This document shows, piece after piece, positions 1 to 64,000 of a DNA stretch of 64,000 nucleotides. Source of the stretch: Thermoanaerobacteraceae bacterium (lineage in GTDB: Bacteria > Bacillota > JADQBR01); NCBI GenBank assembly GCA_017656305.1, contig JACDOG010000004.1:62001-126000 (forward strand), given 5' to 3'. The notes beneath the pieces were generated by a model, which had not been told where the DNA came from, did not search any database, and worked only from the letters and a program-made list of their open reading frames with translations. Position 1 is the stretch's first letter. The number at the start of each line of letters is the position of its first letter. The position numbers and the translations under genes were made by a program.

Positions 1-380
1 TCCACCTCGGGCCAGCCAAGGAGCAGCGCGCTGACGGCAATAATGCCCCCTGAATAGGAGAAACACAAAAAGCGCGGGTGAACCAGCATTAACAAGATGG
101 CCAGCACCCATAAGTAACCAATCCCGATATCGGACAGCGAAATACCCACCAGCACCATGATGAAGCTGCCAATCAGGCCGCCGGCCATGCCGTGTCCGGT
201 GGCCAGCAAGGTATGCTGCCAGATAGGCTCTCCCTTGACACCGTACAGTTCCTCCTTCATTTTGGAAAATCGCCGGTACTGGAAGGCAATAAACAGGACC
301 ACCAACCAAAATGCAGGGTGTATCAACATGCTCCAAAAAGCACGCAGTACCATGGGAACAACCTGCACAAACTGATTCAT
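1..380 (-). CDS. MinJ-like membrane protein, N-terminal part (runs off window)
   Basis: The visible 126 codons begin MNQFVQVVPMVLRAFW and continue open to the window edge. They encode at least three hydrophobic segments (near residues 7-28, 55-75 and 80-120) separated by a short basic loop, so this is the membrane part of a polytopic protein. It lies directly downstream of the S41 protease gene in a secA-prfB-ftsE-ftsX-ctp order. In Bacillus subtilis the gene in that position encodes MinJ (YvjD), a membrane protein with a C-terminal PDZ domain that links DivIVA to MinD at the division site. The PDZ part would lie outside the window, so the identity rests on synteny plus topology only. Confidence 0.6.
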   Translation of the reverse strand, partial: MNQFVQVVPMVLRAFWSMLIHPAFWLVVLFIAFQYRRFSKMKEELYGVKGEPIWQHTLLATGHGMAGGLIGSFIMVLVGISLSDIGIGYLWVLAILLMLVHPRFLCFSYSGGIIAVSALLLGWPEV

Positions 381-418
381 GTTCCATCCCACCCGTCTTT
401 GAAAACAGTTGTTCTTCC

Positions 419-477
419 AGCCCGGCACTCAGTTATATAGAGCGAATCATTTATGCCCCTTGGCTGAGTGCCGGGCT
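419..477. repeat. Inverted repeat between ctp and the MinJ-like gene
   Basis: The 14-base arms AGCCCGGCACTCAG (419-432) and CTGAGTGCCGGGCT (464-477) are perfect complements around a 31-base loop. They lie downstream of the ctp stop and upstream of the MinJ-like start, so in RNA they would form a strong hairpin. No U-run follows the minus-strand arm, so it may be an attenuator or mRNA-stabilising stem rather than a full terminator. Confidence 0.55.
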
Positions 478-485
478 AAATAAAA

Positions 486-514
486 GGCCATGGGAACACG
501 TTTGTCCCATAGCC
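486..514 (-). terminator. Terminator-like hairpin after ctp
   Basis: On the minus strand the stem ATGGGA...TCCCAT, with a loop of about 9 bases, is followed by GGCCTTTTATTT. It lies just past the ctp stop codon and fits a moderate intrinsic terminator. Confidence 0.45.
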
Positions 515-524
515 TCCCATTGAC

Positions 525-1700
525 TTATTCCGCCAATTTTTCTTTCAGAATTTCCACAGCCTTCTGCAGCTGCGGGTCAATTTCCAGGCTGGGCGCATTC
601 AACAGCGCCTGCTGTTCCGTTTCCGGGTCCATTTCTACCTTTACGTCAGGCTCAATACCCTTTTCATTGATGTCATTTTTATTGGGAGTCAGATACTTGG
701 CCGTGGTCAGTTTTACAGCCGCACCTTCATCCAGCCTGAATACCGTTTGCACCAGGCCCTTGCCAAAGGTGGTCTCACCGACAATTGTACCCACGCCGGT
801 ATCCTTGATGGCACCTGATACAATTTCCGATGCGCTGGCACTGCCCTTGTTGACAAGCACCACCAGCGGCAAATTCAGGTATTTTTCATCTGCCTTATAA
901 GTCTCGGTCCCGTCCCGACCCTGAATGTACACAATAGGTCCAGGGGGAACAAACATTTCCGCCACATGCACCGCAGCCCGCAAAGCACCACCGGGATTGT
1001 TCCGCAGGTCCAATACCAGCGCCTTTAACCCCTGGCTTTTCAGGTCCGCTATTACTTTCTCCAGGTCATGTCCCGTGGTATCGCTGAACATGGTAATATT
1101 AATGTAGCCGATGCCGCTGGCATCCTCTACCTCTAGCATTTCCCCCGTTACCGTCGGTATGCTGATTTTTTCACGTACAATGGTATAATCCTTTTCCTCA
1201 GCACCTTCCCGGCTGACCGTCAGGACAACCTTGGTACCCGGTTCACCTTTCATCAAATCCGCAGCCTCGTCCAGGTCCAGACCCGCAGTACTTTTCCCGT
1301 CAATTTTGGTAATAATATCCCCGGCTTTAATCCCGGCCCGGTGCGCCGGCGTACCCTTAAACGGTGACAGAACCGTCAGTTTCTTTTCCTTAACGGTAAT
1401 CAAAAGGCCGACCCCGCCGTAAGAACCCTGAATATGCGCCGTCAGTTCCTTGTAAGCCTTGGGTTTCATATAAACGGAATAGGGGTCGCCCAGGGCCTCT
1501 ACCATACCCTGCATAGCGCCGTCAACCAGTTCCACAATGGGCACCGGGTCCAACGCCTGGGTCTCTATATATCCGATAACCTTTAACAAGCGCCCGAGAT
1601 GGAGAAAATCCGTGACAATCACATAACCAAAAATACCCGTGACCAGCACGGCAATAACTAAAATCGTGGATACAAAACCTGGTAAAACTCGTCTAGCCAT
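525..1700 (-). CDS. S41 family carboxyl-terminal processing protease (CtpA/CtpB)
   Basis: This is a secreted or membrane-anchored serine protease of the C-terminal processing family. An N-terminal transmembrane anchor (about residues 6-28) is followed by a PDZ domain (about 75-175, with SYGGVGLLIT and HRAGIKAGDIITKIDG) and the S41 catalytic domain. The nucleophile serine is in VNKGSASASEIV, and the basic partner lysine is in GETTFGKGLVQ. The chosen ATG (MARRVLPGF) has a G-rich ribosome site upstream; an in-frame TTG seven codons earlier is possible. In Bacillus the protease in this place (CtpB) helps activate SpoIVFB during sporulation. It follows ftsEX with a gap of about 100 bp. A second S41 enzyme lies at 46549, so substrates may be divided between them. 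Confidence 0.93.
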   Translation of the reverse strand: MARRVLPGFVSTILVIAVLVTGIFGYVIVTDFLHLGRLLKVIGYIETQALDPVPIVELVDGAMQGMVEALGDPYSVYMKPKAYKELTAHIQGSYGGVGLLITVKEKKLTVLSPFKGTPAHRAGIKAGDIITKIDGKSTAGLDLDEAADLMKGEPGTKVVLTVSREGAEEKDYTIVREKISIPTVTGEMLEVEDASGIGYINITMFSDTTGHDLEKVIADLKSQGLKALVLDLRNNPGGALRAAVHVAEMFVPPGPIVYIQGRDGTETYKADEKYLNLPLVVLVNKGSASASEIVSGAIKDTGVGTIVGETTFGKGLVQTVFRLDEGAAVKLTTAKYLTPNKNDINEKGIEPDVKVEMDPETEQQALLNAPSLEIDPQLQKAVEILKEKLAE

Positions 1701-1804
1701 AAAACACCCGCTTTCCCCCAACGAACATTTGTTATTTTTTGATTTATATGTATAATGTTACTAAAATATTAGCGGAAAAACAAGCTCACAAATTTGTACT
1801 ATTT

Positions 1805-2692
1805 TCATACTTTAAGAAACCTCCTGACAGATATGGCACTGCCAACAGCGCCAAGTACCGCACCCCCGGCCAGCAGGCACAGCAATACCTGCAGCAGGAA
1901 TTCCCTGTCCGTAATCAGGGGTATAAAGCTAATGGACGCGGCAACATAACCGACCAGATAACTGTAGCTGTAATAAAGTGCTGCCGTAGCCAGCAGTGAA
2001 CCCAGAGTCCCCAGGAACAACCCTTCCAGAAAAAACGGCCAGCGGATAAACCAGTTGGTGGCCCCGACATATTTCATAATGGTAATTTCCTCCCTGCGGG
2101 CAAACACGGTTAACCTGATGGTAATGGCTATCAGGAAGACAGCAGCCAATGATAACAGCACTACAACTGCGGTCCCCAGCCAGCGAACCCAGTCCAGGAT
2201 GGAAAACAGCTTTTCCACCAGCCCTTTACCGTACCTCACTTTGTCAACATAATTAAACCTGCTCAGAACCTCCGCTACTTCACCCACCATGCGCGGGTTT
2301 TCCACCTTGACAATGAAACTGTCGGGCAGCGGGTTGACGCCGCCCAGCGCCTGCAGCAAGTCATGTTCCTCTCCAAACTGCCTGCTTAACCGGTCCAACG
2401 CCTCTTCCTTGGGTATATGAGTTACTTCCAGAACGCCGTCCAGCGCGACTATATCCTCGTAAGTACTATTGATCTCTTCCGGCGTGGCGTCAGCATCAAG
2501 CAGCACGGCTATCTCCACGTTGGATTCAATGGTATCCGCCACCAGGTTGGCATTAAGAGCCAGCAGCAAAAAAGTGCCCAGGACAAACATGGATATGGCC
2601 ACCGTGCCTGTGGAAGCCAGACTCATCATTCCGTTACGCTTTATGGATACTAGTGCCTGTCCGATTAAAAACTTCACGGTAGTCAGTTTCAC
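1805..2692 (-). CDS. ftsX: Cell division protein FtsX
   Basis: This is the permease-like partner of FtsE, 295 residues, the normal size. It has an N-terminal transmembrane segment (about 22-45), an extracytoplasmic domain of about 110 residues (PEEINSTYEDIV to LSRFNYVDKVRYG) and three further transmembrane segments in the C-terminal half. The FtsEX complex couples cytoplasmic ATP hydrolysis to control of peptidoglycan hydrolases; in Bacillus it activates CwlO and affects sporulation onset. The start codon overlaps the ftsE stop (ATGA), so the pair is translationally coupled. No M23 hydrolase gene lies between ftsX and ctp. Confidence 0.95.
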   Translation of the reverse strand: MKLTTVKFLIGQALVSIKRNGMMSLASTGTVAISMFVLGTFLLLALNANLVADTIESNVEIAVLLDADATPEEINSTYEDIVALDGVLEVTHIPKEEALDRLSRQFGEEHDLLQALGGVNPLPDSFIVKVENPRMVGEVAEVLSRFNYVDKVRYGKGLVEKLFSILDWVRWLGTAVVVLLSLAAVFLIAITIRLTVFARREEITIMKYVGATNWFIRWPFFLEGLFLGTLGSLLATAALYYSYSYLVGYVAASISFIPLITDREFLLQVLLCLLAGGAVLGAVGSAISVRRFLKV

Positions 2693-3369
2693 AGCCCGTA
2701 TCCCCCCTCCTGGTCGTCCCTAACCAAGCGACCCCGGTCCAGGGCAATTACCCGGCGCTTCATGGCATCCACAATTTTCTGATCGTGAGTTGCCACTATT
2801 AAGGTAGTTCCCCGTTTATTTATTTCGTACAGCAGGTGCATGATTTCCCAGGAAGTTTCCGGATCCAGGTTGCCGGTAGGTTCATCTGCCACCAGGATTT
2901 TGGGGTTATTCACTATGGCCCTAGCAATAGCCGTACGCTGCTGTTCACCACCGGACAGCTGGTACGGGTAATTGCCGGCCTTGGAGGTCAAACCCACCAG
3001 ATGCAGCACCTCCGGCACCCGCTGGTCGATTTCCCTCTGGGAATACTGCAGGACCCGCATGGCAAATGCCACATTCTCAAACACCGTGCGGTCGGGTAAT
3101 AAACGAAAGTCCTGAAAAACCACCCCGATATTACGCCGCAACACCGCTACTTTGGACGGCCGCAAGCGGGCAATACTTTTCCCCGCAATTATCACCTGCC
3201 CGCTGGTAGGCAGCTCTTCACGAAAAATCAGGCGAATAAAGGTTGATTTCCCCGCCCCGCTGGGGCCAACCAGAAATACAAATTCCCCTTTGTTTATATT
3301 AACAGTAACGTTTTTCAGCGCTACCACTCCGTTGGGATATTCCTTGGTAACGTTGTACAAATGTATCAA
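2689..3369 (-). CDS. ftsE: Cell division ATP-binding protein FtsE
   Basis: This is an ABC-type ATPase that pairs with FtsX at the membrane. Walker A is GPSGAGKST, the signature motif is LSGGEQQRTAIARA and Walker B is ILVADEPTGNLD, all in normal order and spacing. The start chosen is TTG (MIHLYNVTKEYPNG) at 3369, because AGAGAGGAG lies eight bases upstream; longer in-frame starts run back through the ribosome site itself. The protein is then 226 residues, typical for the family. The gene is the first of the ftsE-ftsX unit, preceded by a terminator at 3421-3450 that separates it from the transketolase genes. Confidence 0.95.
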   Translation of the reverse strand: MIHLYNVTKEYPNGVVALKNVTVNINKGEFVFLVGPSGAGKSTFIRLIFREELPTSGQVIIAGKSIARLRPSKVAVLRRNIGVVFQDFRLLPDRTVFENVAFAMRVLQYSQREIDQRVPEVLHLVGLTSKAGNYPYQLSGGEQQRTAIARAIVNNPKILVADEPTGNLDPETSWEIMHLLYEINKRGTTLIVATHDQKIVDAMKRRVIALDRGRLVRDDQEGGYGL

Positions 3370-3420
3370 TGTCAACACTCCTCTCTTAAAAGGAGGTAAA
3401 ATCAATCACATGTAAGAACA

Positions 3421-3450
3421 AAAAAAGAAACAACTCTTTAGAGTTGTTTC
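3421..3450 (-). terminator. Intrinsic terminator of the transketolase operon
   Basis: The perfect 10-bp stem GAAACAACTC/GAGTTGTTTC has a 4-base loop, and TTTTTT follows on the minus strand. It lies between the transketolase genes and ftsE. Confidence 0.85.
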
Positions 3451-3541
3451 GACAATACATAGCAAATTCCTTTAACCAGATGTTACATATTGTAGTATCA
3501 AAGAGCCAGAAGCCAGGAGCTGAAGTCAGAATTAATGTGAA

Positions 3542-3573
3542 GGCTGATGGTACCATGAGTGGTACCATCAGCC
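3542..3573. repeat. Perfect hairpin just after the transketolase C-terminal gene
   Basis: GGCTGATGGTACC and GGTACCATCAGCC pair around a 6-base loop. It starts 16 bp past the transketolase stop and has no U-run, so it could protect the 3' end of the mRNA ahead of the true terminator. Confidence 0.5.
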
Positions 3574-3588
3574 AATTATGAATTCTAT

Positions 3589-4527
3589 CTATTTACGGGC
3601 AATAACCTCCTGAGCTGCGGCCACAATGTTCTCGGCGGTTAAACCGAAGTGTTTCATCAGTTCGTCGGGAGAGCCGGACTCACCGAATTTGTCAGTAATA
3701 CCCACACGCTTCATGGGAACCGGCCGGTGTTCCACCAGCAGTTCGGCCACGGCACTGCCCAGACCGCCGATAATGTTATGTTCTTCCGCAGTTATCACCG
3801 CGCCAGTTTCTGCTGCCGCCTTGAGGATGGTTTCTTCATCCAACGGCTTGATGCTGGCTGCATTGATTACCGTGGCAGAGACACCGTTTTCCTCCAGCTT
3901 CTCCGCAGCTGCCAGCGCCTGGGCCACCATTATACCGCAGGCCACAATGGCGACATCTCTCCCCTCTCTCAGCACATGGGCCCTGCCTATCCGGAAGCGG
4001 TAATCGTTATCATAAATAACAGGCACCTTGGGCCTTCCCAGCCGGAGATAGCAGGGACCCTCCATCTCGGCAATGGCAGTTACTGCCTGAGCAGCCTCCA
4101 CGGCATCCGCGGGTACAATCACAGTCATGTTGGGCAGGGCACGCATGACGGCAATGTCTTCAATAGACTGGTGCGACCCGCCGTCTTCTCCTACAGTGAT
4201 TCCGGCGTGGGTAGCAGCAATCTTAACATTCAGCCTGGGGTAGCAAATAGAATTTCTCACCTGTTCAAATGCCCGTCCCGTAGCAAAAACTGCAAAGGAA
4301 CTGACAAAAGGTATTTTCCCGCCCAGAGCAAGACCAGCAGCCGTACCCATCATATTTTGCTCGGCAATACCCATGTCAAAAAAGCGCTCGGGGAATTCCC
4401 TGGCAAAAAGAGCTGTCTTTGTTGACTTTGACAGGTCCGCATCCAACACCACGACATCCTTATTCTTCCTGCCCAGTTCCACCAAAGCCTTTCCGTATGC
4501 TTCCCTGGTCGCAATTTTTTCACTCAT
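3589..4527 (-). CDS. Transketolase, C-terminal subunit
   Basis: This is one half of a split transketolase (312 residues), which moves two-carbon units between sugar phosphates in the non-oxidative pentose phosphate pathway. It carries the pyrimidine-binding domain (about 5-180, with the conserved glutamate in DMGIAEQNMMG) and the C-terminal transketolase domain (about 190-305, AVITAEEHNIIGGLGSA). The upstream gene supplies the thiamine-pyrophosphate-binding half; only 3 bp separate them, which fits a 1:1 complex. Split transketolases are common in anaerobic Firmicutes and archaea, so this is a normal arrangement. The same architecture occurs in DXP synthase, but that enzyme is a single chain. 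Confidence 0.93.
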   Translation of the reverse strand: MSEKIATREAYGKALVELGRKNKDVVVLDADLSKSTKTALFAREFPERFFDMGIAEQNMMGTAAGLALGGKIPFVSSFAVFATGRAFEQVRNSICYPRLNVKIAATHAGITVGEDGGSHQSIEDIAVMRALPNMTVIVPADAVEAAQAVTAIAEMEGPCYLRLGRPKVPVIYDNDYRFRIGRAHVLREGRDVAIVACGIMVAQALAAAEKLEENGVSATVINAASIKPLDEETILKAAAETGAVITAEEHNIIGGLGSAVAELLVEHRPVPMKRVGITDKFGESGSPDELMKHFGLTAENIVAAAQEVIARK

Positions 4528-4530
4528 GTT

Positions 4531-5352
4531 TTAAGCCTCCTCAATCAACTCTGCCAATGCTTTTTCCGCTTCTTCGGAGTTCGGGGCAGAACCGTGCCAG
4601 CCCACTTCATTTTCCATGAAGGATACACCCTTGCCCTTGACAGTCCTAGCAATAATAATGGTCGGTTTACTCGATACTCCCCGGGCTTCTTCCAGCGCAT
4701 TGATAATCTGCCCGTAGTCATGACCGTCAATTTCAATAACATGCCAGCCAAAAGCCCGCCACTTATCCGCCACCGGCTCCACTGACATCACTTCGTCCAC
4801 CGGACCGTCAATCTGCAGGCCGTTGTAATCCAAAAAGGCTACCAGGTTGTCCAGTCTATAATGTGCCGCTGCCATGGCGGCCTCCCATACCTGGCCTTCC
4901 TGAATCTCGCCATCACCCAGCAACACGTAAACCCGTGAGTCCAGCTTGTCCAGCTTAGCGGCCAGTGCCATACCATTGGCAGCTGAAAGTCCCTGGCCCA
5001 ACGAACCCGTAGACATTTCCACTCCCGGCAGGTGTTTGGCATCGGGGTGCCCCTGCAGCCGGCTGCCCAGTTTACGCAGGCTTTTCAGTTCTTCTACCAG
5101 AAAGAAGCCCCTCTCCGCCAGGGCAGCATAAAGCAGCGGCGCAGCATGTCCTTTGGACAGCACAAAGCGGTCTCTTTCCGGCCAATCGGGCCTGTCCGGG
5201 TCCAAACGCATTTCTTCAAAATACAGCACGGACACAATGTCAGCCGCCGAGAGCGACCCTCCCGGATGCCCCGAACCAGCCGCTGCAGTCATTTCCACAA
5301 TGTGTCTCCTCAGTGTTTGCGCTTTATCCCGCAAATGCTGGTAATCACTCAT
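4531..5352 (-). CDS. Transketolase, N-terminal (TPP-binding) subunit
   Basis: The 273-residue protein is the thiamine-pyrophosphate-binding half of the split transketolase. Visible motifs are SGHPGGSLS near residue 29, the [20 protein letters not shown] metal/TPP segment with its later NGLQIDG, and [11 protein letters not shown]. It acts in the cytoplasm with the product of the next gene, which begins 3 bp after its stop. It follows the YitT-family gene by 18 bp, so the three genes may be cotranscribed. Confidence 0.94.
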
Positions 5353-5370
5353 AAGAAAGCCTCCATTTCC

Positions 5371-6225
5371 TTAACTGATTTGTTTTGATATGTCTTTAAA
5401 CCCTTCTCCCAAAGCCTCGTGAACATTGGTCACTATCACAAAAGCGCCCGGATCTATCTCATGTACCAGGTTTTTGATGCGGGTAATCTCCGACCTGCTG
5501 ACAACAACCAGAATTATGTCTTTATCCTTACCTGTATAGACCCCCTTTCCGTGCAGGGCTGTGGCCCCCCTGTCCAATCTATTGATAATTGCCTGCCCTA
5601 TCCTGTCCGCTTCCTCGGAAATGATAAGGGCTGCTTTTGCATAGCCCACTCCCTCCTGTACCAGGTCTATCATCTTGGTGGTAGCAAATAAAGCCAGCAG
5701 AGCATACAGGGCCAGCTCCACTTCAAAGGTAACAGCTGCCACCAGTATTACCAGGGCGTCAACAAACAGCAAACCCTGGCCCACACTGACCTTCAAGAAC
5801 TTATGTAGTAACTGGGCCGCTAGGTCCGTACCTCCGGTTGTACCGCCAAACCGGAAAACCACACCCAGGCCCACGCCGGCCAGCAAACCCCCATAAATGG
5901 CCGCCAGGAGTGGGTCGTTAGTCAGAGGCCTCAGCAGCGGCGTCAAGACATCGGTAAACACCGACAGCAGCACAGTACCGACAGCGGTTTTGATGCCGAA
6001 CTTAAGGCCGAGCTCACGCACGCTGGCCAAAAACAGGGGAATGTTAATCACCAGCATGGTAAAACCCACTGGCAGCCCGGTGAGATAAAAAATCACCGTT
6101 GCCAAGCCGCTGACACCGCCGGCAGCAATTTTATTAGGAACTAAAAACAATACCAGTCCCAGCGCTGTTATCAAACTACCTGCCGCAATTCCCAAAAAGT
6201 CCAAAATGGTTCGCCATCTCTTCAT
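5371..6225 (-). CDS. YitT family membrane protein (DUF161 + DUF2179)
   Basis: The 284-residue protein has about five transmembrane segments in residues 12-185, then a cytoplasmic C-terminal DUF2179 domain (RGATALHGKGVYTGKDKDII, residues about 220-275). This is the standard layout of the YitT/YpjC/YqfU family, found throughout Firmicutes. The biochemical role is not established; proposals include transport. It sits 18 bp upstream of the transketolase pair and downstream of the ferredoxin terminator, so it may head that operon. Confidence 0.88.
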   Translation of the reverse strand: MKRWRTILDFLGIAAGSLITALGLVLFLVPNKIAAGGVSGLATVIFYLTGLPVGFTMLVINIPLFLASVRELGLKFGIKTAVGTVLLSVFTDVLTPLLRPLTNDPLLAAIYGGLLAGVGLGVVFRFGGTTGGTDLAAQLLHKFLKVSVGQGLLFVDALVILVAAVTFEVELALYALLALFATTKMIDLVQEGVGYAKAALIISEEADRIGQAIINRLDRGATALHGKGVYTGKDKDIILVVVSRSEITRIKNLVHEIDPGAFVIVTNVHEALGEGFKDISKQIS

Positions 6226-6314
6226 ATCACGACATCTCCGAGTTACAAACTTTTTTTCCTTCGCGAAATTTATTTGAAATTCCTGCTTCCAAGGTAGTAA
6301 TTAACATCTATTAG

Positions 6315-6338
6315 CAAAAAAAGCCGGTCCCCCCGGCT
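6315..6338 (-). terminator. Terminator after ferredoxin
   Basis: The stem AGCCGG/CCGGCT has a 5-base loop and is followed by seven T on the minus strand. It overlaps the stop codon of the ferredoxin gene. Confidence 0.8.
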
Positions 6339-6567
6339 ACTCATATACTATGGCTTCTGTGGGACAGGCATCCACGCACTGGCCGCACTGGTCACAGTTA
6401 TAGTTAATACTGTAGTGCCTGATTTCACTTAAGCCTTCATCGGCGTGATGCCCCTCGCAGGAAGCACTGATACTCTTACCCGTATAGCCATCATCTATGG
6501 CATCCATGGGACAAATGACACTACAAACTCCACAAGCAATACAGTCCGAGGTAATTTTATAAACCAC
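6337..6567 (-). CDS. 4Fe-4S ferredoxin
   Basis: This 76-residue electron carrier has two CxxCxxCxxxCP motifs, CIACGVCSVICP (residues 9-20) and CDQCGQCVDACP near the C-terminus, each expected to bind a [4Fe-4S] cluster. The segment between them is longer than in the classical clostridial ferredoxin and holds an extra cysteine and two histidines (CEGHH). It starts with GTG behind a strong GGGGGG ribosome site. The gene stands alone between two non-coding stretches, so a redox partner cannot be named from context. Confidence 0.9.
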   Translation of the reverse strand: MVYKITSDCIACGVCSVICPMDAIDDGYTGKSISASCEGHHADEGLSEIRHYSINYNCDQCGQCVDACPTEAIVYE

Positions 6568-6630
6568 AGTAATCCCCCCTTGCAGAGCTTCTGTAATTTA
6601 TTTATCCCTCTACAAGGCGGTTACTATGCA

Positions 6631-6746
6631 GCCCGTCACTCAACTTGAAGTTATTTAATTTGAAAATTACTTGAAACATAAGAGTTAAACCCGGCTGAAT
6701 GTAGGTTGTTAATCACCGAACAGTACTTTTAAGTTGAGTGCCCGGC
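6631..6746. repeat. Imperfect long-range inverted repeat around the end of the DUF2993 gene
   Basis: GCCCGTCACTCAACTT (6631-6646) and AAGTTGAGTGCCCGGC (6731-6746) match as an inverted repeat at 14 of 16 positions, about 85 bases apart. One arm overlaps the last codons of the upstream gene. There is no U-run; the function is unknown and the pairing may be fortuitous. Confidence 0.3.
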
Positions 6747-7430
6747 AGCAGTTAAAATAATTTCCCCGGGATACTGTCTCAACCTGGTAAATACCATGTC
6801 CACAGGCATATTGCCAAGGGGCACTTCAAACATGATACGGTTCAGGATACGCCGCTGCACGGTAGAAGCAAATTCCTTCCCGTCCAACGTTACATTTTGG
6901 GGCCTAAACACCAGCCTCCCGTTATTTAATGTCAGCCTGCCATTGATCGTCACGGGTATTTCCTGCCCAACCAGAATTACAGCACCTTCCAGTTTAACGT
7001 TATCCTCCTGCACGGTCAAATACGGTCGTTTTAACAGCGGCAGTCGCCCGCTGGTTTGCAAGTAATGATTAATAGCCTGTTCGGTAATCGTGACAGTTAT
7101 TTTTTTCCTACCCGCAGTCAGAACTACTTTTCTTTTGGTTAGCAGGTGCCATACGTTTATCCGGACATTTTCCAGCCCCGCCTGAAAGTTTTCCGCAGTA
7201 ACGGAGCCGAGAGGCATCTTCTCCGCCCGCACTTCCAGGCGGTCAACTCTACCCGCAAGCACCTTGACCGCCGGAAAACCCGTAACTGCAACATGTATCT
7301 TTCGCGCTTCCGGATATGACTGCTGCAGCGCAGTTTCCAGGCCCCATGCCAACGCTCCCGGGAGCCACCACTGTGTTAGGAGGAAGAATAACAACAGTAT
7401 TAACAAAAAGCCCACTGGCCGCCTCATCAC
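6729..7430 (-). CDS. LmeA/DUF2993 family lipid-binding protein
   Basis: The 233-residue protein has an N-terminal membrane anchor (about residues 7-30), then a beta-rich extracytoplasmic region with the family pattern of long amphipathic strands ([25 protein letters not shown]-like, [11 protein letters not shown]). DUF2993 includes the mycobacterial mannosyltransferase-assisting protein LmeA, which binds phospholipids; the fold resembles tubular lipid-binding proteins. Its ATG overlaps the prfB stop (ATGA), so it is translationally coupled to release factor 2, an arrangement that probably reflects operon economy. The specific role here is unknown. Confidence 0.75.
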
Positions 7431-8531
7431 TGTTCCTCCAACTTACCGGCCTGCTGCAAATACGCGTAGATGAAGGGTTCTATCTTTCCGTCCATGACCG
7501 CATCCACGTTACCCACTTCCACATTGGTCCGGTGGTCTTTGACTAGCGAGTACGGGTGGAAAATATACGAGCGGATCTGGCTACCCCAGGCAATTTCCTT
7601 CTGCTCGCCCCGCAGGGCGGCCATTTCCTCTTCCTGCTCCCGCAACCGCTTTTCAAAAAGTTTTGCCTTTAAGATTTTCATGGCCGTTAGGCGATTACTG
7701 TGCTGGGAGCGTTCCTTCTGGCACTGGACAACAATGCCTGTGGGCAGGTGCGTAATGCGCACTGCCGAGTCCGTCTTGTTGACATGCTGCCCGCCGGCAC
7801 CTCCGGCCCGGTAGGTATCAATTTTTAAATCGGACTCATCTATCTCTATCTCAACATTCTGGTCAATTTCCGGGACCACATCCACCGAGGCAAAGGACGT
7901 GTGGCGCCGGCCAGAAGTATCAAAGGGGGAAATACGCACTAACCGGTGTACCCCTCTTTCAGCTTTTAGATAGCCGTATGCATTTGTTCCCTTGACAAGA
8001 AAAGTTACACTTTTTATGCCGGCCTCATCATCCATCAGCAAGTCCAGCACCTCCACCTGGTAGCCGTTTCGTTCCGCCCAGCGCTGGTACATTCTAAACA
8101 GCATTTCCGCCCAGTCCTGGGATTCCGTACCTCCGGCACCAGGATGCAGGGAAACAATGGCATTATTTTGGTCGTAGGGACCGGACAGGAGCACGGCATT
8201 TTCCACCTGTTCCAGCTCTCTTTTCAGCGCCTGCAGCGCCGCTACTACTTCACTTTCCAGCGACTCATCCTCCTGAGCCAGCTCTACCAGTACTTCCACT
8301 TCTTCCGCCTGTTCCACCAGTTTATCATACTGCTCCAGCTGGTCCTTCAAGGCAGCCACTTTTTGGCTTATCCGCTGTGCCCTTTCACTGTCATCCCAAA
8401 AGCTGGCCTGACCCATCTCCGCTTCAAAATCCGCCAGTTGTTTCCGTTTGCCAGCGATGTCAAAGAGAAACCCTCAATTCCTGTATTTTACGGTTTACAG
8501 TCTGCAGTTCTCCTTTAAAATCCGTCAGCAT
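7427..8531 (-). CDS. prfB: Peptide chain release factor 2, with programmed +1 frameshift
   Basis: RF2 reads UGA and UAA stops. The true start is the ATG at 8531 ([15 protein letters not shown]) behind AAGGAGGG. After 23 codons the frame meets TGA at 8462-8460 in the context AGGGTTTCTCTTTGAC, the classical RF2 shift site: CTT at the P site, TGA, then C, with an upstream Shine-Dalgarno-like AGGG. A +1 slip gives [18 protein letters not shown] and the rest of the protein, 367 residues in all. The GGQ catalytic motif ([10 protein letters not shown]) and the SPF stop-recognition tripeptide (ISPFDTSG) are intact. It sits 12 bp downstream of secA. A caller without frameshift handling would truncate the first 38 residues. 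Confidence 0.97.
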
Positions 8532-8543
8532 ACCAATCCCTCC

Positions 8544-11144
8544 TTAACTTCTACCGCAACATTTCTTGTATTTCTTACCGCTGCCGCAAGGACATGGTTC
8601 ATTGCGACCCACTTTTCTGCCCTTACGTACCGGCTGTCTTGGCTGGTCCTCGGCATACTTATTTTCCGCCACGTTGTGATATTCCCTGGGCTGCTCCACT
8701 ACATTGACCTGGAACACGTAGCGTACCACGTCCTCCTGGATGCTGGCAATCATATCGTTAAACATTTCATAGCCTTCCTTCTTATAGGCGATTAACGGGT
8801 CCTGCTGGCCGTAGGCCCGCAGCCCGATACCCTGGCGCAGCTGGTCCATGGCATCCAGGTGTCCCATCCACTTGTCGTCAACCACCTTCAGGATTACCAT
8901 GCGTTCCAACTCCCGCATGGTCTCGGCGCCCAGTTCCTCCTCACGTTTGCGATACAGTTCCAGCGCCTTTTCCTTGAGTAGCTGGCACACTTCTTCCTTC
9001 TCCATGTTTTTCAGCTGCTCAGGAGTTAAGTCGTGTCCGGGTAAGACGGACTGGTCCAGATAGTCCAGCATGTTCTTTAACTCCCAGTTCTCCGGGTAGT
9101 TGCTTTCTACCGAGTACATGGCAATGATATTATCAATTACCGTCTCAATCATATCTATGACGGTGTCCTTCAGGTTTTCACCCATTAATACCCGGCGGCG
9201 CTGTTCGTAAATAACCTCCCTCTGCTGGTTCAACACATCATCATACTCCAGTACCTGCTTGCGGATTTCAAAGTTTCTCGCCTCTACCCTTTTTTGTGCC
9301 GACTCTATGGACCGGGAAACCAGCGGGTGGTCAATGGGGGTGGAATCATCCATACCCAATTTATCCATGATTCCGGAAATATTATCGGAGCCGAACAGGC
9401 GCATCAGATCGTCTTCCATGGAAACATAGAAACGGCTGGAACCGGGGTCCCCCTGGCGTCCGGCCCGCCCGCGAAGCTGGTTGTCAATGCGCCGGCTCTC
9501 GTGCCGCTCTGTACCAATGATATGCAGGCCGCCTGCAGCAATTACCTTTTCCCGCTCCTGCTGCGTCAGCTTTTTCTTTTCCTCAAGCAGTGCGTTGAAT
9601 TCCGCTTCATCCATATCTTCGGTGGCTTCCTGTTTGGCCAGGAATTCCGGGTTACCGCCCAGGATAATGTCCGTACCCCTACCGGCCATATTGGTGGCGA
9701 TGGTTACGGCACCGTAACGCCCGGCCTGGGCCACTATTTCCGCCTCTTTTTCATGATATTTGGCATTGAGCACATTATGCGGAATTCCCCGTTTTTTGAG
9801 TAATTTGCTTAGATATTCCGAAACTTCGATGGAAATAGTTCCCACTAGTACCGGCTGGCCCTTCCTGTGTCTTTCTTCTATCTCGTCAACTACGGCCTGG
9901 TACTTACCTTCCTTGGTGCGGTAAACCACGTCGTCCAGGTCTATTCTAATCATGGGTTTATTGGTGGGTATCACCACCACATCCATACCGTATATTTTGC
10001 GAAATTCCTCCTCTTCCGTTGCCGCCGTACCGGTCATTCCGGCCAATTTGTTGTACATGCGGAAGAAGTTTTGGAAGGTGATGCTGGCCAGGGTCTGCGA
10101 TTCTCGTTCGATTTTGACACCTTCTTTGGCCTCAATGGCCTGGTGAAGCCCGTCACTGAAGCGTCTGCCGAACATCAAGCGGCCGGTAAATTCATCCACA
10201 ATGATTACCTGGCCGTCTTTGACAACATAGTCACGGTCGCGCTTCATCAGTACATGGGCCTTCAAGGCCTGGTTAACCTGGTGACTGAGCTGCATGTTCT
10301 TATCATCATAGAGGTTGTCAACACCAAGCAGTTCCTCAACCCGGGCAATCCCCTTTTCCGTAAGCGTCACTACGTTGGCCTTTTCATCCACGGTATAGTG
10401 TTCGTCCTTTTTCAGCCGTGGAATGATTTTATCTACCGTATAGTATAACTCTGTCGGTTTATCCGCCTGGCCGGAAATAATCAGCGGTGTCCTGGCCTCG
10501 TCAATCAAAATGCTGTCTACCTCGTCAATAATGGCATAGTTGAGCTCACCCTGCACCAGCTGGTCGCGGTGCATGGCCATGTTATCCCTCAGGTAGTCAA
10601 AACCAAACTCGTTATTGGTCCCGTATACCACGTCGCAGGCATAAGCCTGGCGGCGCTGCTCGTGAGTCAAACCGTGAACAATCAAGCCCACAGAAAGGCC
10701 CAAAAATTTATAAATACGCCCCATCCACTCGCTGTCACGAGAGGCTAAATAGTCGTTGACCGTCACCACGTGCACACCTTTACCGGTCAGGGCGTTCAAA
10801 TAAACAGGTAATGTCGCTACCAGCGTTTTACCTTCACCGGTTTTCATCTCGGCAATACGTCCCTGGTGCAGGACAATGCCGCCCATCAACTGCACGTCAA
10901 AATGACGCATACCCAGCACGCGCACGGAAGCTTCCCTGACTACAGCAAAAGCTTCCGTCAGCAGGTCATCCAGAGTTTCACCTTTTTCCAGGCGCTGCCG
11001 GAACTCGGCAGTCTTAGCCTGGAGCTCTCTATCGCTTAACGCCTGCATTTTCGGTTCCAGTTCATTTATCCTGGCGACTATTTTACCCAGCTTTTTAATT
11101 TCCCTGGCGTTATCATCCAGCAGGTTGCGTAACATTTTTAACAT
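8544..11144 (-). CDS. secA: Preprotein translocase ATPase SecA
   Basis: This is the ATP-driven motor that pushes unfolded preproteins through SecYEG. At 866 residues it has the full-length family layout: nucleotide-binding domain 1 with Walker A ([13 protein letters not shown], about residue 100) and DEVD Walker B ([15 protein letters not shown], about 205), the preprotein cross-linking domain, nucleotide-binding domain 2 ([23 protein letters not shown]), the helical scaffold, and the C-terminal zinc motif [13 protein letters not shown] that binds SecB-like partners or phospholipid. The start is supported by AGGAGG nine bases upstream. It heads the secA-prfB-DUF2993 unit. Confidence 0.98.
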
Positions 11145-11246
11145 GGTAATATCCTCCTACCAAAAACCATTAAATAAGGAATCCTATGCGGATCCCCTAT
11201 TCTAAAAATTCCTATCAAGTTATTTTACCACTTTGACGACAGTCAA

Positions 11247-11813
11247 TCAACTGCGGGTACGCTTTACAGAAGTGACCTTATAATATAAGGCCCTGTCCAA
11301 CATACACTCGCTGATCAACAGGATTAACCCAATGTCCATAATAATATCGCCAATGCTAAACCAGCCCAATTTACCGTGTAGCGGATGCTTTATTTTAATA
11401 ACATCACCCAAAAAAGTCAACCGGGAACTATCTGTCAGCAAACTGTGAATGCCGTCCCTACCAGTTTTTAACTCCTGGATAACCTCTACCGGCATTCTGG
11501 TTACTGCAACAGGCATCGTACCGAAGTTCGCGGCTATGACTATAAAGTTCAATAAAATTCCCAACCCGATGATTTTTATTCCGGCAGACTTGAAATTAAA
11601 CATTAAAAAAGCAAATAAAAAAACGTATGATAATACGTGAATAAATCCGGTCCATGGTCCCAGAATATCCTGCAGCCAGCTGAGACTGAACTGCAAAATG
11701 ATGGCAACAAAAACAGTCCAGGCATGGGCAAAATGAACTTCCTTCAAGTTGCTCAATCTGCCACCCCGTATGTAACCAACAATAATGCCCAGTACAGCCG
11801 CTTCAATAAACAT
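11247..11813 (-). CDS. DUF5317 family membrane protein
   Basis: The 188-residue protein has five or six hydrophobic segments and the family signature near the N-terminus, IRGGRLSNLKEVHFAHAW. A conserved middle segment reads NFGTMPVAVTRMP. DUF5317 proteins occur in Firmicutes and Actinobacteria and have no established function. The start overlaps the end of the HD-GYP gene by 11 bp, so the two are translationally coupled, which hints at a shared membrane or signalling context. No terminator is evident before secA. Confidence 0.7.
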   Translation of the reverse strand: MFIEAAVLGIIVGYIRGGRLSNLKEVHFAHAWTVFVAIILQFSLSWLQDILGPWTGFIHVLSYVFLFAFLMFNFKSAGIKIIGLGILLNFIVIAANFGTMPVAVTRMPVEVIQELKTGRDGIHSLLTDSSRLTFLGDVIKIKHPLHGKLGWFSIGDIIMDIGLILLISECMLDRALYYKVTSVKRTRS

Positions 11814-13152
11814 CCTTTATCCCTCCTTCCGCCACCAGCATTTCTCCTGTGTCCTTTGCCAATTCCTCGTACCTGAGCTCCCTTTCGTCACCAACTTTAT
11901 TCACTTCACACCTGATATCCGGGAAGACCTTGATGAAAGCGTCCACCACCTTGGGGTCAAACTGGCTCCCCGAGCAGGCCAGCACTTCCTTATAGGCCTC
12001 CACATAAGTGAGCGCCGGCCGGTAGGGCCGGTCAGAAGTCATGGCGTCAAAGGCATCAGCCACGGCAATAATCCGGGCGCCCAGCGGGATGTCTTCGCCG
12101 GCCAGGCCGCGGGGATACCCTTTGCCATCCCACCGCTCGTGATGGTGCAGGATATTCTCATAGCCATCTTCAAGAAACTTAATCCCCTCAATGATATTCG
12201 CCCCCACTTCCGGATGTTTTTTCATCAGAGCAAATTCCTCACTGTCCAACCGCCCCGGCTTATTAAGAACTTTTTCGGAAATACCAATTTTCCCAGTATC
12301 ATGCAGCAAGGCAGCAAATTTTAACTGTTCAATACGTTCCTCAGGTAAACCCATATGCTGGGCCAATATTTCCGCATACCGCGCAACACGTTCCGAATGG
12401 CCGCTAGTATACTTATCTTTGGCATCGATGGCCGCTGCCAAGCTTTCAATACTTTGTCGGTAAGCCTGACGCATTCCAATATACATTTGAAAAGACCTAC
12501 GGGCTAAAAAAAGAGGAATTGTAAATAAAAGTACTCCTATAATTCCTAATTCTTTATAAATGACAGAAGTAAAAAAACCCAAAAATAGTAATGCTATAAA
12601 ATTATCAACTTCCCATTTATGATTTTCTCGCCAAATACGTAGTAAAGAGTTTTTTTCCACCAAAGCAACTATCATCATTACGAAACAAATATTTAAAAAC
12701 ATACATAATAGCATTATAATTGCTAAAGAACTATAATATGCCCAACCACTATTTCCCCACAAATACAATAACTTTTGAAACGTTAAACTTGAAGCCGCAA
12801 TTGTTATAATAACTTGAGAAACATTAAAGGCTATTTTAATTAGATTTTGTTGTTTATCAAATAGTAAAGCTGTAAAAAACGCTAACGCGGTAACTATTGT
12901 TGCATGTATCGGCGGAAACAAAATAATATTGGTAAACCAAATTGCCAAGCCTACAGATACTTTAGCACCTCTTGGCAACGTCACCGGCAATAACTCTGCA
13001 AATAATGTAATTACATAAAATACCGCTAAATCAATTAAATTTATTTTAACCACATGAGTTTCACTAGTAGTAAATAAATATAATAGCATTACTATAGCCA
13101 AAAGAATTATTATTACTATATAAATCTTAGCTCTTAGTGGTAGTTTGTCCAT
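11803..13152 (-). CDS. Membrane-anchored HD-GYP domain protein (probable cyclic di-GMP phosphodiesterase)
   Basis: The 449-residue protein has a sensor half of about seven transmembrane segments (residues 8-215), a short linker helix, and an HD-GYP domain. The catalytic HD is in LLHDTGKIG (about residue 284) and the GYP motif in WDGKGYPRGL (about 346), with the usual HHHERWDG metal ligands between them. HD-GYP domains hydrolyse cyclic di-GMP to GMP or pGpG. The ribosome site is GAGGTG. The DNA for the membrane half (about 12480-13152) is only about 28% G+C in sampled lines, against 50-60% for the catalytic half, with the change at the domain boundary. A small peptide and a structured leader lie directly upstream. 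Confidence 0.92.
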   Translation of the reverse strand: MDKLPLRAKIYIVIIILLAIVMLLYLFTTSETHVVKINLIDLAVFYVITLFAELLPVTLPRGAKVSVGLAIWFTNIILFPPIHATIVTALAFFTALLFDKQQNLIKIAFNVSQVIITIAASSLTFQKLLYLWGNSGWAYYSSLAIIMLLCMFLNICFVMMIVALVEKNSLLRIWRENHKWEVDNFIALLFLGFFTSVIYKELGIIGVLLFTIPLFLARRSFQMYIGMRQAYRQSIESLAAAIDAKDKYTSGHSERVARYAEILAQHMGLPEERIEQLKFAALLHDTGKIGISEKVLNKPGRLDSEEFALMKKHPEVGANIIEGIKFLEDGYENILHHHERWDGKGYPRGLAGEDIPLGARIIAVADAFDAMTSDRPYRPALTYVEAYKEVLACSGSQFDPKVVDAFIKVFPDIRCEVNKVGDERELRYEELAKDTGEMLVAEGGIKDVY

Positions 13153-13173
13153 AGATTTGTCACCTCAAAAGAA

Positions 13174-13392
13174 ATTTGAGCCGACAGGATTGGTAATTAA
13201 GCCCATCTATTTCCGGCGCCACCAGCTAAAATTAAAGTCATCAGAGTAATCAAAATAGCGATTAATCTAGCCATTAGTAAATACCCCCTTCACGGTAAAT
13301 CTCCGCAGCACCGCTCAGCCACGGGAAATACCGCTCCGCTCTGGGCTGTTTGCTCCGCTAATGGTGACCCAAAAACACCTGTCGGCTCAAAT
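13174..13392 (-). promoter_or_regulatory. Long-range-paired leader upstream of the HD-GYP gene
   Basis: On the minus strand a 15-base segment ATTTGAGCCGACAGG (13392-13378) is the exact complement of CCTGTCGGCTCAAAT (13188-13174), enclosing about 190 bases. The second arm ends a few bases before the ribosome site of the HD-GYP gene. Inside are a small hairpin (GGTG...CACC), a G+C-rich stretch with repeated GCGGAGC/GAGCGG motifs, and a 25-codon open reading frame. This looks like a structured 5' leader closed by a long P1-like stem. I could not match it to a known riboswitch class. Confidence 0.55.
13197..13274 (-). CDS. 25-residue hydrophobic peptide upstream of HD-GYP gene
   Basis: The frame starts at an ATG behind GAAGGGGGTATTTACTA, a strong ribosome site, and encodes MARLIAILITLMTLILAGG followed by AGNRWA and a stop. 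It is one transmembrane helix with a Gly-Gly-Ala-Gly-Asn-Arg-Trp-Ala tail. It sits inside the long-range-paired leader, 44 bp upstream of the membrane HD-GYP gene. It could be a leader peptide controlling the downstream gene or a small membrane partner of the sensor. It is too short for a reliable homology call; the ribosome site and sensible composition are the support. Confidence 0.55.
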   Translation of the reverse strand: MARLIAILITLMTLILAGGAGNRWA

Positions 13393-13405
13393 CTGCTGTC
13401 AATTT

Positions 13406-14059
13406 TCATGTTGTCTTTAATTGCGATAACTCTCCAAGGCGCCTGTTGATGGCATCCAGAGCCGCCTTGCAGGCTGCCTCGGTAGCATTGCTACTGTTAT
13501 CCACGTAAGTCGAGCCCAGGAGATTTTCCTCTCCCTGAGGTGTAACGACAATTACGGAAATACTAATCAGCTGTGATATTCCTATCGGGACCAGCATCAC
13601 CTGGTCCACAGCAAATCTAACCTGGGTCTGCAGCAGGCGCTCCACGGCCATCAAAGCTGCCTGGGCCGCCAGGCGCAGAATATTTTTCTCCGACCTGACA
13701 CCTTCTACTTCCGATACCACAGTTTCCCCATTATGGTTCATGGTAACCCTGACAACGGCCGTCAGACCATCGAACTCTACATTTACATTGGTTAACCTGG
13801 GCCGTTCTAAGGGCTTGGCCTGCGCCACCTGCGCAATGCTAATCTTTTTATGGTCAACACTAATACCGCCGCTGACCTGCACTACGGTTTCAATGTCCCT
13901 GACCAGTTGTTTCGCATTCCTGGCTTTATTTGCCACCACGTGTATTTCCGTAATTTCTTCCTCATTCCCGATAATTTTACTGGACAGCACACCTTTCACC
14001 TGGTTAATGGCATTCTCCAACTTAGGAAAAAGTTCCTGAATTGCAATTTTTTCACCCAT
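13406..14059 (-). CDS. Conserved hypothetical protein
   Basis: I do not recognise a named family. The 217-residue protein is soluble, with no signal peptide. An N-terminal region (residues about 30-85) reads ITEIHVVANKARNAKQLVRD and ends in DHKKISIAQV; similar segments are, from memory, common in clostridial proteins of unknown function. The C-terminal half alternates beta strands (VRVTMNHNGETVVSEVEG, ISISVIVVTPQGEE) and a helix (EAACKAALDAINRRLGEL). It lies between the hpf terminator and the leader of the HD-GYP gene and seems to be a single-gene unit. An extra ribosome site with a three-codon mini-ORF (ATG GGG GAA TAG) lies just upstream of its start. Confidence 0.8.
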   Translation of the reverse strand: MGEKIAIQELFPKLENAINQVKGVLSSKIIGNEEEITEIHVVANKARNAKQLVRDIETVVQVSGGISVDHKKISIAQVAQAKPLERPRLTNVNVEFDGLTAVVRVTMNHNGETVVSEVEGVRSEKNILRLAAQAALMAVERLLQTQVRFAVDQVMLVPIGISQLISISVIVVTPQGEENLLGSTYVDNSSNATEAACKAALDAINRRLGELSQLKTT

Positions 14060-14110
14060 ATCTACACTACTCCCCTATTCCCCCATTTTTTCACCTCCTC
14101 TATTCTACAC

Positions 14111-14143
14111 ACCAGCTGGGATTTCCTGTCCCGCTGGTTTTTT
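14111..14143 (+). terminator. Plus-oriented terminator-like hairpin in front of the 13406 gene
   Basis: Read on the plus strand, ACCAGCTGGGA...TCCCGCTGGT is followed by TTTTTT. No plus-strand gene lies upstream, so it may stop antisense transcription, or the stem may act in the 5' leader of the minus-strand gene. Confidence 0.45.
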
Positions 14144-14146
14144 CGA

Positions 14147-14175
14147 CAAAAAAAGTAGCACTGCCTGAGCAGTGC
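14147..14175 (-). terminator. Terminator of hpf
   Basis: The perfect stem AGCACTGC/GCAGTGCT with a 4-base loop is followed on the minus strand by ACTTTTTTT. Confidence 0.85.
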
Positions 14176-14197
14176 TGATGGTTTATGGTTCCTTGCT

Positions 14198-14728
14198 CTA
14201 AAACTCCGGCTCAATCAAGCCGTAATTACCGTCTTTTCTACGGTAAACCACATTAACCTGTTTCGTCTCCGCATTGGAAAATACGAAAAAGTTATGCCCC
14301 AACAGGTTCATCTGCATGATAGCCTCATCCACGGGCATAGGCTTGATGGCAAATCGCTTCGTTCTGAGAATCTTGGGTTCTTCTTCCTCCTCTACACCAT
14401 CGTCTCCCTGTGCTGCCAGTTCCCTGAGGCTGTTGCTGCGAATTTTCTTGGCCAGACGCGTTTTATGTTTTCTTATCTGTTTTTCCAATTTATCAATTAC
14501 CATATCCACCGAGCTGTACATATCCCCGGATTCTTCCTCACCCCTGAGGATGATACCGTCTACGGGGATAGTCACCTCTACGCGATGCCGGTCTTTTTCT
14601 ACAGATAAGGTAACTTGCGCTTCTTCCAGCTTGTCAAAGTACTTCTCTAGTTTCCCAATCCTTTTCTCTACATGCTGGCGCAGAGCATTGGTGACCTCAA
14701 TCTGCTTGCCGCGTACCTTGACATTCAT
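14198..14728 (-). CDS. hpf: Ribosome hibernation promoting factor, long form
   Basis: The 176-residue protein has the S30AE ribosome-binding domain (residues 1-100; MNVKVRGKQIEVTNALRQHV) and a C-terminal dimerisation domain (about 120-176; RTKRFAIKPMPVDEAIMQM, NVVYRRKDGNYGLIEP), joined by an acidic linker. Long HPF alone makes inactive 100S ribosome dimers in stationary phase and stress. A sigma-H-type promoter lies about 35 bp upstream, which agrees with control of the Bacillus homologue YvyD by sigma-H. The gene stands alone between terminators. Confidence 0.95.
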   Translation of the reverse strand: MNVKVRGKQIEVTNALRQHVEKRIGKLEKYFDKLEEAQVTLSVEKDRHRVEVTIPVDGIILRGEEESGDMYSSVDMVIDKLEKQIRKHKTRLAKKIRSNSLRELAAQGDDGVEEEEEPKILRTKRFAIKPMPVDEAIMQMNLLGHNFFVFSNAETKQVNVVYRRKDGNYGLIEPEF

Positions 14729-14761
14729 TGATACTCAACCCCTTTCTGCGCTTTTTTATAT

Positions 14762-14790
14762 TATTCCTTAAAATAATGTAAAAATCCTGC
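14762..14790 (-). promoter_or_regulatory. Sigma-H-type promoter of hpf
   Basis: On the minus strand GCAGGATTT, 12 bases and AAGGAATA fit the sigma-H consensus RNAGGAWWW-N11-12-RNNGAAWW at every position. A sigma-A-like TTTACA-16-TATAAA overlaps it. Sigma-H control of hpf/yvyD is known in Bacillus subtilis. Confidence 0.65.
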
Positions 14791-14862
14791 TCATTATTTA
14801 TTATTGTTAGTTTTTTGTTATTTAGGACTATTTTAAAAGTAGAACCTAACCCGAAAAATATT

Positions 14863-14889
14863 AAAACCCCCAGCAATAACTACTGGGGG
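14863..14889 (-). terminator. Terminator of the cold shock gene
   Basis: The stem CCCCCAG/CTGGGGG has a 9-base loop and is followed by TTTTAATATTTTT on the minus strand. Confidence 0.75.
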
Positions 14890-14929
14890 AGTGTTGTCAA
14901 ATACAAAATCTACCGACAAATCTACCGAC

Positions 14930-15127
14930 TTATAATTTAACAACATTTGCTGCCTGCGGGCCTCTAGGGCCTTCAACAATATCAAATTCCACAATTTGCC
15001 CTTCTTCCAGCGACTTGAAACCCTCCTCTTGAATTGCCGAGAAGTGAACGAATACGTCGTCACCCTCTTCTCTTTCAATGAATCCAAAGCCTTTCTTAGA
15101 GTTGAACCACTTAACCTTACCTTGCAT
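14930..15127 (-). CDS. CspA-family cold shock protein
   Basis: This 65-residue single cold-shock domain starts [18 protein letters not shown]. The RNP1 motif (KGFGFI) and RNP2 motif (DVFVHFSAI) are both present. Such proteins are RNA chaperones that bind single-stranded RNA and DNA. A consensus sigma-A promoter lies about 60 bp upstream of the ATG, and TAGGAGGA is the ribosome site. The gene has its own promoter and terminator, a monocistronic unit likely to be highly expressed. Confidence 0.96.
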
Positions 15128-15188
15128 CTTAAAACATTCCTCCTAAAATATTTGAACTAACTTCCGCACTATGTACGAAAGTTAACTT

Positions 15189-15217
15189 ATTATACAACAA
15201 AAAAAATAATTTGTCAA
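15189..15217 (-). promoter_or_regulatory. Consensus sigma-A promoter of the cold shock gene
   Basis: TTGACA (15217-15212) and TATAAT (15194-15189) are both perfect and separated by 17 bases, followed by a leader of about 60 bases. Confidence 0.88.
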
Positions 15218-15242
15218 TCCGACAACTAGCAACAGGAAAAAA

Positions 15243-15463
15243 TTACGTATTAACCTGCATTCGTGTCAAACTTCTTCTCGATCCAGGCAAAAACACCTGC
15301 GGCAAAACAACGTAACGTATGGCTTGACTCCAGGTCATGCCCAGCAAGCGGGCGGCCTCCACCTGCCTTCTGTCCACCGCACCAACAGCAGTGTACCGCG
15401 GAAGAAGTCGACATACGCCTTGGCCGGCCAGGTAAGGAGAGAAAAACCGACAGGCGGAATAAG
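15243..15463 (-). pseudogene. Remnant of an amino acid ABC transporter permease (HisM/GlnP type)
   Basis: Translation in two minus-strand frames gives pieces of one protein family. The first frame has WPAKAYVDFFRGTLLLV, the usual family signature being FFRGTPLLVQ. The second has GAVDRRQVEAARLLGMTW and IRYVVLPQVFLPG, which is the EAA loop that docks on the ATPase. About 80 residues that normally separate these pieces are missing, the frame changes at the join, and the N-terminal third is absent. It ends at TAA 15245-15243. No other transporter gene lies nearby, so this is an isolated relic. Confidence 0.75.
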
Positions 15464-15600
15464 CTTATAATCAGGCCAGCCGTTCTGATCCCGGCTTCTA
15501 TAGCATTACCCGTTCTTATCCGTGTCAAAATAATGTCATCTGCATTTCCAATAAATGTCGAAAACATCTTTCTCCAACCTTCTTTGTGGACTGGATATCT

Positions 15601-15661
15601 TGTGGATAATGTGGATAACCCTGTTGGTAACTTGTAAAAATGGTCTCTTTTCTGTGGATAA
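15601..15661 (+). promoter_or_regulatory. Cluster of DnaA boxes
   Basis: TGTGGATAA, the reverse complement of the DnaA box TTATCCACA, occurs three times: 15601-15609, 15610-15618 (directly abutting) and 15653-15661. Near matches TTTGTGGAC and ATGTGGACC flank them. All point the same way, in the non-coding gap downstream of comFC. No dnaA/dnaN genes are here, so this is not recognisably oriC; it may be a regulatory DnaA-titration or reactivation site. Confidence 0.65.
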
Positions 15662-15689
15662 AAATGTGGACCTGGAAAATCTGTCGTAA

Positions 15690-16463
15690 TTACTCCGCTC
15701 TAACAGCAGCCGTGTCGAATCTCGCTTCCGAGGCAGCACGGGTTACCCCCGAAGCAATAGCTGCTACCCAAACTCCTCTTGCCCCGGCTTCAAGCAGCGC
15801 CCTGGCACATTCCGAAACCGTACTCCCGGTGGTAATGATATCATCCACCAAAAGAATGTTCCTGTCTTGAACAGCTGCCGGCACCGCTGCACGAAAAGTA
15901 TTCCTCACATTCACCATTCTTTGCTCTCGAGTCAACGCTGTCTGTGACGGGGTATCAGAAACTTTAACCAGCAGAGCCGTACCCAGGGGAATATCCAGAA
16001 TGTCCGCCAGGTGCCGTGCCAGCAGACGGGACTGGTTGTAATTCCTGGCAGCCTGCTTTTTCCAGTAAAGCGGTACCGGCACCAGCAGTTGAATTCGGTC
16101 CAGCCAGGATTGCCGCCGTAAAACCTCAGCCAGCAGGACAGCAAAACCCTTTGCCATGTCCCGTCTTCCTTGATACTTAAATTGGTGTACGTAATCCCTT
16201 AACAAATCCCGGTAAGGTCCCACCACGCAGGCCTGCTGAAAATAAAACAACTGTTGCAGACATTGGTTGCACACGTCGCCTTCTTCCAGCAGCCTGCCGC
16301 AGTTACGGCAGGTGTTATATTCTTGTCGCAAGCCGGTAATCTCCTGCCGGCAGACGCTACATACCGCCTGCCCGGTCGCCAGTTGATGGCCGCACAGTGT
16401 ACAGGTGTCCTGTTTTCCGTAAATTAGATCCAGAAATCCGCGTAAAAACTGCCGGTGAAACAC
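15690..16463 (-). CDS. comFC: ComF family phosphoribosyltransferase-like protein (ComFC)
   Basis: The 257-residue protein has two N-terminal zinc-ribbon pairs (CTLCG...CSVC and CRNCG...CNQC, residues about 20-75) and a phosphoribosyltransferase-fold domain with the PRPP-binding signature LLVDDIITTGST near residue 195. ComFC is needed for DNA uptake in natural transformation and works with the ComFA helicase. The start is GTG at 16463, seven bases after GGAGGTG; it shares one base with the comFA stop (TAGTG), so the two are tightly coupled. Other competence genes are not in the window. Confidence 0.9.
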   Translation of the reverse strand: MFHRQFLRGFLDLIYGKQDTCTLCGHQLATGQAVCSVCRQEITGLRQEYNTCRNCGRLLEEGDVCNQCLQQLFYFQQACVVGPYRDLLRDYVHQFKYQGRRDMAKGFAVLLAEVLRRQSWLDRIQLLVPVPLYWKKQAARNYNQSRLLARHLADILDIPLGTALLVKVSDTPSQTALTREQRMVNVRNTFRAAVPAAVQDRNILLVDDIITTGSTVSECARALLEAGARGVWVAAIASGVTRAASEARFDTAAVRAE

Positions 16464-18382
16464 TAAGTCACCTCCCTGTCGGAACAAGCCTCATGTATCT
16501 CCTCTTTCAAATATCCCAAACGGTAGGCCTCCTGGTTCATCTCTTTTATCCACGCCACGGCATCTTGCATGCTGCCGGTAATCCTGGCCCCAACAAACCA
16601 TACCTGGCCGCACGGGTATGCAGCAGAGCGCCCTGCCCGTCCCGCCATCTGCACCAGTGTACCGGCATCGAAAATGCGCTCTGTTTCCGCAAAAAGCACC
16701 AGCACATTAGCCCGCTCCACGGTAATGCCGCGTTCCATGATAGTTGTTGTCACAAATATGGGAAAATCACCCCTGACAAACCGCTGTCTTTTTTCCTCCC
16801 GGAGCGGGTCCTTTGAATGGCTGTACTGCACCCACTCCCTGGTAAAATCATTAAAGGGCGGCTGCTTGACAAGCTGCTGCAGTACCTCCCCCACCCTCCT
16901 GGCCAAAAATACGCTGGGTACAAAAACAAACAGCTGCGCCAGGTCACCTTCCACTGTCCGGTGTACGAAATCCATTACGGAACCGGGCAAAACTACCTCC
17001 CCATCCAGTTTATAGGCAAGCGACTTTTCCGCCACCAGCTCCGGTACCGGCAGCGGATAACCGTGAAATCTTGCCGGTATGCGGATCAAATGCATATTTC
17101 CCTGTTTTGCCAGCTTGTACAGCTGCCCAGTTGGCGTGGCCGTCAGGTAAACTGTTTTCCCCGTGGATTTGGTCGCCCGTGCAACAGCATGCTGCAGCAT
17201 CAAGTTGCCCCGGTACGGGTAGGCATCCACCTCATCCAGGATCACCAGGTCAAAATACCTGTAAAACCTGATTGCCTGGTGGGAAGTTGCCAGCACCAAA
17301 TTGCTCCGGGCAAATTTTTGGGACTGCCCCCCGTGCAGCACCAGCGGTTTCAGCACGGGAAATGCCCGTTCAAACCGCGGCACTAGTTCCAGAATCACGT
17401 CTCTCCGGGGAGATACGTAGAGCACCCGGCCCCCGGCATTTAAAACTTCGGCAGCTGCCCAGAACACCACTTCTGTCTTCCCGGCCCCACAGACCGCCCA
17501 AACCAGGCATTGCTGCTGCCCTTTCTCTCTGACAAATCGTTTTAATGCTATTGCCGCATTCTTTTGTGCCCGGGTAAGAGTAAAATCCAGCTGCACCCGG
17601 TGGTTTCCACTCTGCTGCTCCTGGCTGAACCCTGCCGCCAGCCCGTACAAAGGCTTACACAACCTGGACTCACCCATTGACAGGCACTCTTCACAGTAAA
17701 AACAGTGCGCACCGCAATCAAAACAGCTGGTCTGTTTTACTCCTGTTTGCTGCCCGCACCGCCGGCAGACCGGGCCTTCCTGCTCCCAGGTAATGCCGGG
17801 ACACATGTCAATTTCCCCTTTTAAGAGCAGCACCTGCAGGACATCTTCCAGCGGGCTGACCACCTGTAAGCCATGCTCTACCAGGGCACGTTCAATTTCT
17901 TCCAAAAATAACAGGCGCCCGCGCAAGACCTTTTTCACGCTTTGCAGGTCATGACTGTGCGGTAAGGAGTAGTTTTCCAATTCTTTAACGGAAATTATGC
18001 CCTGCGGGGGGAGAAGCTTCAAGTGAAACTTAGCACAATAATGCTGTAATTTTTTCGTCTTTTTCTCAGCCAATCTGGCTACAGGCTGGTCCCACTGGTT
18101 TTTCAACCAAAATCTTGCCGCTTTTTTTAACAATCCGGTTTTACCGGCAAAACTTTTTGATACGTACGGCTGGCCGTATTTTTCCCTGTCATCGGCTATT
18201 TGCCTGAATAAAAAATATGCCGTACCTACCGGCAGGGCCTGTGATAAAATCTGCAGTTTCTGGTAACCCTTCTTTTGAAGAAAACATAAGTCCAGCAGGG
18301 GATTATGACTCATCCCAATACGGTAGGCACTGTCATTCCACGTCAGATACAGAAAACATTTCAGGCCGGACATGATTCTCAC
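16463..18382 (-). CDS. comFA: ComFA-like DEAD/DEAH helicase (late competence)
   Basis: The 639-residue protein has a long N-terminal region, a four-cysteine zinc finger (CRRCGQQ...CFDCG...CFYCEEC, about residues 208-240) and a superfamily-2 helicase core: Walker A AVCGAGKTEV, DEVD box LVILDEVDAYPY, motif III TATPT and motif VI MAGRAGRS. ComFA is the ATPase that helps pull single-stranded DNA into the cytoplasm during transformation. The N-terminal 180 residues are longer than in Bacillus ComFA and have no recognisable domain. The start is GTG at 18382 behind GGAG. It overlaps comFC. Confidence 0.9.
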   Translation of the reverse strand: MRIMSGLKCFLYLTWNDSAYRIGMSHNPLLDLCFLQKKGYQKLQILSQALPVGTAYFLFRQIADDREKYGQPYVSKSFAGKTGLLKKAARFWLKNQWDQPVARLAEKKTKKLQHYCAKFHLKLLPPQGIISVKELENYSLPHSHDLQSVKKVLRGRLLFLEEIERALVEHGLQVVSPLEDVLQVLLLKGEIDMCPGITWEQEGPVCRRCGQQTGVKQTSCFDCGAHCFYCEECLSMGESRLCKPLYGLAAGFSQEQQSGNHRVQLDFTLTRAQKNAAIALKRFVREKGQQQCLVWAVCGAGKTEVVFWAAAEVLNAGGRVLYVSPRRDVILELVPRFERAFPVLKPLVLHGGQSQKFARSNLVLATSHQAIRFYRYFDLVILDEVDAYPYRGNLMLQHAVARATKSTGKTVYLTATPTGQLYKLAKQGNMHLIRIPARFHGYPLPVPELVAEKSLAYKLDGEVVLPGSVMDFVHRTVEGDLAQLFVFVPSVFLARRVGEVLQQLVKQPPFNDFTREWVQYSHSKDPLREEKRQRFVRGDFPIFVTTTIMERGITVERANVLVLFAETERIFDAGTLVQMAGRAGRSAAYPCGQVWFVGARITGSMQDAVAWIKEMNQEAYRLGYLKEEIHEACSDREVT

Positions 18383-18482
18383 CGCATCTCCAGTTATCTT
18401 TTGGAATTTACTTCTATGTTCACCACTCTTTTCCTCCTGACAAATAATGACAATCAGGATTAGACAGTGCTGCTCAAATAGA

Positions 18483-18509
18483 AAAAAGCCGCAGACCTAC
18501 TCTCGCGAC
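18483..18509 (-). terminator. Probable terminator after the diguanylate cyclase
   Basis: A short GTCGC/GCGGC stem overlapping the stop region is followed by TTTTTT on the minus strand. Confidence 0.45.
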
Positions 18510-19621
18510 TCTTCATTCTTTATGTCCTTGTAAAGAACCACACGGTTTCTGCCCAGCTCTTTTGCCTTGTACATGGCTTTGTCGGCATTACTAATCAAGT
18601 CACTTCTGTTATCAGCTTCCGTGGGATAAACTGATATTCCCTGACTGACAGTAATTCGCAGTTCTTTATCCCCGGACCTGTAAAACACGGTATCGGCTAC
18701 TGTCTGCCTGATTCTCTCGGCAACAGCACCAGCTCCTTCCGCATCGGCATTAGGTAGCAGGATGACAAATTCTTCCCCGCCGTACCGTACCACCACGTCG
18801 TTGTCCCGAACAGCATCCTGCAGCAAATCTGCCAGCCTGGCCAAAACCTCATTGCCTGTCTGGTGTCCCCACCTGTCATTTACCTGTTTAAAATGGTCAA
18901 TATCCAGCATAATTAAGGCGAAAGGTTGCCCATCCACCTGCCTCAATTTTCGGTCCAGGTATTCCTGGAAGAACCTGTAGTTATATAGCATGGTCAAATC
19001 ATCAGTGACAACCAGCTGCTCCATGGTTTCATTCATTTCTTCCATCAAATCGGCGTACGCCTGCAGCTGCTGGTGCGATGAATTCAGTTCCTCATATGCA
19101 ACCTGCAGTTCCCTGGCCATTGTCTCGTTTTTCCGCCGCTGCTCCCGCTCGCGCTTAATTATATACCCGAGCATCACACCGCCCAAAACCTGGGTAAAAA
19201 GCTGGGCAATCATGTAAGTGAAGCTGTAAACTTCCTGCCAGGAAAATACCACCAGGACCAGGATTACAAGCAAACCGCTGGTTATGATACTTTCCCACAG
19301 CCCGCCATAAACACAGGCAATCATCAGCGGTAGCAGGTAAAAGTGAAAGTAAAAAATGCTTTCCGCACCACCTGTCAATTTAATGAAAACGGTGGCCAGC
19401 AGCAGGTTGACACCGATAGTTAGCATCTTTTTCCACGCCACTAACTCACCGCTGAACAGGTACAACGGTACAATAATCCAGTCAAATAGGAATACTGCCG
19501 CCATCAGCAACCCCAAAGCATAAAAGTTAGAGTTAATAAAAAAAAACAAGCCTACATAAGGGATGCCGGCAACAGCAATCAAATACCACAGTACCTTTTC
19601 CGTGGACAATTTGTTCAACAT
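18497..19621 (-). CDS. Membrane diguanylate cyclase (GGDEF domain)
   Basis: The 374-residue protein has about six transmembrane segments (residues 10-160), a coiled-coil linker (EREQRRKNETMARELQVAYE, 160-210) and a GGDEF domain. The active site is GGEEF (about residue 281), and five residues before it is the RxxD inhibitory site (RDND), so the enzyme is predicted to make cyclic di-GMP and be subject to product inhibition. It may oppose the HD-GYP phosphodiesterase at 11803. The membrane part has no named sensory domain I can recognise. It stands alone, with the comFA gene after it. Confidence 0.92.
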   Translation of the reverse strand: MLNKLSTEKVLWYLIAVAGIPYVGLFFFINSNFYALGLLMAAVFLFDWIIVPLYLFSGELVAWKKMLTIGVNLLLATVFIKLTGGAESIFYFHFYLLPLMIACVYGGLWESIITSGLLVILVLVVFSWQEVYSFTYMIAQLFTQVLGGVMLGYIIKREREQRRKNETMARELQVAYEELNSSHQQLQAYADLMEEMNETMEQLVVTDDLTMLYNYRFFQEYLDRKLRQVDGQPFALIMLDIDHFKQVNDRWGHQTGNEVLARLADLLQDAVRDNDVVVRYGGEEFVILLPNADAEGAGAVAERIRQTVADTVFYRSGDKELRITVSQGISVYPTEADNRSDLISNADKAMYKAKELGRNRVVLYKDIKNEESRE

Positions 19622-19661
19622 GTTCTAGCACCACTTTTCGCATTATGTTAACGTTAATTAT

Positions 19662-20162
19662 CTAGCCTTTTCGCCAAATTTTTACAGAATTCCTGCTAAT
19701 TTGGGATATAAACTCAGGGGATTTTGTACTGCAGGATAGAGCCAAAATGAAACCGGGCACCTCCCCCGGTTGGATTTTGGTTAGATCCAGCACACATACC
19801 GCATGTCCCCGGCACGCTTCCACAGCTTCCTCCAAGCCCTGACCCGCCGTTTCCTGCAGTACCGTAAAGTCGCGGTTGTACCGGCTTAACCGCTGCAAAA
19901 TAGCAAAAGTGGCATCATGCGACCCCCGGTCAACAAACACCAAATCACGTATGCAGTCGTTCTCCTTACAGATAGCCGACAGCTGCCGCACCACCCCTTC
20001 AATTTGCCTTTCCTGGTTTTTGGTCAGCACCACCCAGCTGAGAGACGGGCAGACCTGACCAAGACTTTTAAGAAACAGCCAGTGATTGAATTTTTTTGCC
20101 AGGACAAGCATCCCGTATACCGCAAGAAGACTGATAATTAACTGGGCCAAATAGTCATCCAT
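19662..20162 (-). CDS. Glycosyltransferase-2-like membrane protein, short
   Basis: The ATG at 20162 (MDDYLAQLIIS) follows GGGAGG, which favours it over longer frames. The 166-residue product has one N-terminal transmembrane segment (about 5-25) and a domain resembling the nucleotide-binding part of family-2 glycosyltransferases: WVVLTKNQERQIEGVVRQL, then DLVFVDRGSHDATFAIL and an LDLTK segment near the acidic-motif position. It lacks the acceptor-binding C-terminal half, so enzymatic activity is uncertain. It is divergent from the small plus-strand zinc protein across a 147-bp gap. Confidence 0.65.
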   Translation of the reverse strand: MDDYLAQLIISLLAVYGMLVLAKKFNHWLFLKSLGQVCPSLSWVVLTKNQERQIEGVVRQLSAICKENDCIRDLVFVDRGSHDATFAILQRLSRYNRDFTVLQETAGQGLEEAVEACRGHAVCVLDLTKIQPGEVPGFILALSCSTKSPEFISQISRNSVKIWRKG

Positions 20163-20240
20163 CAGAAAACCTCCCGCCAATTTTGTGACATATAATATGC
20201 AGTTCCGCGCAAATGGTGAATAAACAACGGGAGTAAATAG

Positions 20241-20260
20241 AAATACTATGCTTAGTATTT
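20241..20260. promoter_or_regulatory. Palindrome between divergent genes (possible operator)
   Basis: AAATACTA and TAGTATTT are perfect 8-base arms around TGCT. It is central in the gap between the minus-strand gene starting at 20162 and the plus-strand gene at 20310, so a repressor site is plausible. A T-run follows on the plus strand, so a terminator or attenuator is an alternative. Confidence 0.4.
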
Positions 20261-20309
20261 TTGCTGGGTTTCCGGAGTGACAGCAAGTAAAATATTGGAG
20301 GGAATAACC

Positions 20310-20471
20310 ATGAAGGAGCCAAACTGCTGCTGCAGGTGCGGGCAAAGCCTGGATCTAATCCCTGGTGTGCCGGAAGAGCATGGTCCCGTCTACATAAAAG
20401 ACGGGGTAGAACTGTGCCCCGAATGCTACCGTAATCTTTTCCCGGAAGAACTGAGGCATTATTTTGATTAG
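20310..20471 (+). CDS. Small zinc-ribbon-like protein (53 residues)
   Basis: This is one of only two convincing plus-strand genes. The ATG follows TTGGAGGGAATAACC, a strong ribosome site. The product has two cysteine groups, CCCRCGQ near the start and CPECYR near residue 39, as in treble-clef or zinc-ribbon mini-proteins, and ends in an acidic helix (NLFPEELRHYFD). A bidirectional terminator follows directly. No function can be assigned; metal binding is the only reasonable prediction. Confidence 0.78.
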   Translation: MKEPNCCCRCGQSLDLIPGVPEEHGPVYIKDGVELCPECYRNLFPEELRHYFD

Positions 20472-20488
20472 CCAACATCTGCAAACAT

Positions 20489-20513
20489 AAACCTCCCATT
20501 AATCGGGAGGTTT
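20489..20513. terminator. Bidirectional terminator
   Basis: The 9-bp stem AAACCTCCC/GGGAGGTTT has a 7-base loop and lies between the convergent 20310 (+) and DUF421 (-) genes, overlapping the DUF421 stop. Confidence 0.8.
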
Positions 20514-21224
20514 GTCCGTTGCATCCACCGGTTGTGAACCGGCATCCTGCCTGGTATCCAGGTAAAAATTGCCCTGGGTATCCAGCCCGGCGAATACGAC
20601 CTGATTCAAGTCGGTTACACCTCGCTGCTGCAGCTGGTTTTTCAGCCAGTCCAGATCCAAATTGTTCTGGGTTAAATTTTGAAAAATGATTTCACCGTCC
20701 TGAATCAGTTCCACCTCCACGCCCTCGTAATCAGTGGGAATCTGCAAATCCTCCGGGGTAACAGGCCGCTTCTGCGATTTTGACAGGACACTAATCTCTC
20801 CATTGGGCTCCGCAATGGCATATTCAATATCCGCGACCTTGAAAAAACCCTTTTCTCTAAGCAACATACGAAGTTCATCCATGTTATACTTCAGCCCCGC
20901 AAGCTTATCCTCCAGTATCTTGCCGTTTTGAATGATTACAGTGGGTTCTCCCTCAATGACTTTCCGGGCCGGGCGGTTTTTTAGCACGATAAACTGCATC
21001 ATATAGGTCAGCAAGGTAAATAACGTCAGTGCCAAAAAGTGCATTAAAGTACGCTGTGGGCCGATATCAGTGGCAAGTGTTCCAGCAATACTGCCAAAGG
21101 TAATTCCCGTGGCGTATTCAAAAAAAGTCAACTGGCTGAGCTGCTGTTTTCCCAGCAGCCGGGAATAAAAAAACAGTGCGAAAAAAGCCAGCAGTGTTTG
21201 GATAAAAACTTCTACTATTTCCAT
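20499..21224 (-). CDS. DUF421 (YetF-type) membrane protein
   Basis: The protein of about 241 residues has three N-terminal transmembrane segments (about 5-85) and a soluble YetF domain (FFEYATGITFGSIAG; later VIIQNGKILEDKLAGLKYNM). A tail region (about 175-225) repeats part of the domain pattern, as in longer family members. DUF421 proteins are widespread in Firmicutes, several are expressed in spores, and the biochemical role is unknown. The ATG at 21224 sits five bases from GGGGTG, which overlaps the stop of a 33-residue membrane peptide, so the two are probably coupled. Confidence 0.85.
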   Translation of the reverse strand: MEIVEVFIQTLLAFFALFFYSRLLGKQQLSQLTFFEYATGITFGSIAGTLATDIGPQRTLMHFLALTLFTLLTYMMQFIVLKNRPARKVIEGEPTVIIQNGKILEDKLAGLKYNMDELRMLLREKGFFKVADIEYAIAEPNGEISVLSKSQKRPVTPEDLQIPTDYEGVEVELIQDGEIIFQNLTQNNLDLDWLKNQLQQRGVTDLNQVVFAGLDTQGNFYLDTRQDAGSQPVDATDKPPD

Positions 21225-21234
21225 CAACTCACCC

Positions 21235-21336
21235 CTATAACTTTTCTTGCCTGCTGAAATAGTATAATAATATTGTTCCTAACAAAATAAACAGGCCGGT
21301 TAACAGTACTTCCAAGACAATTTTTTGCACGCACAT
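21235..21336 (-). CDS. Small single-pass membrane peptide ahead of DUF421
   Basis: The frame codes for 33 residues from ATG (MCVQKIVLEVLLTGLFI...) or 31 from the in-frame GTG at 21330, which has better spacing to GAGGAGG. It is one hydrophobic helix with a charged tail (SRQEKL). Its stop codon lies within the ribosome site of the DUF421 gene 10 bp downstream, which suggests translational coupling and perhaps a physical partner role. No family is recognised. Confidence 0.6.
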   Translation of the reverse strand: MCVQKIVLEVLLTGLFILLGTILLYYFSRQEKL

Positions 21337-21374
21337 CGCCTCCTCGCATTAGTATTACCCCTATTCAAAAAAAA

Positions 21375-21400
21375 CATGAAAAAAGAGCCCAAAAAGGCTC
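21375..21400 (-). terminator. Terminator after VanZ-family gene
   Basis: The stem GAGCC/GGCTC has a 6-base loop with TTTTTT after it on the minus strand. Confidence 0.65.
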
Positions 21401-21414
21401 CACTGAATAAAGTA

Positions 21415-21783
21415 TTAAAATTTATGTTTTATCAACGAAAGAATAGCCTGTCCCACCACTGCACCTGCGGTGTCGGCCAACCAGTCCGCAGCAGTGGCGT
21501 ACCGCCCCGGCACAAAACTCTGATGCCACTCGTCGGTAATCCCATAAACGGATGAAATAATCACGGATATGGCAAAAACATTTTTCCAGGAAAGACAGGT
21601 AGTTTTGCGCAGGCTAATACCCGCCAGAACACTTAATACCAGGTACTCCAAACCGTGGGCCACGTAATCAGGAGTGGGAATACTCACTTCATCTCCGGTT
21701 TTGCTGGACAGGTAAAAGATTAGGACCATGTAAGCCGCTGTGGGCAGCCACCATAAAAGTTTGAACCTGAAACCGGATAACAA
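21415..21783 (-). CDS. VanZ family membrane protein
   Basis: The 122-residue protein has four hydrophobic segments and the VanZ signature: an N-terminal Trp-rich helix and FYLSSKTGD, a central HGLEYLVLSVLAG, then YGITDEWHQSFVPGR and ADWLADTAGAVVG. VanZ of enterococci gives low-level teicoplanin resistance, but most family members have unknown roles. The start is TTG behind GGGGGAG. It follows the sodium/solute symporter gene by 23 bp and may be cotranscribed with it. Confidence 0.85.
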   Translation of the reverse strand: MLSGFRFKLLWWLPTAAYMVLIFYLSSKTGDEVSIPTPDYVAHGLEYLVLSVLAGISLRKTTCLSWKNVFAISVIISSVYGITDEWHQSFVPGRYATAADWLADTAGAVVGQAILSLIKHKF

Positions 21784-21806
21784 TTCTCACTCCCCCAATC
21801 CACCAG

Positions 21807-23300
21807 CTATCTAATGGCTTCTTCAAATTCCTGCTGTATTTCCTGCGAAGGCTCATCTTCCAGAAGGCTTACCACCATAATCACTATCCACGAGAGAATA
21901 AATGCCGGCACAATTTCATACAAACCGGTAAAGCTGAGATAGTTCTTCCAGATAATCACCGTCAAACCACCGACCAGCATTCCGGCCAGGGCGCCGTTGC
22001 GGGTCATACGTTTCCAAAACAGCGACAAGATAACTGCCGGGCCAAAGGTGGCACCAAAGCCCGCCCAGGCATAGGCTACCAGATCCAAAATGCTGCCGCC
22101 GCTTTTGGCCAGTATCAAGGCGATGACAGCAATCACGATAACCGCTCCCCGGCTGATCCACATCATTTCCGCATCGGAAGCTTTGGGTCGGATCAGGGAT
22201 TTATAGAAATCCTCAGCCAGAGCACTGGAAGAAACCAACAGCTGGGAATCCACCGTACTCATAATAGCCGCCAAAATTGCCGCCAGGAGAAAACCGCTCA
22301 CCCAGGGATTAAATACCTGCTCCACCAGGGTCATAAAGACAGTTTCTGGGTCAACCAGTTTGTTAGATATGGCGCCGATTCCCACAAAGCCGACAAACAG
22401 TGCTCCCAATAATGACAGTACTACCCAAACCACTGCAATCAACTGCGCCTTTGGCACCTCTTTATCCGAGCGGATACCCATAAACCGCACCAGGATATGC
22501 GGCTGGCCAAAGTATCCCAAGCCCCACGCGGCTAGTGAAACCACACTTAAAAACGTGATGGAGGACGCATCGGTTTGCCAGAAAATTTCTTTGGCATAAT
22601 CGTAATTCACGACCTTGGTGGCATCCAGCAGGTCTGGATTGACAGAACCCATAGCCTGCCACATACCACTGATACCGCCCAATTTCTGCGTCATCAGCGT
22701 GATGGGTACTATTAGCAGCGCCAGAAACATCAAAATCCCCTGAATGAAGTCGGTCCAGCTGACTGCAAGAAAGCCACCCAAAAATGTATAGAGAATGATT
22801 ATAAGAGAACCAATGTACAGTGCCAGGTTGTAATTGAGGCCGAAGGTGTTTTCAAATAACTTGCCACCGGCCACCAGTCCGGATGAAGTATAAAATAAAA
22901 AAAATACCAGCGTTAATGCAGCTGCAATAATGCGCAGAATGTGGCTGTTATCATGAAAGCGGTATTCAAAGTAATCGGACAGCGTGATGGCATTAAGCAT
23001 TTCCGTGTACTTTCGCAACCGCCGGGCAACAAACTGCCAGTTGAGATAGGTACCCACGGCCAAACCCACCGCAATCCACATGGCGCTGTAGCCAGCCGCA
23101 TAAGCCGCTCCCGGCAGGCCCAGCAGCAACCAACCGCTCATGTCACTGGCTTCCGCACTTAATGCCGCAACATAGCCGTTGAGAGAACGCCCGGCCAGGA
23201 AGTAATCATCCAGCGACTTGTTTCTACGGTACAGCAGGGCTCCAATTATAAGCATGGCACAAATATAAATGATAAATGCTGCCAAAACGGGTGTGTTCAC
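21807..23300 (-). CDS. Sodium:solute symporter (PutP-like)
   Basis: The 497-residue protein has 13 predicted transmembrane helices and belongs to the SSS family. The N-terminal ASDMSGWLLLGLPGAAYAAG segment and the later GGFLAVSWTDFIQG and TVDSQLLVSSSALAEDFY are typical of the PutP proline/sodium branch. Substrate specificity cannot be fixed from sequence; proline is the usual annotation. It starts with GTG, which overlaps the stop of a 37-residue single-pass partner, so the pair is translationally coupled. Confidence 0.9.
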   Translation of the reverse strand: MNTPVLAAFIIYICAMLIIGALLYRRNKSLDDYFLAGRSLNGYVAALSAEASDMSGWLLLGLPGAAYAAGYSAMWIAVGLAVGTYLNWQFVARRLRKYTEMLNAITLSDYFEYRFHDNSHILRIIAAALTLVFFLFYTSSGLVAGGKLFENTFGLNYNLALYIGSLIIILYTFLGGFLAVSWTDFIQGILMFLALLIVPITLMTQKLGGISGMWQAMGSVNPDLLDATKVVNYDYAKEIFWQTDASSITFLSVVSLAAWGLGYFGQPHILVRFMGIRSDKEVPKAQLIAVVWVVLSLLGALFVGFVGIGAISNKLVDPETVFMTLVEQVFNPWVSGFLLAAILAAIMSTVDSQLLVSSSALAEDFYKSLIRPKASDAEMMWISRGAVIVIAVIALILAKSGGSILDLVAYAWAGFGATFGPAVILSLFWKRMTRNGALAGMLVGGLTVIIWKNYLSFTGLYEIVPAFILSWIVIMVVSLLEDEPSQEIQQEFEEAIR

Positions 23301-23410
23301 TGCCTGCCGCCCCCTTTATGCCGTGCAAAATTAACTACCGAGAGTACAATAATGGCCAGAGTAGGACCGTAGAGCCAGAACCACGTAAACGTCGTCGGCC
23401 GGTAATCCAC
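23297..23410 (-). CDS. Symporter small accessory protein
   Basis: A GTG start behind GGAGGAGATAAG gives 37 residues: MDYRPTTFTWFWLYGPTLA, then a hydrophobic segment and a basic tail (ARHKGGGRQ). The stop TGA overlaps the GTG of the symporter gene. Small one-helix proteins of this sort precede PutP-type symporter genes in many clostridia and are annotated as small accessory proteins. The predicted role is assembly or stability of the transporter. Confidence 0.72.
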   Translation of the reverse strand: MDYRPTTFTWFWLYGPTLAIIVLSVVNFARHKGGGRQ

Positions 23411-23493
23411 CTTATCTCCTCCCACAAATTTAGTCTTACCTTACTTCGCTAACTTTCTTATAATTCCTGCAATTTTATGCATATTTATACATC

Positions 23494-23514
23494 AAAAAAC
23501 ACCCCGCAGGGTGT
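23494..23514 (-). terminator. Terminator after the SH3-domain gene
   Basis: The stem ACACCC/GGGTGT has a 4-base loop and is followed by six T on the minus strand; it touches the stop codon. Confidence 0.75.
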
Positions 23515-23978
23515 TACTTGGTCCGCACATATTCGCCTGTAATCCAACCCCGAACACCGCCGGACAGCTCCACGTGGTACCAGCCGTCCTGCAGTTCGAT
23601 AACGGCAAACTGCTGGCTGGGTTTCAACTTGGCAACCACCGGTGCTCCCGTATCCGGCTGCTCGTAGACCGCCACTTCCCGTTCCAGCAAGTATGTACCG
23701 GGAGCCGGTACACCTTGTGCCGCAACACCTTCCACACCAGCGACTTTTTCCAGCGCAGTTATGGTACTGCTCAACCGGTTAACCCGCTGCTGCAGGGCAG
23801 TCACCTGCTGCTGCAGTTCAGCAATCTTTTCGTTTACCGCCCGGTGCACATAGCTCCGGGAAGCCAAAGGGTCCGCACTGGTTCCGGGACCGCCCGAGCC
23901 GGCCTGTACCGCTGTTCCCAGGATAAAACCCAGTAAAAGCGTGGTAATAGCTGCTGCTGGTTTCAGTAGTTTATACAT
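23514..23978 (-). CDS. Secreted SH3-domain protein with coiled coil
   Basis: The 154-residue protein has a signal peptide (residues 1-26, ending VQA), a short DPLASRSYV motif, a coiled coil (EKIAELQQQVTALQQRVNRL, about 50-75) and a C-terminal bacterial SH3 domain (VYEQPDTGAPVVAKLKP...GWITGEYV, 95-152). SH3 domains of this sort bind cell-wall peptides. The N-terminal DPL-SYV plus coiled-coil module recurs in the copper-amine-oxidase-fold protein at 56132 with a different C-terminal domain. It follows the TagO-like gene by 15 bp. Confidence 0.85.
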   Translation of the reverse strand: MYKLLKPAAAITTLLLGFILGTAVQAGSGGPGTSADPLASRSYVHRAVNEKIAELQQQVTALQQRVNRLSSTITALEKVAGVEGVAAQGVPAPGTYLLEREVAVYEQPDTGAPVVAKLKPSQQFAVIELQDGWYHVELSGGVRGWITGEYVRTK

Positions 23979-23993
23979 GATACGCCTCCCGGT

Positions 23994-25064
23994 CTAATTG
24001 TGGTAATATTTCTTGGTGTTATCCTGCTGCAGGCGGCGACTCCGCACTGCTTTGATGCCCGTAACACCAATGGCATTGGCGCCAATGATGCCCAGCACGG
24101 CTATCCCCAGCAAAATCCATAAGCTTTGCTCGGTTGTCAGTACGGTCAGCAGCACCGCACTGGCGCCCAGGGTACAGTTGACACCGTAAATAGCCAGCAC
24201 CGTCTGCTTGTGACTTAACCCCATATGCAGCAATCTGTGATGCAAGTGGCCCTTGTCTGCCTGGAAGATGGGTTTTCCCTGCAGGTACCGGCGAACCACA
24301 GCAAAGAAAGTGTCAAAAATGGGAATTCCCAGGATAATAACAGGGATAAACACGGAAATAATAGTGGCACTCTTGGTAAGACCCATAATCGCCAGTACAG
24401 CCAGGGTAAAGCCTAAAAACAACGAACCGCTGTCACCCATAAATATTTGTGCCGGGTGAAAATTGTATTTCAAAAAACCCAGGATGCTGACGGCCAGCGC
24501 CGCAGCCATAACCGCCACCGCCAAGTGACCTTCCATGACCGCCACAACAGCCATGGTTACAGCAGCAATAGCGGAAGTCCCGGCTGCCAAACCGTCCAAA
24601 CCGTCTATCAGGTTAATGGCATTGGTGACGCCGACAATCCAGAACACGGTTACCGGTACTGCAAGCCGGCCCAAAGTGATGATATCACCAAAAGGATTGG
24701 TGATAAAATCCACTCTAATTCCCGCATGTACGGCCACCAGGGCCGCAATAACCTGCCCCGCCAGTTTTACTTTCGGCGATATTCCCCGGATATCGTCAAC
24801 CAGTCCGAAAACCAGGATAATACTCCCTCCGACCAATAAGCCCTTTAGTTCTGCTGTCAGGGGAAACATCACCAGCAGGGCTGCCACAAAGCCCAAATAA
24901 ATGCCCAGGCCGCCGATGCGCGGCATCACCCGCCGGTGAACCTTCCTGTTGTCGGGAATATCCACTGCTCCTACCCGTTTTGCTAGTTTTTTCAGTTGTG
25001 GTGTAATGCCAAATGTAACCGCAAACGCCAGGAACAACCCCGGCAGAAGTTTTGTCAACTGCAT
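23994..25064 (-). CDS. Undecaprenyl-phosphate GlcNAc-1-phosphate transferase (TagO/WecA-like)
   Basis: This polytopic membrane enzyme (356 residues, about 11 helices) of the MraY/WecA family starts polymer synthesis by moving a sugar-1-phosphate onto undecaprenyl phosphate. Visible motifs are GLVDDIRGISPK (the DDxxD metal site), NLIDGLDGLAAGTSA, FMGDSGSLFLGF and the family-specific HLHHRLLHMGLSHKQ loop. These fit the GlcNAc-1-phosphate branch better than MraY. With the WecG/TagA enzyme at 53213 and the LCP ligases it would build the secondary cell-wall polymer that anchors SLH proteins. Confidence 0.92.
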   Translation of the reverse strand: MQLTKLLPGLFLAFAVTFGITPQLKKLAKRVGAVDIPDNRKVHRRVMPRIGGLGIYLGFVAALLVMFPLTAELKGLLVGGSIILVFGLVDDIRGISPKVKLAGQVIAALVAVHAGIRVDFITNPFGDIITLGRLAVPVTVFWIVGVTNAINLIDGLDGLAAGTSAIAAVTMAVVAVMEGHLAVAVMAAALAVSILGFLKYNFHPAQIFMGDSGSLFLGFTLAVLAIMGLTKSATIISVFIPVIILGIPIFDTFFAVVRRYLQGKPIFQADKGHLHHRLLHMGLSHKQTVLAIYGVNCTLGASAVLLTVLTTEQSLWILLGIAVLGIIGANAIGVTGIKAVRSRRLQQDNTKKYYHN

Positions 25065-25150
25065 GGTTTCCCCTCTCCCGAATTAAACATACCATTTCTA
25101 TTTTATCGCCTGCCGGAGCAATTTACAAGCACTTCAGCCGCAGCAGCTTC

Positions 25151-25576
25151 TTACTCCTGTATGGCAAATTTAATCTCCGCCTCAGCCACCAGCTGGTCGC
25201 CGACAAATGCCTTTCCCCTGCCTTTGCCAAACTGCCGCCGCAGCGACTCGATTTCTACCTCCATACGCAACTGATCGCCAGGTACTACCTGCTTGCGAAA
25301 CTTGGCCCTGTCAATTCCCGTGAAAAAGACCAACTTTCCCTTATGTTTCGGCATACTCAGGATGCCCACGGCCCCAACCTGCGCCATGGCTTCTACAATC
25401 AGCACTCCCGGCATCACGGAATAACCGGGAAAATGGCCCTGAAAAAACGGCTCATTGATGGTGACATTCTTGAGACCTACTACCCGCTTGCCTTCTTCCA
25501 GCTCGACAATTTTATCCACCAGCAAAAAGGGATATCTATGCGGAAGAATTTCTTTTATCTGCTCGATATCCAGCAC
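25151..25576 (-). CDS. fabZ: 3-hydroxyacyl-ACP dehydratase FabZ
   Basis: The 141-residue enzyme of the fatty-acid elongation cycle dehydrates 3-hydroxyacyl-ACP to trans-2-enoyl-ACP. The start [16 protein letters not shown] and the catalytic histidine and glutamate ([20 protein letters not shown]) are intact. It sits between the TagO-like gene and murJ in an envelope cluster with no other fatty-acid genes near; that placement is common in Firmicutes. Confidence 0.96.
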
Positions 25577-25647
25577 GGTACAACCTCCTCATAAAAAAAT
25601 AAGACTGCAAACATTAAGGAATTCGACAGCATTAACTGCAATTCCTC

Positions 25648-27228
25648 CTAACCTTGTTTTTCTTTACATTTATTTCCTGATGACAACCGGCTGAAAAACA
25701 AATTCCGAATTTCGGCAGCTTCCTCCAAGCGGAACAAAAATACTGCCGCAACATACACCCCGGCCCCGGCAGCCACGGCCAGCACCACATTGGCCAGATA
25801 CACCAGCGTATTACCAGCGGGCAAATATCGTAACCCCAGGAGATATGCTCCCCAAGCCGCCAGCCCGGTACCGGCAGCAGCCGCAAGTATTTTCACCAGC
25901 GTCCGGAATAACGAAACCACGGCAAATTCGGGTTCACGGCGCGCCAGAATGTAAACCATCAGCGAAGCATTGGTCAGGGCAGCCAGGGTATCCGCCAGGG
26001 CCAGCCCGGCAGCCTGCAGGGGGTACAGCAGCACAAAACTGAATACTATATTGACCACAACGGACAGCATTCCGGTTATCACCGGGCTCCTGGCATCATC
26101 CAGAGCATAATACGCTCTTGTGATTACCAGGTTAATGCCAAAAGCAGGCAGCCCAGCTGCAAAAAAGAGCAGGGAATCCGCCGTCAGCATGGTATCCCGG
26201 GCGGCAAAAGCCCCGCGCTCAAAAAGCAGCTTGACTACGGGAACTTTCAGCACAGCCATCCCCACCGCCGCCGGAACAGTTATTAACAGCACCATGCGGA
26301 TACCCCGCACCAGGGTTTTGGCCAACTCACTTTTTCTACCGGCGGCGGCATACCGGCTCAGAGAGGGGAAAATGGCCGTCGCCACGGCAGCCACAAAAAT
26401 CCCCAAAGGCAGTGTCATGATTCTGTACGCGTAATTTAGCGCAGATATACTGCCGGACTGCAGGTTGGAAGCAAACACCCTGTTTAATGCCAGGTAAATC
26501 TGGTTTACCGACATGCCCAGAACCACAACCCACACACTGCCCGCAAACCGGCGTACTGCCGGGTGGTGAAGATTGAATAACCACTGGTAGCGAAAATTCA
26601 GCCCGCGTAAAGCCGGCAGCTGCACCAGCAAAAAGAAGCCAAACCCAACCAGCGTCCCCCAGGCCAAAGCGTCAATACCGTAAAGATGACCAAAAACGAT
26701 GACTGCAGTGATAATCAAAATATTTGCCGCACCGGGAGCAAATGCGGGCAGAGCAAATATTTTAAAAGCGTTGAGAATACCGGTCACGAGCATCCCGAGG
26801 CCCATGAAAACAATGGAAGGAAACATGATACGGGTGAGGTGAACCGTCAACCCGGCCAATTCACGCCCAAACCCGGGAGCGGTAAGCTTCACCAGCACCG
26901 GTGCACCCCAGTAGCCCAGCAGCGTGATTGCCAGCAGCGTCACTGCCGTGAGATTGAAAATCCCGCTGGCAATTTTCCAGCCTTCCTCACGCTTCTCTTC
27001 TAATATGTACGGTGTAAAAATTGGCACCATTACGGAAACAAAAGCCACCCCAAAGATTGCCTGCAGGAAAAAGGGAATGGTATAAGCTACCCAGTAAGCA
27101 TCTGCGGCTGCCGATGCCCCGTACTGACCGGCAATTGCCGCATCCCGTGCAAATCCCAGTAGCCTGCTAATTAAGTTCATTACCAAAACCACTCCCGCAG
27201 CCCGGGCAATGGTCTTCTCTTCAGCCAC
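25648..27228 (-). CDS. murJ: Lipid II flippase MurJ (MviN family)
   Basis: The 526-residue protein has about 14 transmembrane helices and belongs to the MOP-exporter superfamily. It begins with the conserved GVVLVMNLISRLLGFARDAA segment (residues 12-31), with ADAYWVAYTIPFFLQAIFG and NQIYLALNRVFAS further on. MurJ-type proteins move lipid-linked cell-wall precursors across the membrane. Because it lies beside csaB and the TagO-like gene, this copy might instead serve the wall polymer; a second housekeeping copy elsewhere cannot be excluded. Confidence 0.88.
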   Translation of the reverse strand: MAEEKTIARAAGVVLVMNLISRLLGFARDAAIAGQYGASAAADAYWVAYTIPFFLQAIFGVAFVSVMVPIFTPYILEEKREEGWKIASGIFNLTAVTLLAITLLGYWGAPVLVKLTAPGFGRELAGLTVHLTRIMFPSIVFMGLGMLVTGILNAFKIFALPAFAPGAANILIITAVIVFGHLYGIDALAWGTLVGFGFFLLVQLPALRGLNFRYQWLFNLHHPAVRRFAGSVWVVVLGMSVNQIYLALNRVFASNLQSGSISALNYAYRIMTLPLGIFVAAVATAIFPSLSRYAAAGRKSELAKTLVRGIRMVLLITVPAAVGMAVLKVPVVKLLFERGAFAARDTMLTADSLLFFAAGLPAFGINLVITRAYYALDDARSPVITGMLSVVVNIVFSFVLLYPLQAAGLALADTLAALTNASLMVYILARREPEFAVVSLFRTLVKILAAAAGTGLAAWGAYLLGLRYLPAGNTLVYLANVVLAVAAGAGVYVAAVFLFRLEEAAEIRNLFFSRLSSGNKCKEKQG

Positions 27229-27316
27229 AGCGTTCCTCCCTTATTGAAGAAGTTGAATGTAAGTTTGCCTTAGAAATTTTGACGTGTTTATTAAATAAGG
27301 TTCCCTCTGTTCTTTT

Positions 27317-28396
27317 TTAAACTAATCTGCTTAGCAGGTGATAGTTCTCCAAAGCCCGTTTTTTCAAGCCTGTTAAGTTCTTTTCCAACCTTTCGCGGTA
27401 ACTGTAAGGCGCGTTAAGCACTTCGCCCACCGGAGCCACCACCGCTCCTGCGGTCAGTCTACCCACATGTCCGGCACAGGGCTGTTCCACCTGGTTGAGA
27501 AAACTGTCCACTTTCGGGTCGTAAGAAATACCCACCATGGGTGTCCCGGCAGCAGCAGCAAAAATCAAACTGTGCAGCCGCATGCCGATTACCAGCTGTG
27601 CCTGGGCAAACAGCCCGAAAATTTCCCCAAAGCTTAACCGCCTGTCCAAAACGACGGCACCTTCCCCCAGCGAGGCAGCCAGTTCCCGGCACAGTTCTAG
27701 GTCCCCGGGATGGTGAAACGGCAGCAGGCAGAGCCGGTATTTTTCCCTTTTCAAATAAAGTAACGCTGTTATCAGGGATTCAACAAAAGCATTATCTCCC
27801 CACGGTCTGGGACACACCACAATTACCCTGTCGCCCTGCAGCCCAAAGCTCTCTATCAGCCGGGCAGCCTGGCCTGTATAAATTCCCGATACGTCCAGCG
27901 CCAGCACCGGGTCAGCGGTGACAAAAATGTCCCGGGTCACGCCTATGGAGCGGAGCAGTTTATAAGACTCCCTGTCCCGGACACTGATAACCTCTGTTTT
28001 ATTAAGAACCTTTGCCACATGGAAGCGGCTGACCTTTCTAGTCAGGGGACCGATTCCCTGGGCAAAAACCATCACTTTCCTGCGAAACCTCTGGGCTAAC
28101 CATATCAGACCCAGATAGTACAGCAGGTTTTTGCTGCCGGTCACATCCTGCAGCAGGCTGCCGCCACCGCTGACAAAAATATCACAGTTTTTAATTGCCG
28201 GGACTACCTGAGATATACTCCAGCGGTTTACAGCCCGCACCTGCAGTTCCCCGGCAGTCTGCTGCGGGGAATTGGACAAAACCGTAATGTCGGCATCATG
28301 CACCTGCTTCCGGATTCCCTGCACCATGCTAGCCAGAATTGCTTCATCGCCCAGATTGCCAAAACCAAAGTACCCCGACAGAACAATTTTAGTCAC
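27317..28396 (-). CDS. csaB: Polysaccharide pyruvyl transferase CsaB
   Basis: The 359-residue protein adds pyruvate ketal groups to the secondary cell-wall polymer, the modification that SLH domains bind. Family features are the N-terminal GYFGFGNLGDEAILASMVQ, FVSGGGSLLQD and the C-terminal VIGMRLHSLIFAAAAGTPMVG. The GTG start lies within the end of the DUF5693 gene, an 8-base overlap. Its presence agrees with the four SLH proteins encoded in the window (31921, 35274, 38302 and 50328). Confidence 0.95.
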   Translation of the reverse strand: MTKIVLSGYFGFGNLGDEAILASMVQGIRKQVHDADITVLSNSPQQTAGELQVRAVNRWSISQVVPAIKNCDIFVSGGGSLLQDVTGSKNLLYYLGLIWLAQRFRRKVMVFAQGIGPLTRKVSRFHVAKVLNKTEVISVRDRESYKLLRSIGVTRDIFVTADPVLALDVSGIYTGQAARLIESFGLQGDRVIVVCPRPWGDNAFVESLITALLYLKREKYRLCLLPFHHPGDLELCRELAASLGEGAVVLDRRLSFGEIFGLFAQAQLVIGMRLHSLIFAAAAGTPMVGISYDPKVDSFLNQVEQPCAGHVGRLTAGAVVAPVGEVLNAPYSYRERLEKNLTGLKKRALENYHLLSRLV

Positions 28397-30296
28397 GGAG
28401 ATATTTCGCCTCCCACCAGTACCATGCCTTTACCAGCAAAATGAGCACGATACCGCCGAAAACACCCAGCCACAAACCGTTAAAGGTCCGCAGCACGGAA
28501 ACAGCCAAAGGCGTCCAGGTATGGGCAAAGGTATTGACCAGGGAAACCTGTCCAATGGTGGCCAGCACCAGAACAGGCAGCAAGTAATCCCGGTAACCCA
28601 GGTAAAAGACCAGCATTAAAAGGGGATGCCCGATTAAAAACTCCTTGGTTCGCGGGCGCACCACCAACAAATCATTTAAGAAACGGCGCACCTCCAGTTC
28701 CAACGACGAAACGAAAATTCCCTCATTGCCGGAACGCATAACGTAGATTATTCCTATTAAGCCTAAAATGCCCACCAGCAAAGCATACTTGACCGTAATA
28801 TTCCGGTTGAGCACTGCACGCACTCTGAGCAGCCATTTTTCCGGAGGGTATTTTAGAAAGGCATAAATAACGAAAATTAAGAAAGGCGGTCCCAAAAACG
28901 CTGCTTTGACACCCATAAACTGGTCCAGCCTCAGCATAAAGCTTTTTTCAGCCAGGAGACCTACCATCAGCACGGCACCAATCATTGATACCAGAACCGT
29001 CAACACCAGGACACCGAGGCTGGCTAGAATGTGCCGCGGTTTCTCCCTGACAAAGCCGGCCACCGCCAGGGTAGGAAACACAATGGTCCCACCAAGAGCA
29101 AACAGCTTGCGTCCCAGGGAAATATATCCCGAAGCCAACATGGCAGCCCACAACACCGCAAAGAACACACCGGCAGCCACCCCCCAGCGCCGGTAGCCTG
29201 TTATATCCAGCAGCAGCATGCCGCCGGCAATACACCCCAGGCCAATTATAAACAACATTACCCGCGACGTTTTAAATGGCGGGAAAGTCTCCGGTTCACC
29301 CAGGTTAAACCCCTTGGCTTTCAGTTCGGATATCAGCATCGACAGGTACTGCTGATTGTCTTTCAGCCAGCTAGAGGAATCCGGATTGAAGAAAAAGCGA
29401 ACAAACAAAATACGGTTGTTTCTATCGGTGGCCGCCAGCACAAACCTGTCCACGGCCTTACTGACAGTCATGTGTGCCATTTCCCGCGTCCCAATAGCAT
29501 GCAGGCGCACTACCCGCTTGTCCAAAGCCGCAGCCAGCCGGGAAAAACCCTGCTGCGGAAAAAATTCAATGCTGGCCAGTTTGGCCCCTAGCAGCCTGAT
29601 TTCCCCGGCAACCACCTCTGTAAAGGGTAGCAGTTTTTCATCATTGAACAATACCACATTGATATTTTCATAGGGCCTTAACAAGGAAAAAAACTGCGTA
29701 ATTCCTTCCGGAGTGGCATAAGACCAGCTTCTCACCTGGACCATGGTCTTTAAGCCCATATTCGCCACCAAATCCAGACCTTTCACGGGAAACCCGAGAC
29801 CGATTTCCTTCAACTGTCCCTGGGTAAGCGGTGTCCCAACCAGGTAAATTCCGGCCTCCGGTTGGGTGCTGGCTTCCACTCCTAAAACTTTTGCTTCCAG
29901 GTTGACCCTGATGCGTTCAAATTCCCTCTTGTCCCTGGTTAAAATATAGGTATAATCCGGCTTAATCTTCCCCCAATGAGCGGAAAAGGTGGGATTGGCC
30001 AGCAGTTCCGCTCCCGTTTTCACCCAGAGGTCTTTAACACCCTGACTGGTAAGGGTCTGCTCCTTAAACAGCACGCCGGTAATTCCCTGCCCGTCAAGAT
30101 TCCTGAGCCGGGATAAAACCTCCCTCTCGGTCAAGTTTTCCCTGGCAGCCAGTTTCACTACCTGGTCATAGTCTACCACCACGGCAAGATCCTTATTGAT
30201 GCTCTCCCGGTAATGCCGCTGCCAACCTGTCCACAGGGCCAGTATTACTGCTACGGCAATAATGGTGTACAACATGTACCGGTACCAACTTTTCAT
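28389..30296 (-). CDS. DUF5693 family membrane protein
   Basis: The protein of 635 residues has an N-terminal anchor, an extracytoplasmic region of about 320 residues (YDQVVKLAARENLTEREVL, VKGLDLVANMGLKTMVQVR) and about eight C-terminal transmembrane helices. The ATG at 30296 (MKSWYRYML) has GGGGG upstream. DUF5693 is found beside csaB in many clostridia, and here it overlaps csaB; the partnership suggests a role in making or exporting the pyruvylated polymer, but no biochemical function is known. Confidence 0.82.
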   Translation of the reverse strand: MKSWYRYMLYTIIAVAVILALWTGWQRHYRESINKDLAVVVDYDQVVKLAARENLTEREVLSRLRNLDGQGITGVLFKEQTLTSQGVKDLWVKTGAELLANPTFSAHWGKIKPDYTYILTRDKREFERIRVNLEAKVLGVEASTQPEAGIYLVGTPLTQGQLKEIGLGFPVKGLDLVANMGLKTMVQVRSWSYATPEGITQFFSLLRPYENINVVLFNDEKLLPFTEVVAGEIRLLGAKLASIEFFPQQGFSRLAAALDKRVVRLHAIGTREMAHMTVSKAVDRFVLAATDRNNRILFVRFFFNPDSSSWLKDNQQYLSMLISELKAKGFNLGEPETFPPFKTSRVMLFIIGLGCIAGGMLLLDITGYRRWGVAAGVFFAVLWAAMLASGYISLGRKLFALGGTIVFPTLAVAGFVREKPRHILASLGVLVLTVLVSMIGAVLMVGLLAEKSFMLRLDQFMGVKAAFLGPPFLIFVIYAFLKYPPEKWLLRVRAVLNRNITVKYALLVGILGLIGIIYVMRSGNEGIFVSSLELEVRRFLNDLLVVRPRTKEFLIGHPLLMLVFYLGYRDYLLPVLVLATIGQVSLVNTFAHTWTPLAVSVLRTFNGLWLGVFGGIVLILLVKAWYWWEAKYLRD

Positions 30297-30380
30297 GGCA
30301 TTAACCCCCAAGATAAATGACTTTAACCCTATTCTATCAGTGCAGGCACACCCTCACAAGTAGTTTAACCATCTATAAAG

Positions 30381-30402
30381 CAAAAGACACCAAGAAGGTG
30401 CC
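30381..30402 (-). terminator. Terminator after the M1 peptidase
   Basis: GGCACC...GGTGTC forms a 6-bp stem with one wobble pair, followed by TTTTGCTTT on the minus strand. Confidence 0.55.
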
Positions 30403-31778
30403 TACTGCTCAACCAGCCGGTTTATCTCCTGCTGCATCTGTACGGTGGTAATCTCGGCAAACCGGTATTTCTCATAAATATTTCGCAAGAACTCAAACAT
30501 TCGTTCCTTGCCCACCTGCTGTTCCAAAGCCGTCCAAAACATGGTCCCGCCGTAATAAACATGGGTCAGGTATTCTTCTCTGCTGGCAAATTCAACTACA
30601 GGACTGAGAAAATCTATTTCCCCGGCACGGGCAGTCTCGTGCAGGCTGCTGCCGAAATTAAACTGGCGCTTAAGCACATCTTCAATGAAAATCTTACTGG
30701 CATACGTCGCCAGGGACTCATCCAGCCAGGGTTCCCGCACCTGATCGTTGCCAACAACGGCATACCACCACTGGTGTGCCACCTCGTGGGCCAGCACCCG
30801 CTGCAGTATATCTTCATTTTCTTTTACCCGGTGAGCCAGCATCAACAGTCCCGGGTATTCCACCCCCTGAAAAGGGCTCAAATAAGTTTCCGCCACAGTC
30901 AGTTTGGGGTAGGGATACTGGCCAAATTTCGCCTCATAAAATATCAAACACCTTTTAATGGTGGCCAGTGCCGTGTCCACCTGCCGGTCATTGATAAAAG
31001 CGTATTCTACCTCCGTGTTGCCCACCCTGGTACGTTTGACCTGCAGCTTCTTACCCATAACTACGGCAAAATTGCGCAGGGAATCGCCTTTAAAAAGCAA
31101 CGTCTTTCTGCCGGTTACCGACGACCGCTCATTTTCCAGCACCCCGCTGGTTACCACGGTATATTCTTCGGGCACCGTAATTTCCACCTGGTAATCGGCC
31201 ACCGGCGCAATACCCGGGTCACCCACAGGAGGGTATGCCGTTATCTGCCGTCCTTCATTGACCAGCACGGGATACCAGTCACCCAGGGCGATGATTCCAC
31301 CGTAGCTGCCAAACCGGTAATTTAATTTCGGCATTTTCAGGAGAAAGTTTATAGTTACGACCCGGCTTTCCCCAGGCTGAATCGGTTTTTCCAGAGGTAC
31401 GCTCATCAGTACGCCGTCAAAATAAGGTGTCCCTTTTTTCTCATCAACTTTCAGGTCATTTACGATAATGTTCCCCGCAGACCAGCCGGAAGGATAGTCT
31501 TCGGGATTTACCGGTCCGGTATCCGGGTCGGCAAAGGCTTTGGGAAAGACCTGAAATCTCAGCACCTTCAGAGGTTTTTTGCCCTTGTTAACCACAAATA
31601 CCTGCTCCTGCACCTTAAATTCTCTCGCAGACACCATTTCCACTTCCAGGCGGTAGGAGGTGTCCTCGGCGGAAAAATCCACCCAGTGAGGTTCGGGCGA
31701 ATTTAAAGGATAGGCATAATAAAGAGCAAAAAGCACTATGATTACCAGGATGGCAAATACTTTCCGTACCATAGCCAA
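30402..31778 (-). CDS. M1 family metallopeptidase, secreted
   Basis: The 458-residue protein has an N-terminal hydrophobic signal or anchor (residues 5-24), a beta-rich N-terminal domain and a gluzincin catalytic domain with HEVAHQWW (about residue 330) plus the third zinc ligand in LDESLATYAS 20 residues on. This is the M1 aminopeptidase core without the large C-terminal helical domain of PepN. It sits between the SLH subtilase and the csaB unit, so it may process envelope proteins or peptides. Confidence 0.88.
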   Translation of the reverse strand: MAMVRKVFAILVIIVLFALYYAYPLNSPEPHWVDFSAEDTSYRLEVEMVSAREFKVQEQVFVVNKGKKPLKVLRFQVFPKAFADPDTGPVNPEDYPSGWSAGNIIVNDLKVDEKKGTPYFDGVLMSVPLEKPIQPGESRVVTINFLLKMPKLNYRFGSYGGIIALGDWYPVLVNEGRQITAYPPVGDPGIAPVADYQVEITVPEEYTVVTSGVLENERSSVTGRKTLLFKGDSLRNFAVVMGKKLQVKRTRVGNTEVEYAFINDRQVDTALATIKRCLIFYEAKFGQYPYPKLTVAETYLSPFQGVEYPGLLMLAHRVKENEDILQRVLAHEVAHQWWYAVVGNDQVREPWLDESLATYASKIFIEDVLKRQFNFGSSLHETARAGEIDFLSPVVEFASREEYLTHVYYGGTMFWTALEQQVGKERMFEFLRNIYEKYRFAEITTVQMQQEINRLVEQ

Positions 31779-31895
31779 AACGACAAACCCCTTTACCTTG
31801 AAATGTTAACGCAAACTGCGCTCAATGCCCGGCAGCCGTTAATATTATCTTGGTAGTTAGCCCGCTGTAATTATACGTTAAACCACGACTTATAA

Positions 31896-31914
31896 AGCCG
31901 GGCCCCGGGCATTT
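31896..31914 (-). terminator. G+C-rich hairpin after the SLH subtilase
   Basis: On the minus strand GCCCGGGGCCCGGC folds back on itself just past the stop codon and is followed by TTTATAAG, a weak terminator at best. Confidence 0.4.
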
Positions 31915-31920
31915 GTTTTG

Positions 31921-34900
31921 CTAAATCTTCACGTCAATCTTACCGGCGTTTGCAGGAATAACAAGTTCTCCGCCGCGCACTTCGCAAAGCCTGCCATTAA
32001 CTTCCAGCACTCCGTTATAAGGACTCTTGGTGTTAAAATCCAGCACGGTTAAATGCAGCAGCCCCGTATACTCCTTACCGCTGATTCCCGGCACCGCTCC
32101 AATTACCAGCTGTGATTGCAATTCCGTCACTGTTTCCTGTTTTCCTTCCTCCACGGATACCTGCAGCTCATAGCTGGAGAAATCCTGCCCGTAGAAACTC
32201 AGGGTTGCCGAGCTATAAACCACTATTTCCCAGACCCCCGGTATAGGCCGTTTTCTCTCCGCGGAAACCAGTTCCCTACTCTGGTTACCTTCAGGAGTAT
32301 TACCGGCATAATCGGTCATGGCCACTTCCTCGCCATTGGGCCTTATCAGGTGCACCCGCGCTCTGCCCTGGTATTTTCCATCAACCGGGCAGACACGCAG
32401 CTGTACATGCAATTTTTCCGTACCCTCGGGAACTCGTACAAAATAACGCTTGTACCGGGCAGCAGCTGCTTCGTCCCTAATGTACAGCGGTTCCGTTTCA
32501 GAAACGGAGTACGGCTTGATAACGGTATTTAATATCCTGATATCATGACCGCTGGTACTCTGATCATCGCCAATTAACAGGGCAGTATAAATCCCTTCCT
32601 GCTCGGGCACCGCATACCGCACAGGCACGTGTCTCACGGTTCCGGGCGCAATGACGGTTTCTGTAAACAGCGGGGACAACCAGCCGGCACTAGCAGTCCA
32701 CTGAATACGGCTTACCTCCTGCCCCCTGTTGTTCACCGCAACACCGATTTTTCCGGGTATGAAATCCCGGGCATAAAGTCCCTTGCCGCTGCCGTATATT
32801 TCGTTAAACACGGCAGCTTCCAGAGGAACTTTACCGTTATAACTCTTCAAATACTCCCAGGCCCGGGGCAGGTAAACCAGCCCGTTGCCCGCTTCAACCA
32901 AATTTAAATGCGGAATTTCTTTCGTACCGTGCGCCACAGCCTCCTTTACCGCCTCCGGCGTGACCTCAAGATTATGACGTGCTGCGGCGTCAAGCAGCAG
33001 TGCCACAGCTCCCGCCACATGCGGCGCAGCCATACTGGTGCCTTCCAGCAGCAGATAATCATTAGCGCTCCACCGGGGAACGGTAGACACGGCACTGCCC
33101 GGCGCCACCACGGTCGGCAGCAGCAGCCCGTCCTTCCGCGGCCCCGTTGAACTAAAATACCACAGGGTGCCCTTATCCACCTGCCACTGGAAATCCGCCT
33201 CCCACATGGCAGGTGAAATGTAAGCACCTACGCTGATTACCTGTTCCGCATTGCCCGGGACGGCCATGGTGCTTAAACCGGGCCCCTTGTTGCCGCTGGC
33301 GACAGTAAAAATCACTCCCCGTTCCGCCGCCAATTGATTGATGGCCCGGGTCAATTTGGAGCGGCCACCGGTTATGTCCTGATAATAGCCCATACTCAAA
33401 TTGATAATACCAGCTCCGTGTTCCACTGCATATACAATAGCTTCCCGCAGTTTGTCCCAGTCAACCTGCCCTAACGAATCCACCGCCTTAATAACCAGTA
33501 ACCTGGCTTCCGGCGCCACTCCCTGAAATTTTCCGTTGGCAGCAGCAATTCCGGCGACATGCGTGCCGTGCCCGTTACCGTCAAAGCCCAACTTGACCTC
33601 TCTGCCGTCCTCCCTAAGGTCACTAATGACAATAGCAAACAATTTGTCTTCCCGCTTTGAAGCAAACCACGTGTACCCGTATCCTTCACGATAAACAAGC
33701 AGCCCCTGTTCTTCCACCAGGTTGCCGTCATCATCGGTATCCACGTAGACCGTATCAAAGACACCCGCTTCCGCTGTATCCGTGGCGAGAATAAGATAGC
33801 TGTCCGCTTTGCTGTTGTTGAAATTAACATCAAACCCAAGCTTTTCTTCAGATATTAGCCCGTAACGGTAACTGCCGCCGGCACTGGGAATGCCTTGGAT
33901 TACATATTCCCGTTCCTTTGCAACCAGAGCATCCCCCCGCCGGACTGAATACTCCAGGAGAACCCGGCCTTCGTCAGTAAAATCCACCCAGTCAACAATT
34001 TTGCTTTCACCCGGAGATATATACTGCAAATCCGGGTGCGAGACGTCCACGCCGGTATCAATAACCGCGATTAACTGTCCCTTACCGGTGGCACCAGTGG
34101 CATAAGTGAATTCAGCCACCCCTATAGTCTCCTTGCTAGCCGCCATGCTTAACACCGGATCTTCATCCAGAACGGTGCCGGCAAAGGTGACTGCGTCGTC
34201 CTTTATCAGCTGCCGCATCTTTTGCTGCACGGTCCGGGCCCAGGACTGTCTTCTGCTGACAGATATCTCCGGCAGCTCAACCCGGTCCCCCAGCTGGCCG
34301 AACACCACGTCACCCTCGTAATTCAAGCCGAGCAGTACGGGTTCTCCGGAAAAATCATCCAGTTGGTTAAAACCAACCCTCGTATCTTCATAAAAAAATT
34401 CCGCCTGTTCATAAACGCTAAAAGCGACTGTTCCCAAATCGCTCTCCACGTAAAGCAGGTTGGTCCCCACACCCCGGAGATAGCCGGCATAATCAAAGGC
34501 CCTTCCGGTATACTTAAGCAGCCGGGCGATAACCGCAACAGCTTCGGCCCGGGTGGTGAATCCCTCGGGTTTCAGCGTGCCGTCAGGATACCCTTTAAGC
34601 AGGCCGGCACCCACCGCCCGGCTGACATATTCCCGGGCCCAACCGGCCACATCATCCTTGTCGGAAAAATCCAAGGATGCTGCAGCAATTTCCACTTCTC
34701 CCACAAACTGCAGCGCCCTTACCAGCAGGGCAGCCAATTCCTGGCGGGTAATATAATCCCCGGGCCTGAACAGCCCGTCACCGTCGCCGGAAATAATGCC
34801 TGTCTCTCTGCCTAAAATAATATCCGCTTTTGCCCAGTGCTCGTAACATACATCCCGAAAAACCGAATCTACCCCCGAAACGTCCCGGCGGTACTCCGAC

Positions 34901-35133
34901 AAACCCACAGCATTCACCAGCATGCGGGCAACTTCCGCCCGGGTAACCAGCTCGTCCGGATGAAACCGGCCATCGGGATAACCGCTAACTATCCCCTGGC
35001 TGCGGCTTAGAGCCACAACTTTTTCACTCCAGTGACCGGCCAAATCCGAAAAAGCGGCCGCCCCGGCAGGACCGGTCATCACAAGCACCAGGTATAGCGC
35101 TAGTATAGATACTAAAAACCTGCGCAACCCCAT
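31921..35133 (-). CDS. S-layer-anchored subtilisin-like serine protease (SLH + S8)
   Basis: The 1070-residue secreted protease has a signal peptide (1-25, ending GAAA), three SLH repeats (about 28-72, 90-137 and 155-200), a linker domain and an S8 catalytic domain. The triad is Asp in AVIDTGVDVSHPDL (about 358), His in GNGHGTHVAGI (about 522) and Ser in LEGTSMAAPHVAG (about 698). The 160-residue stretch between Asp and His is far longer than in subtilisin and includes an acidic DTDDDGN loop. The C-terminal 350 residues are beta-rich, with a PPC-like region near 900-1000. It would sit on the pyruvylated wall polymer. Confidence 0.94.
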   Translation of the reverse strand: MGLRRFLVSILALYLVLVMTGPAGAAAFSDLAGHWSEKVVALSRSQGIVSGYPDGRFHPDELVTRAEVARMLVNAVGLSEYRRDVSGVDSVFRDVCYEHWAKADIILGRETGIISGDGDGLFRPGDYITRQELAALLVRALQFVGEVEIAAASLDFSDKDDVAGWAREYVSRAVGAGLLKGYPDGTLKPEGFTTRAEAVAVIARLLKYTGRAFDYAGYLRGVGTNLLYVESDLGTVAFSVYEQAEFFYEDTRVGFNQLDDFSGEPVLLGLNYEGDVVFGQLGDRVELPEISVSRRQSWARTVQQKMRQLIKDDAVTFAGTVLDEDPVLSMAASKETIGVAEFTYATGATGKGQLIAVIDTGVDVSHPDLQYISPGESKIVDWVDFTDEGRVLLEYSVRRGDALVAKEREYVIQGIPSAGGSYRYGLISEEKLGFDVNFNNSKADSYLILATDTAEAGVFDTVYVDTDDDGNLVEEQGLLVYREGYGYTWFASKREDKLFAIVISDLREDGREVKLGFDGNGHGTHVAGIAAANGKFQGVAPEARLLVIKAVDSLGQVDWDKLREAIVYAVEHGAGIINLSMGYYQDITGGRSKLTRAINQLAAERGVIFTVASGNKGPGLSTMAVPGNAEQVISVGAYISPAMWEADFQWQVDKGTLWYFSSTGPRKDGLLLPTVVAPGSAVSTVPRWSANDYLLLEGTSMAAPHVAGAVALLLDAAARHNLEVTPEAVKEAVAHGTKEIPHLNLVEAGNGLVYLPRAWEYLKSYNGKVPLEAAVFNEIYGSGKGLYARDFIPGKIGVAVNNRGQEVSRIQWTASAGWLSPLFTETVIAPGTVRHVPVRYAVPEQEGIYTALLIGDDQSTSGHDIRILNTVIKPYSVSETEPLYIRDEAAAARYKRYFVRVPEGTEKLHVQLRVCPVDGKYQGRARVHLIRPNGEEVAMTDYAGNTPEGNQSRELVSAERKRPIPGVWEIVVYSSATLSFYGQDFSSYELQVSVEEGKQETVTELQSQLVIGAVPGISGKEYTGLLHLTVLDFNTKSPYNGVLEVNGRLCEVRGGELVIPANAGKIDVKI

Positions 35134-35273
35134 CCGAAAACCCCGTTTCCTGTGGATTGCTTGCCTTTATTTCAATTCGACAAGCATATTCCATTTCCTT
35201 TGACCGCCGTCAATAAAACCGTCAAACTCCACTCTCTCAACAGAAAAAAAGGACGCCCTGCAGCGCCCTTTAA

Positions 35274-37256
35274 CTACTCTTCCTCCACTTCTATTTTCAA
35301 CTTCACCACTTTCCCGCCTTTCAGTTCCAGCTCCACTTCACTGTCAGCAAGCACCTTGGTTAAGTCTGCATCCCCCTCAATGTCAATGTCCACATTTTCC
35401 GCCAGCGGGTAAGTCACTTCTTCGTCATCCACCAAAACAGTTATCTCATCGCCGTCCATTTTCAGAAATGTGCCTGCTACTTCCTCCTCATATTCCACTT
35501 TGATTTCCACTACCAGGTCACCAACAACTTCTAACTCCGCAGTACCACCTGCAGTCAAATCTTCCACTCCTGCTTCTTCCCCGTCAATCTTAACCTTCAC
35601 ATTATCTGCCAACCGGAAAGTTTGCTCTTCATCATCCACCAGGACGGTTATTTCGCCATCATCCACATCTTCAATTGCGCCGGTAATTTCCCGCTCTGTA
35701 ACTTCAATTTCCAGCCTAACTACTTTTCCATTCCTTAGCTCAAGTGTAACTTCCACTCCGCCGGGAACTTCCTCCAGATTAATGCCCGCCTCAATGTCAA
35801 TGTCCACATTTTCCGCCAGCGGGTAAGTCACTTCTTCGTCATCCACCAAAACAGTTATCTCATCGCCGTCCATTTTCAGAAATGTGCCTGCTACTTCCTC
35901 CTCATATTCCACTTTGATTTCCACTACCAGGTCACCAACAACTTCTAACTCCGCAGTACCACCTGCAGTCAAATCTTCCACTCCTGCTTCTTCCCCGTCA
36001 ATCTTAACCTTCACATTATCTGCCAACCGGAAAGTTTGCTCTTCATCATCCACCAGGACGGTAATTTCATCATCTTCAATATCTTCAATTATACCTTCTA
36101 CTTCCCGTTCCTCCAGTTCCACCTCAACAGCTACTACCAGCTGGTTTTCCACCTTCAATATAACGTAATCGCCAACATTGATCTCATCCAGCTCCGCCTC
36201 TTCACCATCTATTTCGACATCCACTTCGTCCGCCAGGTAATACTGATAACTGTGACCGTCCACCATTACCTTAATCCAGGAATTATCCCCGCTGTCAATA
36301 CCGACAACCTTTCCTTCAACCTTTTCCTTCACTATTACTTTCCTGGCACCGATAAACTTCACTGCCCCGTCCTCACTCAGGACTACTAGTACCTCATCTC
36401 CTATTTCCAGGTCTTCCAGGCCGGCCCGCTTATTGTTACGGAATACGGAGGCATCCTCAGCGATATTGTAAGTAACGTCTTCACCATCAGCCGTAATGGT
36501 TATCTCAAGGTCATCAATATCTATAGCTTTTAAGATTCCCTTTATCTCCGCCTTGTCCCGTTCATTTTCTACTTTTTCATCTAGCCGTTTCAGTAACACA
36601 GCCATTTCCGCTCTGGTAATGGGTTTAAACGGCCGGAAGGTTTTGCTGGGGTCTCCCTGAAAGATGCCCAGCGCTACCACTTTTTCCAGCATGGCCAGGT
36701 CATCTTTATCCAGTTTTTCCACATCAATAAAGTCAAGTTCAACGTCCGCCGGGTCTATATCACCTTTTAGCAGGGCGCGGGCTATGTAGCGCGCCACGTC
36801 AATTCTCCTGGCAGGTTTCCTGGGAACAAGCGAAAACATTTCCTCCGCAGTTGTAAGCTGCTTGTCAATAGCGACCGCCAGTTCGTGCATGGCCCAGGTA
36901 GAAGATAACTGACGCAATTTTTCCATATTGAAAAAGACCTCTTCCTGGTCAACCTCTGCACCGGGATAAACGGCCCGGACAATCATGGCCAACGCCTGCT
37001 CATTGGTTACAAAAGCCTGGGGCTTAAACGTGCCATCGCCATAACCGCTGATATATCCTTTGGCACTCATTCGTTCCACTGCCTCGGCAGCCCAGTGCTC
37101 CGTGAGGTCTCTAAATCTGGCCTTAAATTGTTTCATAAACATTTTTTGCATTTTCTTTTCCTGCACCCACTGCGGCGGCGCTGCAAAAGCAGTCCCTATC
37201 AGTGACAGGGTAAGCAGTACCGTTAGTACCAAAATCAAGCCTCTTTTGTACCTCAT
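35274..37256 (-). CDS. SLH-domain protein with duplicated acidic beta repeats
   Basis: The chosen ATG (MRYKRGLILVLTVLL) follows AAAGGAGA and opens a signal peptide ending TAFA. Three SLH repeats cover about residues 35-210. The remainder is a series of acidic modules of about 70 residues with the pattern DDEITVLVDDEEQTFRLADN; the last four are two near-identical pairs generated by a 274-bp perfect DNA duplication. The protein is very acidic and probably a structural S-layer component. It resembles the SLH protein at 38302 in layout. A spacer of about 220 bp separates it from deoC upstream. Confidence 0.9.
   Translation of the reverse strand: MRYKRGLILVLTVLLTLSLIGTAFAAPPQWVQEKKMQKMFMKQFKARFRDLTEHWAAEAVERMSAKGYISGYGDGTFKPQAFVTNEQALAMIVRAVYPGAEVDQEEVFFNMEKLRQLSSTWAMHELAVAIDKQLTTAEEMFSLVPRKPARRIDVARYIARALLKGDIDPADVELDFIDVEKLDKDDLAMLEKVVALGIFQGDPSKTFRPFKPITRAEMAVLLKRLDEKVENERDKAEIKGILKAIDIDDLEITITADGEDVTYNIAEDASVFRNNKRAGLEDLEIGDEVLVVLSEDGAVKFIGARKVIVKEKVEGKVVGIDSGDNSWIKVMVDGHSYQYYLADEVDVEIDGEEAELDEINVGDYVILKVENQLVVAVEVELEEREVEGIIEDIEDDEITVLVDDEEQTFRLADNVKVKIDGEEAGVEDLTAGGTAELEVVGDLVVEIKVEYEEEVAGTFLKMDGDEITVLVDDEEVTYPLAENVDIDIEAGINLEEVPGGVEVTLELRNGKVVRLEIEVTEREITGAIEDVDDGEITVLVDDEEQTFRLADNVKVKIDGEEAGVEDLTAGGTAELEVVGDLVVEIKVEYEEEVAGTFLKMDGDEITVLVDDEEVTYPLAENVDIDIEGDADLTKVLADSEVELELKGGKVVKLKIEVEEE
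35375..36062. repeat. 274-bp perfect direct repeat inside an SLH gene
   Basis: Bases 35375-35648 and 35789-36062 are identical, a 414-base (138-codon) period, so the frame is kept. The flanks and the intervening 140 bases are similar but diverged. This points to recent duplication or ongoing gene conversion. Confidence 0.9.
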
Positions 37257-37475
37257 TAATCTCTTCTCTCCTTTCTTTATTCCTTTCACCTATAGATATC
37301 GAAACCGCCAAGCAAAACCTGGGGGTGCAACAAAAGAAAACGGACAACTTTCACCATCTGTGCAGTTCAGGAAAAACTTGTTGCATTACACATAACTGAG
37401 TGCCGGAGAGTCCAATCTGCTTTACGCGGGTATCATGACGACACGTGTTAACATCAGTCACAAATTTTTTAACTT

Positions 37476-38153
37476 TTAATTTGGCGCTTCTGCAATTATC
37501 TTAACTCCAGCGCTGGCGCCGATGCGAGTGGCACCGGCTTCAATCATGGCCACGGCATCCTCATAGGTACGAATTCCTCCAGAAGCCTTAACTCCCATGC
37601 TCACACCAACAGTGTGCCGCAGCAGTCTTACATCCTGTACGGTGGCCCCGCCAGTCCCAAACCCGGTGCTAGTCTTGACGAAATGCGCCCCGGCTTCCCG
37701 GGCCAGCATGCAAGCAGTAACCTTTTCTTCATCGGTCAGATAGCAGGTTTCGATAATTACTTTTACGATAGTTTCGGGCGCAAGCGCCGTGGTTTCCGCC
37801 ACCACTTCCCGAATTTCTCTTTTAACCACATCAGTATTGCCGCTTTTCAAAGCCCCAATGTTAATCACCATATCTATTTCGCCAGCACCGTCCTGCACCG
37901 CCCGGCATGCTTCATGTACCTTGGTCTCCCAGGTAGTGGCTCCCAGGGGAAAACCAATTACCGTACAAACCTTGACTGTACTTTCAGCCAGCTCCGCAGC
38001 AGCAATGGGCACAAAAAAAGGGTTAACACATACGGAGGCAAAATTATGTTTCCTTGCCTCCCTGCACAGTTTTTTGACAGCCTCCTCTTCGGCTTCAGCC
38101 TTCAATAAGGTATGGTCAATCAGCCGCGCCAATTCACGTCCGGTCACTGTCAT
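37476..38153 (-). CDS. deoC: Deoxyribose-phosphate aldolase
   Basis: This 225-residue class I aldolase cleaves 2-deoxyribose 5-phosphate to acetaldehyde and glyceraldehyde 3-phosphate in nucleoside catabolism. The Schiff-base lysine is in [13 protein letters not shown], and the acidic partner is in [14 protein letters not shown]. The ATG (MTVTGREL) behind AGAGGGA is preferred to a longer frame. It stands between two SLH genes without other nucleoside genes, so its position is probably incidental. Confidence 0.95.
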
Positions 38154-38221
38154 GGTCCATCCCTCTTTCCTGGTAATAAGTTTATAAGCCGGCAAAATCA
38201 CGCTTACAGTTTACCAGCAAA

Positions 38222-38249
38222 ACGCCCCTACCACAAGCGTGGTAAGGGC
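38222..38249 (-). terminator. Terminator of the 38302 SLH gene
   Basis: GCCCTTACCAC and GTGGTAGGGGC pair with one wobble around a 4-base loop, followed by GTTTTG on the minus strand. Confidence 0.65.
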
Positions 38250-38301
38250 TGTATCAAAGGGAGCTTTTATTTCACAATACACCCGGGTACGTTTAGGTTG
38301 A

Positions 38302-40092
38302 TTATTCGGTTGCGGAAATTACCACAATGGTTGTGGCTTCCAAAATACCCGAGTTCAGCCGCCCGACGGCAATTATTTCATCGCCGGGGTCCAAATGGCG
38401 CAGGCTAACATCGCTGCCGAACTTTATGATTTCCGTATCGTCATTCAAGTAAATGGGCCTGTTGCTGTTTTTCAATATGATAACCTCTGCGCTTCTGTTT
38501 ACGTTTTCGATTTCGCCAATCAGGTAGTCAGCCACTATTTTCGCAGTAACTTCCATGGAGGTGATCACACTGCCGATAACCTCTAGTTCCACGTAATCCC
38601 CAACCTTCAGGTCCTCGATGGAAATGTCCTTACCACTTTTTTCCATAACGGCATCATCGGCAAAGGCAAAACTGCGCTCCTGGCCGTCTACTTTCACCAC
38701 AATTTCCGGGTCCGCTGCCAGAACTATTTTCTGCACAACCCCTTCCACTTCTTCTTCCATATTAGTGACGTCAATGTTGACCACCTTTTTGTTTTTCAAT
38801 TCCAGTTCCACTTGCTGTCCCGTAATAATATCTCTCAAGCTATCGGCGTCACCGTCAATATCCACATTATCAGCAACAACATAACTCTGCTCAGCACCGT
38901 CTTCGGTGTTAATGACGATGCTGGTTTCGACACCGAAGTCAACTTTCACGGCAGTCCCCTCTACTGTCTCCTCAATGCTTTCCGCTAAAATCTGCGTCAC
39001 TAGACCTTTCTCCACAGTTACCTCGACTGGCTGGCCTGCCACCAGGTCGACCAACTCCGCCGACTTGTAATCCAGCAGTATTTCAACCTCATCGCCTACG
39101 TCATAGGTTACTTCCTGCCCACCTTCTTTCTCAATACTGATGCCGGAACCAGCTACATCCACAGCCGTCAGTGTGCCTTTAACAGTATATTCCTGTTCCT
39201 GAGCCAGTTCTTCCGCATCAATAACCTCTATATACCCAGCCTCACCTGCTGCATTTAGCGTCAACGCTATTGGCTCCAGCGGCTTTAGCTGATCTAAAGC
39301 AATTTTATTATTATCCCGGAAAATAAGGGCATCATCGCTCAAAAAGTATTTCTCAAACTCTCCATCAGCTTTTTTCACAGTCAGCGCCCGCTCATAGGAA
39401 CTGAGCCCGATAAACTCCGCCTTGACCACATTGTCCCGGGCCACATCTATTTTCTCGTCCAGCCGAGCCAGTACCGCCGCCATCTGCGCCCGCGTAATGC
39501 TTTCATTGGGATAGAATTTACCGCCGTAACCGGAAAGAATTCCCTCTTCATCGGCCACGTCCACGTACCCCACGGCGCGTAGCGGAATTTCATCCGCATC
39601 GGCAAAATCCAGCATCATTCCGGAGCGCCCGCGAGCTTCATCATCCAAACCCAGGGCCTTGACCGCAAAAATGGCTATCTCATAACGTTTTGCCGGCTGG
39701 GCGGGCTCGGCATACAGGTCCGCACCAGAAATAACGCCCTTATTTATGGCTGCCGTCATGTAACCTTTGGCCCAGTCGGCCACCTTATCACGGTTTAAGA
39801 AGGTGATGGGAACCTGAGTGCTGCTACTGTCCCAGTTTAACAGCCGTCCCAAAAATACAATGGCTTCCTGCACGGTCATGGGCTTGTCGGGAGAAAAGAC
39901 TTCCTCTCCGGCTTCGTTAGTTGCGCCCTTGATGATGCCTTTGGCTTTCATCTCCGCTACCGGCTGCTCGTACCAAACGCCCGGCTCCACGTCGCTGAAT
40001 ACTTTCACCCCATCTCCCCAGGCTGCACCAGTTACCAGTACAGCCATGAGTACTGCTACCAGAAATATTCTGACTGCCTTTCCGCCGTTCAT
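38302..40092 (-). CDS. SLH-domain protein with beta-repeat region
   Basis: The 596-residue protein has a signal peptide (1-26, ending GAAWG), three SLH repeats (about 30-215) and a C-terminal region of about six acidic beta modules (e.g. GTAVKVDFGVETSIVINTED). The layout matches the SLH protein at 35274, but the modules are more diverged and no perfect DNA repeat is present. It is likely another structural surface protein that binds the pyruvylated polymer. A strong hairpin lies upstream, at the end of the efflux operon. Confidence 0.88.
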   Translation of the reverse strand: MNGGKAVRIFLVAVLMAVLVTGAAWGDGVKVFSDVEPGVWYEQPVAEMKAKGIIKGATNEAGEEVFSPDKPMTVQEAIVFLGRLLNWDSSSTQVPITFLNRDKVADWAKGYMTAAINKGVISGADLYAEPAQPAKRYEIAIFAVKALGLDDEARGRSGMMLDFADADEIPLRAVGYVDVADEEGILSGYGGKFYPNESITRAQMAAVLARLDEKIDVARDNVVKAEFIGLSSYERALTVKKADGEFEKYFLSDDALIFRDNNKIALDQLKPLEPIALTLNAAGEAGYIEVIDAEELAQEQEYTVKGTLTAVDVAGSGISIEKEGGQEVTYDVGDEVEILLDYKSAELVDLVAGQPVEVTVEKGLVTQILAESIEETVEGTAVKVDFGVETSIVINTEDGAEQSYVVADNVDIDGDADSLRDIITGQQVELELKNKKVVNIDVTNMEEEVEGVVQKIVLAADPEIVVKVDGQERSFAFADDAVMEKSGKDISIEDLKVGDYVELEVIGSVITSMEVTAKIVADYLIGEIENVNRSAEVIILKNSNRPIYLNDDTEIIKFGSDVSLRHLDPGDEIIAVGRLNSGILEATTIVVISATE

Positions 40093-40176
40093 CTACACAC
40101 GCTCCCTTTCTTTTTCTTTTACTGTAAGTCTTCGACTCTTACCACTAAATTCCTCTCTATCCATCCTCTGTTTAGA

Positions 40177-40244
40177 CAAAAACCCGGCACCCAGACATAA
40201 GCCCGCCAAGCAAAAGCTTGATACAGGCTATACCCGGGTGCCGG
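40177..40244 (-). terminator. Terminator of the efflux operon, with nested hairpin
   Basis: Outer arms CCGGCACCC and GGGTGCCGG (40184-40192, 40236-40244) enclose a smaller CAAGCTTTTGCTTG hairpin, and the minus strand continues GGGTTTTTGTC. Confidence 0.7.
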
Positions 40245-40261
40245 CCTTTCACTTTCCCGGC

Positions 40262-40855
40262 TTATTTTTTTATCCCTTCAAGAAACAGTCCCATTATTTC
40301 ATCACAAATATAGTCAACGTCGACCTCTTTTATGCCGTGAATGATTAGACGCCCGCCAACAGCGACCACCGCACCAAAGAATACACGGGCCGCTATGTCC
40401 ACATCCATGTTTCTCAGTTCCCCGTCATCAATACCCTGCTGGATCAGTTCCTTGATAAAAGCAATTTTTTCTTCCTGTTTTTCCAGCATCCACTGGTGCA
40501 GTTGCTCGCCAATCTCCGCATGCTCGTGCAGCAGGATCATTGCAATCTCACTGTGCCGCTGGATAAATTCCAGGTGCAACACAATTATTTGCCGCAGTTT
40601 GTACTTAACGCTCTTTTCATCTGCCAACCTACGGCGAAAGGTCTCTAGGTAGAACATGCTGCAGGATTTAAACATTTCCCGAAACAATTCCTTTTTGCTG
40701 GAAAAGTATTCGTACACCGTACCTTTTCCCACTCCGGCCTCCAGTGCTATTTCCTCCACCTTTGCCTTGTGAAATCCTTTAGCCGCAAACACCCGGGCCG
40801 CAGCTCGCAGGATTTGACTGCGTTTATCAGTAGAAGAACCGTCCAATTCTGTCAC
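40262..40855 (-). CDS. TetR/AcrR family transcriptional regulator
   Basis: The 197-residue regulator has the usual N-terminal helix-turn-helix (KRSQILRAAARVFAAKGFHK...GVGKGTVYEYFSSKKELF, residues 10-58) and a ligand-binding helical domain. It is the last gene of an operon that encodes an RND efflux system and presumably represses it; a palindromic candidate operator lies at 46420-46435 next to the promoter. Only 6 bp separate it from the TolC-like gene. Effector unknown. Confidence 0.92.
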   Translation of the reverse strand: MTELDGSSTDKRSQILRAAARVFAAKGFHKAKVEEIALEAGVGKGTVYEYFSSKKELFREMFKSCSMFYLETFRRRLADEKSVKYKLRQIIVLHLEFIQRHSEIAMILLHEHAEIGEQLHQWMLEKQEEKIAFIKELIQQGIDDGELRNMDVDIAARVFFGAVVAVGGRLIIHGIKEVDVDYICDEIMGLFLEGIKK

Positions 40856-40861
40856 CTTCCT

Positions 40862-42058
40862 TTACATTCCGGAGGGCATGGAATCTTGATTCATAGAGGT
40901 GCCGTCCATTCCGGTAGAAATACCGCTCATACCTGTCCCAGCTGCAACGGTCCCTGTAGTACCAAACACCTGGTGCTTAAACTGGGCTTTTACCAGGTTA
41001 TATTGCTGCAAGGCTTGTGCTGCCGCCAGCTCTTGATTTTTCAAGGCCTCAGATGCCTGTAAAACTTCCAGGCTGGTAGCCACCCCCACGTCATAGCGCA
41101 ATTTGGCTATCCGCAGGCTTTCTTTGGCCTGCTCCACACTTTTGATCAATACTTTATAGTTTGCCTCCGCAGCTTTTAAGTTTTTATAAGCTTCCATTAC
41201 CCTCAGTGCAAAATCTTTCTGCGCCTCTTCATAGTTCACCAGGGCTTCCTCCATGGCGTACTTGGCATCGCGGTACTTATAAACATTCGGGGTATAAAAC
41301 TTGGCCGTCAGCTCAAAAGCGTCCTTTTTATTTTCATAATCCACTTTTTTCCCCAGCAGGCTGACATCCTTCCCGGCAGCCTCCGCGATTACCTGATCCA
41401 AATCTACATCCTCCATGGGCTCGTATTTTAATTCCGTTGTCAGCATCAAGGGCTGGTCCAGGTTCATACCCAGCGCTCTGTTCAATTCCATGTAGGCAAT
41501 ATCCAGGTCATTCTGTGCCGTGTTCAAATCAGCCCGGGCTTTTGCCAGCTGCACCTCCGCACCGAGCACGTCATTTTTGGCAACGGTCCCCACTGCGAAA
41601 CTGGCCTGTGCCATTTTAAGCTGTTCCAGCGCTCTTTCGTACGTGGCCCGGTTAACCGTTAGCTTCTGCTCGGCACTGAGGACGTTAAAGTAGGCCTGCT
41701 CCACGGCCAATCGAGTCGCCCGCCCGGTATAGTCCAGACCGAGCTTTGCCAGTTGATAGCCTCTTTCCGCCAGGACAGGATAGAGTTCTTCAACTTTTTT
41801 AGTATCCAACCCGGGAGGTACATATGGATCATCCTTAATCTTATCCGCAGCACTTTCCGCCTCGTCATACGCTTTCTCTGCATCCTGCAGGGCGATTTTT
41901 GCCAGCCTCACGTTGGGATTGTGCTCCAGAGCATAGTTAATGGCTTCTTCCAGTGACAGTTCCACTATTTCCCGTTCCTGCGGGTCGGCCAGGGTAGTAC
42001 CCGTGATTGTACCCATAATCAACAAAGCTACCAGTGTTAAAATACCCAGTTTTTTCAT
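40862..42058 (-). CDS. TolC-like protein of the RND efflux operon
   Basis: The 398-residue protein has a signal peptide (1-24, ending TTLA) and two repeats of the outer-membrane-efflux-protein type, mostly long coiled-coil helices (LTVNRATYERALEQLKMAQ; LKAAEANYKVLIKSVEQ). It ends in a Gly/Ser/Met-rich tail (residues about 370-398). In Gram-negative bacteria such proteins form the outer-membrane duct; the other genes here suggest a single-membrane cell, so the function is unclear. It follows the pump gene by 17 bp. Confidence 0.85.
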   Translation of the reverse strand: MKKLGILTLVALLIMGTITGTTLADPQEREIVELSLEEAINYALEHNPNVRLAKIALQDAEKAYDEAESAADKIKDDPYVPPGLDTKKVEELYPVLAERGYQLAKLGLDYTGRATRLAVEQAYFNVLSAEQKLTVNRATYERALEQLKMAQASFAVGTVAKNDVLGAEVQLAKARADLNTAQNDLDIAYMELNRALGMNLDQPLMLTTELKYEPMEDVDLDQVIAEAAGKDVSLLGKKVDYENKKDAFELTAKFYTPNVYKYRDAKYAMEEALVNYEEAQKDFALRVMEAYKNLKAAEANYKVLIKSVEQAKESLRIAKLRYDVGVATSLEVLQASEALKNQELAAAQALQQYNLVKAQFKHQVFGTTGTVAAGTGMSGISTGMDGTSMNQDSMPSGM

Positions 42059-42075
42059 GTTTATTTGCCCTCCTT

Positions 42076-45000
42076 TTACAAAGAGCTCCTCCCTTCAATA
42101 TTTACGGCTCGCCGTCTTTCTATTTTTTTCCTCATCCAGGCACCAAAATCATCCACCAGGGTGTACATCACCGGTACAAAGACCAGGGTAAACAGCATTG
42201 ATACCGTCAAGCCGCTGACAACGGCCACAGCCATGGGAGCCGAGGCCTCGGAGCCGGCACCTATACCCATTGCCGTAGGCACCAGCGCCAGCACGGTCGT
42301 TAACGTGGTCATCAAAATAGGTCTCAGGCGCACGGGTCCCGCTTCCAGGACAGCTTCATCCCGTTCCTTGCCGCGACTGCGCAGGGTGTTGATGTAGTCC
42401 ACAAGTACAATGGCGTTGTTGACCACGATGCCTGCCAGCATGATAACACCGATAAAGGTCGGCACGCTGAAAGTATGCCCGGTAACTACCAGGCCCGCAA
42501 CAACCCCGATAAATGTAGTTGGTAGCGAAAACATGATCACAAACGGGTGCACCAGTGATTCAAACTGGGAAGCCATGACCATGTATACAAGCACTATTGC
42601 CAACAGCAGGGCCAACAGCAAGTTGCCAAAGGCCTCCATCATTTCCTCCCGTTCACCACCGAGAGTAATTTCATATCCCCTGGGCAGCTGTTTCCTTAAC
42701 GGCTCAAGTTTTGCCTGGATGTCCCGGGTAATGCTGCCCAGGTCCCTGCCGGCAATCTGGCTTGTCACCGTCGCTACCCGCACCTGATCCTCACGGCTGA
42801 TGGTTCCCGGTCCCACATCCCGCACCATGGTCACCACTTCGGAAACCGGGACATTAAAGCCCATGGGTGACGAGACCGTCAAGCTCTCCAGGTCCTGCAA
42901 GTTCTCCCGGGCCTCCTCGGAGTATACCACGCGAACATCAATCTCGTCATCACCAACCCGGTACTTGGTAGCCACCTGACCGTACATGGCCGTTTTCACA
43001 GCGTTGGCCAGCTGTGCCACGTTAATCCCGTATTTTGCCGCCTTATCCCGGTCAATCCGCAATTGCAGTTCCGGACTTCCCTTGACAAAACTGGATTCCA
43101 CTTCCCGGGTTCCCGGCACACTTTCCACTATCTCCAGTACCTGGTTGGCCAAATCTTTCAGCACATCCAGGTCATTACCCTTGATCTTAACTGCAACCGG
43201 TGACGATATCGAGCCCCCGTACTGGCCGGGGTCCGTAGCCTTTACCTTTATCTCCGCCCCGGCGATGCCGGCAACCTTTTTCCGAACCTCTTCCACCACA
43301 GCTTCCGTGCTGCGGCCGCGCTGCTCCTTATCTACTAGCATTACTCTCAGGCGGGCCTTCTCTTTCTGGGCCCCGCCCATACCGGTCATCTGGTCCTGAG
43401 CCGGACCGACACTGGTAAAGACAGTTTTCACTTCCGGAATCTCAGCTAAAATTGCTTCCACCCTGGCAGTCACCTCATCGGTGTCCTCGAGCAGCGAGCC
43501 CTTGGCAAGTTCGATATCGATGGCCATTTCCCCGGCATCCATTTTCGGCAGAAATTCCATCCCCACCATGGGCACCAGGGCAAAGCTGGCTACTAGCGCC
43601 AGCAAAACGCAAATCACCACGGTCTTTCTGTGACCCAGGGCCCACCTCAGCAGGCAGGTGTAGTGTGCTGTCAGCTTTTCCAGCGCACTACCCAGAGCAT
43701 CCATTACCCGGCGCAAAACGGTTTTCCTTCCGGTGTCGTTGCCGTTGGTGATAACCAGCAGTTTGGACGAGAGCATGGGTATCAGTGTCAGGGAAACCAG
43801 CAGCGCCGCACCCAGGGAAAAGGATACGGTCAGGGCCAGTTGCCGGAACAACTGGGCTGCGATTCCTTCCACAAAGACAATGGGTAAGAATACGGCCACA
43901 GTCGTCAGCGTCGAGGCCACCACCGCACTGGCAACCTCATTGGAACCCTCCGTGGCTGCCTCAAGCAGGCCGTGGCCCTCCTGGCGGTAGCGGAAAATAT
44001 TCTCCAGAATAACGATGGAGCTATCTACCATCATCCCCACTCCCAGGGCCAGGCCACCCATGGACATCATGTTTAAGGTCAGGTTATTGAAGTACATGAG
44101 AATAAACGTAGAAATTATAGAAATGGGGATAGCCAATGCAATAATCAGGGTACTGCGGACGTTCCGCAGGAAGAAAAACAGCACCAGCACCGCAAAGATA
44201 CCGCCGATAATGGTGTTGTTGACCACCCGTCCGATGGACTGGTTGATAAATTCGGACTGGTCAAAAACGGTATTCATTTCGATGCCTACCGGAATTTCCT
44301 CCTTGATTTTTTCCAATTCTTTCTTGACACGGTTGGCTACCTTCACAGTGTTTGCCTTGCTCTGCTTCATGATGTGAATACCCACACTGGGCTTGCCGTT
44401 CATGCGGGTAATCTGCTCCATCTCCTTAAAGCCGTCTTTAACGGTAGCCACATCAGACAGGCGTATAGTCCCCCCGGTAGGCAGATTCAAGACAATGTTG
44501 CCGATATCCGATACCTGTTCATACTCACCCAGGGTACGAATAAACAGTTCTCGCTTACCGTCTACTACCTTACCGGTGGACATGTTGAGGTTTTCCGCCC
44601 GCAGGGTCTGGACTATCTGGTTTAAACTCAACCCGTACTGTTCCAACTTGACCGGGTCCACCTGCACCTGGATCTCCCTTGTCTTTCCCCCGGTGATATA
44701 AACCGAGGCAACACCCTCCAGGCGTTCCAACCGGTTTGATATTTTCTCCTCTGCAAGGTTTTTTAACTGGGATAGGTCCTTACCGCCGGACAAACCAATC
44801 TGCAGAATGGGCATCATAGCCGGATCCATTTTCAATACTATCGGGTCATCCACATCTTCCGGCATAAAGGGTTTAATAAAATCTATCTTTTCCCGCATCT
44901 GCAGGGTGGCAAAATCCATGTCGGTACCCCAGTCAAACCACACCACAACCAGCGAGGAACCCTCGGTAGTCTCCGACACAATCTGGTCCACGTTGTTGAC

Positions 45001-45219
45001 AGTTCCCAGTATTTCCTCCAGGGGCTTGGTCACCAGTTCCTCCACTTCCTGGGGGCCGGCACCGCTGTACGTGGTGGTCACCGCCGCCACGGGAAGCTTG
45101 ATATCGGGATAGAGGTCTACTGCCAGGCGGGACAGGGAAATAGCACCCAGCAGCAGTACAATACAGACAATCATTACTACTGTAACCGGTCGTTTAACCG
45201 CAAAATTGGCCAGTTTCAT
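42076..45219 (-). CDS. RND family efflux transporter permease (HAE1/AcrB type)
   Basis: The 1047-residue protein has the full RND layout: 12 transmembrane helices and two large extracytoplasmic loops. Motifs are FAVKRPVTVVMI at the start, GGLALGVGMMVDSSIVILEN in helix 4 (one Asp of the usual Asp-Asp pair kept, the other Ser, as in several HAE1 relatives) and GIVVNNAIVLVDYIN near the C-terminus. It works with the adaptor encoded 3 bp upstream and the TolC-like protein downstream. Substrates could be drugs, bile-like compounds or lipids; not predictable here. Confidence 0.94.
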   Translation of the reverse strand: MKLANFAVKRPVTVVMIVCIVLLLGAISLSRLAVDLYPDIKLPVAAVTTTYSGAGPQEVEELVTKPLEEILGTVNNVDQIVSETTEGSSLVVVWFDWGTDMDFATLQMREKIDFIKPFMPEDVDDPIVLKMDPAMMPILQIGLSGGKDLSQLKNLAEEKISNRLERLEGVASVYITGGKTREIQVQVDPVKLEQYGLSLNQIVQTLRAENLNMSTGKVVDGKRELFIRTLGEYEQVSDIGNIVLNLPTGGTIRLSDVATVKDGFKEMEQITRMNGKPSVGIHIMKQSKANTVKVANRVKKELEKIKEEIPVGIEMNTVFDQSEFINQSIGRVVNNTIIGGIFAVLVLFFFLRNVRSTLIIALAIPISIISTFILMYFNNLTLNMMSMGGLALGVGMMVDSSIVILENIFRYRQEGHGLLEAATEGSNEVASAVVASTLTTVAVFLPIVFVEGIAAQLFRQLALTVSFSLGAALLVSLTLIPMLSSKLLVITNGNDTGRKTVLRRVMDALGSALEKLTAHYTCLLRWALGHRKTVVICVLLALVASFALVPMVGMEFLPKMDAGEMAIDIELAKGSLLEDTDEVTARVEAILAEIPEVKTVFTSVGPAQDQMTGMGGAQKEKARLRVMLVDKEQRGRSTEAVVEEVRKKVAGIAGAEIKVKATDPGQYGGSISSPVAVKIKGNDLDVLKDLANQVLEIVESVPGTREVESSFVKGSPELQLRIDRDKAAKYGINVAQLANAVKTAMYGQVATKYRVGDDEIDVRVVYSEEARENLQDLESLTVSSPMGFNVPVSEVVTMVRDVGPGTISREDQVRVATVTSQIAGRDLGSITRDIQAKLEPLRKQLPRGYEITLGGEREEMMEAFGNLLLALLLAIVLVYMVMASQFESLVHPFVIMFSLPTTFIGVVAGLVVTGHTFSVPTFIGVIMLAGIVVNNAIVLVDYINTLRSRGKERDEAVLEAGPVRLRPILMTTLTTVLALVPTAMGIGAGSEASAPMAVAVVSGLTVSMLFTLVFVPVMYTLVDDFGAWMRKKIERRRAVNIEGRSSL

Positions 45220-45222
45220 AAA

Positions 45223-46389
45223 CTACCTGTCACCACCTTGCACCACGGTTGATGAGCTTTCCTGCACGGCAATCGGTGTGCCGTGTTCCAGGCGGTGCTG
45301 TCCCTTGACAATCACCTTCTCGCCCACCGACAATCCTTCAAGAATGGCAGCCTGTTCCCCGGTAGTAATGCCGACCTTAACATCCTTTTCTATGGCCTTA
45401 CCGTCGCCTGCCACATAAACAACTTTCTTGCCACCGGCGTCTATCACCGCTTCCTGCGGGATAACTACGACATCCTTAACAGAAACAGTCCCCAGGGCTA
45501 CCTGGGCAAACATACCCGGTTTGATAATGTGCTCGGGGTTGTCAATGGTAACCTCCACCGGATACGCCTTGGTTCGCGGATCTGCTGCGGGGCTGACCAT
45601 AGTTACCTCCCCCTGGAAAACCGTCCGGTCGCCGGCGGCGGGTACGGTGACTTCAACCTTATCACCCAATTGTACACTGTTGATTTCACTTTCGGAAACA
45701 TTAACGGTCACTGTCACGGTATCCATGTTAACTACCGTAATCACAGGAGAGGAAGGCCCTGCCATATCCCCCGGGTCCACATATCGAAACGCCACAATGC
45801 CGGCAATAGGAGACTTGATGATTGCGTTTTCCAGCTGTGTTTCCGCCAGCTGCACACCTGCCTCCGCCTGTTCTTTCTGAGCCTCCGCCGCAGCGGTCTT
45901 GGCCAGCTCATACTGCATCCGCACCTGGTCAAGAGTCTGCTGGGAGATTGCTCCCTGCTTATAAAGTTCTTCCATGCGCGCCAGGTTCTTCTTTGCCTCG
46001 GCAAACCTGGCCTGCGCCTGTTCTGCTGCAGCCTTTGCCGCCTCTAACCCGGCCCGGGCCTGTTTTAGCTGCGCCCTGATTTCTTTGGTCTCCAGGCGAA
46101 CCAGCACCTGCCCTTTTTTCACTTTATCGCCCACGTCTACCAGAACGTCTTCCACCTTACCGCCCATTTTTGGAATTATGTTTATACTCTCCTGCGCTGC
46201 AATTTCACCGCTGAGGTTGGTGATTTTCTGTAGGTCACCCTTTTCTGCTATCACCACGGATACAGCCACCGGTTCCACCTCTGCCTGCCGGTTTTGTTCC
46301 GGTGGTGCACCGCAGCCGGCAATACCAAACATGATAAAAACAACCATTAAAACAACAAATCCTAGCCTACCTGCGTTCCTGTTTGCCAT
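45223..46389 (-). CDS. RND efflux periplasmic adaptor (membrane fusion protein)
   Basis: The 388-residue lipoprotein begins with a hydrophobic signal and a lipobox (IAGC, Cys at about 26). It has the adaptor layout: barrel-sandwich halves (GEIAAQESINIIPKMGGKVEDVLVDVGD and IIKSPIAGIVAF), an alpha-helical hairpin (about 105-175), a beta-barrel (VEVTVPAAGDRTVFQGEV) and a membrane-proximal domain. It is the first gene of the operon and bears the promoter with the palindromic operator. In a single-membrane cell it would sit on the outer face of the cytoplasmic membrane. Confidence 0.93.
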   Translation of the reverse strand: MANRNAGRLGFVVLMVVFIMFGIAGCGAPPEQNRQAEVEPVAVSVVIAEKGDLQKITNLSGEIAAQESINIIPKMGGKVEDVLVDVGDKVKKGQVLVRLETKEIRAQLKQARAGLEAAKAAAEQAQARFAEAKKNLARMEELYKQGAISQQTLDQVRMQYELAKTAAAEAQKEQAEAGVQLAETQLENAIIKSPIAGIVAFRYVDPGDMAGPSSPVITVVNMDTVTVTVNVSESEINSVQLGDKVEVTVPAAGDRTVFQGEVTMVSPAADPRTKAYPVEVTIDNPEHIIKPGMFAQVALGTVSVKDVVVIPQEAVIDAGGKKVVYVAGDGKAIEKDVKVGITTGEQAAILEGLSVGEKVIVKGQHRLEHGTPIAVQESSSTVVQGGDR

Positions 46390-46419
46390 CTTTTTCCCTC
46401 CGCATACAAAATACTAGAA

Positions 46420-46435
46420 CCGACCGGTCAGTCGG
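46420..46435. promoter_or_regulatory. Candidate TetR operator
   Basis: CCGACCGGTCAGTCGG is a near-palindrome (CCGAC..GTCGG) of the type seen in many TetR/AcrR operators. It sits just downstream of the -10 box of the efflux operon promoter, whose last gene encodes a TetR protein. Confidence 0.6.
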
Positions 46436-46443
46436 CAAGGTAT

Positions 46444-46473
46444 ATTATATTACCGCGCTCATTTAGGTGTCAA
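46444..46473 (-). promoter_or_regulatory. Sigma-A promoter of the efflux operon
   Basis: TTGACA (46473-46468) and TATAAT (46449-46444) are separated by 18 bases; the candidate operator lies about 8 bases after the -10. Confidence 0.75.
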
Positions 46474-46489
46474 CCGGACACCAGAGAAA

Positions 46490-46532
46490 AAAATGAAAAA
46501 AAAAAGAGGACACCTGCAGGGGCGACGTCCTC
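46490..46532 (-). terminator. Terminator of the second S41 protease gene
   Basis: GAGGAC and GTCCTC pair around a 15-base loop that itself can fold; a run of ten T follows on the minus strand. Confidence 0.75.
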
Positions 46533-46548
46533 CACAAATCTTATCAAC

Positions 46549-48090
46549 TTAATGTTGGGAATAGAAAATATTGACCTGCCTGGATTTTGCTATCCATTTT
46601 ACTTCTCCATCCAGAAGCTGGATAAAGAATCTCACCGGCACAAAACTGTGGCCCGCCCTAACCATCACTGGAGCAGCCAATTCCCGGGCGTTACCGTTTA
46701 GTTGTACCCGGCTGCTGCCGGGTGACAGGAATATCTTCTTTCCGGCACCGAATATTTCTATTGTATTACCGGCTTCCTGCCACTGCACCTGCAGTCCCAG
46801 GTTTTCACAGATAAACCGCAAGGGTACGTAAGCCCGGCCGCGGGCAATAAACGGCTCTACCTCCAGCGCCACTTCATTTCCCTGCACAAAGCCGGTATCT
46901 TTGCCAATAAACAGCTGGACCGTAGGAACGGCGGGCTTCATCTTTGCCTGCTCTATGGCCACTTCCAAAACTTCCCTGGCCTTTGCCAGCTGCTGTTCCG
47001 TGCCTTCCACATAGAAAGTCGGCTTAAGCCCTACTTCGTTGATATTGGTTTTGTTGGGAGTCAGGTAATGGGCGGTGGTAACCTTAAGCTTCCCACCGTT
47101 GCTCAGCCCAACTATGCGCTGTACTGAGGCTTTACCAAACGTCTCGGTCCCCACCAGTATGCCGTGCCCGGTCTCACGGATGGCTGCAGCCAGTATCTCA
47201 GCAGCACTGGCACTGCCTTTATTAACCAGGACGACCAGCGGCTTGTCGATGCCTTCCGTACTGGTGGTATAGGTCTTGACTATTTGAGAACGCCTTACCA
47301 CATGAACGATGGGCCCCTTATCCACCAGCACGTCAGCCAGTTCCAGCGCACTGGTAAGATATCCGCCCCCGTTGTTGCGCAGGTCGATTATATAGCCCAA
47401 AGCCCCGGCTTCGTCCAGCCGTGCCAGCTCGGCCTTTAATTCGTCGACAGCGTTTTCACCAAAGGAATGAATGCGAATATACCCTATACCATCTTCAAGC
47501 ATCCTGCCCGTTACACTGTGGACGCGCACCTCATCACGGGTCAGGTTGAAAAGCAGTTCCTTGTCACCGCGCAGCACGGTCAATTCTACTTCCGTGCCGG
47601 GTTCCCCCTTAATCATGCTCACAACCTGCTCCAGCGGAGTGTCCACCACATCCACGCCGTCCACCTTGATGATCCTGTCTCCCGGCTGCAGTCCCGCCCT
47701 GTCGGCAGGCGAACCTTCAATAGGAGCAGTAACCGTTACATAGCCTTCCACCTGCTGTATGTAGATGCCGACACCGCCGAAGCTGCCGCCCAACCTGGTG
47801 GAAAGGTCTTCAAATGCTGTCGGCGTCAGGTAACTGCTATACTTGTCACCTAGGGACTCGAAAATACTTTCCACACTGGAGTCATCAATTTTCTCCCAGT
47901 CTATGGGTCTTACGTACAGAAGATCTAACCAGAATTTGACCTCTTCAATATTGGGCTCCTGGGATTTTTGCCCGGCATCTGCCGCACTGGCCGCGGCGGC
48001 AGGCATGGCTCCCACAATTAACAAAAGAGCCAGCACAATTCCCACAATTTTTTGATACCGTAGCAACTGCCGCATTTTCTGCATAGCCAT
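46549..48090 (-). CDS. S41 protease with C-terminal copper-amine-oxidase-like domain
   Basis: The 513-residue secreted protease has a signal peptide (1-35), a PDZ domain (about 95-185, GGVGIYIQQVEGYVTVTAPI), an S41 catalytic domain (serine in VNKGSASAAEIL, lysine in GTETFGKASVQ) and a C-terminal region of two copper-amine-oxidase-N-like repeats (residues about 390-510; GRAYVPLRFICENLGLQV, VRAGHSFVPVRFFIQLL). The latter fold is common in secreted clostridial proteins and is thought to bind the envelope. It is distinct from the S41 protease at 525, which lacks this extension. Confidence 0.92.
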   Translation of the reverse strand: MAMQKMRQLLRYQKIVGIVLALLLIVGAMPAAAASAADAGQKSQEPNIEEVKFWLDLLYVRPIDWEKIDDSSVESIFESLGDKYSSYLTPTAFEDLSTRLGGSFGGVGIYIQQVEGYVTVTAPIEGSPADRAGLQPGDRIIKVDGVDVVDTPLEQVVSMIKGEPGTEVELTVLRGDKELLFNLTRDEVRVHSVTGRMLEDGIGYIRIHSFGENAVDELKAELARLDEAGALGYIIDLRNNGGGYLTSALELADVLVDKGPIVHVVRRSQIVKTYTTSTEGIDKPLVVLVNKGSASAAEILAAAIRETGHGILVGTETFGKASVQRIVGLSNGGKLKVTTAHYLTPNKTNINEVGLKPTFYVEGTEQQLAKAREVLEVAIEQAKMKPAVPTVQLFIGKDTGFVQGNEVALEVEPFIARGRAYVPLRFICENLGLQVQWQEAGNTIEIFGAGKKIFLSPGSSRVQLNGNARELAAPVMVRAGHSFVPVRFFIQLLDGEVKWIAKSRQVNIFYSQH

Positions 48091-48157
48091 TCCTCCTTCT
48101 CATCTTACTTCAACAAAACCGGCACCATTCCCTGCATTTTTTCACAGGCTTTACCAC

Positions 48158-48200
48158 ACAAAAAATACCAGGCGGCCAATAACAAATGCCCCTGGTATTT
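48158..48200 (-). terminator. Terminator after yjbQ
   Basis: AAATACCAGG and CCTGGTATTT (10-bp perfect stem) enclose 18 bases; TTTTTTGTG follows on the minus strand. Confidence 0.65.
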
Positions 48201-48232
48201 AGACAGGTGACAACCCTGCAAAATAACTGTTG

Positions 48233-48649
48233 TTATTCCCCGATTACCTTTACAAGCACTCGCTTATCTCTTTTACCGTCAAATTCACCGTAAAATATCT
48301 GCTCCCACGGGCCAAAGTCCAATTTGCCCTCCGTCACGGCCACAACCACTTCCCGTCCCATAATCTGCCGCTTTAAATGGGCGTCGGCATTGTCCTCAAA
48401 GGTGTTGTGCGCATACTGAGAAACTGGCTCATGGGGCGCCAGTTCTTCCAGCCACCTCTTGAAGTCCTTATGTAAGCCGCTCTCGTCGTCATTGATAAAG
48501 ACACTGGCAGTGATATGCATGGCATTAACCAGGCACAGTCCTTCCTTGATACCGCTTTTGTCGATAATCTCCTGTACCTTATCCGTAATGTTGATAAATT
48601 CAACTCTGTGCTTGGTATTAAACCACAGGTACTCTCGATAAGATTTCAT
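48233..48649 (-). CDS. YjbQ family protein (UPF0047)
   Basis: The ATG ([12 protein letters not shown]) gives 138 residues, the usual size. Conserved parts are [19 protein letters not shown], the [20 protein letters not shown] segment and [13 protein letters not shown] with the C-terminal [10 protein letters not shown]. Family members show weak thiamine-phosphate synthase activity in vitro and can rescue a thiE mutant, but their true role is unclear. It stands as a single-gene unit between two terminators. Confidence 0.88.
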
Positions 48650-48751
48650 GGTATCCTCCTTTGCCGGGTTTTTGTTTTTTCTTCGGTGCAAAACGGCTGG
48701 TTCCTGCCCTTTAGCCTTTGTTTTTGACTGTGAAATTTTACCGGGATACGC

Positions 48752-48781
48752 AAAAATTCCGGCCTACTAGAGGCCGGAATT
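48752..48781 (-). terminator. Terminator of the acidic copper-amine-oxidase-fold gene
   Basis: An 11-bp perfect stem AATTCCGGCCT/AGGCCGGAATT is followed by a T-run on the minus strand. Confidence 0.8.
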
Positions 48782-48786
48782 CAAGG

Positions 48787-49845
48787 TTACTGTTGGGTTG
48801 TCACCTCTTCATCAGAAATTGTCTGTTGTGCTGTATTTTCTTCAGGATTTGACTGATTTTCTTCTACATTTATTTGTCCGGTATTCTCATCTGTTTCACC
48901 TGTGGCTACACCCCCGGTTTCTGCCGCAGTTTCTTCTCCTTCTTCTTCAGCCAACTCATCAGCCCCGATATTCACGTCACCTGTTTCCGGGTCATAGCTG
49001 ACCTTTTCACCCAGTTCCTCAGCAATGTACCGCAGCGGTACAAAAGTTCTGTTGTTGATTAACTGTGCCGGAACATCGAAAGTTTTAACCTCACCGTTTA
49101 CGGTGTACTCCATGCTGCCCAGGTTAATAACTATGGTGATATCGTCCCGTGTAATGGTAATCGTACTCGTTTCCGGGTCCCAACCGACTTTTGCTCCCAG
49201 AGTCTCGGTCACTGCGCGCACCGGAATCAGCGTACGCCCCGCTTTGATTACCGGAAAAGCATCCCGAAAAGCTATTTCCCTGCCGCGGGCCCGCAGCCTG
49301 CCCTGCATCAGTTTAATCCTTTCCTCAAACTTCCGGTTTATTTCCTCCAGCCGAGCTTCAAATTTTTTCTTCAAAAGCTCTACATTCACATTGCCGTTTT
49401 CCTCAAGCCGCTCCAGGTTTTTCTCCATTTTCCTCATCAGGGTCTTCTGCTCTTTTTCAAGCTTTTGCTGAAACTTTTCAAGGAGTTTTTCCGTCTTTTT
49501 CCATTCTTTTTTCAGCCCGTCAAAATCTTCCGCATCGGCTTCTTCTATAGCATCTTCATCATCTTCGTCCATCTCCTGTTCTTCATCTTCTACTGCTTCC
49601 TCTTCCTCATCTTCGTCCATCTCCTGCTCATCCTCAACATCAGCATCCTCCTGGTCGTCTTCCGCATCTGCATCGCTAACACTTTCATCCTGGGCAGCTT
49701 CGCCATCAGTATTCATAGTTTCCGTCATGCTTATGGTATCACCGGTACTTTTGCCCCATGCCTTGCCATTGGCAGCAAGAGCTCCCCCGGTTCCCAAAGT
49801 CAGAACCAGCAGCAGTACCGTTAGTGTGGCAAGTAACTTCTTCAT
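48787..49845 (-). CDS. Secreted acidic coiled-coil protein with copper-amine-oxidase-like domain
   Basis: The ATG (MKKLLATLTVLLLV) follows GGGAGGGGAC. The 352-residue protein has a signal peptide (ending ALA, about 24), a region of about 75 residues made almost entirely of Asp and Glu (residues 40-115, with a repeated EQEMDED unit), a highly charged Lys/Glu coiled coil (115-200), and a copper-amine-oxidase-N-like domain (about 205-295; RTLIPVRAVTETLGAKVGWD, RTFVPLRYIAEELG). The tail is Glu/Asn/Thr-rich. Polyacidic secreted proteins often bind calcium or other cations; that is an inference here. Confidence 0.85.
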   Translation of the reverse strand: MKKLLATLTVLLLVLTLGTGGALAANGKAWGKSTGDTISMTETMNTDGEAAQDESVSDADAEDDQEDADVEDEQEMDEDEEEEAVEDEEQEMDEDDEDAIEEADAEDFDGLKKEWKKTEKLLEKFQQKLEKEQKTLMRKMEKNLERLEENGNVNVELLKKKFEARLEEINRKFEERIKLMQGRLRARGREIAFRDAFPVIKAGRTLIPVRAVTETLGAKVGWDPETSTITITRDDITIVINLGSMEYTVNGEVKTFDVPAQLINNRTFVPLRYIAEELGEKVSYDPETGDVNIGADELAEEEGEETAAETGGVATGETDENTGQINVEENQSNPEENTAQQTISDEEVTTQQ

Positions 49846-49961
49846 AAACTGTCCCCTCCCTGTGTTGGTTTTGTGTAAAAATATCCTACCACCTGAGCTT
49901 GAAAATTTACAGGGCACTCTCTTCCTATTTTGTCTAGGACCATAGTCCTACTTGTTGCTGT

Positions 49962-49993
49962 AAGAAAAGAGAGGACCTGCCATGTCCCCTCTT
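49962..49993 (-). terminator. Terminator of an unexplained minus-strand unit
   Basis: AAGAGGGGAC and GTCCTCTCTT pair over 10 bp with one wobble, followed by TTCTTAC. It lies just past the stop of the 50007 reading frame and so marks the end of some transcript there. Confidence 0.6.
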
Positions 49994-50006
49994 AGAAATT
50001 TATCTC

Positions 50007-50195
50007 CTATACATTCACCTGTACCTCCGGCTGTTCAGTGCATGTCTTTCTTAAAGCACCCCAAAACTTGTTACCTACCACGCTACGTAAAAAAATAATC
50101 TCGTCGCCGGTGTAAACGTCAGGCTCTTGACCGTATTTCTGAAAAATTCCCCATCCGGGGTAATGATTTAGCAGGCAAAACCCTGAAAAGGCCAT
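50007..50195 (-). CDS. Possible small protein of unknown function
   Basis: The frame gives 62 residues from the ATG (MAFSGFCLLNHYPGWGIFQK), and it stays open upstream for about 35 more codons toward the terminator at 50286-50319 without an obvious ribosome site. A terminator follows at 49962-49993. The plus strand of the same stretch can form stems (e.g. TTGCCGTAGAGCTAACGGCAA near 50234), so the unit could be a non-coding RNA on either strand instead. No family is recognised. The 480-bp gap around it (49846-50327) contains nothing else I can name. Confidence 0.3.
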   Translation of the reverse strand: MAFSGFCLLNHYPGWGIFQKYGQEPDVYTGDEIIFLRSVVGNKFWGALRKTCTEQPEVQVNV

Positions 50196-50285
50196 GGCGG
50201 GATAGATGGGAGGAAACCAATTCGCATACGCTATTGCCGTAGAGCTAACGGCAACTCTATAAGCAAAACGCCTACCGGGTGCATT

Positions 50286-50319
50286 AAAAAGGCCTAGCCA
50301 ATAGGCTAGGCCTTTTTTT
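50286..50319. terminator. Bidirectional terminator after the S-layer gene
   Basis: The perfect 9-bp stem GGCCTAGCC/GGCTAGGCC with loop AATA is flanked by A5 on one side and T7 on the other, so it can end transcripts on both strands. Confidence 0.85.
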
Positions 50320-50327
50320 AATCTACC

Positions 50328-52745
50328 TTATTCAGTGATAACAATAACTTCGGCAACATTGTTAGCATCAGCCTTAATTGTTACTGTTTGACCGTCTTTA
50401 ATATCAGCAAAGTCTGCTGCTACAGGAGCGTCACCACTATTGTCTACGAATATAGTATCAGCAGTTACTAAATAATCAGTACCACCAACAGTTACCAAGT
50501 TCAAACTGGAGTTAACGTCTTCAACAGTACCACTAACTACTAACTGCTTAGTAGCTTCACTAATGTCGCCATCGCTTAATTTATAAGTGATTATGTCATT
50601 TTCCGTCAAGGTACCAGCAACATAGCTTTCGTATACATAGTCAACTACTGCACCATTTTCAAATACGGAGATAACCGGATTATCATCAGCATTGTAGTAG
50701 CTTTCAATAAATACTGCATAGTCTGCGGTAGAAGTGGAAACAACATCGGAAGGAATTACAATGTACTCAACTTTCTTGCTGCTATCGCTTGCATAGATAT
50801 CAGCACTACTAATAGTACCAGCTGCATTCTTAATGTCGTCCCAAGTTATTATCTTAAGATCGTCATAGCTGCTATCAGCAGAGTCAGATACGATAACCAC
50901 TGTACTGTCAGTTACATAGTACTTAGTACCGCCAACATCTACTCTGTCATACTTTTCAACATCGCCATTGTCATCTGGATCAATACTTATAGTACCTTTT
51001 TCAGACTTAACTGTCATGGATTTAATCTTTCCATTTTCGTCAAGGTCAAATCCAACCAGTTCACCAACGATTGTTCCAGGATGAGTGGAAACTTCAACAC
51101 CATCAATCTTGGTAGTATCTTTGGCAAATTCATAAACTGCTTCTACGCCTTCAAGTGTAAACAACTTCACTTTGTAAGTAGCATTACCAAAGGCATCTGT
51201 TTCAGACACAATATTAGTTATCGCTAATGCAGTTGTCGCGTTGTTAGGCGCAATATCTGCAGCTAATGCATATACCTTACCTTGAGCATCCAGATAAGCA
51301 GTTACATCTTCTCCTAAGAAGTCACGTGCACCATTGGCAGGACTATAATTGAACTTGTCACCATCATCATCAGAATATGCATTTAAGTTAGCGGTGTACT
51401 TCACACCATCTACATATACTTTGCTTAAATCAGAAGATACTTTAGTTACCTGACCATTTACAGTGTCACGAACTACGTAAAGGATGTAGTCATTTCCACT
51501 ATTCAACTCATATACCAAGTCAAATTCAGCAATGTCAGCAAAGCTGTCTACAGCACCTTTAACTACTACACTGTAATCTTCATCGCTCAAATCAGTAGTT
51601 AAACCACCAAAACCATCTTTGTAGGTGATTTCCATATCTTCAGCGTCTACTTCTTTAACAATGCCTGCTGCTATGTTTGCCCAGTCGTTGATGCAAATAG
51701 CCTCTACATTGTCATCTTCATCCAGAATAACTTTTACGTCAGCACCAGCGTAATTGCCAGCTAAAGCACTGAGATCTGCTTTTGCAAAGTCAACAATAAC
51801 TAGAGCATCACTGTTGATATCATAAGTCTTATCGGCGTCTTTAAGAGTAACTTGATATACACTTCCGGAAACGGAAATGTTCTCTTTGATAGTATCTGTT
51901 ATAACATCATCAGCATTGGTGCTCTTAACTGCAAATAAATCGCCATCGTCGTTAGCAAAGAAAGTAACTTCCAAACCAACTAAGCTGTCTACATCAAGGT
52001 CTCCAACAAATTCATATTTGCTGTTGTCCACCTTAACTTCGTCGTCATCCAAGCTGCTTCCCAGCAAACCAGGTGCATCGGTTACATATCCTTTAACTTC
52101 TTCCACACTTAACTTATCAACCATTAAGGAAACTTCTTCGCTACCGCTTACTTTCTTTTCAAATTCATCGGTATCTTTGTTATAACTTACAACAGTCTCA
52201 GATAAAGTAGCATCAGCCATGATGAATACATCGCCGCGAACTGCCGGAGCGTTAGCTACGAAGGAAGCATCCTTAGTGATGCCCAACTCGGCAGCCTTAA
52301 CGATGTAGTCTACCGGCCAGTTGCCAGGCAGGTTGTCATTGTAACCTAACACACGAAGCAGTATAGTTACAACCTCTGCACCGGTGATTTCATCGCTGGG
52401 GCGGAACTTGCCGTTGCCATCACCTTTAATTAACCCCTGAGCAGCTGCAACGTTAATCCAGCCGGTATACCAGGCGTTGGCTTTAACGTCGGTAAACTGA
52501 GGCTGAGCACCAGCCAATACAGCTGCTGCATCTTCCATACCGGCTAACATAACTGCAACCTTAGCGAATTCAGCACGAGTAATTGTGTCGTCCAAACGAA
52601 GTCCGCCTTCGTCGCCTTCTACAATGCCTAATGCGCCCAGGCGAGCTGCAGCACTTTCTTTATCAGCTGCGCTTGCAACACCAGCTAAGCTGAAGAGGAA
52701 TACTGCTACGGTTAAGAGCGCAATCAGCTTAGAAAATTTCTTCAT
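50328..52745 (-). CDS. Major S-layer-type protein with SLH domains
   Basis: The 805-residue protein has a clean signal peptide (MKKFSKLIALLTVAVFLFSL, ending VASA), SLH repeats over about residues 30-190 (TITRAEFAKVAVMLAG; KFRPSDEITGAEVVTILLRV) and a long acidic beta-rich region rich in Asp, Ser, Thr and Val with no cysteine-rich motifs. Length, acidity and the strong promoter with a roughly 370-nt structured leader suggest the main S-layer subunit. Its codon use is more A/T-ended than that of its neighbours, as often seen in very highly expressed genes. It is followed by a strong bidirectional terminator. Confidence 0.9.
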   Translation of the reverse strand: MKKFSKLIALLTVAVFLFSLAGVASAADKESAAARLGALGIVEGDEGGLRLDDTITRAEFAKVAVMLAGMEDAAAVLAGAQPQFTDVKANAWYTGWINVAAAQGLIKGDGNGKFRPSDEITGAEVVTILLRVLGYNDNLPGNWPVDYIVKAAELGITKDASFVANAPAVRGDVFIMADATLSETVVSYNKDTDEFEKKVSGSEEVSLMVDKLSVEEVKGYVTDAPGLLGSSLDDDEVKVDNSKYEFVGDLDVDSLVGLEVTFFANDDGDLFAVKSTNADDVITDTIKENISVSGSVYQVTLKDADKTYDINSDALVIVDFAKADLSALAGNYAGADVKVILDEDDNVEAICINDWANIAAGIVKEVDAEDMEITYKDGFGGLTTDLSDEDYSVVVKGAVDSFADIAEFDLVYELNSGNDYILYVVRDTVNGQVTKVSSDLSKVYVDGVKYTANLNAYSDDDGDKFNYSPANGARDFLGEDVTAYLDAQGKVYALAADIAPNNATTALAITNIVSETDAFGNATYKVKLFTLEGVEAVYEFAKDTTKIDGVEVSTHPGTIVGELVGFDLDENGKIKSMTVKSEKGTISIDPDDNGDVEKYDRVDVGGTKYYVTDSTVVIVSDSADSSYDDLKIITWDDIKNAAGTISSADIYASDSSKKVEYIVIPSDVVSTSTADYAVFIESYYNADDNPVISVFENGAVVDYVYESYVAGTLTENDIITYKLSDGDISEATKQLVVSGTVEDVNSSLNLVTVGGTDYLVTADTIFVDNSGDAPVAADFADIKDGQTVTIKADANNVAEVIVITE

Positions 52746-53114
52746 TCTTCAAAAATCCCCCTTTTTGTTTTTTGTTTCTCCTCTTTTGATTGGTGCTTCT
52801 AGATGGCTAGAAGCAGTTGGCTGCCTTTAGAGCAGCTTTAGGACCGTCTTCTTCTCTGGCGATCCCCCCTTTCGGGTATTTTTTATGCAATTAACCTAAA
52901 GACCCTAAAGGTTTGAAACCTTTAGCATATTTTAAGGCACTTTGTGAAAGTGCGCTTAAAAGCAGGCGTAGAGACAGAATAACTCCGATACCATTATGTA
53001 TTCGACATATCCTGTTGTTTTTTCCTGCTTCTGGTTAATCATAAATTTTGACTGTATCCAGCCGATTAGCCGGAAAAACTGATAGATAGTGCCATTTTAA
53101 CTATCCACTTTTTC
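52746..53114 (-). promoter_or_regulatory. Long structured 5' leader of the S-layer gene
   Basis: Between the promoter and the ATG are about 370 bases with several strong stems on the minus strand: CTAAAGGTTT/AAACCTTTAG, GCTTCTAG/CTAGAAGC (loop CCAT), GCTGC/GCAGC and GCACTTT/AAAGTGC. The ribosome site is AAAAGGGGGA. Long stable leaders are known for S-layer mRNAs. No known riboswitch class was recognised. Confidence 0.65.
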
Positions 53115-53142
53115 ATTATAACACAGGACCCGGACAAGTCAA
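53115..53142 (-). promoter_or_regulatory. Sigma-A promoter of the S-layer gene
   Basis: TTGACT (53142-53137) and TATAAT (53120-53115) are separated by 16 bases, close to consensus. Confidence 0.75.
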
Positions 53143-53212
53143 TTACCCAATTTGCAGAATCACCAGGGACAATATATGCATTTGCCTTGTGGTATATTCG
53201 CAATTTCGCTTA

Positions 53213-53947
53213 TTACTTGTCCCTGCCTCCAAGTTTGGTCTTCAGCACCAGCCAGGCAAATTTGGGCAGTGCCAGCATGCGCTTGTAACGCCAGGGCTCC
53301 CGGATTAGGCGGTACAGCCATTCCAGGTGAGCCTGCTGCATCCACCTGGGTGCTCTTTTGGCCCTGCCTGCCAGTACGTCCAGGGTGCCGCCCACGCCCA
53401 TGAGTACGGGCACTCCCAATATTTCCTTGTTGTCCCTGATCCAGAACTCCTGTTTTGGAGCCCCCAGGGCCACAAACAATATGTCCGGGTTTATTTCCCT
53501 TATTTCACGGCGAAACTCGTCCTCTTCCTTAGACGAAAGATAACCGTGATAGGTTCCCACAATTTTTAATTTGGGATATTTTTTTTGCAGGTTGTTGGCT
53601 GCTTCCCGGGCGACACCAGGCCTGCCGCCATAAAGGGCTATACGCCAGCCCTTCTTGTGGGCTTCCTTTACCAGCTCCAGAGTCAGGTCAATGCCTGTCA
53701 CCCTCTCGGGCACGGGTATACCCAGAATTCTGGAAGCCCAGACGATACCTGCCCCGTCCGGGGTGACCAGCTGTGCCTGGTTGATGGTGTCCATCAATTC
53801 CCGGTCAAATTGTGCCCTGTAGAGTATTTCGGCGTTAAGTGTGATGATGTGGTTTATTGTCCTTTTCGTAATATAACTACTAATTTCACTCACGGTTTCT
53901 TGCATTTTTTTTGAGGAAATTTTTGCCCCTAACAGGGTTATATCCAT
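53213..53947 (-). CDS. WecG/TagA/CpsF family glycosyltransferase
   Basis: The ATG (MDITLLGAKISSKK) follows GGAGGG and gives 244 residues, the usual size. Family features are ITLNAEILYRAQ, VTPDGAGIVWASRILG (the catalytic aspartate region), GWRIALYGGRPGVAREAA and LFVALGAPKQEFW. TagA-type enzymes add ManNAc to the GlcNAc-lipid made by TagO. With the TagO-like gene at 23994 it would form the linkage unit of the secondary wall polymer. It is followed by the promoter of the S-layer gene and preceded by an LCP gene. Confidence 0.93.
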   Translation of the reverse strand: MDITLLGAKISSKKMQETVSEISSYITKRTINHIITLNAEILYRAQFDRELMDTINQAQLVTPDGAGIVWASRILGIPVPERVTGIDLTLELVKEAHKKGWRIALYGGRPGVAREAANNLQKKYPKLKIVGTYHGYLSSKEEDEFRREIREINPDILFVALGAPKQEFWIRDNKEILGVPVLMGVGGTLDVLAGRAKRAPRWMQQAHLEWLYRLIREPWRYKRMLALPKFAWLVLKTKLGGRDK

Positions 53948-54020
53948 CAGCCAGTTCCCTCCATTCCCATAACCGCGGGGGATAAGCCCACTGCAATGCT
54001 CTGAAAATTTTTTTGCGGCA

Positions 54021-55034
54021 TTAATTTTGGGGATGCATCTGGCTTGCCTGCACTGCAACCTTTTTCATATCTTGAAATTCGTCCAGGATTTCCTGCATGG
54101 CCGTGTAATCGGGTTGCCAGTAGCTGATATTATCTATCCAAACCGGTTTGCCCGGTAAAGTGGCCACATTTAAATTTTCCGGGCTGATATCCTTCAGTTC
54201 CTTGGCCAGGGTAATCATCCCTTTTAAGGTCAGGTCCGTCTCCACATATCTATTAACCTCCCTGGTCAACTCCGGCACTTTCCAAAGGGTCTGCACGTTT
54301 AATAGTTTGTCCAGTAAAAGGCGCAGGAATTTCTGCTGCCGCTCAATGCGACCGATATCGCCCCGCCCATCACCGCGGTAACGCACGTAGGCCAGGGCAT
54401 CCTCGCCGTGCAGAGTCTGCCTGCCCTTTTTCAAATCAATGTTTTCCTCCGGGTAGTACATGTCCTGCCGGACATCCACTTCCACACCGCCCAGCAGGTC
54501 CACAACATTAACAAACCCCTGGAAATCCAGCTGCACGTACCGCTGGATATCCACCCCCAGCAGTCCTTCCACGGCAGCCTTTAACAGGTCTACGCCACCG
54601 TACGCATAGGCATGGTTGATCTTGGTCCTGCCGTGCCCGGGAACACTGGTGTAAGTATCCCGGGGAATGGACAACAGGTTGACCGTTTTTTTATCAAGAT
54701 TAACAAAGGCAACAATAATGGTGTCGGACCTGCCCACTTCCTCGTCCCGGCGGTCCACTCCCATGAGCAGCAGGGTGAGCGTCCTGTCTTTTGCCGGGTC
54801 AATGAGGCCCTGGCGGTCTTCCCGGTCTTTTTCTTTCACTCCCTCATCCAACCAGCTGTTGGACAGAGTATAGCCGGCGTACATGAAGGCCACAAAAAAG
54901 ATGAGAAATACCAGCAGCCAGCTCAACGCCCGGCGCTTCTTCCGTTGCTTGCGTCTGCTGCGCCTGTGCCCGCCTCGACGTGAGGAAATCTTTTCTCCCC
55001 AGAAGTCGGAATCGTAATTGTACTCGTTTTCCAT
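54021..55034 (-). CDS. LytR-CpsA-Psr (LCP) family wall-polymer ligase
   Basis: The 337-residue protein has a basic cytoplasmic tail (SSRRGGHRRSRRKQRKKRR), one transmembrane segment (about 37-57) and an extracytoplasmic LCP domain. Conserved parts are LLLMGVDRRDEEVGRSDTII, LLSIPRDTYTSVPG, KINHAYAYGG and the late arginine-rich DALAYVRYRGDGRGDIGRIE. LCP enzymes attach wall polymers from undecaprenyl carriers to peptidoglycan. It lies next to the WecG/TagA gene and a second LCP gene, so the three probably act on the same polymer. Confidence 0.95.
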   Translation of the reverse strand: MENEYNYDSDFWGEKISSRRGGHRRSRRKQRKKRRALSWLLVFLIFFVAFMYAGYTLSNSWLDEGVKEKDREDRQGLIDPAKDRTLTLLLMGVDRRDEEVGRSDTIIVAFVNLDKKTVNLLSIPRDTYTSVPGHGRTKINHAYAYGGVDLLKAAVEGLLGVDIQRYVQLDFQGFVNVVDLLGGVEVDVRQDMYYPEENIDLKKGRQTLHGEDALAYVRYRGDGRGDIGRIERQQKFLRLLLDKLLNVQTLWKVPELTREVNRYVETDLTLKGMITLAKELKDISPENLNVATLPGKPVWIDNISYWQPDYTAMQEILDEFQDMKKVAVQASQMHPQN

Positions 55035-55062
55035 AAAAACACCCCTTTATTACTGTAGGAAA

Positions 55063-55087
55063 GCGCACCGAAAAGGTGCGCATTTTT
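55063..55087. terminator. Hairpin between the two LCP genes
   Basis: GCGCACC and GGTGCGC form a perfect 7-bp stem. On the plus strand it is followed by ATTTTTT; on the minus strand by TTTCC, so termination of the minus-strand operon would be partial. Confidence 0.5.
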
Positions 55088-55130
55088 TCAGTCTTAAGGG
55101 ATATTTCGACAAATCAATACTACTTCCTGC

Positions 55131-56012
55131 CTAACTAAGCAGTTTGGAAGCTTCTTCTAAGGACGCCTCACTGGGAAGGTAGTACCACAGGCCGTCAATC
55201 TTCTTGCTTGTTCCCTCCAAAACGATGGCATTGACAGTGGTTGAGTCCAGGTGCTGGGCAATTTTGACCAGTTTGGCCATGGCGGCCACGGAGATATCCG
55301 TTTCCACGTTTTCCCTGACGGTGTCAATAAGTTGAGGTGCCTTGAGGATGTTCTTGGCCTGCAGCAGTTCGTCTAGCAGCAGTTTGATTACCTGCTGCTG
55401 GCGCCTTGCCCTGCCGATGTCACCTTCCACGGTACCGCGAAAACGGGAATACGCCAGAGCATCCTCTCCATCCAGCTTTTGCCGCCCTTTTTTCAAGTTA
55501 ATGCCTTCCGGCGGGTAATACATGTTGACGGGCACATCCACCTCAATACCACCCACGATATCCACCAGGCGCACAAATCCCTTAAAGTCGATAACGGCGT
55601 AGTTATCAATGTTGATATCCAGCAAGTCCTCTACTACTTCTCGGGCCAGTTCCACGCCGCCGTAAACATAGGCAGCATTCACCTTATCCCAGGACCCTTT
55701 GATTTTTACCCGGGTGTCTCTGGGAATAGATACCATGTTGATTTTCCCGTTATTCGGATCCACGCTGGCTACTATGATGGTATCGGTACGCCCCCGGAAA
55801 TCATCATTCCTGCTGTCTATACCCAGCACCAGAATATTCATTTTATCCATCTCCGGCACCGTATCCCGGCTGCCGTCCGCGTCTAACACAGGTACACCGG
55901 ATACGTCTGGTGATTGTATATCTATATAATAAGACAAACCAAAGAAAAAGATGCCGACAAAAAACAGTCCCCCGATTAACCAGCTGAGCGCTGTCTGCCA
56001 CTGGCGAGTCAT
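55131..56012 (-). CDS. LytR-CpsA-Psr (LCP) family wall-polymer ligase
   Basis: The ATG (MTRQWQTALSW) sits seven bases after GGGGGG and gives 293 residues. One transmembrane segment (about 9-30) is followed by the LCP domain with NILVLGIDSRNDDFRGRTDT, VSIPRDTRVKIKG, KVNAAYVYGG and DALAYSRFRGTVEGDIGRAR. It is a paralogue of the protein at 54021. Keeping two tandem copies is common in Firmicutes, where the copies differ in polymer preference or expression. Confidence 0.95.
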   Translation of the reverse strand: MTRQWQTALSWLIGGLFFVGIFFFGLSYYIDIQSPDVSGVPVLDADGSRDTVPEMDKMNILVLGIDSRNDDFRGRTDTIIVASVDPNNGKINMVSIPRDTRVKIKGSWDKVNAAYVYGGVELAREVVEDLLDINIDNYAVIDFKGFVRLVDIVGGIEVDVPVNMYYPPEGINLKKGRQKLDGEDALAYSRFRGTVEGDIGRARRQQQVIKLLLDELLQAKNILKAPQLIDTVRENVETDISVAAMAKLVKIAQHLDSTTVNAIVLEGTSKKIDGLWYYLPSEASLEEASKLLS

Positions 56013-56097
56013 GGGCAATCCCCCCTTTCTCGGTACAGTCATCTTTCAATGACAACAATTTGTATTTATGGAAAATATCACTATATACCAGGCGAAA

Positions 56098-56122
56098 AAG
56101 AACCCCACACGGTTTCGTGGGG
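56098..56122 (-). terminator. Terminator of the 56132 gene
   Basis: CCCCAC and GTGGGG pair with an 8-base loop and are followed by TTCTTTTT on the minus strand. Confidence 0.7.
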
Positions 56123-56131
56123 ACCAGCATA

Positions 56132-56746
56132 CTAGGGAATAATGGTTACCGTTTGCGTCTCCTGAGACCATTTCACCGTGGCACCCAGGCACTCGCTCAC
56201 CACCCGCACGGGAACCACAGTATGGTTATCCTTTAAAGTCGGGGCGACATCCAGAGGGACTTCCCGGCCATTAACTGTAGCCGTTTTGGAATCTATCTGC
56301 AGTTTCAACACCTTGTCACCCAAAGTATAGCTCACCGTGCGCGTGCTGCCGTCCCAGCCGATCTCCGCTCCGAGGGCCTCACCGATAAACCTGAAGGGCA
56401 GCATGGTATGCCCGCCCCCTGCAATATAAGGAGCAACCGGCAGGGTCCGGGCATCGTTACCCACGTAAGCTGTTTTCTCCCCAATCACCAGTTCTATCTT
56501 TATTTTAATCCGTTCCTGAAGCCTCGCTACCTGTGTTTCCAGCTGCTGTACCTGACGGGTCAGTAGCCGCAGCTGTTCCTGGAGGTCTGTGTAATGGCTG
56601 CTAATATAGTTATCTACATAACTTTTGGTCACCAGGGGGTCCTGGTCGCTTCCCGGCAGCGGGTCAGAAGCCTGCACAGCTTGACCCAGGGAATAACCGA
56701 TTAATAATAAGGACAGCATCAACAACAGCATCCATTTTCGTTTCAT
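56132..56746 (-). CDS. Secreted copper-amine-oxidase-fold protein with coiled coil
   Basis: The 204-residue protein has a signal peptide (ending VQA, about 26), a DPLVTKSYVD motif, a coiled coil (about 50-82; LRLLTRQVQQLETQVARLQE) and two copper-amine-oxidase-N-like repeats (TMLPFRFIGEALGAEIGWD; TVVPVRVVSECLGATVKWS). The N-terminal module matches that of the SH3 protein at 23514. It is first in line ahead of the LCP pair and probably acts at the cell surface. Confidence 0.87.
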   Translation of the reverse strand: MKRKWMLLLMLSLLLIGYSLGQAVQASDPLPGSDQDPLVTKSYVDNYISSHYTDLQEQLRLLTRQVQQLETQVARLQERIKIKIELVIGEKTAYVGNDARTLPVAPYIAGGGHTMLPFRFIGEALGAEIGWDGSTRTVSYTLGDKVLKLQIDSKTATVNGREVPLDVAPTLKDNHTVVPVRVVSECLGATVKWSQETQTVTIIP

Positions 56747-57163
56747 TACACATACCTCCTGAAAAAATCCACTTAATTATCATATCATATATACCGTTCG
56801 ATATCACGTGTATTTTTCCTGTGGGTAATTAATGGAGTGCTTAAGTTTTTGGATTTGCCGGTTAAATATAACAGTTATGAAAATTAGATTTTTTTTAAAA
56901 AAACTGTTTTCAAATGGATAATTTTATGTTATTATATTCACAAGGAAAGAAACAAACAGCAAGTTTTTTTAATAGCAGTACTTGCACTAAATTTCACTAA
57001 ATCAGTTGCAGCATGAGACGCGGTAAGGCTTATTTATTTGTCAAAGATTGTGCTGTATTTCACTATGTTGAAAAGCATTGCATCCTGGATAGATAGTTTT
57101 GATTTTATCTCCGTTGGTCAGACCATCAGAAGGGAAACAATTTTCAGAAAGGAGGGCTAAAGC
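56747..57163. other. A+T-rich intergenic region, divergent
   Basis: This 417-bp gap separates the minus-strand gene ending upstream transcription at 56746 from the plus-strand gene at 57164. It is clearly A+T-rich (runs such as GATTTTTTTTAAAAAAACTG near 56888) and must hold the promoter of the minus-strand gene and that of the plus-strand gene, but no consensus pair stands out. A 27-codon plus-strand frame near 57012 has no ribosome site and is not called. Confidence 0.5.
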
Positions 57164-57316
57164 ATGAAAAACTTAATCGCGTTGGAACAAGAGCGTAGCG
57201 CCCTGCTGAATGAATGGATGAAGGCCAAAGAAAGCGAAAAGGTCGAGCTGCTCGTCCGTATCATGGACATTGATGAGGAGATTGCTGCTGATAAAGAAAA
57301 GGACGAGGAAAAATAA
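57164..57316 (+). CDS. Small charged helical protein (50 residues)
   Basis: This is the second convincing plus-strand gene. AAAGGAGGGCTAAAGC precedes the ATG. The product (MKNLIALEQERSALLNEWMK... ending DKEKDEEK) is highly charged and should form one or two helices with heptad leucines and isoleucines, so a helical hairpin or small coiled coil is likely. It resembles Spo0E-type mini-proteins in size but lacks their SxxxD motif. A bidirectional terminator follows. Position beside mbl and spoIIID is suggestive but not informative. Confidence 0.72.
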   Translation: MKNLIALEQERSALLNEWMKAKESEKVELLVRIMDIDEEIAADKEKDEEK

Positions 57317-57319
57317 CTT

Positions 57320-57351
57320 AAGCGTGGGTTAAAAAAGCCCACGCTTTTTAT
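57320..57351. terminator. Bidirectional terminator
   Basis: The 9-bp stem AAGCGTGGG/CCCACGCTT has T-runs on both sides. It ends both the 57164 (+) gene and the LCP-like (-) gene. Confidence 0.8.
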
Positions 57352-58313
57352 TGCGTGATTTGATAAACCACGTTTTTCAGGATCATATCAGGCACAACCC
57401 ACACCTTGCGGCCCCTTTGATGTTCATAATGCCCGCCGGCAATAACCTTGGTAATCCTCTGCGTATCAATATTACGCGCTATCAAAAAATGCTCTTTTAA
57501 GTTTTCCAAGGTCGGACGAAAGTCGGTTCGCATGTACTTTTTAAAAGCAAACACCAGTTTCGGCAGGTGCAGGAAATACACTTTGGGCCGCGTCAACTGC
57601 TCCATTAATTTCCCCAGTATCTCTTCATCCCTGGGTGTCACTTCCATGACAAAGAGATTTTCTATATCCACCGGTTGCCCGTCCACAATGATGGGTTCCA
57701 GGAAGGACTTCACTTCGGTCAAAATCCGCTTATCCATCCACACGTAGTAGTCAATGTCTACTTCCAGCTCTTCTTCTAAAATCTCCTGGATGCGTTTGAC
57801 ACCAGCTGTCCTGTAGATATCCTTTAACATGCCGCTCTGAAAATAGGTGTTGACGGGAAAAAAGACTGCCCCCGACTGGTACTTATCATGAATATTAATG
57901 CTGTAAACGGCAACCATCCGCAATTCACTATCCTCCGTACCGACAAAAAGCACATTGAGATTATCGGTATACCGGTTTAGATGCGGGTTAGGGAATTCCG
58001 CCTGCGGCATCATGGCTATGTCGCTATCTCCAGCAGACAGCACGTCGGAAAAAACTGTACTGTGGTCATATTCGTCGGGAGAAGGCGTAGCCAGCATCAT
58101 TTCTTCCTCTTTTAGTTCATTTTCACCGGTGCGTAAATCTATCCTGTCCCACGGTATACGGGGCATACGCAGCAATTCCGCACTTTTTACCGTTGCTTGA
58201 TCAAAGAGCAGCGGCTTTTCCACCGGCTGCAGCAGAATGTCCGTAATCAACGCCAGCAAACCGCCTGCTATCAACCCCCAAACCACCGCCCGCTTGAAAC
58301 TCCTACCAATCAT
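57348..58313 (-). CDS. Divergent LCP-like membrane protein
   Basis: The 321-residue protein has one transmembrane segment (about 8-28), an acidic stretch, and a domain that follows the LytR-CpsA-Psr pattern: NLNVLFVGTEDSELRMVAVYS matches the usual NILLLGxDSR..DTI strand, AVFFPVNTYFQ matches LSIPRDTY, and GVKRIQEILEEELEVDIDYY matches the conserved helix. The arginines and aspartates that LCP enzymes use to bind the lipid pyrophosphate are replaced (RD becomes VN). It may be a non-catalytic member with a structural or regulatory role. It lies downstream of mbl, 123 bp after its stop. Confidence 0.7.
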   Translation of the reverse strand: MIGRSFKRAVVWGLIAGGLLALITDILLQPVEKPLLFDQATVKSAELLRMPRIPWDRIDLRTGENELKEEEMMLATPSPDEYDHSTVFSDVLSAGDSDIAMMPQAEFPNPHLNRYTDNLNVLFVGTEDSELRMVAVYSINIHDKYQSGAVFFPVNTYFQSGMLKDIYRTAGVKRIQEILEEELEVDIDYYVWMDKRILTEVKSFLEPIIVDGQPVDIENLFVMEVTPRDEEILGKLMEQLTRPKVYFLHLPKLVFAFKKYMRTDFRPTLENLKEHFLIARNIDTQRITKVIAGGHYEHQRGRKVWVVPDMILKNVVYQITQ

Positions 58314-58394
58314 GTTCCCACTCCTTGGTCCGGTCTCAATAAATCATTATTACCGTTTCAAGAGTGGAATATGTATATCAAGAGTCAGAATTAT

Positions 58395-58431
58395 AAAAAA
58401 AAAAAAACAGGGGTGCTACGGCACTCCCCAG
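58395..58431 (-). terminator. Terminator of mbl
   Basis: GGGGAGTGC and GCACCCC form a stem with one bulge, followed by a run of 13 T on the minus strand. Confidence 0.8.
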
Positions 58432-58436
58432 TTTTT

Positions 58437-59468
58437 TTACATTATCTTTTTGGATATCAGCCCGTTGGACTTAAGAACGTTCAGCATGCTGAGGGCTTTT
58501 CCGGTACCGAGAGCCACGCAGGATATAGCCTCTTCGGCAAAGTGCACCGGCAGGCCGGTTTCCTCTCGCAACAATGCATCCAGCCCGTCCAGCAGGGCAC
58601 CACCGCCGGTCATAACAATACCCTTATTCATAATATCTGCTGACAGTTCGGGAGGAGTTTTTTCCAGGACTTCTTTTACGGCACCGACTACCTGCTCAAC
58701 CGGTTCAGCCAGGGCTTCATAAGTTTCAGCGGAAGTGACGGTGATGGTTTTCGGCAATCCCGAAACCAAGTCACGACCTCTAATTTCCATGGAGGTATTT
58801 TCCGTTTTACCCTGGGGATAGGCTGTACCCACCTGTTTCTTCAAATCTTCCGCAGTGCGTTCGCCAATCATCAAGTTATATTTTTTGCGTATGTAACGTA
58901 CTATGGCGTCATCGAACTTGTCGCCACCGACCCGCAGCGATTTGCTGCAGACGATGCCGCCCAACGACAATACGGCTATGTCCGTTGTGCCGCCGCCAAT
59001 GTCCACCACCATGTTGCCGCTGGCTTGAGATATATCCAGGCCCGCGCCCAAGGCCGCCGCCAGGGGTTCTTCAATCAGGTAAGCCTGCTTGGCTCCGGCC
59101 TGCATGGCCGCCTGCCGCACCGCTCTTTCTTCCACCCCGGTTACCCCCGACGGGATACAGATCATTACCCGCGGCTTGAATAACAATTTTCTGCCGCCGC
59201 AGGCCTTGTTGATAAAATAGCGCAGCATCCGTTCCGTTGTATCGTAATCCGCAATGACTCCTTCACGCAACGGCCGAATGGCCACAATATTTCCCGGAGT
59301 ACGCCCCAGCATTTTTCGCGCTTCCTCACCAACTGCAATTATCTGACCGCTGTCCCTGTCAATGGCTACCACTGACGGCTCGTTGAGAACTATCCCCTTG
59401 TTTTTTACATAAACCAGAACACTGGCAGTGCCCAGGTCTACACCGATATCCGTTCCCCAACCAAACAT
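58437..59468 (-). CDS. mbl: Rod shape-determining protein Mbl (MreB family)
   Basis: This 343-residue bacterial actin homologue has GIDVGLDLGTASV-type phosphate-1 loop (DIGVDLGTASVLVYVKN), VDIGGGTTDIAVLSLGG and TGGGALLDGLDALL. It polymerises along the membrane and guides wall synthesis. The order spoIID, spoIIQ, spoIIID, mbl is the same as in Bacillus subtilis, which supports the name Mbl over MreB or MreBH. It follows spoIIID by about 130 bp. Confidence 0.93.
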   Translation of the reverse strand: MFGWGTDIGVDLGTASVLVYVKNKGIVLNEPSVVAIDRDSGQIIAVGEEARKMLGRTPGNIVAIRPLREGVIADYDTTERMLRYFINKACGGRKLLFKPRVMICIPSGVTGVEERAVRQAAMQAGAKQAYLIEEPLAAALGAGLDISQASGNMVVDIGGGTTDIAVLSLGGIVCSKSLRVGGDKFDDAIVRYIRKKYNLMIGERTAEDLKKQVGTAYPQGKTENTSMEIRGRDLVSGLPKTITVTSAETYEALAEPVEQVVGAVKEVLEKTPPELSADIMNKGIVMTGGGALLDGLDALLREETGLPVHFAEEAISCVALGTGKALSMLNVLKSNGLISKKIM

Positions 59469-59595
59469 CCCTTAAACTCCTCTCGTTTCCATAAATTGTT
59501 TTGCTTGTCCAAAAATTCACTAAAAGATAAAAAACCAAAACACGGTAACAGAGTAAGCTTAAGGGATTATTTCTTCATATCCTGACAAAATCCTC

Positions 59596-59853
59596 TTAAC
59601 ATACCTTGCTTTCTTTATATTTTTTACGGGTGGCCTCTCCTCCCCGTAAATGTCTTTCCGCTTTGTTTTTTTCCAGCACTTCTCTCACTTTTTTGGCCAG
59701 ATTTTTGTCAATTGCCGGCAGCCGTTCCGTAACATCTTTATGAACAGTACTTTTACTGACTCCAAACACATTAGCTGCTTGTCGCACAGTGGCCGAGGAT
59801 TCTAATATATATTTGCTGATATCCACGACCCGCTTGCGGATGTATTCTTGCAT
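59596..59853 (-). CDS. spoIIID: Sporulation transcriptional regulator SpoIIID
   Basis: The ATG (MQEYIRKRVVDI) follows GGAGGCC and gives 85 residues, the usual size. It is a small DNA-binding protein with one helix-turn-helix (TVRQAANVFGVSKSTVHKDV) and a basic C-terminal helix. SpoIIID acts in the mother cell, repressing or activating many sigma-E genes and helping switch on sigK. The synteny with spoIIQ and mbl is conserved. Confidence 0.96.
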   Translation of the reverse strand: MQEYIRKRVVDISKYILESSATVRQAANVFGVSKSTVHKDVTERLPAIDKNLAKKVREVLEKNKAERHLRGGEATRKKYKESKVC

Positions 59854-59906
59854 GCTGAGGCCTCCTTCCGCTTTTTCTGTAAATATATATGTGGAGGCCA
59901 TAAAAT

Positions 59907-59985
59907 TAGACCAGGAAAATGGCGGAAATCAAAGAGAGACAACCATTTCCTGGTCTGTTTTTGGGTTATTCCGCCAATTTGGCGG
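59907..59985. repeat. Two hairpins between spoIIQ and spoIIID
   Basis: CCGCCAA-T-TTGGCGG is a palindrome just past the spoIIQ stop. Further on, AGACCAGGAAAATGG and CCATTTCCTGGTCT form long arms about 20 bases apart. On the plus strand the second is followed by GTTTTTGG. They probably end or attenuate the spoIIQ transcript ahead of spoIIID. Confidence 0.5.
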
Positions 59986-59988
59986 TAA

Positions 59989-60753
59989 TTACTTCACGGG
60001 CAGGTATGTCAGGGGGTCTACCAGCTGCTTGTCCTTTAGCAACTCCAGGTGCAGGTGGGTACCCCTGTCGCCCTCGGCCCGGCCCGGTTCGCCAACCTGA
60101 CCAATTACGGTGCCCCGTTCCACGGTATCCCCGCTGACCACAGCTACTTTGCCCAGGTGGGAATACCTGGTTTCCCAGCCGGCACCGTGGTCGACGGTCA
60201 CCCGGTAGCCGTAAAGTTCATTGTACTCCACAGCAGTGACCTTGCCTGTCAAGACTGCTGCTACAGGAGTATTGCGCTGGACAGACATGTCTACCCCGCC
60301 GTGAAAGCGAAAATCCTCGTAAACTTTGGAATAGGTGTGGCCAAAGCCCATAATTATCTGCCCGGTAACCGGCAGTACCATTTCCGTCAACACTGGTTTT
60401 GCCTCCTGCTCCTTGGTGGCTTCTGCCGGAGCCGACTGCTCTGCCGTCGCGGCGCCACCCACTTCCTGCACGCCGTCTTCTACCGCCACCGGCCAGGGCG
60501 AAACCGGCTCTCCTGATACTGACCCGTCCTCCGGGGTGACGTCACCGTAATCTTTGACTATCGGCATGCCGTCCACTGCATCACTCCCGAAAGGCCACAT
60601 GGCCAGCATGTAAACGGGCAACAGCAGTGCAATCAGTACGACAACAGGAAGTACAATTTTCCAGTGCCGCTTCAAAAACCGCGTCATATGCTGAAGCATA
60701 TTTTTTAACTTTTTCACATGAGTATAAAAATTGGCCAAGGTTCTTTTAAACAT
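59989..60753 (-). CDS. spoIIQ: SpoIIQ-like M23 (LytM) peptidase
   Basis: The 254-residue protein has one N-terminal transmembrane segment (about 32-55), a variable linker, and a LytM domain (130-245). Zinc-binding motifs are intact: HGGVD (HxxxD) and HLHLE (HxH). SpoIIQ of the forespore membrane pairs with SpoIIIAH to form the channel between forespore and mother cell; in clostridia it keeps endopeptidase residues that the Bacillus protein has lost. Position between spoIID and spoIIID supports the name. The start follows AGGTGATA. Confidence 0.9.
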   Translation of the reverse strand: MFKRTLANFYTHVKKLKNMLQHMTRFLKRHWKIVLPVVVLIALLLPVYMLAMWPFGSDAVDGMPIVKDYGDVTPEDGSVSGEPVSPWPVAVEDGVQEVGGAATAEQSAPAEATKEQEAKPVLTEMVLPVTGQIIMGFGHTYSKVYEDFRFHGGVDMSVQRNTPVAAVLTGKVTAVEYNELYGYRVTVDHGAGWETRYSHLGKVAVVSGDTVERGTVIGQVGEPGRAEGDRGTHLHLELLKDKQLVDPLTYLPVK

Positions 60754-60799
60754 ATTATCACCTCAGCCATATTATTACCCATATTTTCCCTTTTTAAAC

Positions 60800-61285
60800 T
60801 TATTGCCGGTGACATTTCTGGCAGCGCTGCCGTTCCTCCCAGGTTACCCTGCGTTCTTCATAGGTGCCGTGGGCAGTCCGGCTGTGGCAGTCCATGCAGG
60901 TAAAACCGGCATAGAGGTGCAGCCGGTGATCCATGTGCTCAGTGGCCTGAATCTCGTCATTATCATGACAGCCCCGGCAGCGTTCAGCCGGAACGCGGGA
61001 ATAAATCAGGGCAGCGTCTATGTTCTCAGATGCCACTCCCTTCTTCAACAGGTTCCTTAACCCCTTAAACTTTTGTTCCAGCATGCCCGGCCAGTTTAAT
61101 TCCGCGTGGCAGTAAATGCACTCTATACCCTCATGTGGACTTTTGGCCAGTTTCTCAACAGGAACCTGCATTTCGTGGCACCGGGTACAGAAATCGGGTT
61201 TCTCGGAGTAAACGGCGCCTGCGAGAGTAAAGCCTGCCAGCCCAAGGCACAGGACTGCTATTAGATAGAGTAAAATCTTGCGCAT
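60800..61285 (-). CDS. NapC/NirT-type multihaem cytochrome c, membrane anchored
   Basis: The 161-residue protein has an N-terminal hydrophobic anchor (MRKILLYLIAVLCLGLAGFT) and five CxxCH haem-binding motifs: CTRCH, CIYCH, CRGCH, CMDCH and CQKCH. The first two resemble the NapC/NirT quinol-oxidising family, which passes electrons from the quinone pool to extracytoplasmic reductases. The ATG follows GGGGGAATTAAAG. It lies between spoIID and spoIIQ, 31 bp after the former, an unusual place for a respiratory gene, and no reductase partner is adjacent. Confidence 0.9.
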   Translation of the reverse strand: MRKILLYLIAVLCLGLAGFTLAGAVYSEKPDFCTRCHEMQVPVEKLAKSPHEGIECIYCHAELNWPGMLEQKFKGLRNLLKKGVASENIDAALIYSRVPAERCRGCHDNDEIQATEHMDHRLHLYAGFTCMDCHSRTAHGTYEERRVTWEERQRCQKCHRQ

Positions 61286-61316
61286 CTTTAATTCCCCCAT
61301 ATCCTTTCGGGAGAAA

Positions 61317-62282
61317 TCAATTGTCAATTTTTTTAATACTGACTCCCCGGTAGTAATAGGTGAGAATATCCTTAAAGTTCTTGCCCGCTTTCGCCATACC
61401 GTTGGCACCGTACTGGGACAGGCCCACTCCATGGCCGTAACCCCTGGTGAAAAAAATGATTTTATCTCCCGTTACCTGCCAGTCGATGTATGTCGAAGAG
61501 AGGCCCAATCTCCGGCGCAGCTCGCTGCCTGTAAACTTTTTCCTCCCCACCTGTATGGTTTTCACCCGTCCGGAAACAGTTCGTTCCAGCACTTTTAACA
61601 GAGAGTTTTTCCCCAGGGTTGCGGCAGGTAGAGCATTTAGATTGGTGCCCAGCTTGCGGTCCACTTCCTGCAGGGTAAAAGTTTGGGTATTCCGGTAATA
61701 GGGCGACTGTTTATCCCACTCACTTTTGACGCTCTGCAGGTAGGGAAAATCGTACTGCCACACTTCCGCGGCCGCCTCCGTGCGACCGCCGCTGGTCGAA
61801 TGATATACCGGTTCAATCAGCCTGCCGTGATAAGTTATCACCAGGCCTTCCGTTTCCTTGACCGCCCTGACAACTTTGCTGTAGTATTTCCAGTAATTGA
61901 TGATTCCCCACTTGCGCTTCATGTCCGCCCTGGATATCCAGGCCTGGCAGTGGGCCGGGTCCGTGCAGACGTCAGCCTCGGGATAGTGCGTATCTTTCGT
62001 GGTGCGTTTTAGTTTGTTCAAAGTATAGGTCCGTGCCGCTATGGCCTGGGCTTTCAGCGCTTCCATGTGAAAATGGGCGGGCATTTCCCCCGCAACCACT
62101 CCCACAAGGTATTCCTCCAAAGGCATGACCATCACCTTGCCGGTATCATGCATCTTTACCCGAATTCCCGTACCGGCGTTTTTTACTTCCACATGGGGAC
62201 CCTGCAATTTCAAAACTACTGAAGGAAGCAGAACCAGTAAAATTAGTACACCGGCAAACAGCCAAAAGAGGGTTTTCTTCAA
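61317..62282 (-). CDS. spoIID: Stage II sporulation protein D
   Basis: The start is TTG (LKKTLFWLFAGVL), nine bases after GGAG; longer frames run upstream. The 321-residue protein has an N-terminal anchor and the SpoIID domain (HDTGKVMVMPLEEYLVGVVA, MPAHFHMEALKAQAIAARTY, HSTSGGRTEAAAEVW and YGHGVGLSQYGANGMA). SpoIID is a lytic transglycosylase that, with SpoIIP and SpoIIM, remodels septal peptidoglycan during engulfment. A possible sigma-E-like sequence lies about 60 bp upstream but is weak. It follows murA by about 250 bp. Confidence 0.95.
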   Translation of the reverse strand: MKKTLFWLFAGVLILLVLLPSVVLKLQGPHVEVKNAGTGIRVKMHDTGKVMVMPLEEYLVGVVAGEMPAHFHMEALKAQAIAARTYTLNKLKRTTKDTHYPEADVCTDPAHCQAWISRADMKRKWGIINYWKYYSKVVRAVKETEGLVITYHGRLIEPVYHSTSGGRTEAAAEVWQYDFPYLQSVKSEWDKQSPYYRNTQTFTLQEVDRKLGTNLNALPAATLGKNSLLKVLERTVSGRVKTIQVGRKKFTGSELRRRLGLSSTYIDWQVTGDKIIFFTRGYGHGVGLSQYGANGMAKAGKNFKDILTYYYRGVSIKKIDN

Positions 62283-62510
62283 AATGCTACACTCCATTTC
62301 CGGGAGTAGTATTCTATTAAAATCTATTTGAATCCGAAAGTGATTATTCGCGAAAAGACAAAATTCAGACACCGATGCCGTAATACGGTAATCCTACCTT
62401 CTCAATTCTGAATTCTAGCGCCAAATTCCTTTGGAGAAAATGGCATATGCTGTCGTATTATGCAGCAGGAGTGCGGTTTTTTACCCACCCCGGGGTTGGC
62501 TTGAGCAATT

Positions 62511-62537
62511 AAAAAATCCCAACCCGCCGGTTGGGAT
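62511..62537 (-). terminator. Terminator of murA
   Basis: The 9-bp perfect stem ATCCCAACC/GGTTGGGAT with a 4-base loop is followed by TTTTTTAA on the minus strand, abutting the stop codon. Confidence 0.85.
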
Positions 62538-63793
62538 CAATCTGCCGCACGCCTGATGTTAGCGCCAATGTTTGATAGTTTTTCCACTATATTCTCATAA
62601 CCGCGGTCAATGTGATAAGTACAGCCAATAGAAGTCTCGCCTTCCGCTACCAGCCCGGCTATGATCAACGCAGCTCCGGCCCTTAAGTCCGTGGCCTTTA
62701 CCGGTGCGCCGGTCAAACAGCTGCCTCCCTTGACGATGGCACTATGGCCTTCTATGGTAATATTGGCACCCATGCGTTTCAACTCGTTAACATGCATGAA
62801 GCGGTTTTCAAAAACCGTCTCCGTGATGACACTGGTTCCCTGGCAGGTTGTCATTAAAGCCATGAACTGGGCCTGCATGTCAGTGGGAAAACCGGGATAG
62901 GGCAGGGTCTTGATATCCACCGCATAGAGTGCACCGTTGCTTTTTACCCTAATACCGCTGCTCTCTTCAATGATTTCCGCACCAGCTTCCTTGAGTTTTG
63001 CGACCACCGGCTTTAAATGGTCCTCAATAACGTTTTCCACCAGGACATTTCCACCGGCGGCAGCAACGGCAACCATATAGGTTCCCGCTTCAATGCGGTC
63101 GGGAATTACCGTGTGCAGTGCTCCCTTGAGACCGGCCACGCCGTCAATTTTGATGATATTGGTCCCGGCGCCAGTAATTCTGCCACCCATATTATTGATG
63201 AAGTTTGCCAAATCAACAATTTCCGGTTCTTCCGCAGCGTTTTCAATTATAGTGGTTCCTTCCGCCATGGCCGCAGCCATCATGATATTTTCGGTAGCGC
63301 CGACGCTGGGAAAGTCCAGGTACACCCTGGTGCCTTTTAATTTTTTGGCCGAAACGTCGATAATACCGTGACCGATTTCTATATTGGCGCCCAGTGCTGC
63401 CAGACCCTTGAGATGCAGGTCTATGGGGCGGCTGCCGATGGCACACCCACCGGGAAGGGACATGCGCGCGTGTCCGGTACGCGCCAGTAAGGGCCCCATC
63501 ACTAAAAAGGAAGCCCGCATCTTTCTCACATATTGGTATGGAGCTTCCCAGGTCTTCAAATGCTCGGAATTTATCTTTAGGGTTTTATCCTCAAAGGTGA
63601 CTTCGGCACCCAGATGTCGCAATACTTCACAAATAATCTCAACATCAGTGAGACGCGGTACGTCATCTATGACGCTGGAGCCTTCCTCAGCCAGCAGGGA
63701 CGCTGCAATAATGGGCAGTACGGCATTTTTGGCTCCACTAACCGTAACGGTACCTTCTAATGTTTCACCACCTGTGACAATTATTTTATCCAA
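62537..63793 (-). CDS. murA: UDP-N-acetylglucosamine 1-carboxyvinyltransferase
   Basis: The 418-residue enzyme catalyses the first committed step of peptidoglycan synthesis, adding enolpyruvate from PEP to UDP-GlcNAc. The catalytic cysteine is in [13 protein letters not shown] (about residue 115), the site attacked by fosfomycin; the N-terminal [20 protein letters not shown] is conserved. The ywmB-murA-spoIID order is the same as in Bacillus, which marks this as the MurAA-type copy. It has its own terminator. Confidence 0.97.
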
Positions 63794-63897
63794 CCTGTCT
63801 TCCTCCCTAATACAGCGATGTCAGTTATTTCGTCAAAAAATGCCCTGTTTCCTGCTTTTTTGTGAGTTTCATTACTATTACAATTACTGCCAGGTTA

Positions 63898-64000
63898 TTA
63901 ATACTCCCCTTCTAACAGCGGCGACCCGATGTAGACGTATGTTTTTTGCTCGTTCTCATGATAACGCAGGGCGATGTTTAAGTTTACTTTTTTACCGCCT
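63898..64000 (-). CDS. YwmB family protein, C-terminal end (runs off window)
   Basis: The last 33 codons before TAA read GGKKVNLNIALRYHENEQKT then YVYIGSPLLEGEY. This matches the C-terminal end of the YwmB (TATA-box-binding-protein-like) family, in which a strand of the form VNLQVALRY is followed by a T-(Y/W)-(I/V) strand. In Bacillus ywmB precedes murAA, as here. The function of YwmB is unknown; it is a predicted secreted protein. Too short for a firm call alone; synteny supports it. Confidence 0.65.
   Translation of the reverse strand, partial: GGKKVNLNIALRYHENEQKTYVYIGSPLLEGEY

Follow-up and report, generated by a model that had tools for sequence, protein, structure and literature searches.

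In the RRNPPA pairs (Phr/Rap, PapR/PlcR and SHP/Rgg) a small propeptide gene adjoins the gene for its receptor, and the propeptide combines an N-terminal export part with a C-terminal active peptide (PMC9765709, PMC3150281). The locus described here comes from a 64-kb stretch, called the window below, of a Thermoanaerobacteraceae genome, and resembles these pairs in that a small propeptide-type gene, whose predicted product has an export-signal-like N-terminus and a C-terminal tail, lies beside the gene for a putative receptor. The receptors of the RRNPPA pairs are cytoplasmic TPR regulators, whereas the gene next door here encodes a membrane MASE9-HD-GYP phosphodiesterase, and a conserved closed RNA domain surrounds the putative propeptide gene. 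Given that the adjacent gene codes for an HD-GYP protein in 69/69 contexts and not for a TPR regulator, the locus is not a member of the RRNPPA group. HD-GYP proteins are also known in quorum sensing from RpfC/RpfG, in which a separate kinase perceives the fatty acid DSF as the signal. Control of an HD-GYP cyclic di-GMP (c-di-GMP) phosphodiesterase by a cell-cell signal is likewise proposed here, but the signal would be a peptide and the HD-GYP protein a membrane protein of the one-component type.

The c-di-GMP riboswitches (GEMM) share with this locus a structured leader ahead of a c-di-GMP gene; however, the present leader has other motifs and contains an ORF, and the c-di-GMP riboswitch models of Rfam gave no match in it even at E-values up to 5. 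A known riboswitch or other Rfam RNA was rejected because the window has no match to Rfam at gathering thresholds; the sole match in eight relatives was an unrelated 6S RNA, and permissive thresholds yielded chance-level matches only. Neither the leader RNA nor the micropeptide that it encodes is present in the copies of Rfam, Pfam and NCBIfam searched. In hok-type closed mRNAs and in RNAIII/hld, pairing between the 5' and 3' parts encloses a small hydrophobic ORF, as the long-range pairing does here. Unlike hok, the locus occurs roughly once per genome and keeps a conserved synteny with one partner gene, showing no sign of a toxin system, and the multicopy or mobile character of hok-like type I toxins was not seen. 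Repeated NAG triplets with 2-nt spacers are reminiscent of TRAP leader RNAs, although the repeats are few here. TRAP (MtrB) is encoded in the window's genome but went undetected in many genomes whose leader is perfect (e.g. G020, G026 and G039), and it was therefore rejected as the general binder of these repeats. No described system that combines these features is known to us, and searches of open-licence papers found none; each of the principles has precedent.

Organization and distribution of the locus

The micropeptide-bearing leader is encoded on the minus strand between the HD-GYP gene and its conserved upstream neighbour, here termed UP (Table 1). The preliminary description, made from the letters of the window, had noted 15-base arms pairing exactly about 190 bases apart, a repetitive core between them and a 25-codon ORF preceded by a good ribosome site. 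Checking the sequence bore this out: the arms (P1) are exact complements 189 nt apart, the repetitive core that they enclose is rich in AGCGGAGC (units AGCGGAGC/GAGCGGAGCGG), and AAGGGGG is the ribosome site of the ORF. The folded leader has an energy of -88.5 kcal/mol (z = -4.05), and none of 200 shuffles was that low.

Table 1. Features of the locus, with positions in the window
Feature	Position	Strand	Sequence and remarks
P1 5' arm	13378-13392	-	ATTTGAGCCGACAGG; begins about 11 nt past the stop codon of UP
First AGCNNAGC repeat	13352-13361	-	TTAGCGGAGC; read from the sequence
Second AGCNNAGC repeat	13329-13341	-	GAGCGGAGCGGTA; most conserved motif, apparently unpaired
P3 hairpin	13301-13325	-	CCCGTGGC-UGAGCGGU-GCTGCGG; loop (U/G)AGCGG
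UACCG and micropeptide ribosome site	13284-13297	-	TACCGTGAAGGGGG; pairs with the core (P2) in a subset of relatives
Micropeptide ORF, 25 codons	13197-13274	-	MARLIAILITLMTLILAGGAGNRWA; MARLIAILITLMTLILAGGA↓GNRWA, the arrow marking a possible signal peptidase I site
P1 3' arm	13174-13188	-	CCTGTCGGCTCAAAT; 8 nt past the micropeptide stop codon
HD-GYP ribosome site	13160-13166	-	GAGGTGA; just outside P1
MASE9-HD-GYP phosphodiesterase	11803-13152	-	HD, HHE and GYP motifs intact; membrane half predicted to be ECF S-component-like (RibU)
UP, 217 aa	13406-14059	-	conserved upstream neighbour; dispensable for the leader

A peptide profile of 25 positions (A1), run on 300 genomes of Bacillota in the broad sense, matched 77 of them, from about 50 families and almost always once per genome; the few weakest matches are spurious or truncated at the end of a contig. 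Searches centred on Lachnospiraceae and on Pelosinus gave identical genomes and coordinates, which is why the phylum is taken as Bacillota in this wide sense. Among the 74 contexts fetched 69 were usable, three at contig ends, one false match and one without a clear start having been left out. The preliminary description had suggested that the peptide be sought beside other HD-GYP genes; an HD-GYP homologue lies directly downstream of it in every one of the 69. UP is found upstream in 67/68 contexts, and SecA often follows. Micropeptide-like ORFs also precede HD-GYP orthologues in other families, and the same type of locus, with P1, an inner hairpin between AGCNNAGC repeats and an ORF of 20-30 aa, is seen in about 70 genomes of about 50 families of Bacillota in the broad sense. 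No peptide was detected in 61 genomes of Synergistota by a profile search that had no positive control there. MASE9-HD-GYP paralogues without a peptide occur as well (L251 and L255-L258). Several loci of f12 and its relatives (L079, L095, L096, L099, L105, L108, L117 and L121) show at least two tandem HD-GYP genes per leader and peptide, and the profile detected no further peptide in the genomes concerned.

In four families UP lies downstream of the HD-GYP gene and the leader still precedes HD-GYP, on which grounds both UP as an obligatory leader-binding partner and P1 as a bridge coupling the translation of UP and HD-GYP were rejected. Loci that lack HD-GYP and have secA directly after UP show neither leader nor peptide; this too argues against UP as the partner of the leader, and indicates that the peptide goes with HD-GYP and not with UP. 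UP belongs to no Pfam family and was found in 128/300 genomes. Its predicted fold consists of an abbab domain and a C-terminal half like the LeuA allosteric domain, with R54, R86, N205 and R206 strictly conserved; UP is possibly an amino-acid sensor. A gene likely to encode the ribosome hibernation factor HPF (14198-14728, minus strand) precedes UP in many loci, and the cluster thus sits between hpf and secA.

A covarying long-range stem

The P1 arms are the sole exact 15-mer inverted repeat with a spacing of 100-260 nt in the window (64 kb); the mean number of such repeats in Markov-1 simulations was 0.0. P1 was sought in relatives as gapless helices with swapped-partner controls, unlimited duplex folding having proved too permissive. 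Since the arms were chosen as the best helices, the fair control for all pairing figures is the swapped-partner test, in which the choice is equally free. The best gapless helix between the leader and the region past the ORF reaches -20 kcal/mol or lower in 63/68 loci; the helices of L094, L098 and L106 are probably chance pairings, which leaves a P1 equivalent in about 60 of the 68. The median energy of P1 with its own partner is -25.5, versus -15.7 with the 3' region swapped from other species, and in 23 loci no foreign 3' partner matches the strength of the native pairing. The helix search found no P1 in f17 or at several other loci.

The arm sequences are wholly different among lineages, with AGCCGACAGG/CCTGTCGGCT in the window and, for instance, TACCCAAACCT/AGGTTTGGGTA, GGTTACTGTGGCCGG/CCGGCCACAGTAACC, AAAAATATCTGATGGCAT/ATGCCATCAGATATTTTT and GGGGGGGCG/CGCCCCCCC elsewhere. 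At 12 anchored positions of 56 distinct arm pairs 89% of cells are paired, falling to 25-47% when the partner is slid along. Covariation of the arms, which had been set beforehand as a test of the proposal, is strong: compensatory changes on both sides are seen at 11/12 of these positions, with further covariation in the inner hairpin P3.

The closing arm had been placed beside the ribosome site of the HD-GYP gene, and it does end 7 nt before GAGGTGA (median 11 nt in relatives), but it neither covers nor masks that site, and an overlap is seen in only 1/56 relatives. With a length of 10-17 bp in most relatives, reaching 23 bp at most, and a position between the UP stop codon and the HD-GYP ribosome site, P1 could in principle be a double-stranded processing site, at which cleavage would release a stable ORF-carrying RNA and give the HD-GYP mRNA a new 5' terminus. 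Many P1 stems are, however, near or below the usual length of an RNase III substrate, and this explanation, which we regard as very improbable, leaves the conservation of the peptide unaccounted for.

The RNA core

Variants of the AGCNNAGC repeat in relatives include AGCGAAGC, AGCGGAGC, AGCUGAGC and AGCUUAGC. In an alignment of 34 cores (A4) AGCGNAGCG is invariant and is followed by the P3 hairpin with a (U)AGCGG loop, in which 5/6 pairs show compensatory changes across the 34 sequences. This invariance is partly a matter of choice, since the aligned cores were selected for the tandem repeat, the strict form of which occurs in 38/69 loci; those outside the alignment have single or diverged copies of AGCNNAGC. 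A covariance model of the core (R1) matched 44/300 genomes exactly once each, and every match compared adjoins a peptide or UP match; hence, these comparisons gave no sign of the core elsewhere. CsrA was rejected as a binder, judging from the sequence, because GGA is not conserved (AGCGAAGCG, AGCGUAGCG and AGCUUAGC).

The stretch between the repeats and the hairpin often pairs with the ribosome site and start of the micropeptide ORF to form a helix, P2 (e.g. UUUUAUAGCC/GGCUAUAAAA, GGAAAAACC/GGUUUUUCC and GAACAGCCC/GGGCUGUUU). P2 is statistically supported in a subset of loci only, 16 of the 68 falling in the top 5% relative to swapped partners where 3.4 were expected. In the f62 and f39-type leaders, whose repeats read AGCUGAGC or AGCUUAGC, a local hairpin rather than P2 pairs there (CCUCCC...GGGAGG and CCUUCGUU...AACGAAGG).

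The micropeptide as a probable minimal signal peptide with a variable tail

The micropeptide ORF of relatives codes for 20-30 aa and is under purifying selection. Its conservation had been the other test set beforehand, and the result was equally clear, with pN/pS values of 0.25-0.41 between close pairs and matches in 77/300 genomes. The most conserved part is LVLAGGA, for which each of the four Gly and the four Ala codons is used, and it is typically followed by a tail of the form [N/S/G][F/Y/W][K/R]W, as in ...LVLAGGA↓NFKW. Sequence comparison establishes the covariation of P1 and P3, the selection on the peptide, the pairing of the genes and the conservation of the motifs, and we hold it virtually certain that the RNA and the peptide are real and conserved.

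A lysine is conserved 11 residues ahead of LVLAGGA, so that the hydrophobic stretch is only 10-11 residues long, which is short for a membrane span and right for a signal peptide. The micropeptides also display the other features of signal peptidase I substrates, namely a basic n-region, a hydrophobic h-region and small residues at -3 and -1 relative to the start of the tail, the last in 68/68 canonical examples. Against this reading, the signal part is short at 19-20 residues, glycine at -3 is accepted by signal peptidase I without being preferred, and the hydrophobic part of the f19 peptides is weak (MKKVVKVLVSLVGAGYLKW). On balance, a minimal signal peptide with a tail of 4-7 residues is probably a better description of the micropeptide than a membrane anchor. 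Thus, what had been called a membrane peptide is indeed a short hydrophobic peptide, but one that is probably an exported propeptide; export itself we consider rather likely.

Diverged lineages supply the strongest argument for the signal-peptide reading, as they have textbook signal peptides at the same place (...ALA↓DSTRWG, ...AFA↓DTFLMK). The four families with HD-GYP ahead of UP still have an ORF before HD-GYP (MKKLWIAILTGLFTILSSLSTFA↓SLSRW, MKKWYVAILTGLITILSTLSVLA↓ESTHWN, MKKWYVTILTGLLTFASTIAALA↓DTVHWR and MKKLYLLVTTALITMAATISALA↓DSTRWG); the corresponding ORFs are MKKFALAGFVAAIMTLLMSVMAFA↓DTFLVK and similar forms (MKKF...AFA↓DTFLMK) in f62/f73, and ...ALA↓DTARFRWPR in f17. Clear A-x-A signal peptides are seen in the counterparts from f39, f101, f111, f63, f62 and f17. 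From their position, architecture and shared basic-Trp tail (f62/f73 excepted) we infer that these ORFs, which give no significant alignment, are true homologues and not replacements.

The same evidence bears on the idea that the micropeptide remains uncleaved as a single-pass protein in the membrane, where it would serve the MASE9-HD-GYP protein as a subunit or, like the MgrB type, as a regulator, its level being set by the RNA. Such a role would explain why LVLAGGA, whose small residues could pack on another helix, is strongly conserved, and why the gene constantly adjoins one for a membrane protein. Against this stand the 10-11 hydrophobic residues left by the conserved lysine, the A-x-A counterparts just described and the f19 peptides, in which the hydrophobic stretch is weak and barely hydrophobic at all (MKKVVKVLVSLVGAGYLKW); we therefore consider such a subunit unlikely.

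Two loci (L247 and L259) encode the peptide before HD-GYP without the RNA domain, and the peptide is thus a product and not just a part of the RNA. This persistence also weighs against a purely cis-acting leader peptide, in which a ribosome translating or stalling on the ORF would rearrange the RNA and control HD-GYP translation, the peptide having no later role. Such a role would fit the location of the ORF within a covarying RNA domain, the conservation of the C-terminal residues and the placement of the P1 3' arm at a median of 12 nt past the stop codon in relatives, where the edge of a terminating ribosome would lie. Nevertheless, the tails differ by lineage (NFKW, SFRI, DTFLMK, DSTRWG) while the signal-peptide features persist, and the window's leader has no terminator and a P1 that does not mask the HD-GYP ribosome site; we judge a leader peptide of this kind to be improbable. 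A Trp-codon attenuator was rejected because Trp is not universal in the tails.

One genome (G147) has two copies of the peptide (L131 and L259), with the tail GRKW; at L259, which lacks the RNA core, a terminator-like hairpin (GCTGGCCCCGCGAGGGCCAGTTTTATTT) separates the peptide from the HD-GYP gene. In the sister genomes G006 and G052 (L084 and L098) the leader and the first 20 peptide codons are nearly identical, and the tail (STRWV versus NARW) and 3' region differ, which suggests recombination swapping tails along with the start of the receptor.

The MASE9-HD-GYP protein

The product of the HD-GYP gene contains MASE9 and HD-GYP domains, both above the Pfam cut-off; among homologues MASE9 was detected in 39/44 and HD_5 in 44/44. 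Residues H284-D285, H337-H338-E339, G345 and P347 are invariant and Y346 is conserved in at least 90% of them. Given the conservation of these catalytic residues, the enzymes are predicted to be active. A structure model of the protein (pLDDT 91) matches solved HD-GYP domains, and a Foldseek comparison of its membrane half retrieved RibU with a probability of 1.00, a TM-score of 0.70 to the target and an rmsd of 3.5 over 168 columns, at an E-value of only 0.05; FolT and other ECF S components are weaker matches. The part concerned, residues 1-220, is the MASE9 domain, and this likeness may apply to MASE9 proteins in general. MASE9 was found in no relevant paper of the open-licence literature searched. 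ECF S components bind small extracellular ligands, and a fold of this kind, if correctly modelled, suits a tetra- to heptapeptide ligand.

Proposed function

In light of these contextual and structural connections, we propose that the locus is a peptide-receptor pair acting in c-di-GMP signalling, in which an exported peptide acts with an adjacent phosphodiesterase receptor and the translation of the peptide is set by a closed RNA domain, a proposal for and against which we find the case evenly balanced. The micropeptide (a short basic start, 10-11 hydrophobic residues, a small-x-small end and a tail of 4-7 residues) would be translated and then exported by Sec, and signal peptidase I would probably cut after AGGA. 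The released tail could be bound from the outside by the S-component-like MASE9 domain, and this binding would change the phosphodiesterase activity of the HD-GYP domain; that the tail is the ligand of the adjacent receptor is, on the predicted fold, a conjecture that could equally go either way. The RNA between the neighbouring genes would form a closed domain in which P1 brackets the propeptide ORF, with the receptor ribosome site outside it, and in a subset of genomes an inner helix may switch to mask the propeptide ribosome site. In such an arrangement, translation of the propeptide could be set apart from that of the receptor. The conserved, apparently unpaired AGCNNAGC and loop AGCGG motifs are the probable site of action of some protein or ligand, and insulation, stability or processing are candidate roles for P1. 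The preliminary description had offered two alternatives, a peptide-sensor pair or a cis-regulator of a new class within c-di-GMP signalling; the covariation, the peptide conservation and the lack of a match in the libraries support this proposal, with both ideas probably applying together.

To our knowledge, the ligands of the membrane sensor domains of most c-di-GMP enzymes are unknown, and the locus provides candidate MASE9 ligands that could be synthesised for tens of species and directly tested. Two further additions are an RNA architecture in which a covarying long-range stem encloses a putative propeptide ORF, and a gene family for 20-30 aa products that lies outside the RNA and protein libraries searched; roughly one in four of the genomes sampled from this large phylum has them. 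More tentatively, and with somewhat less confidence than in the pair itself, we suggest that it might represent a widespread, ancient and undescribed autocrine system, in which tetra- to heptapeptides derived from signal-peptide-only genes would be the ligands of MASE9 domains, S-component-like receptors coupled directly to the hydrolysis of c-di-GMP, and the dosage of these peptides would be governed by closed RNA domains of a new class that contain the propeptide gene.
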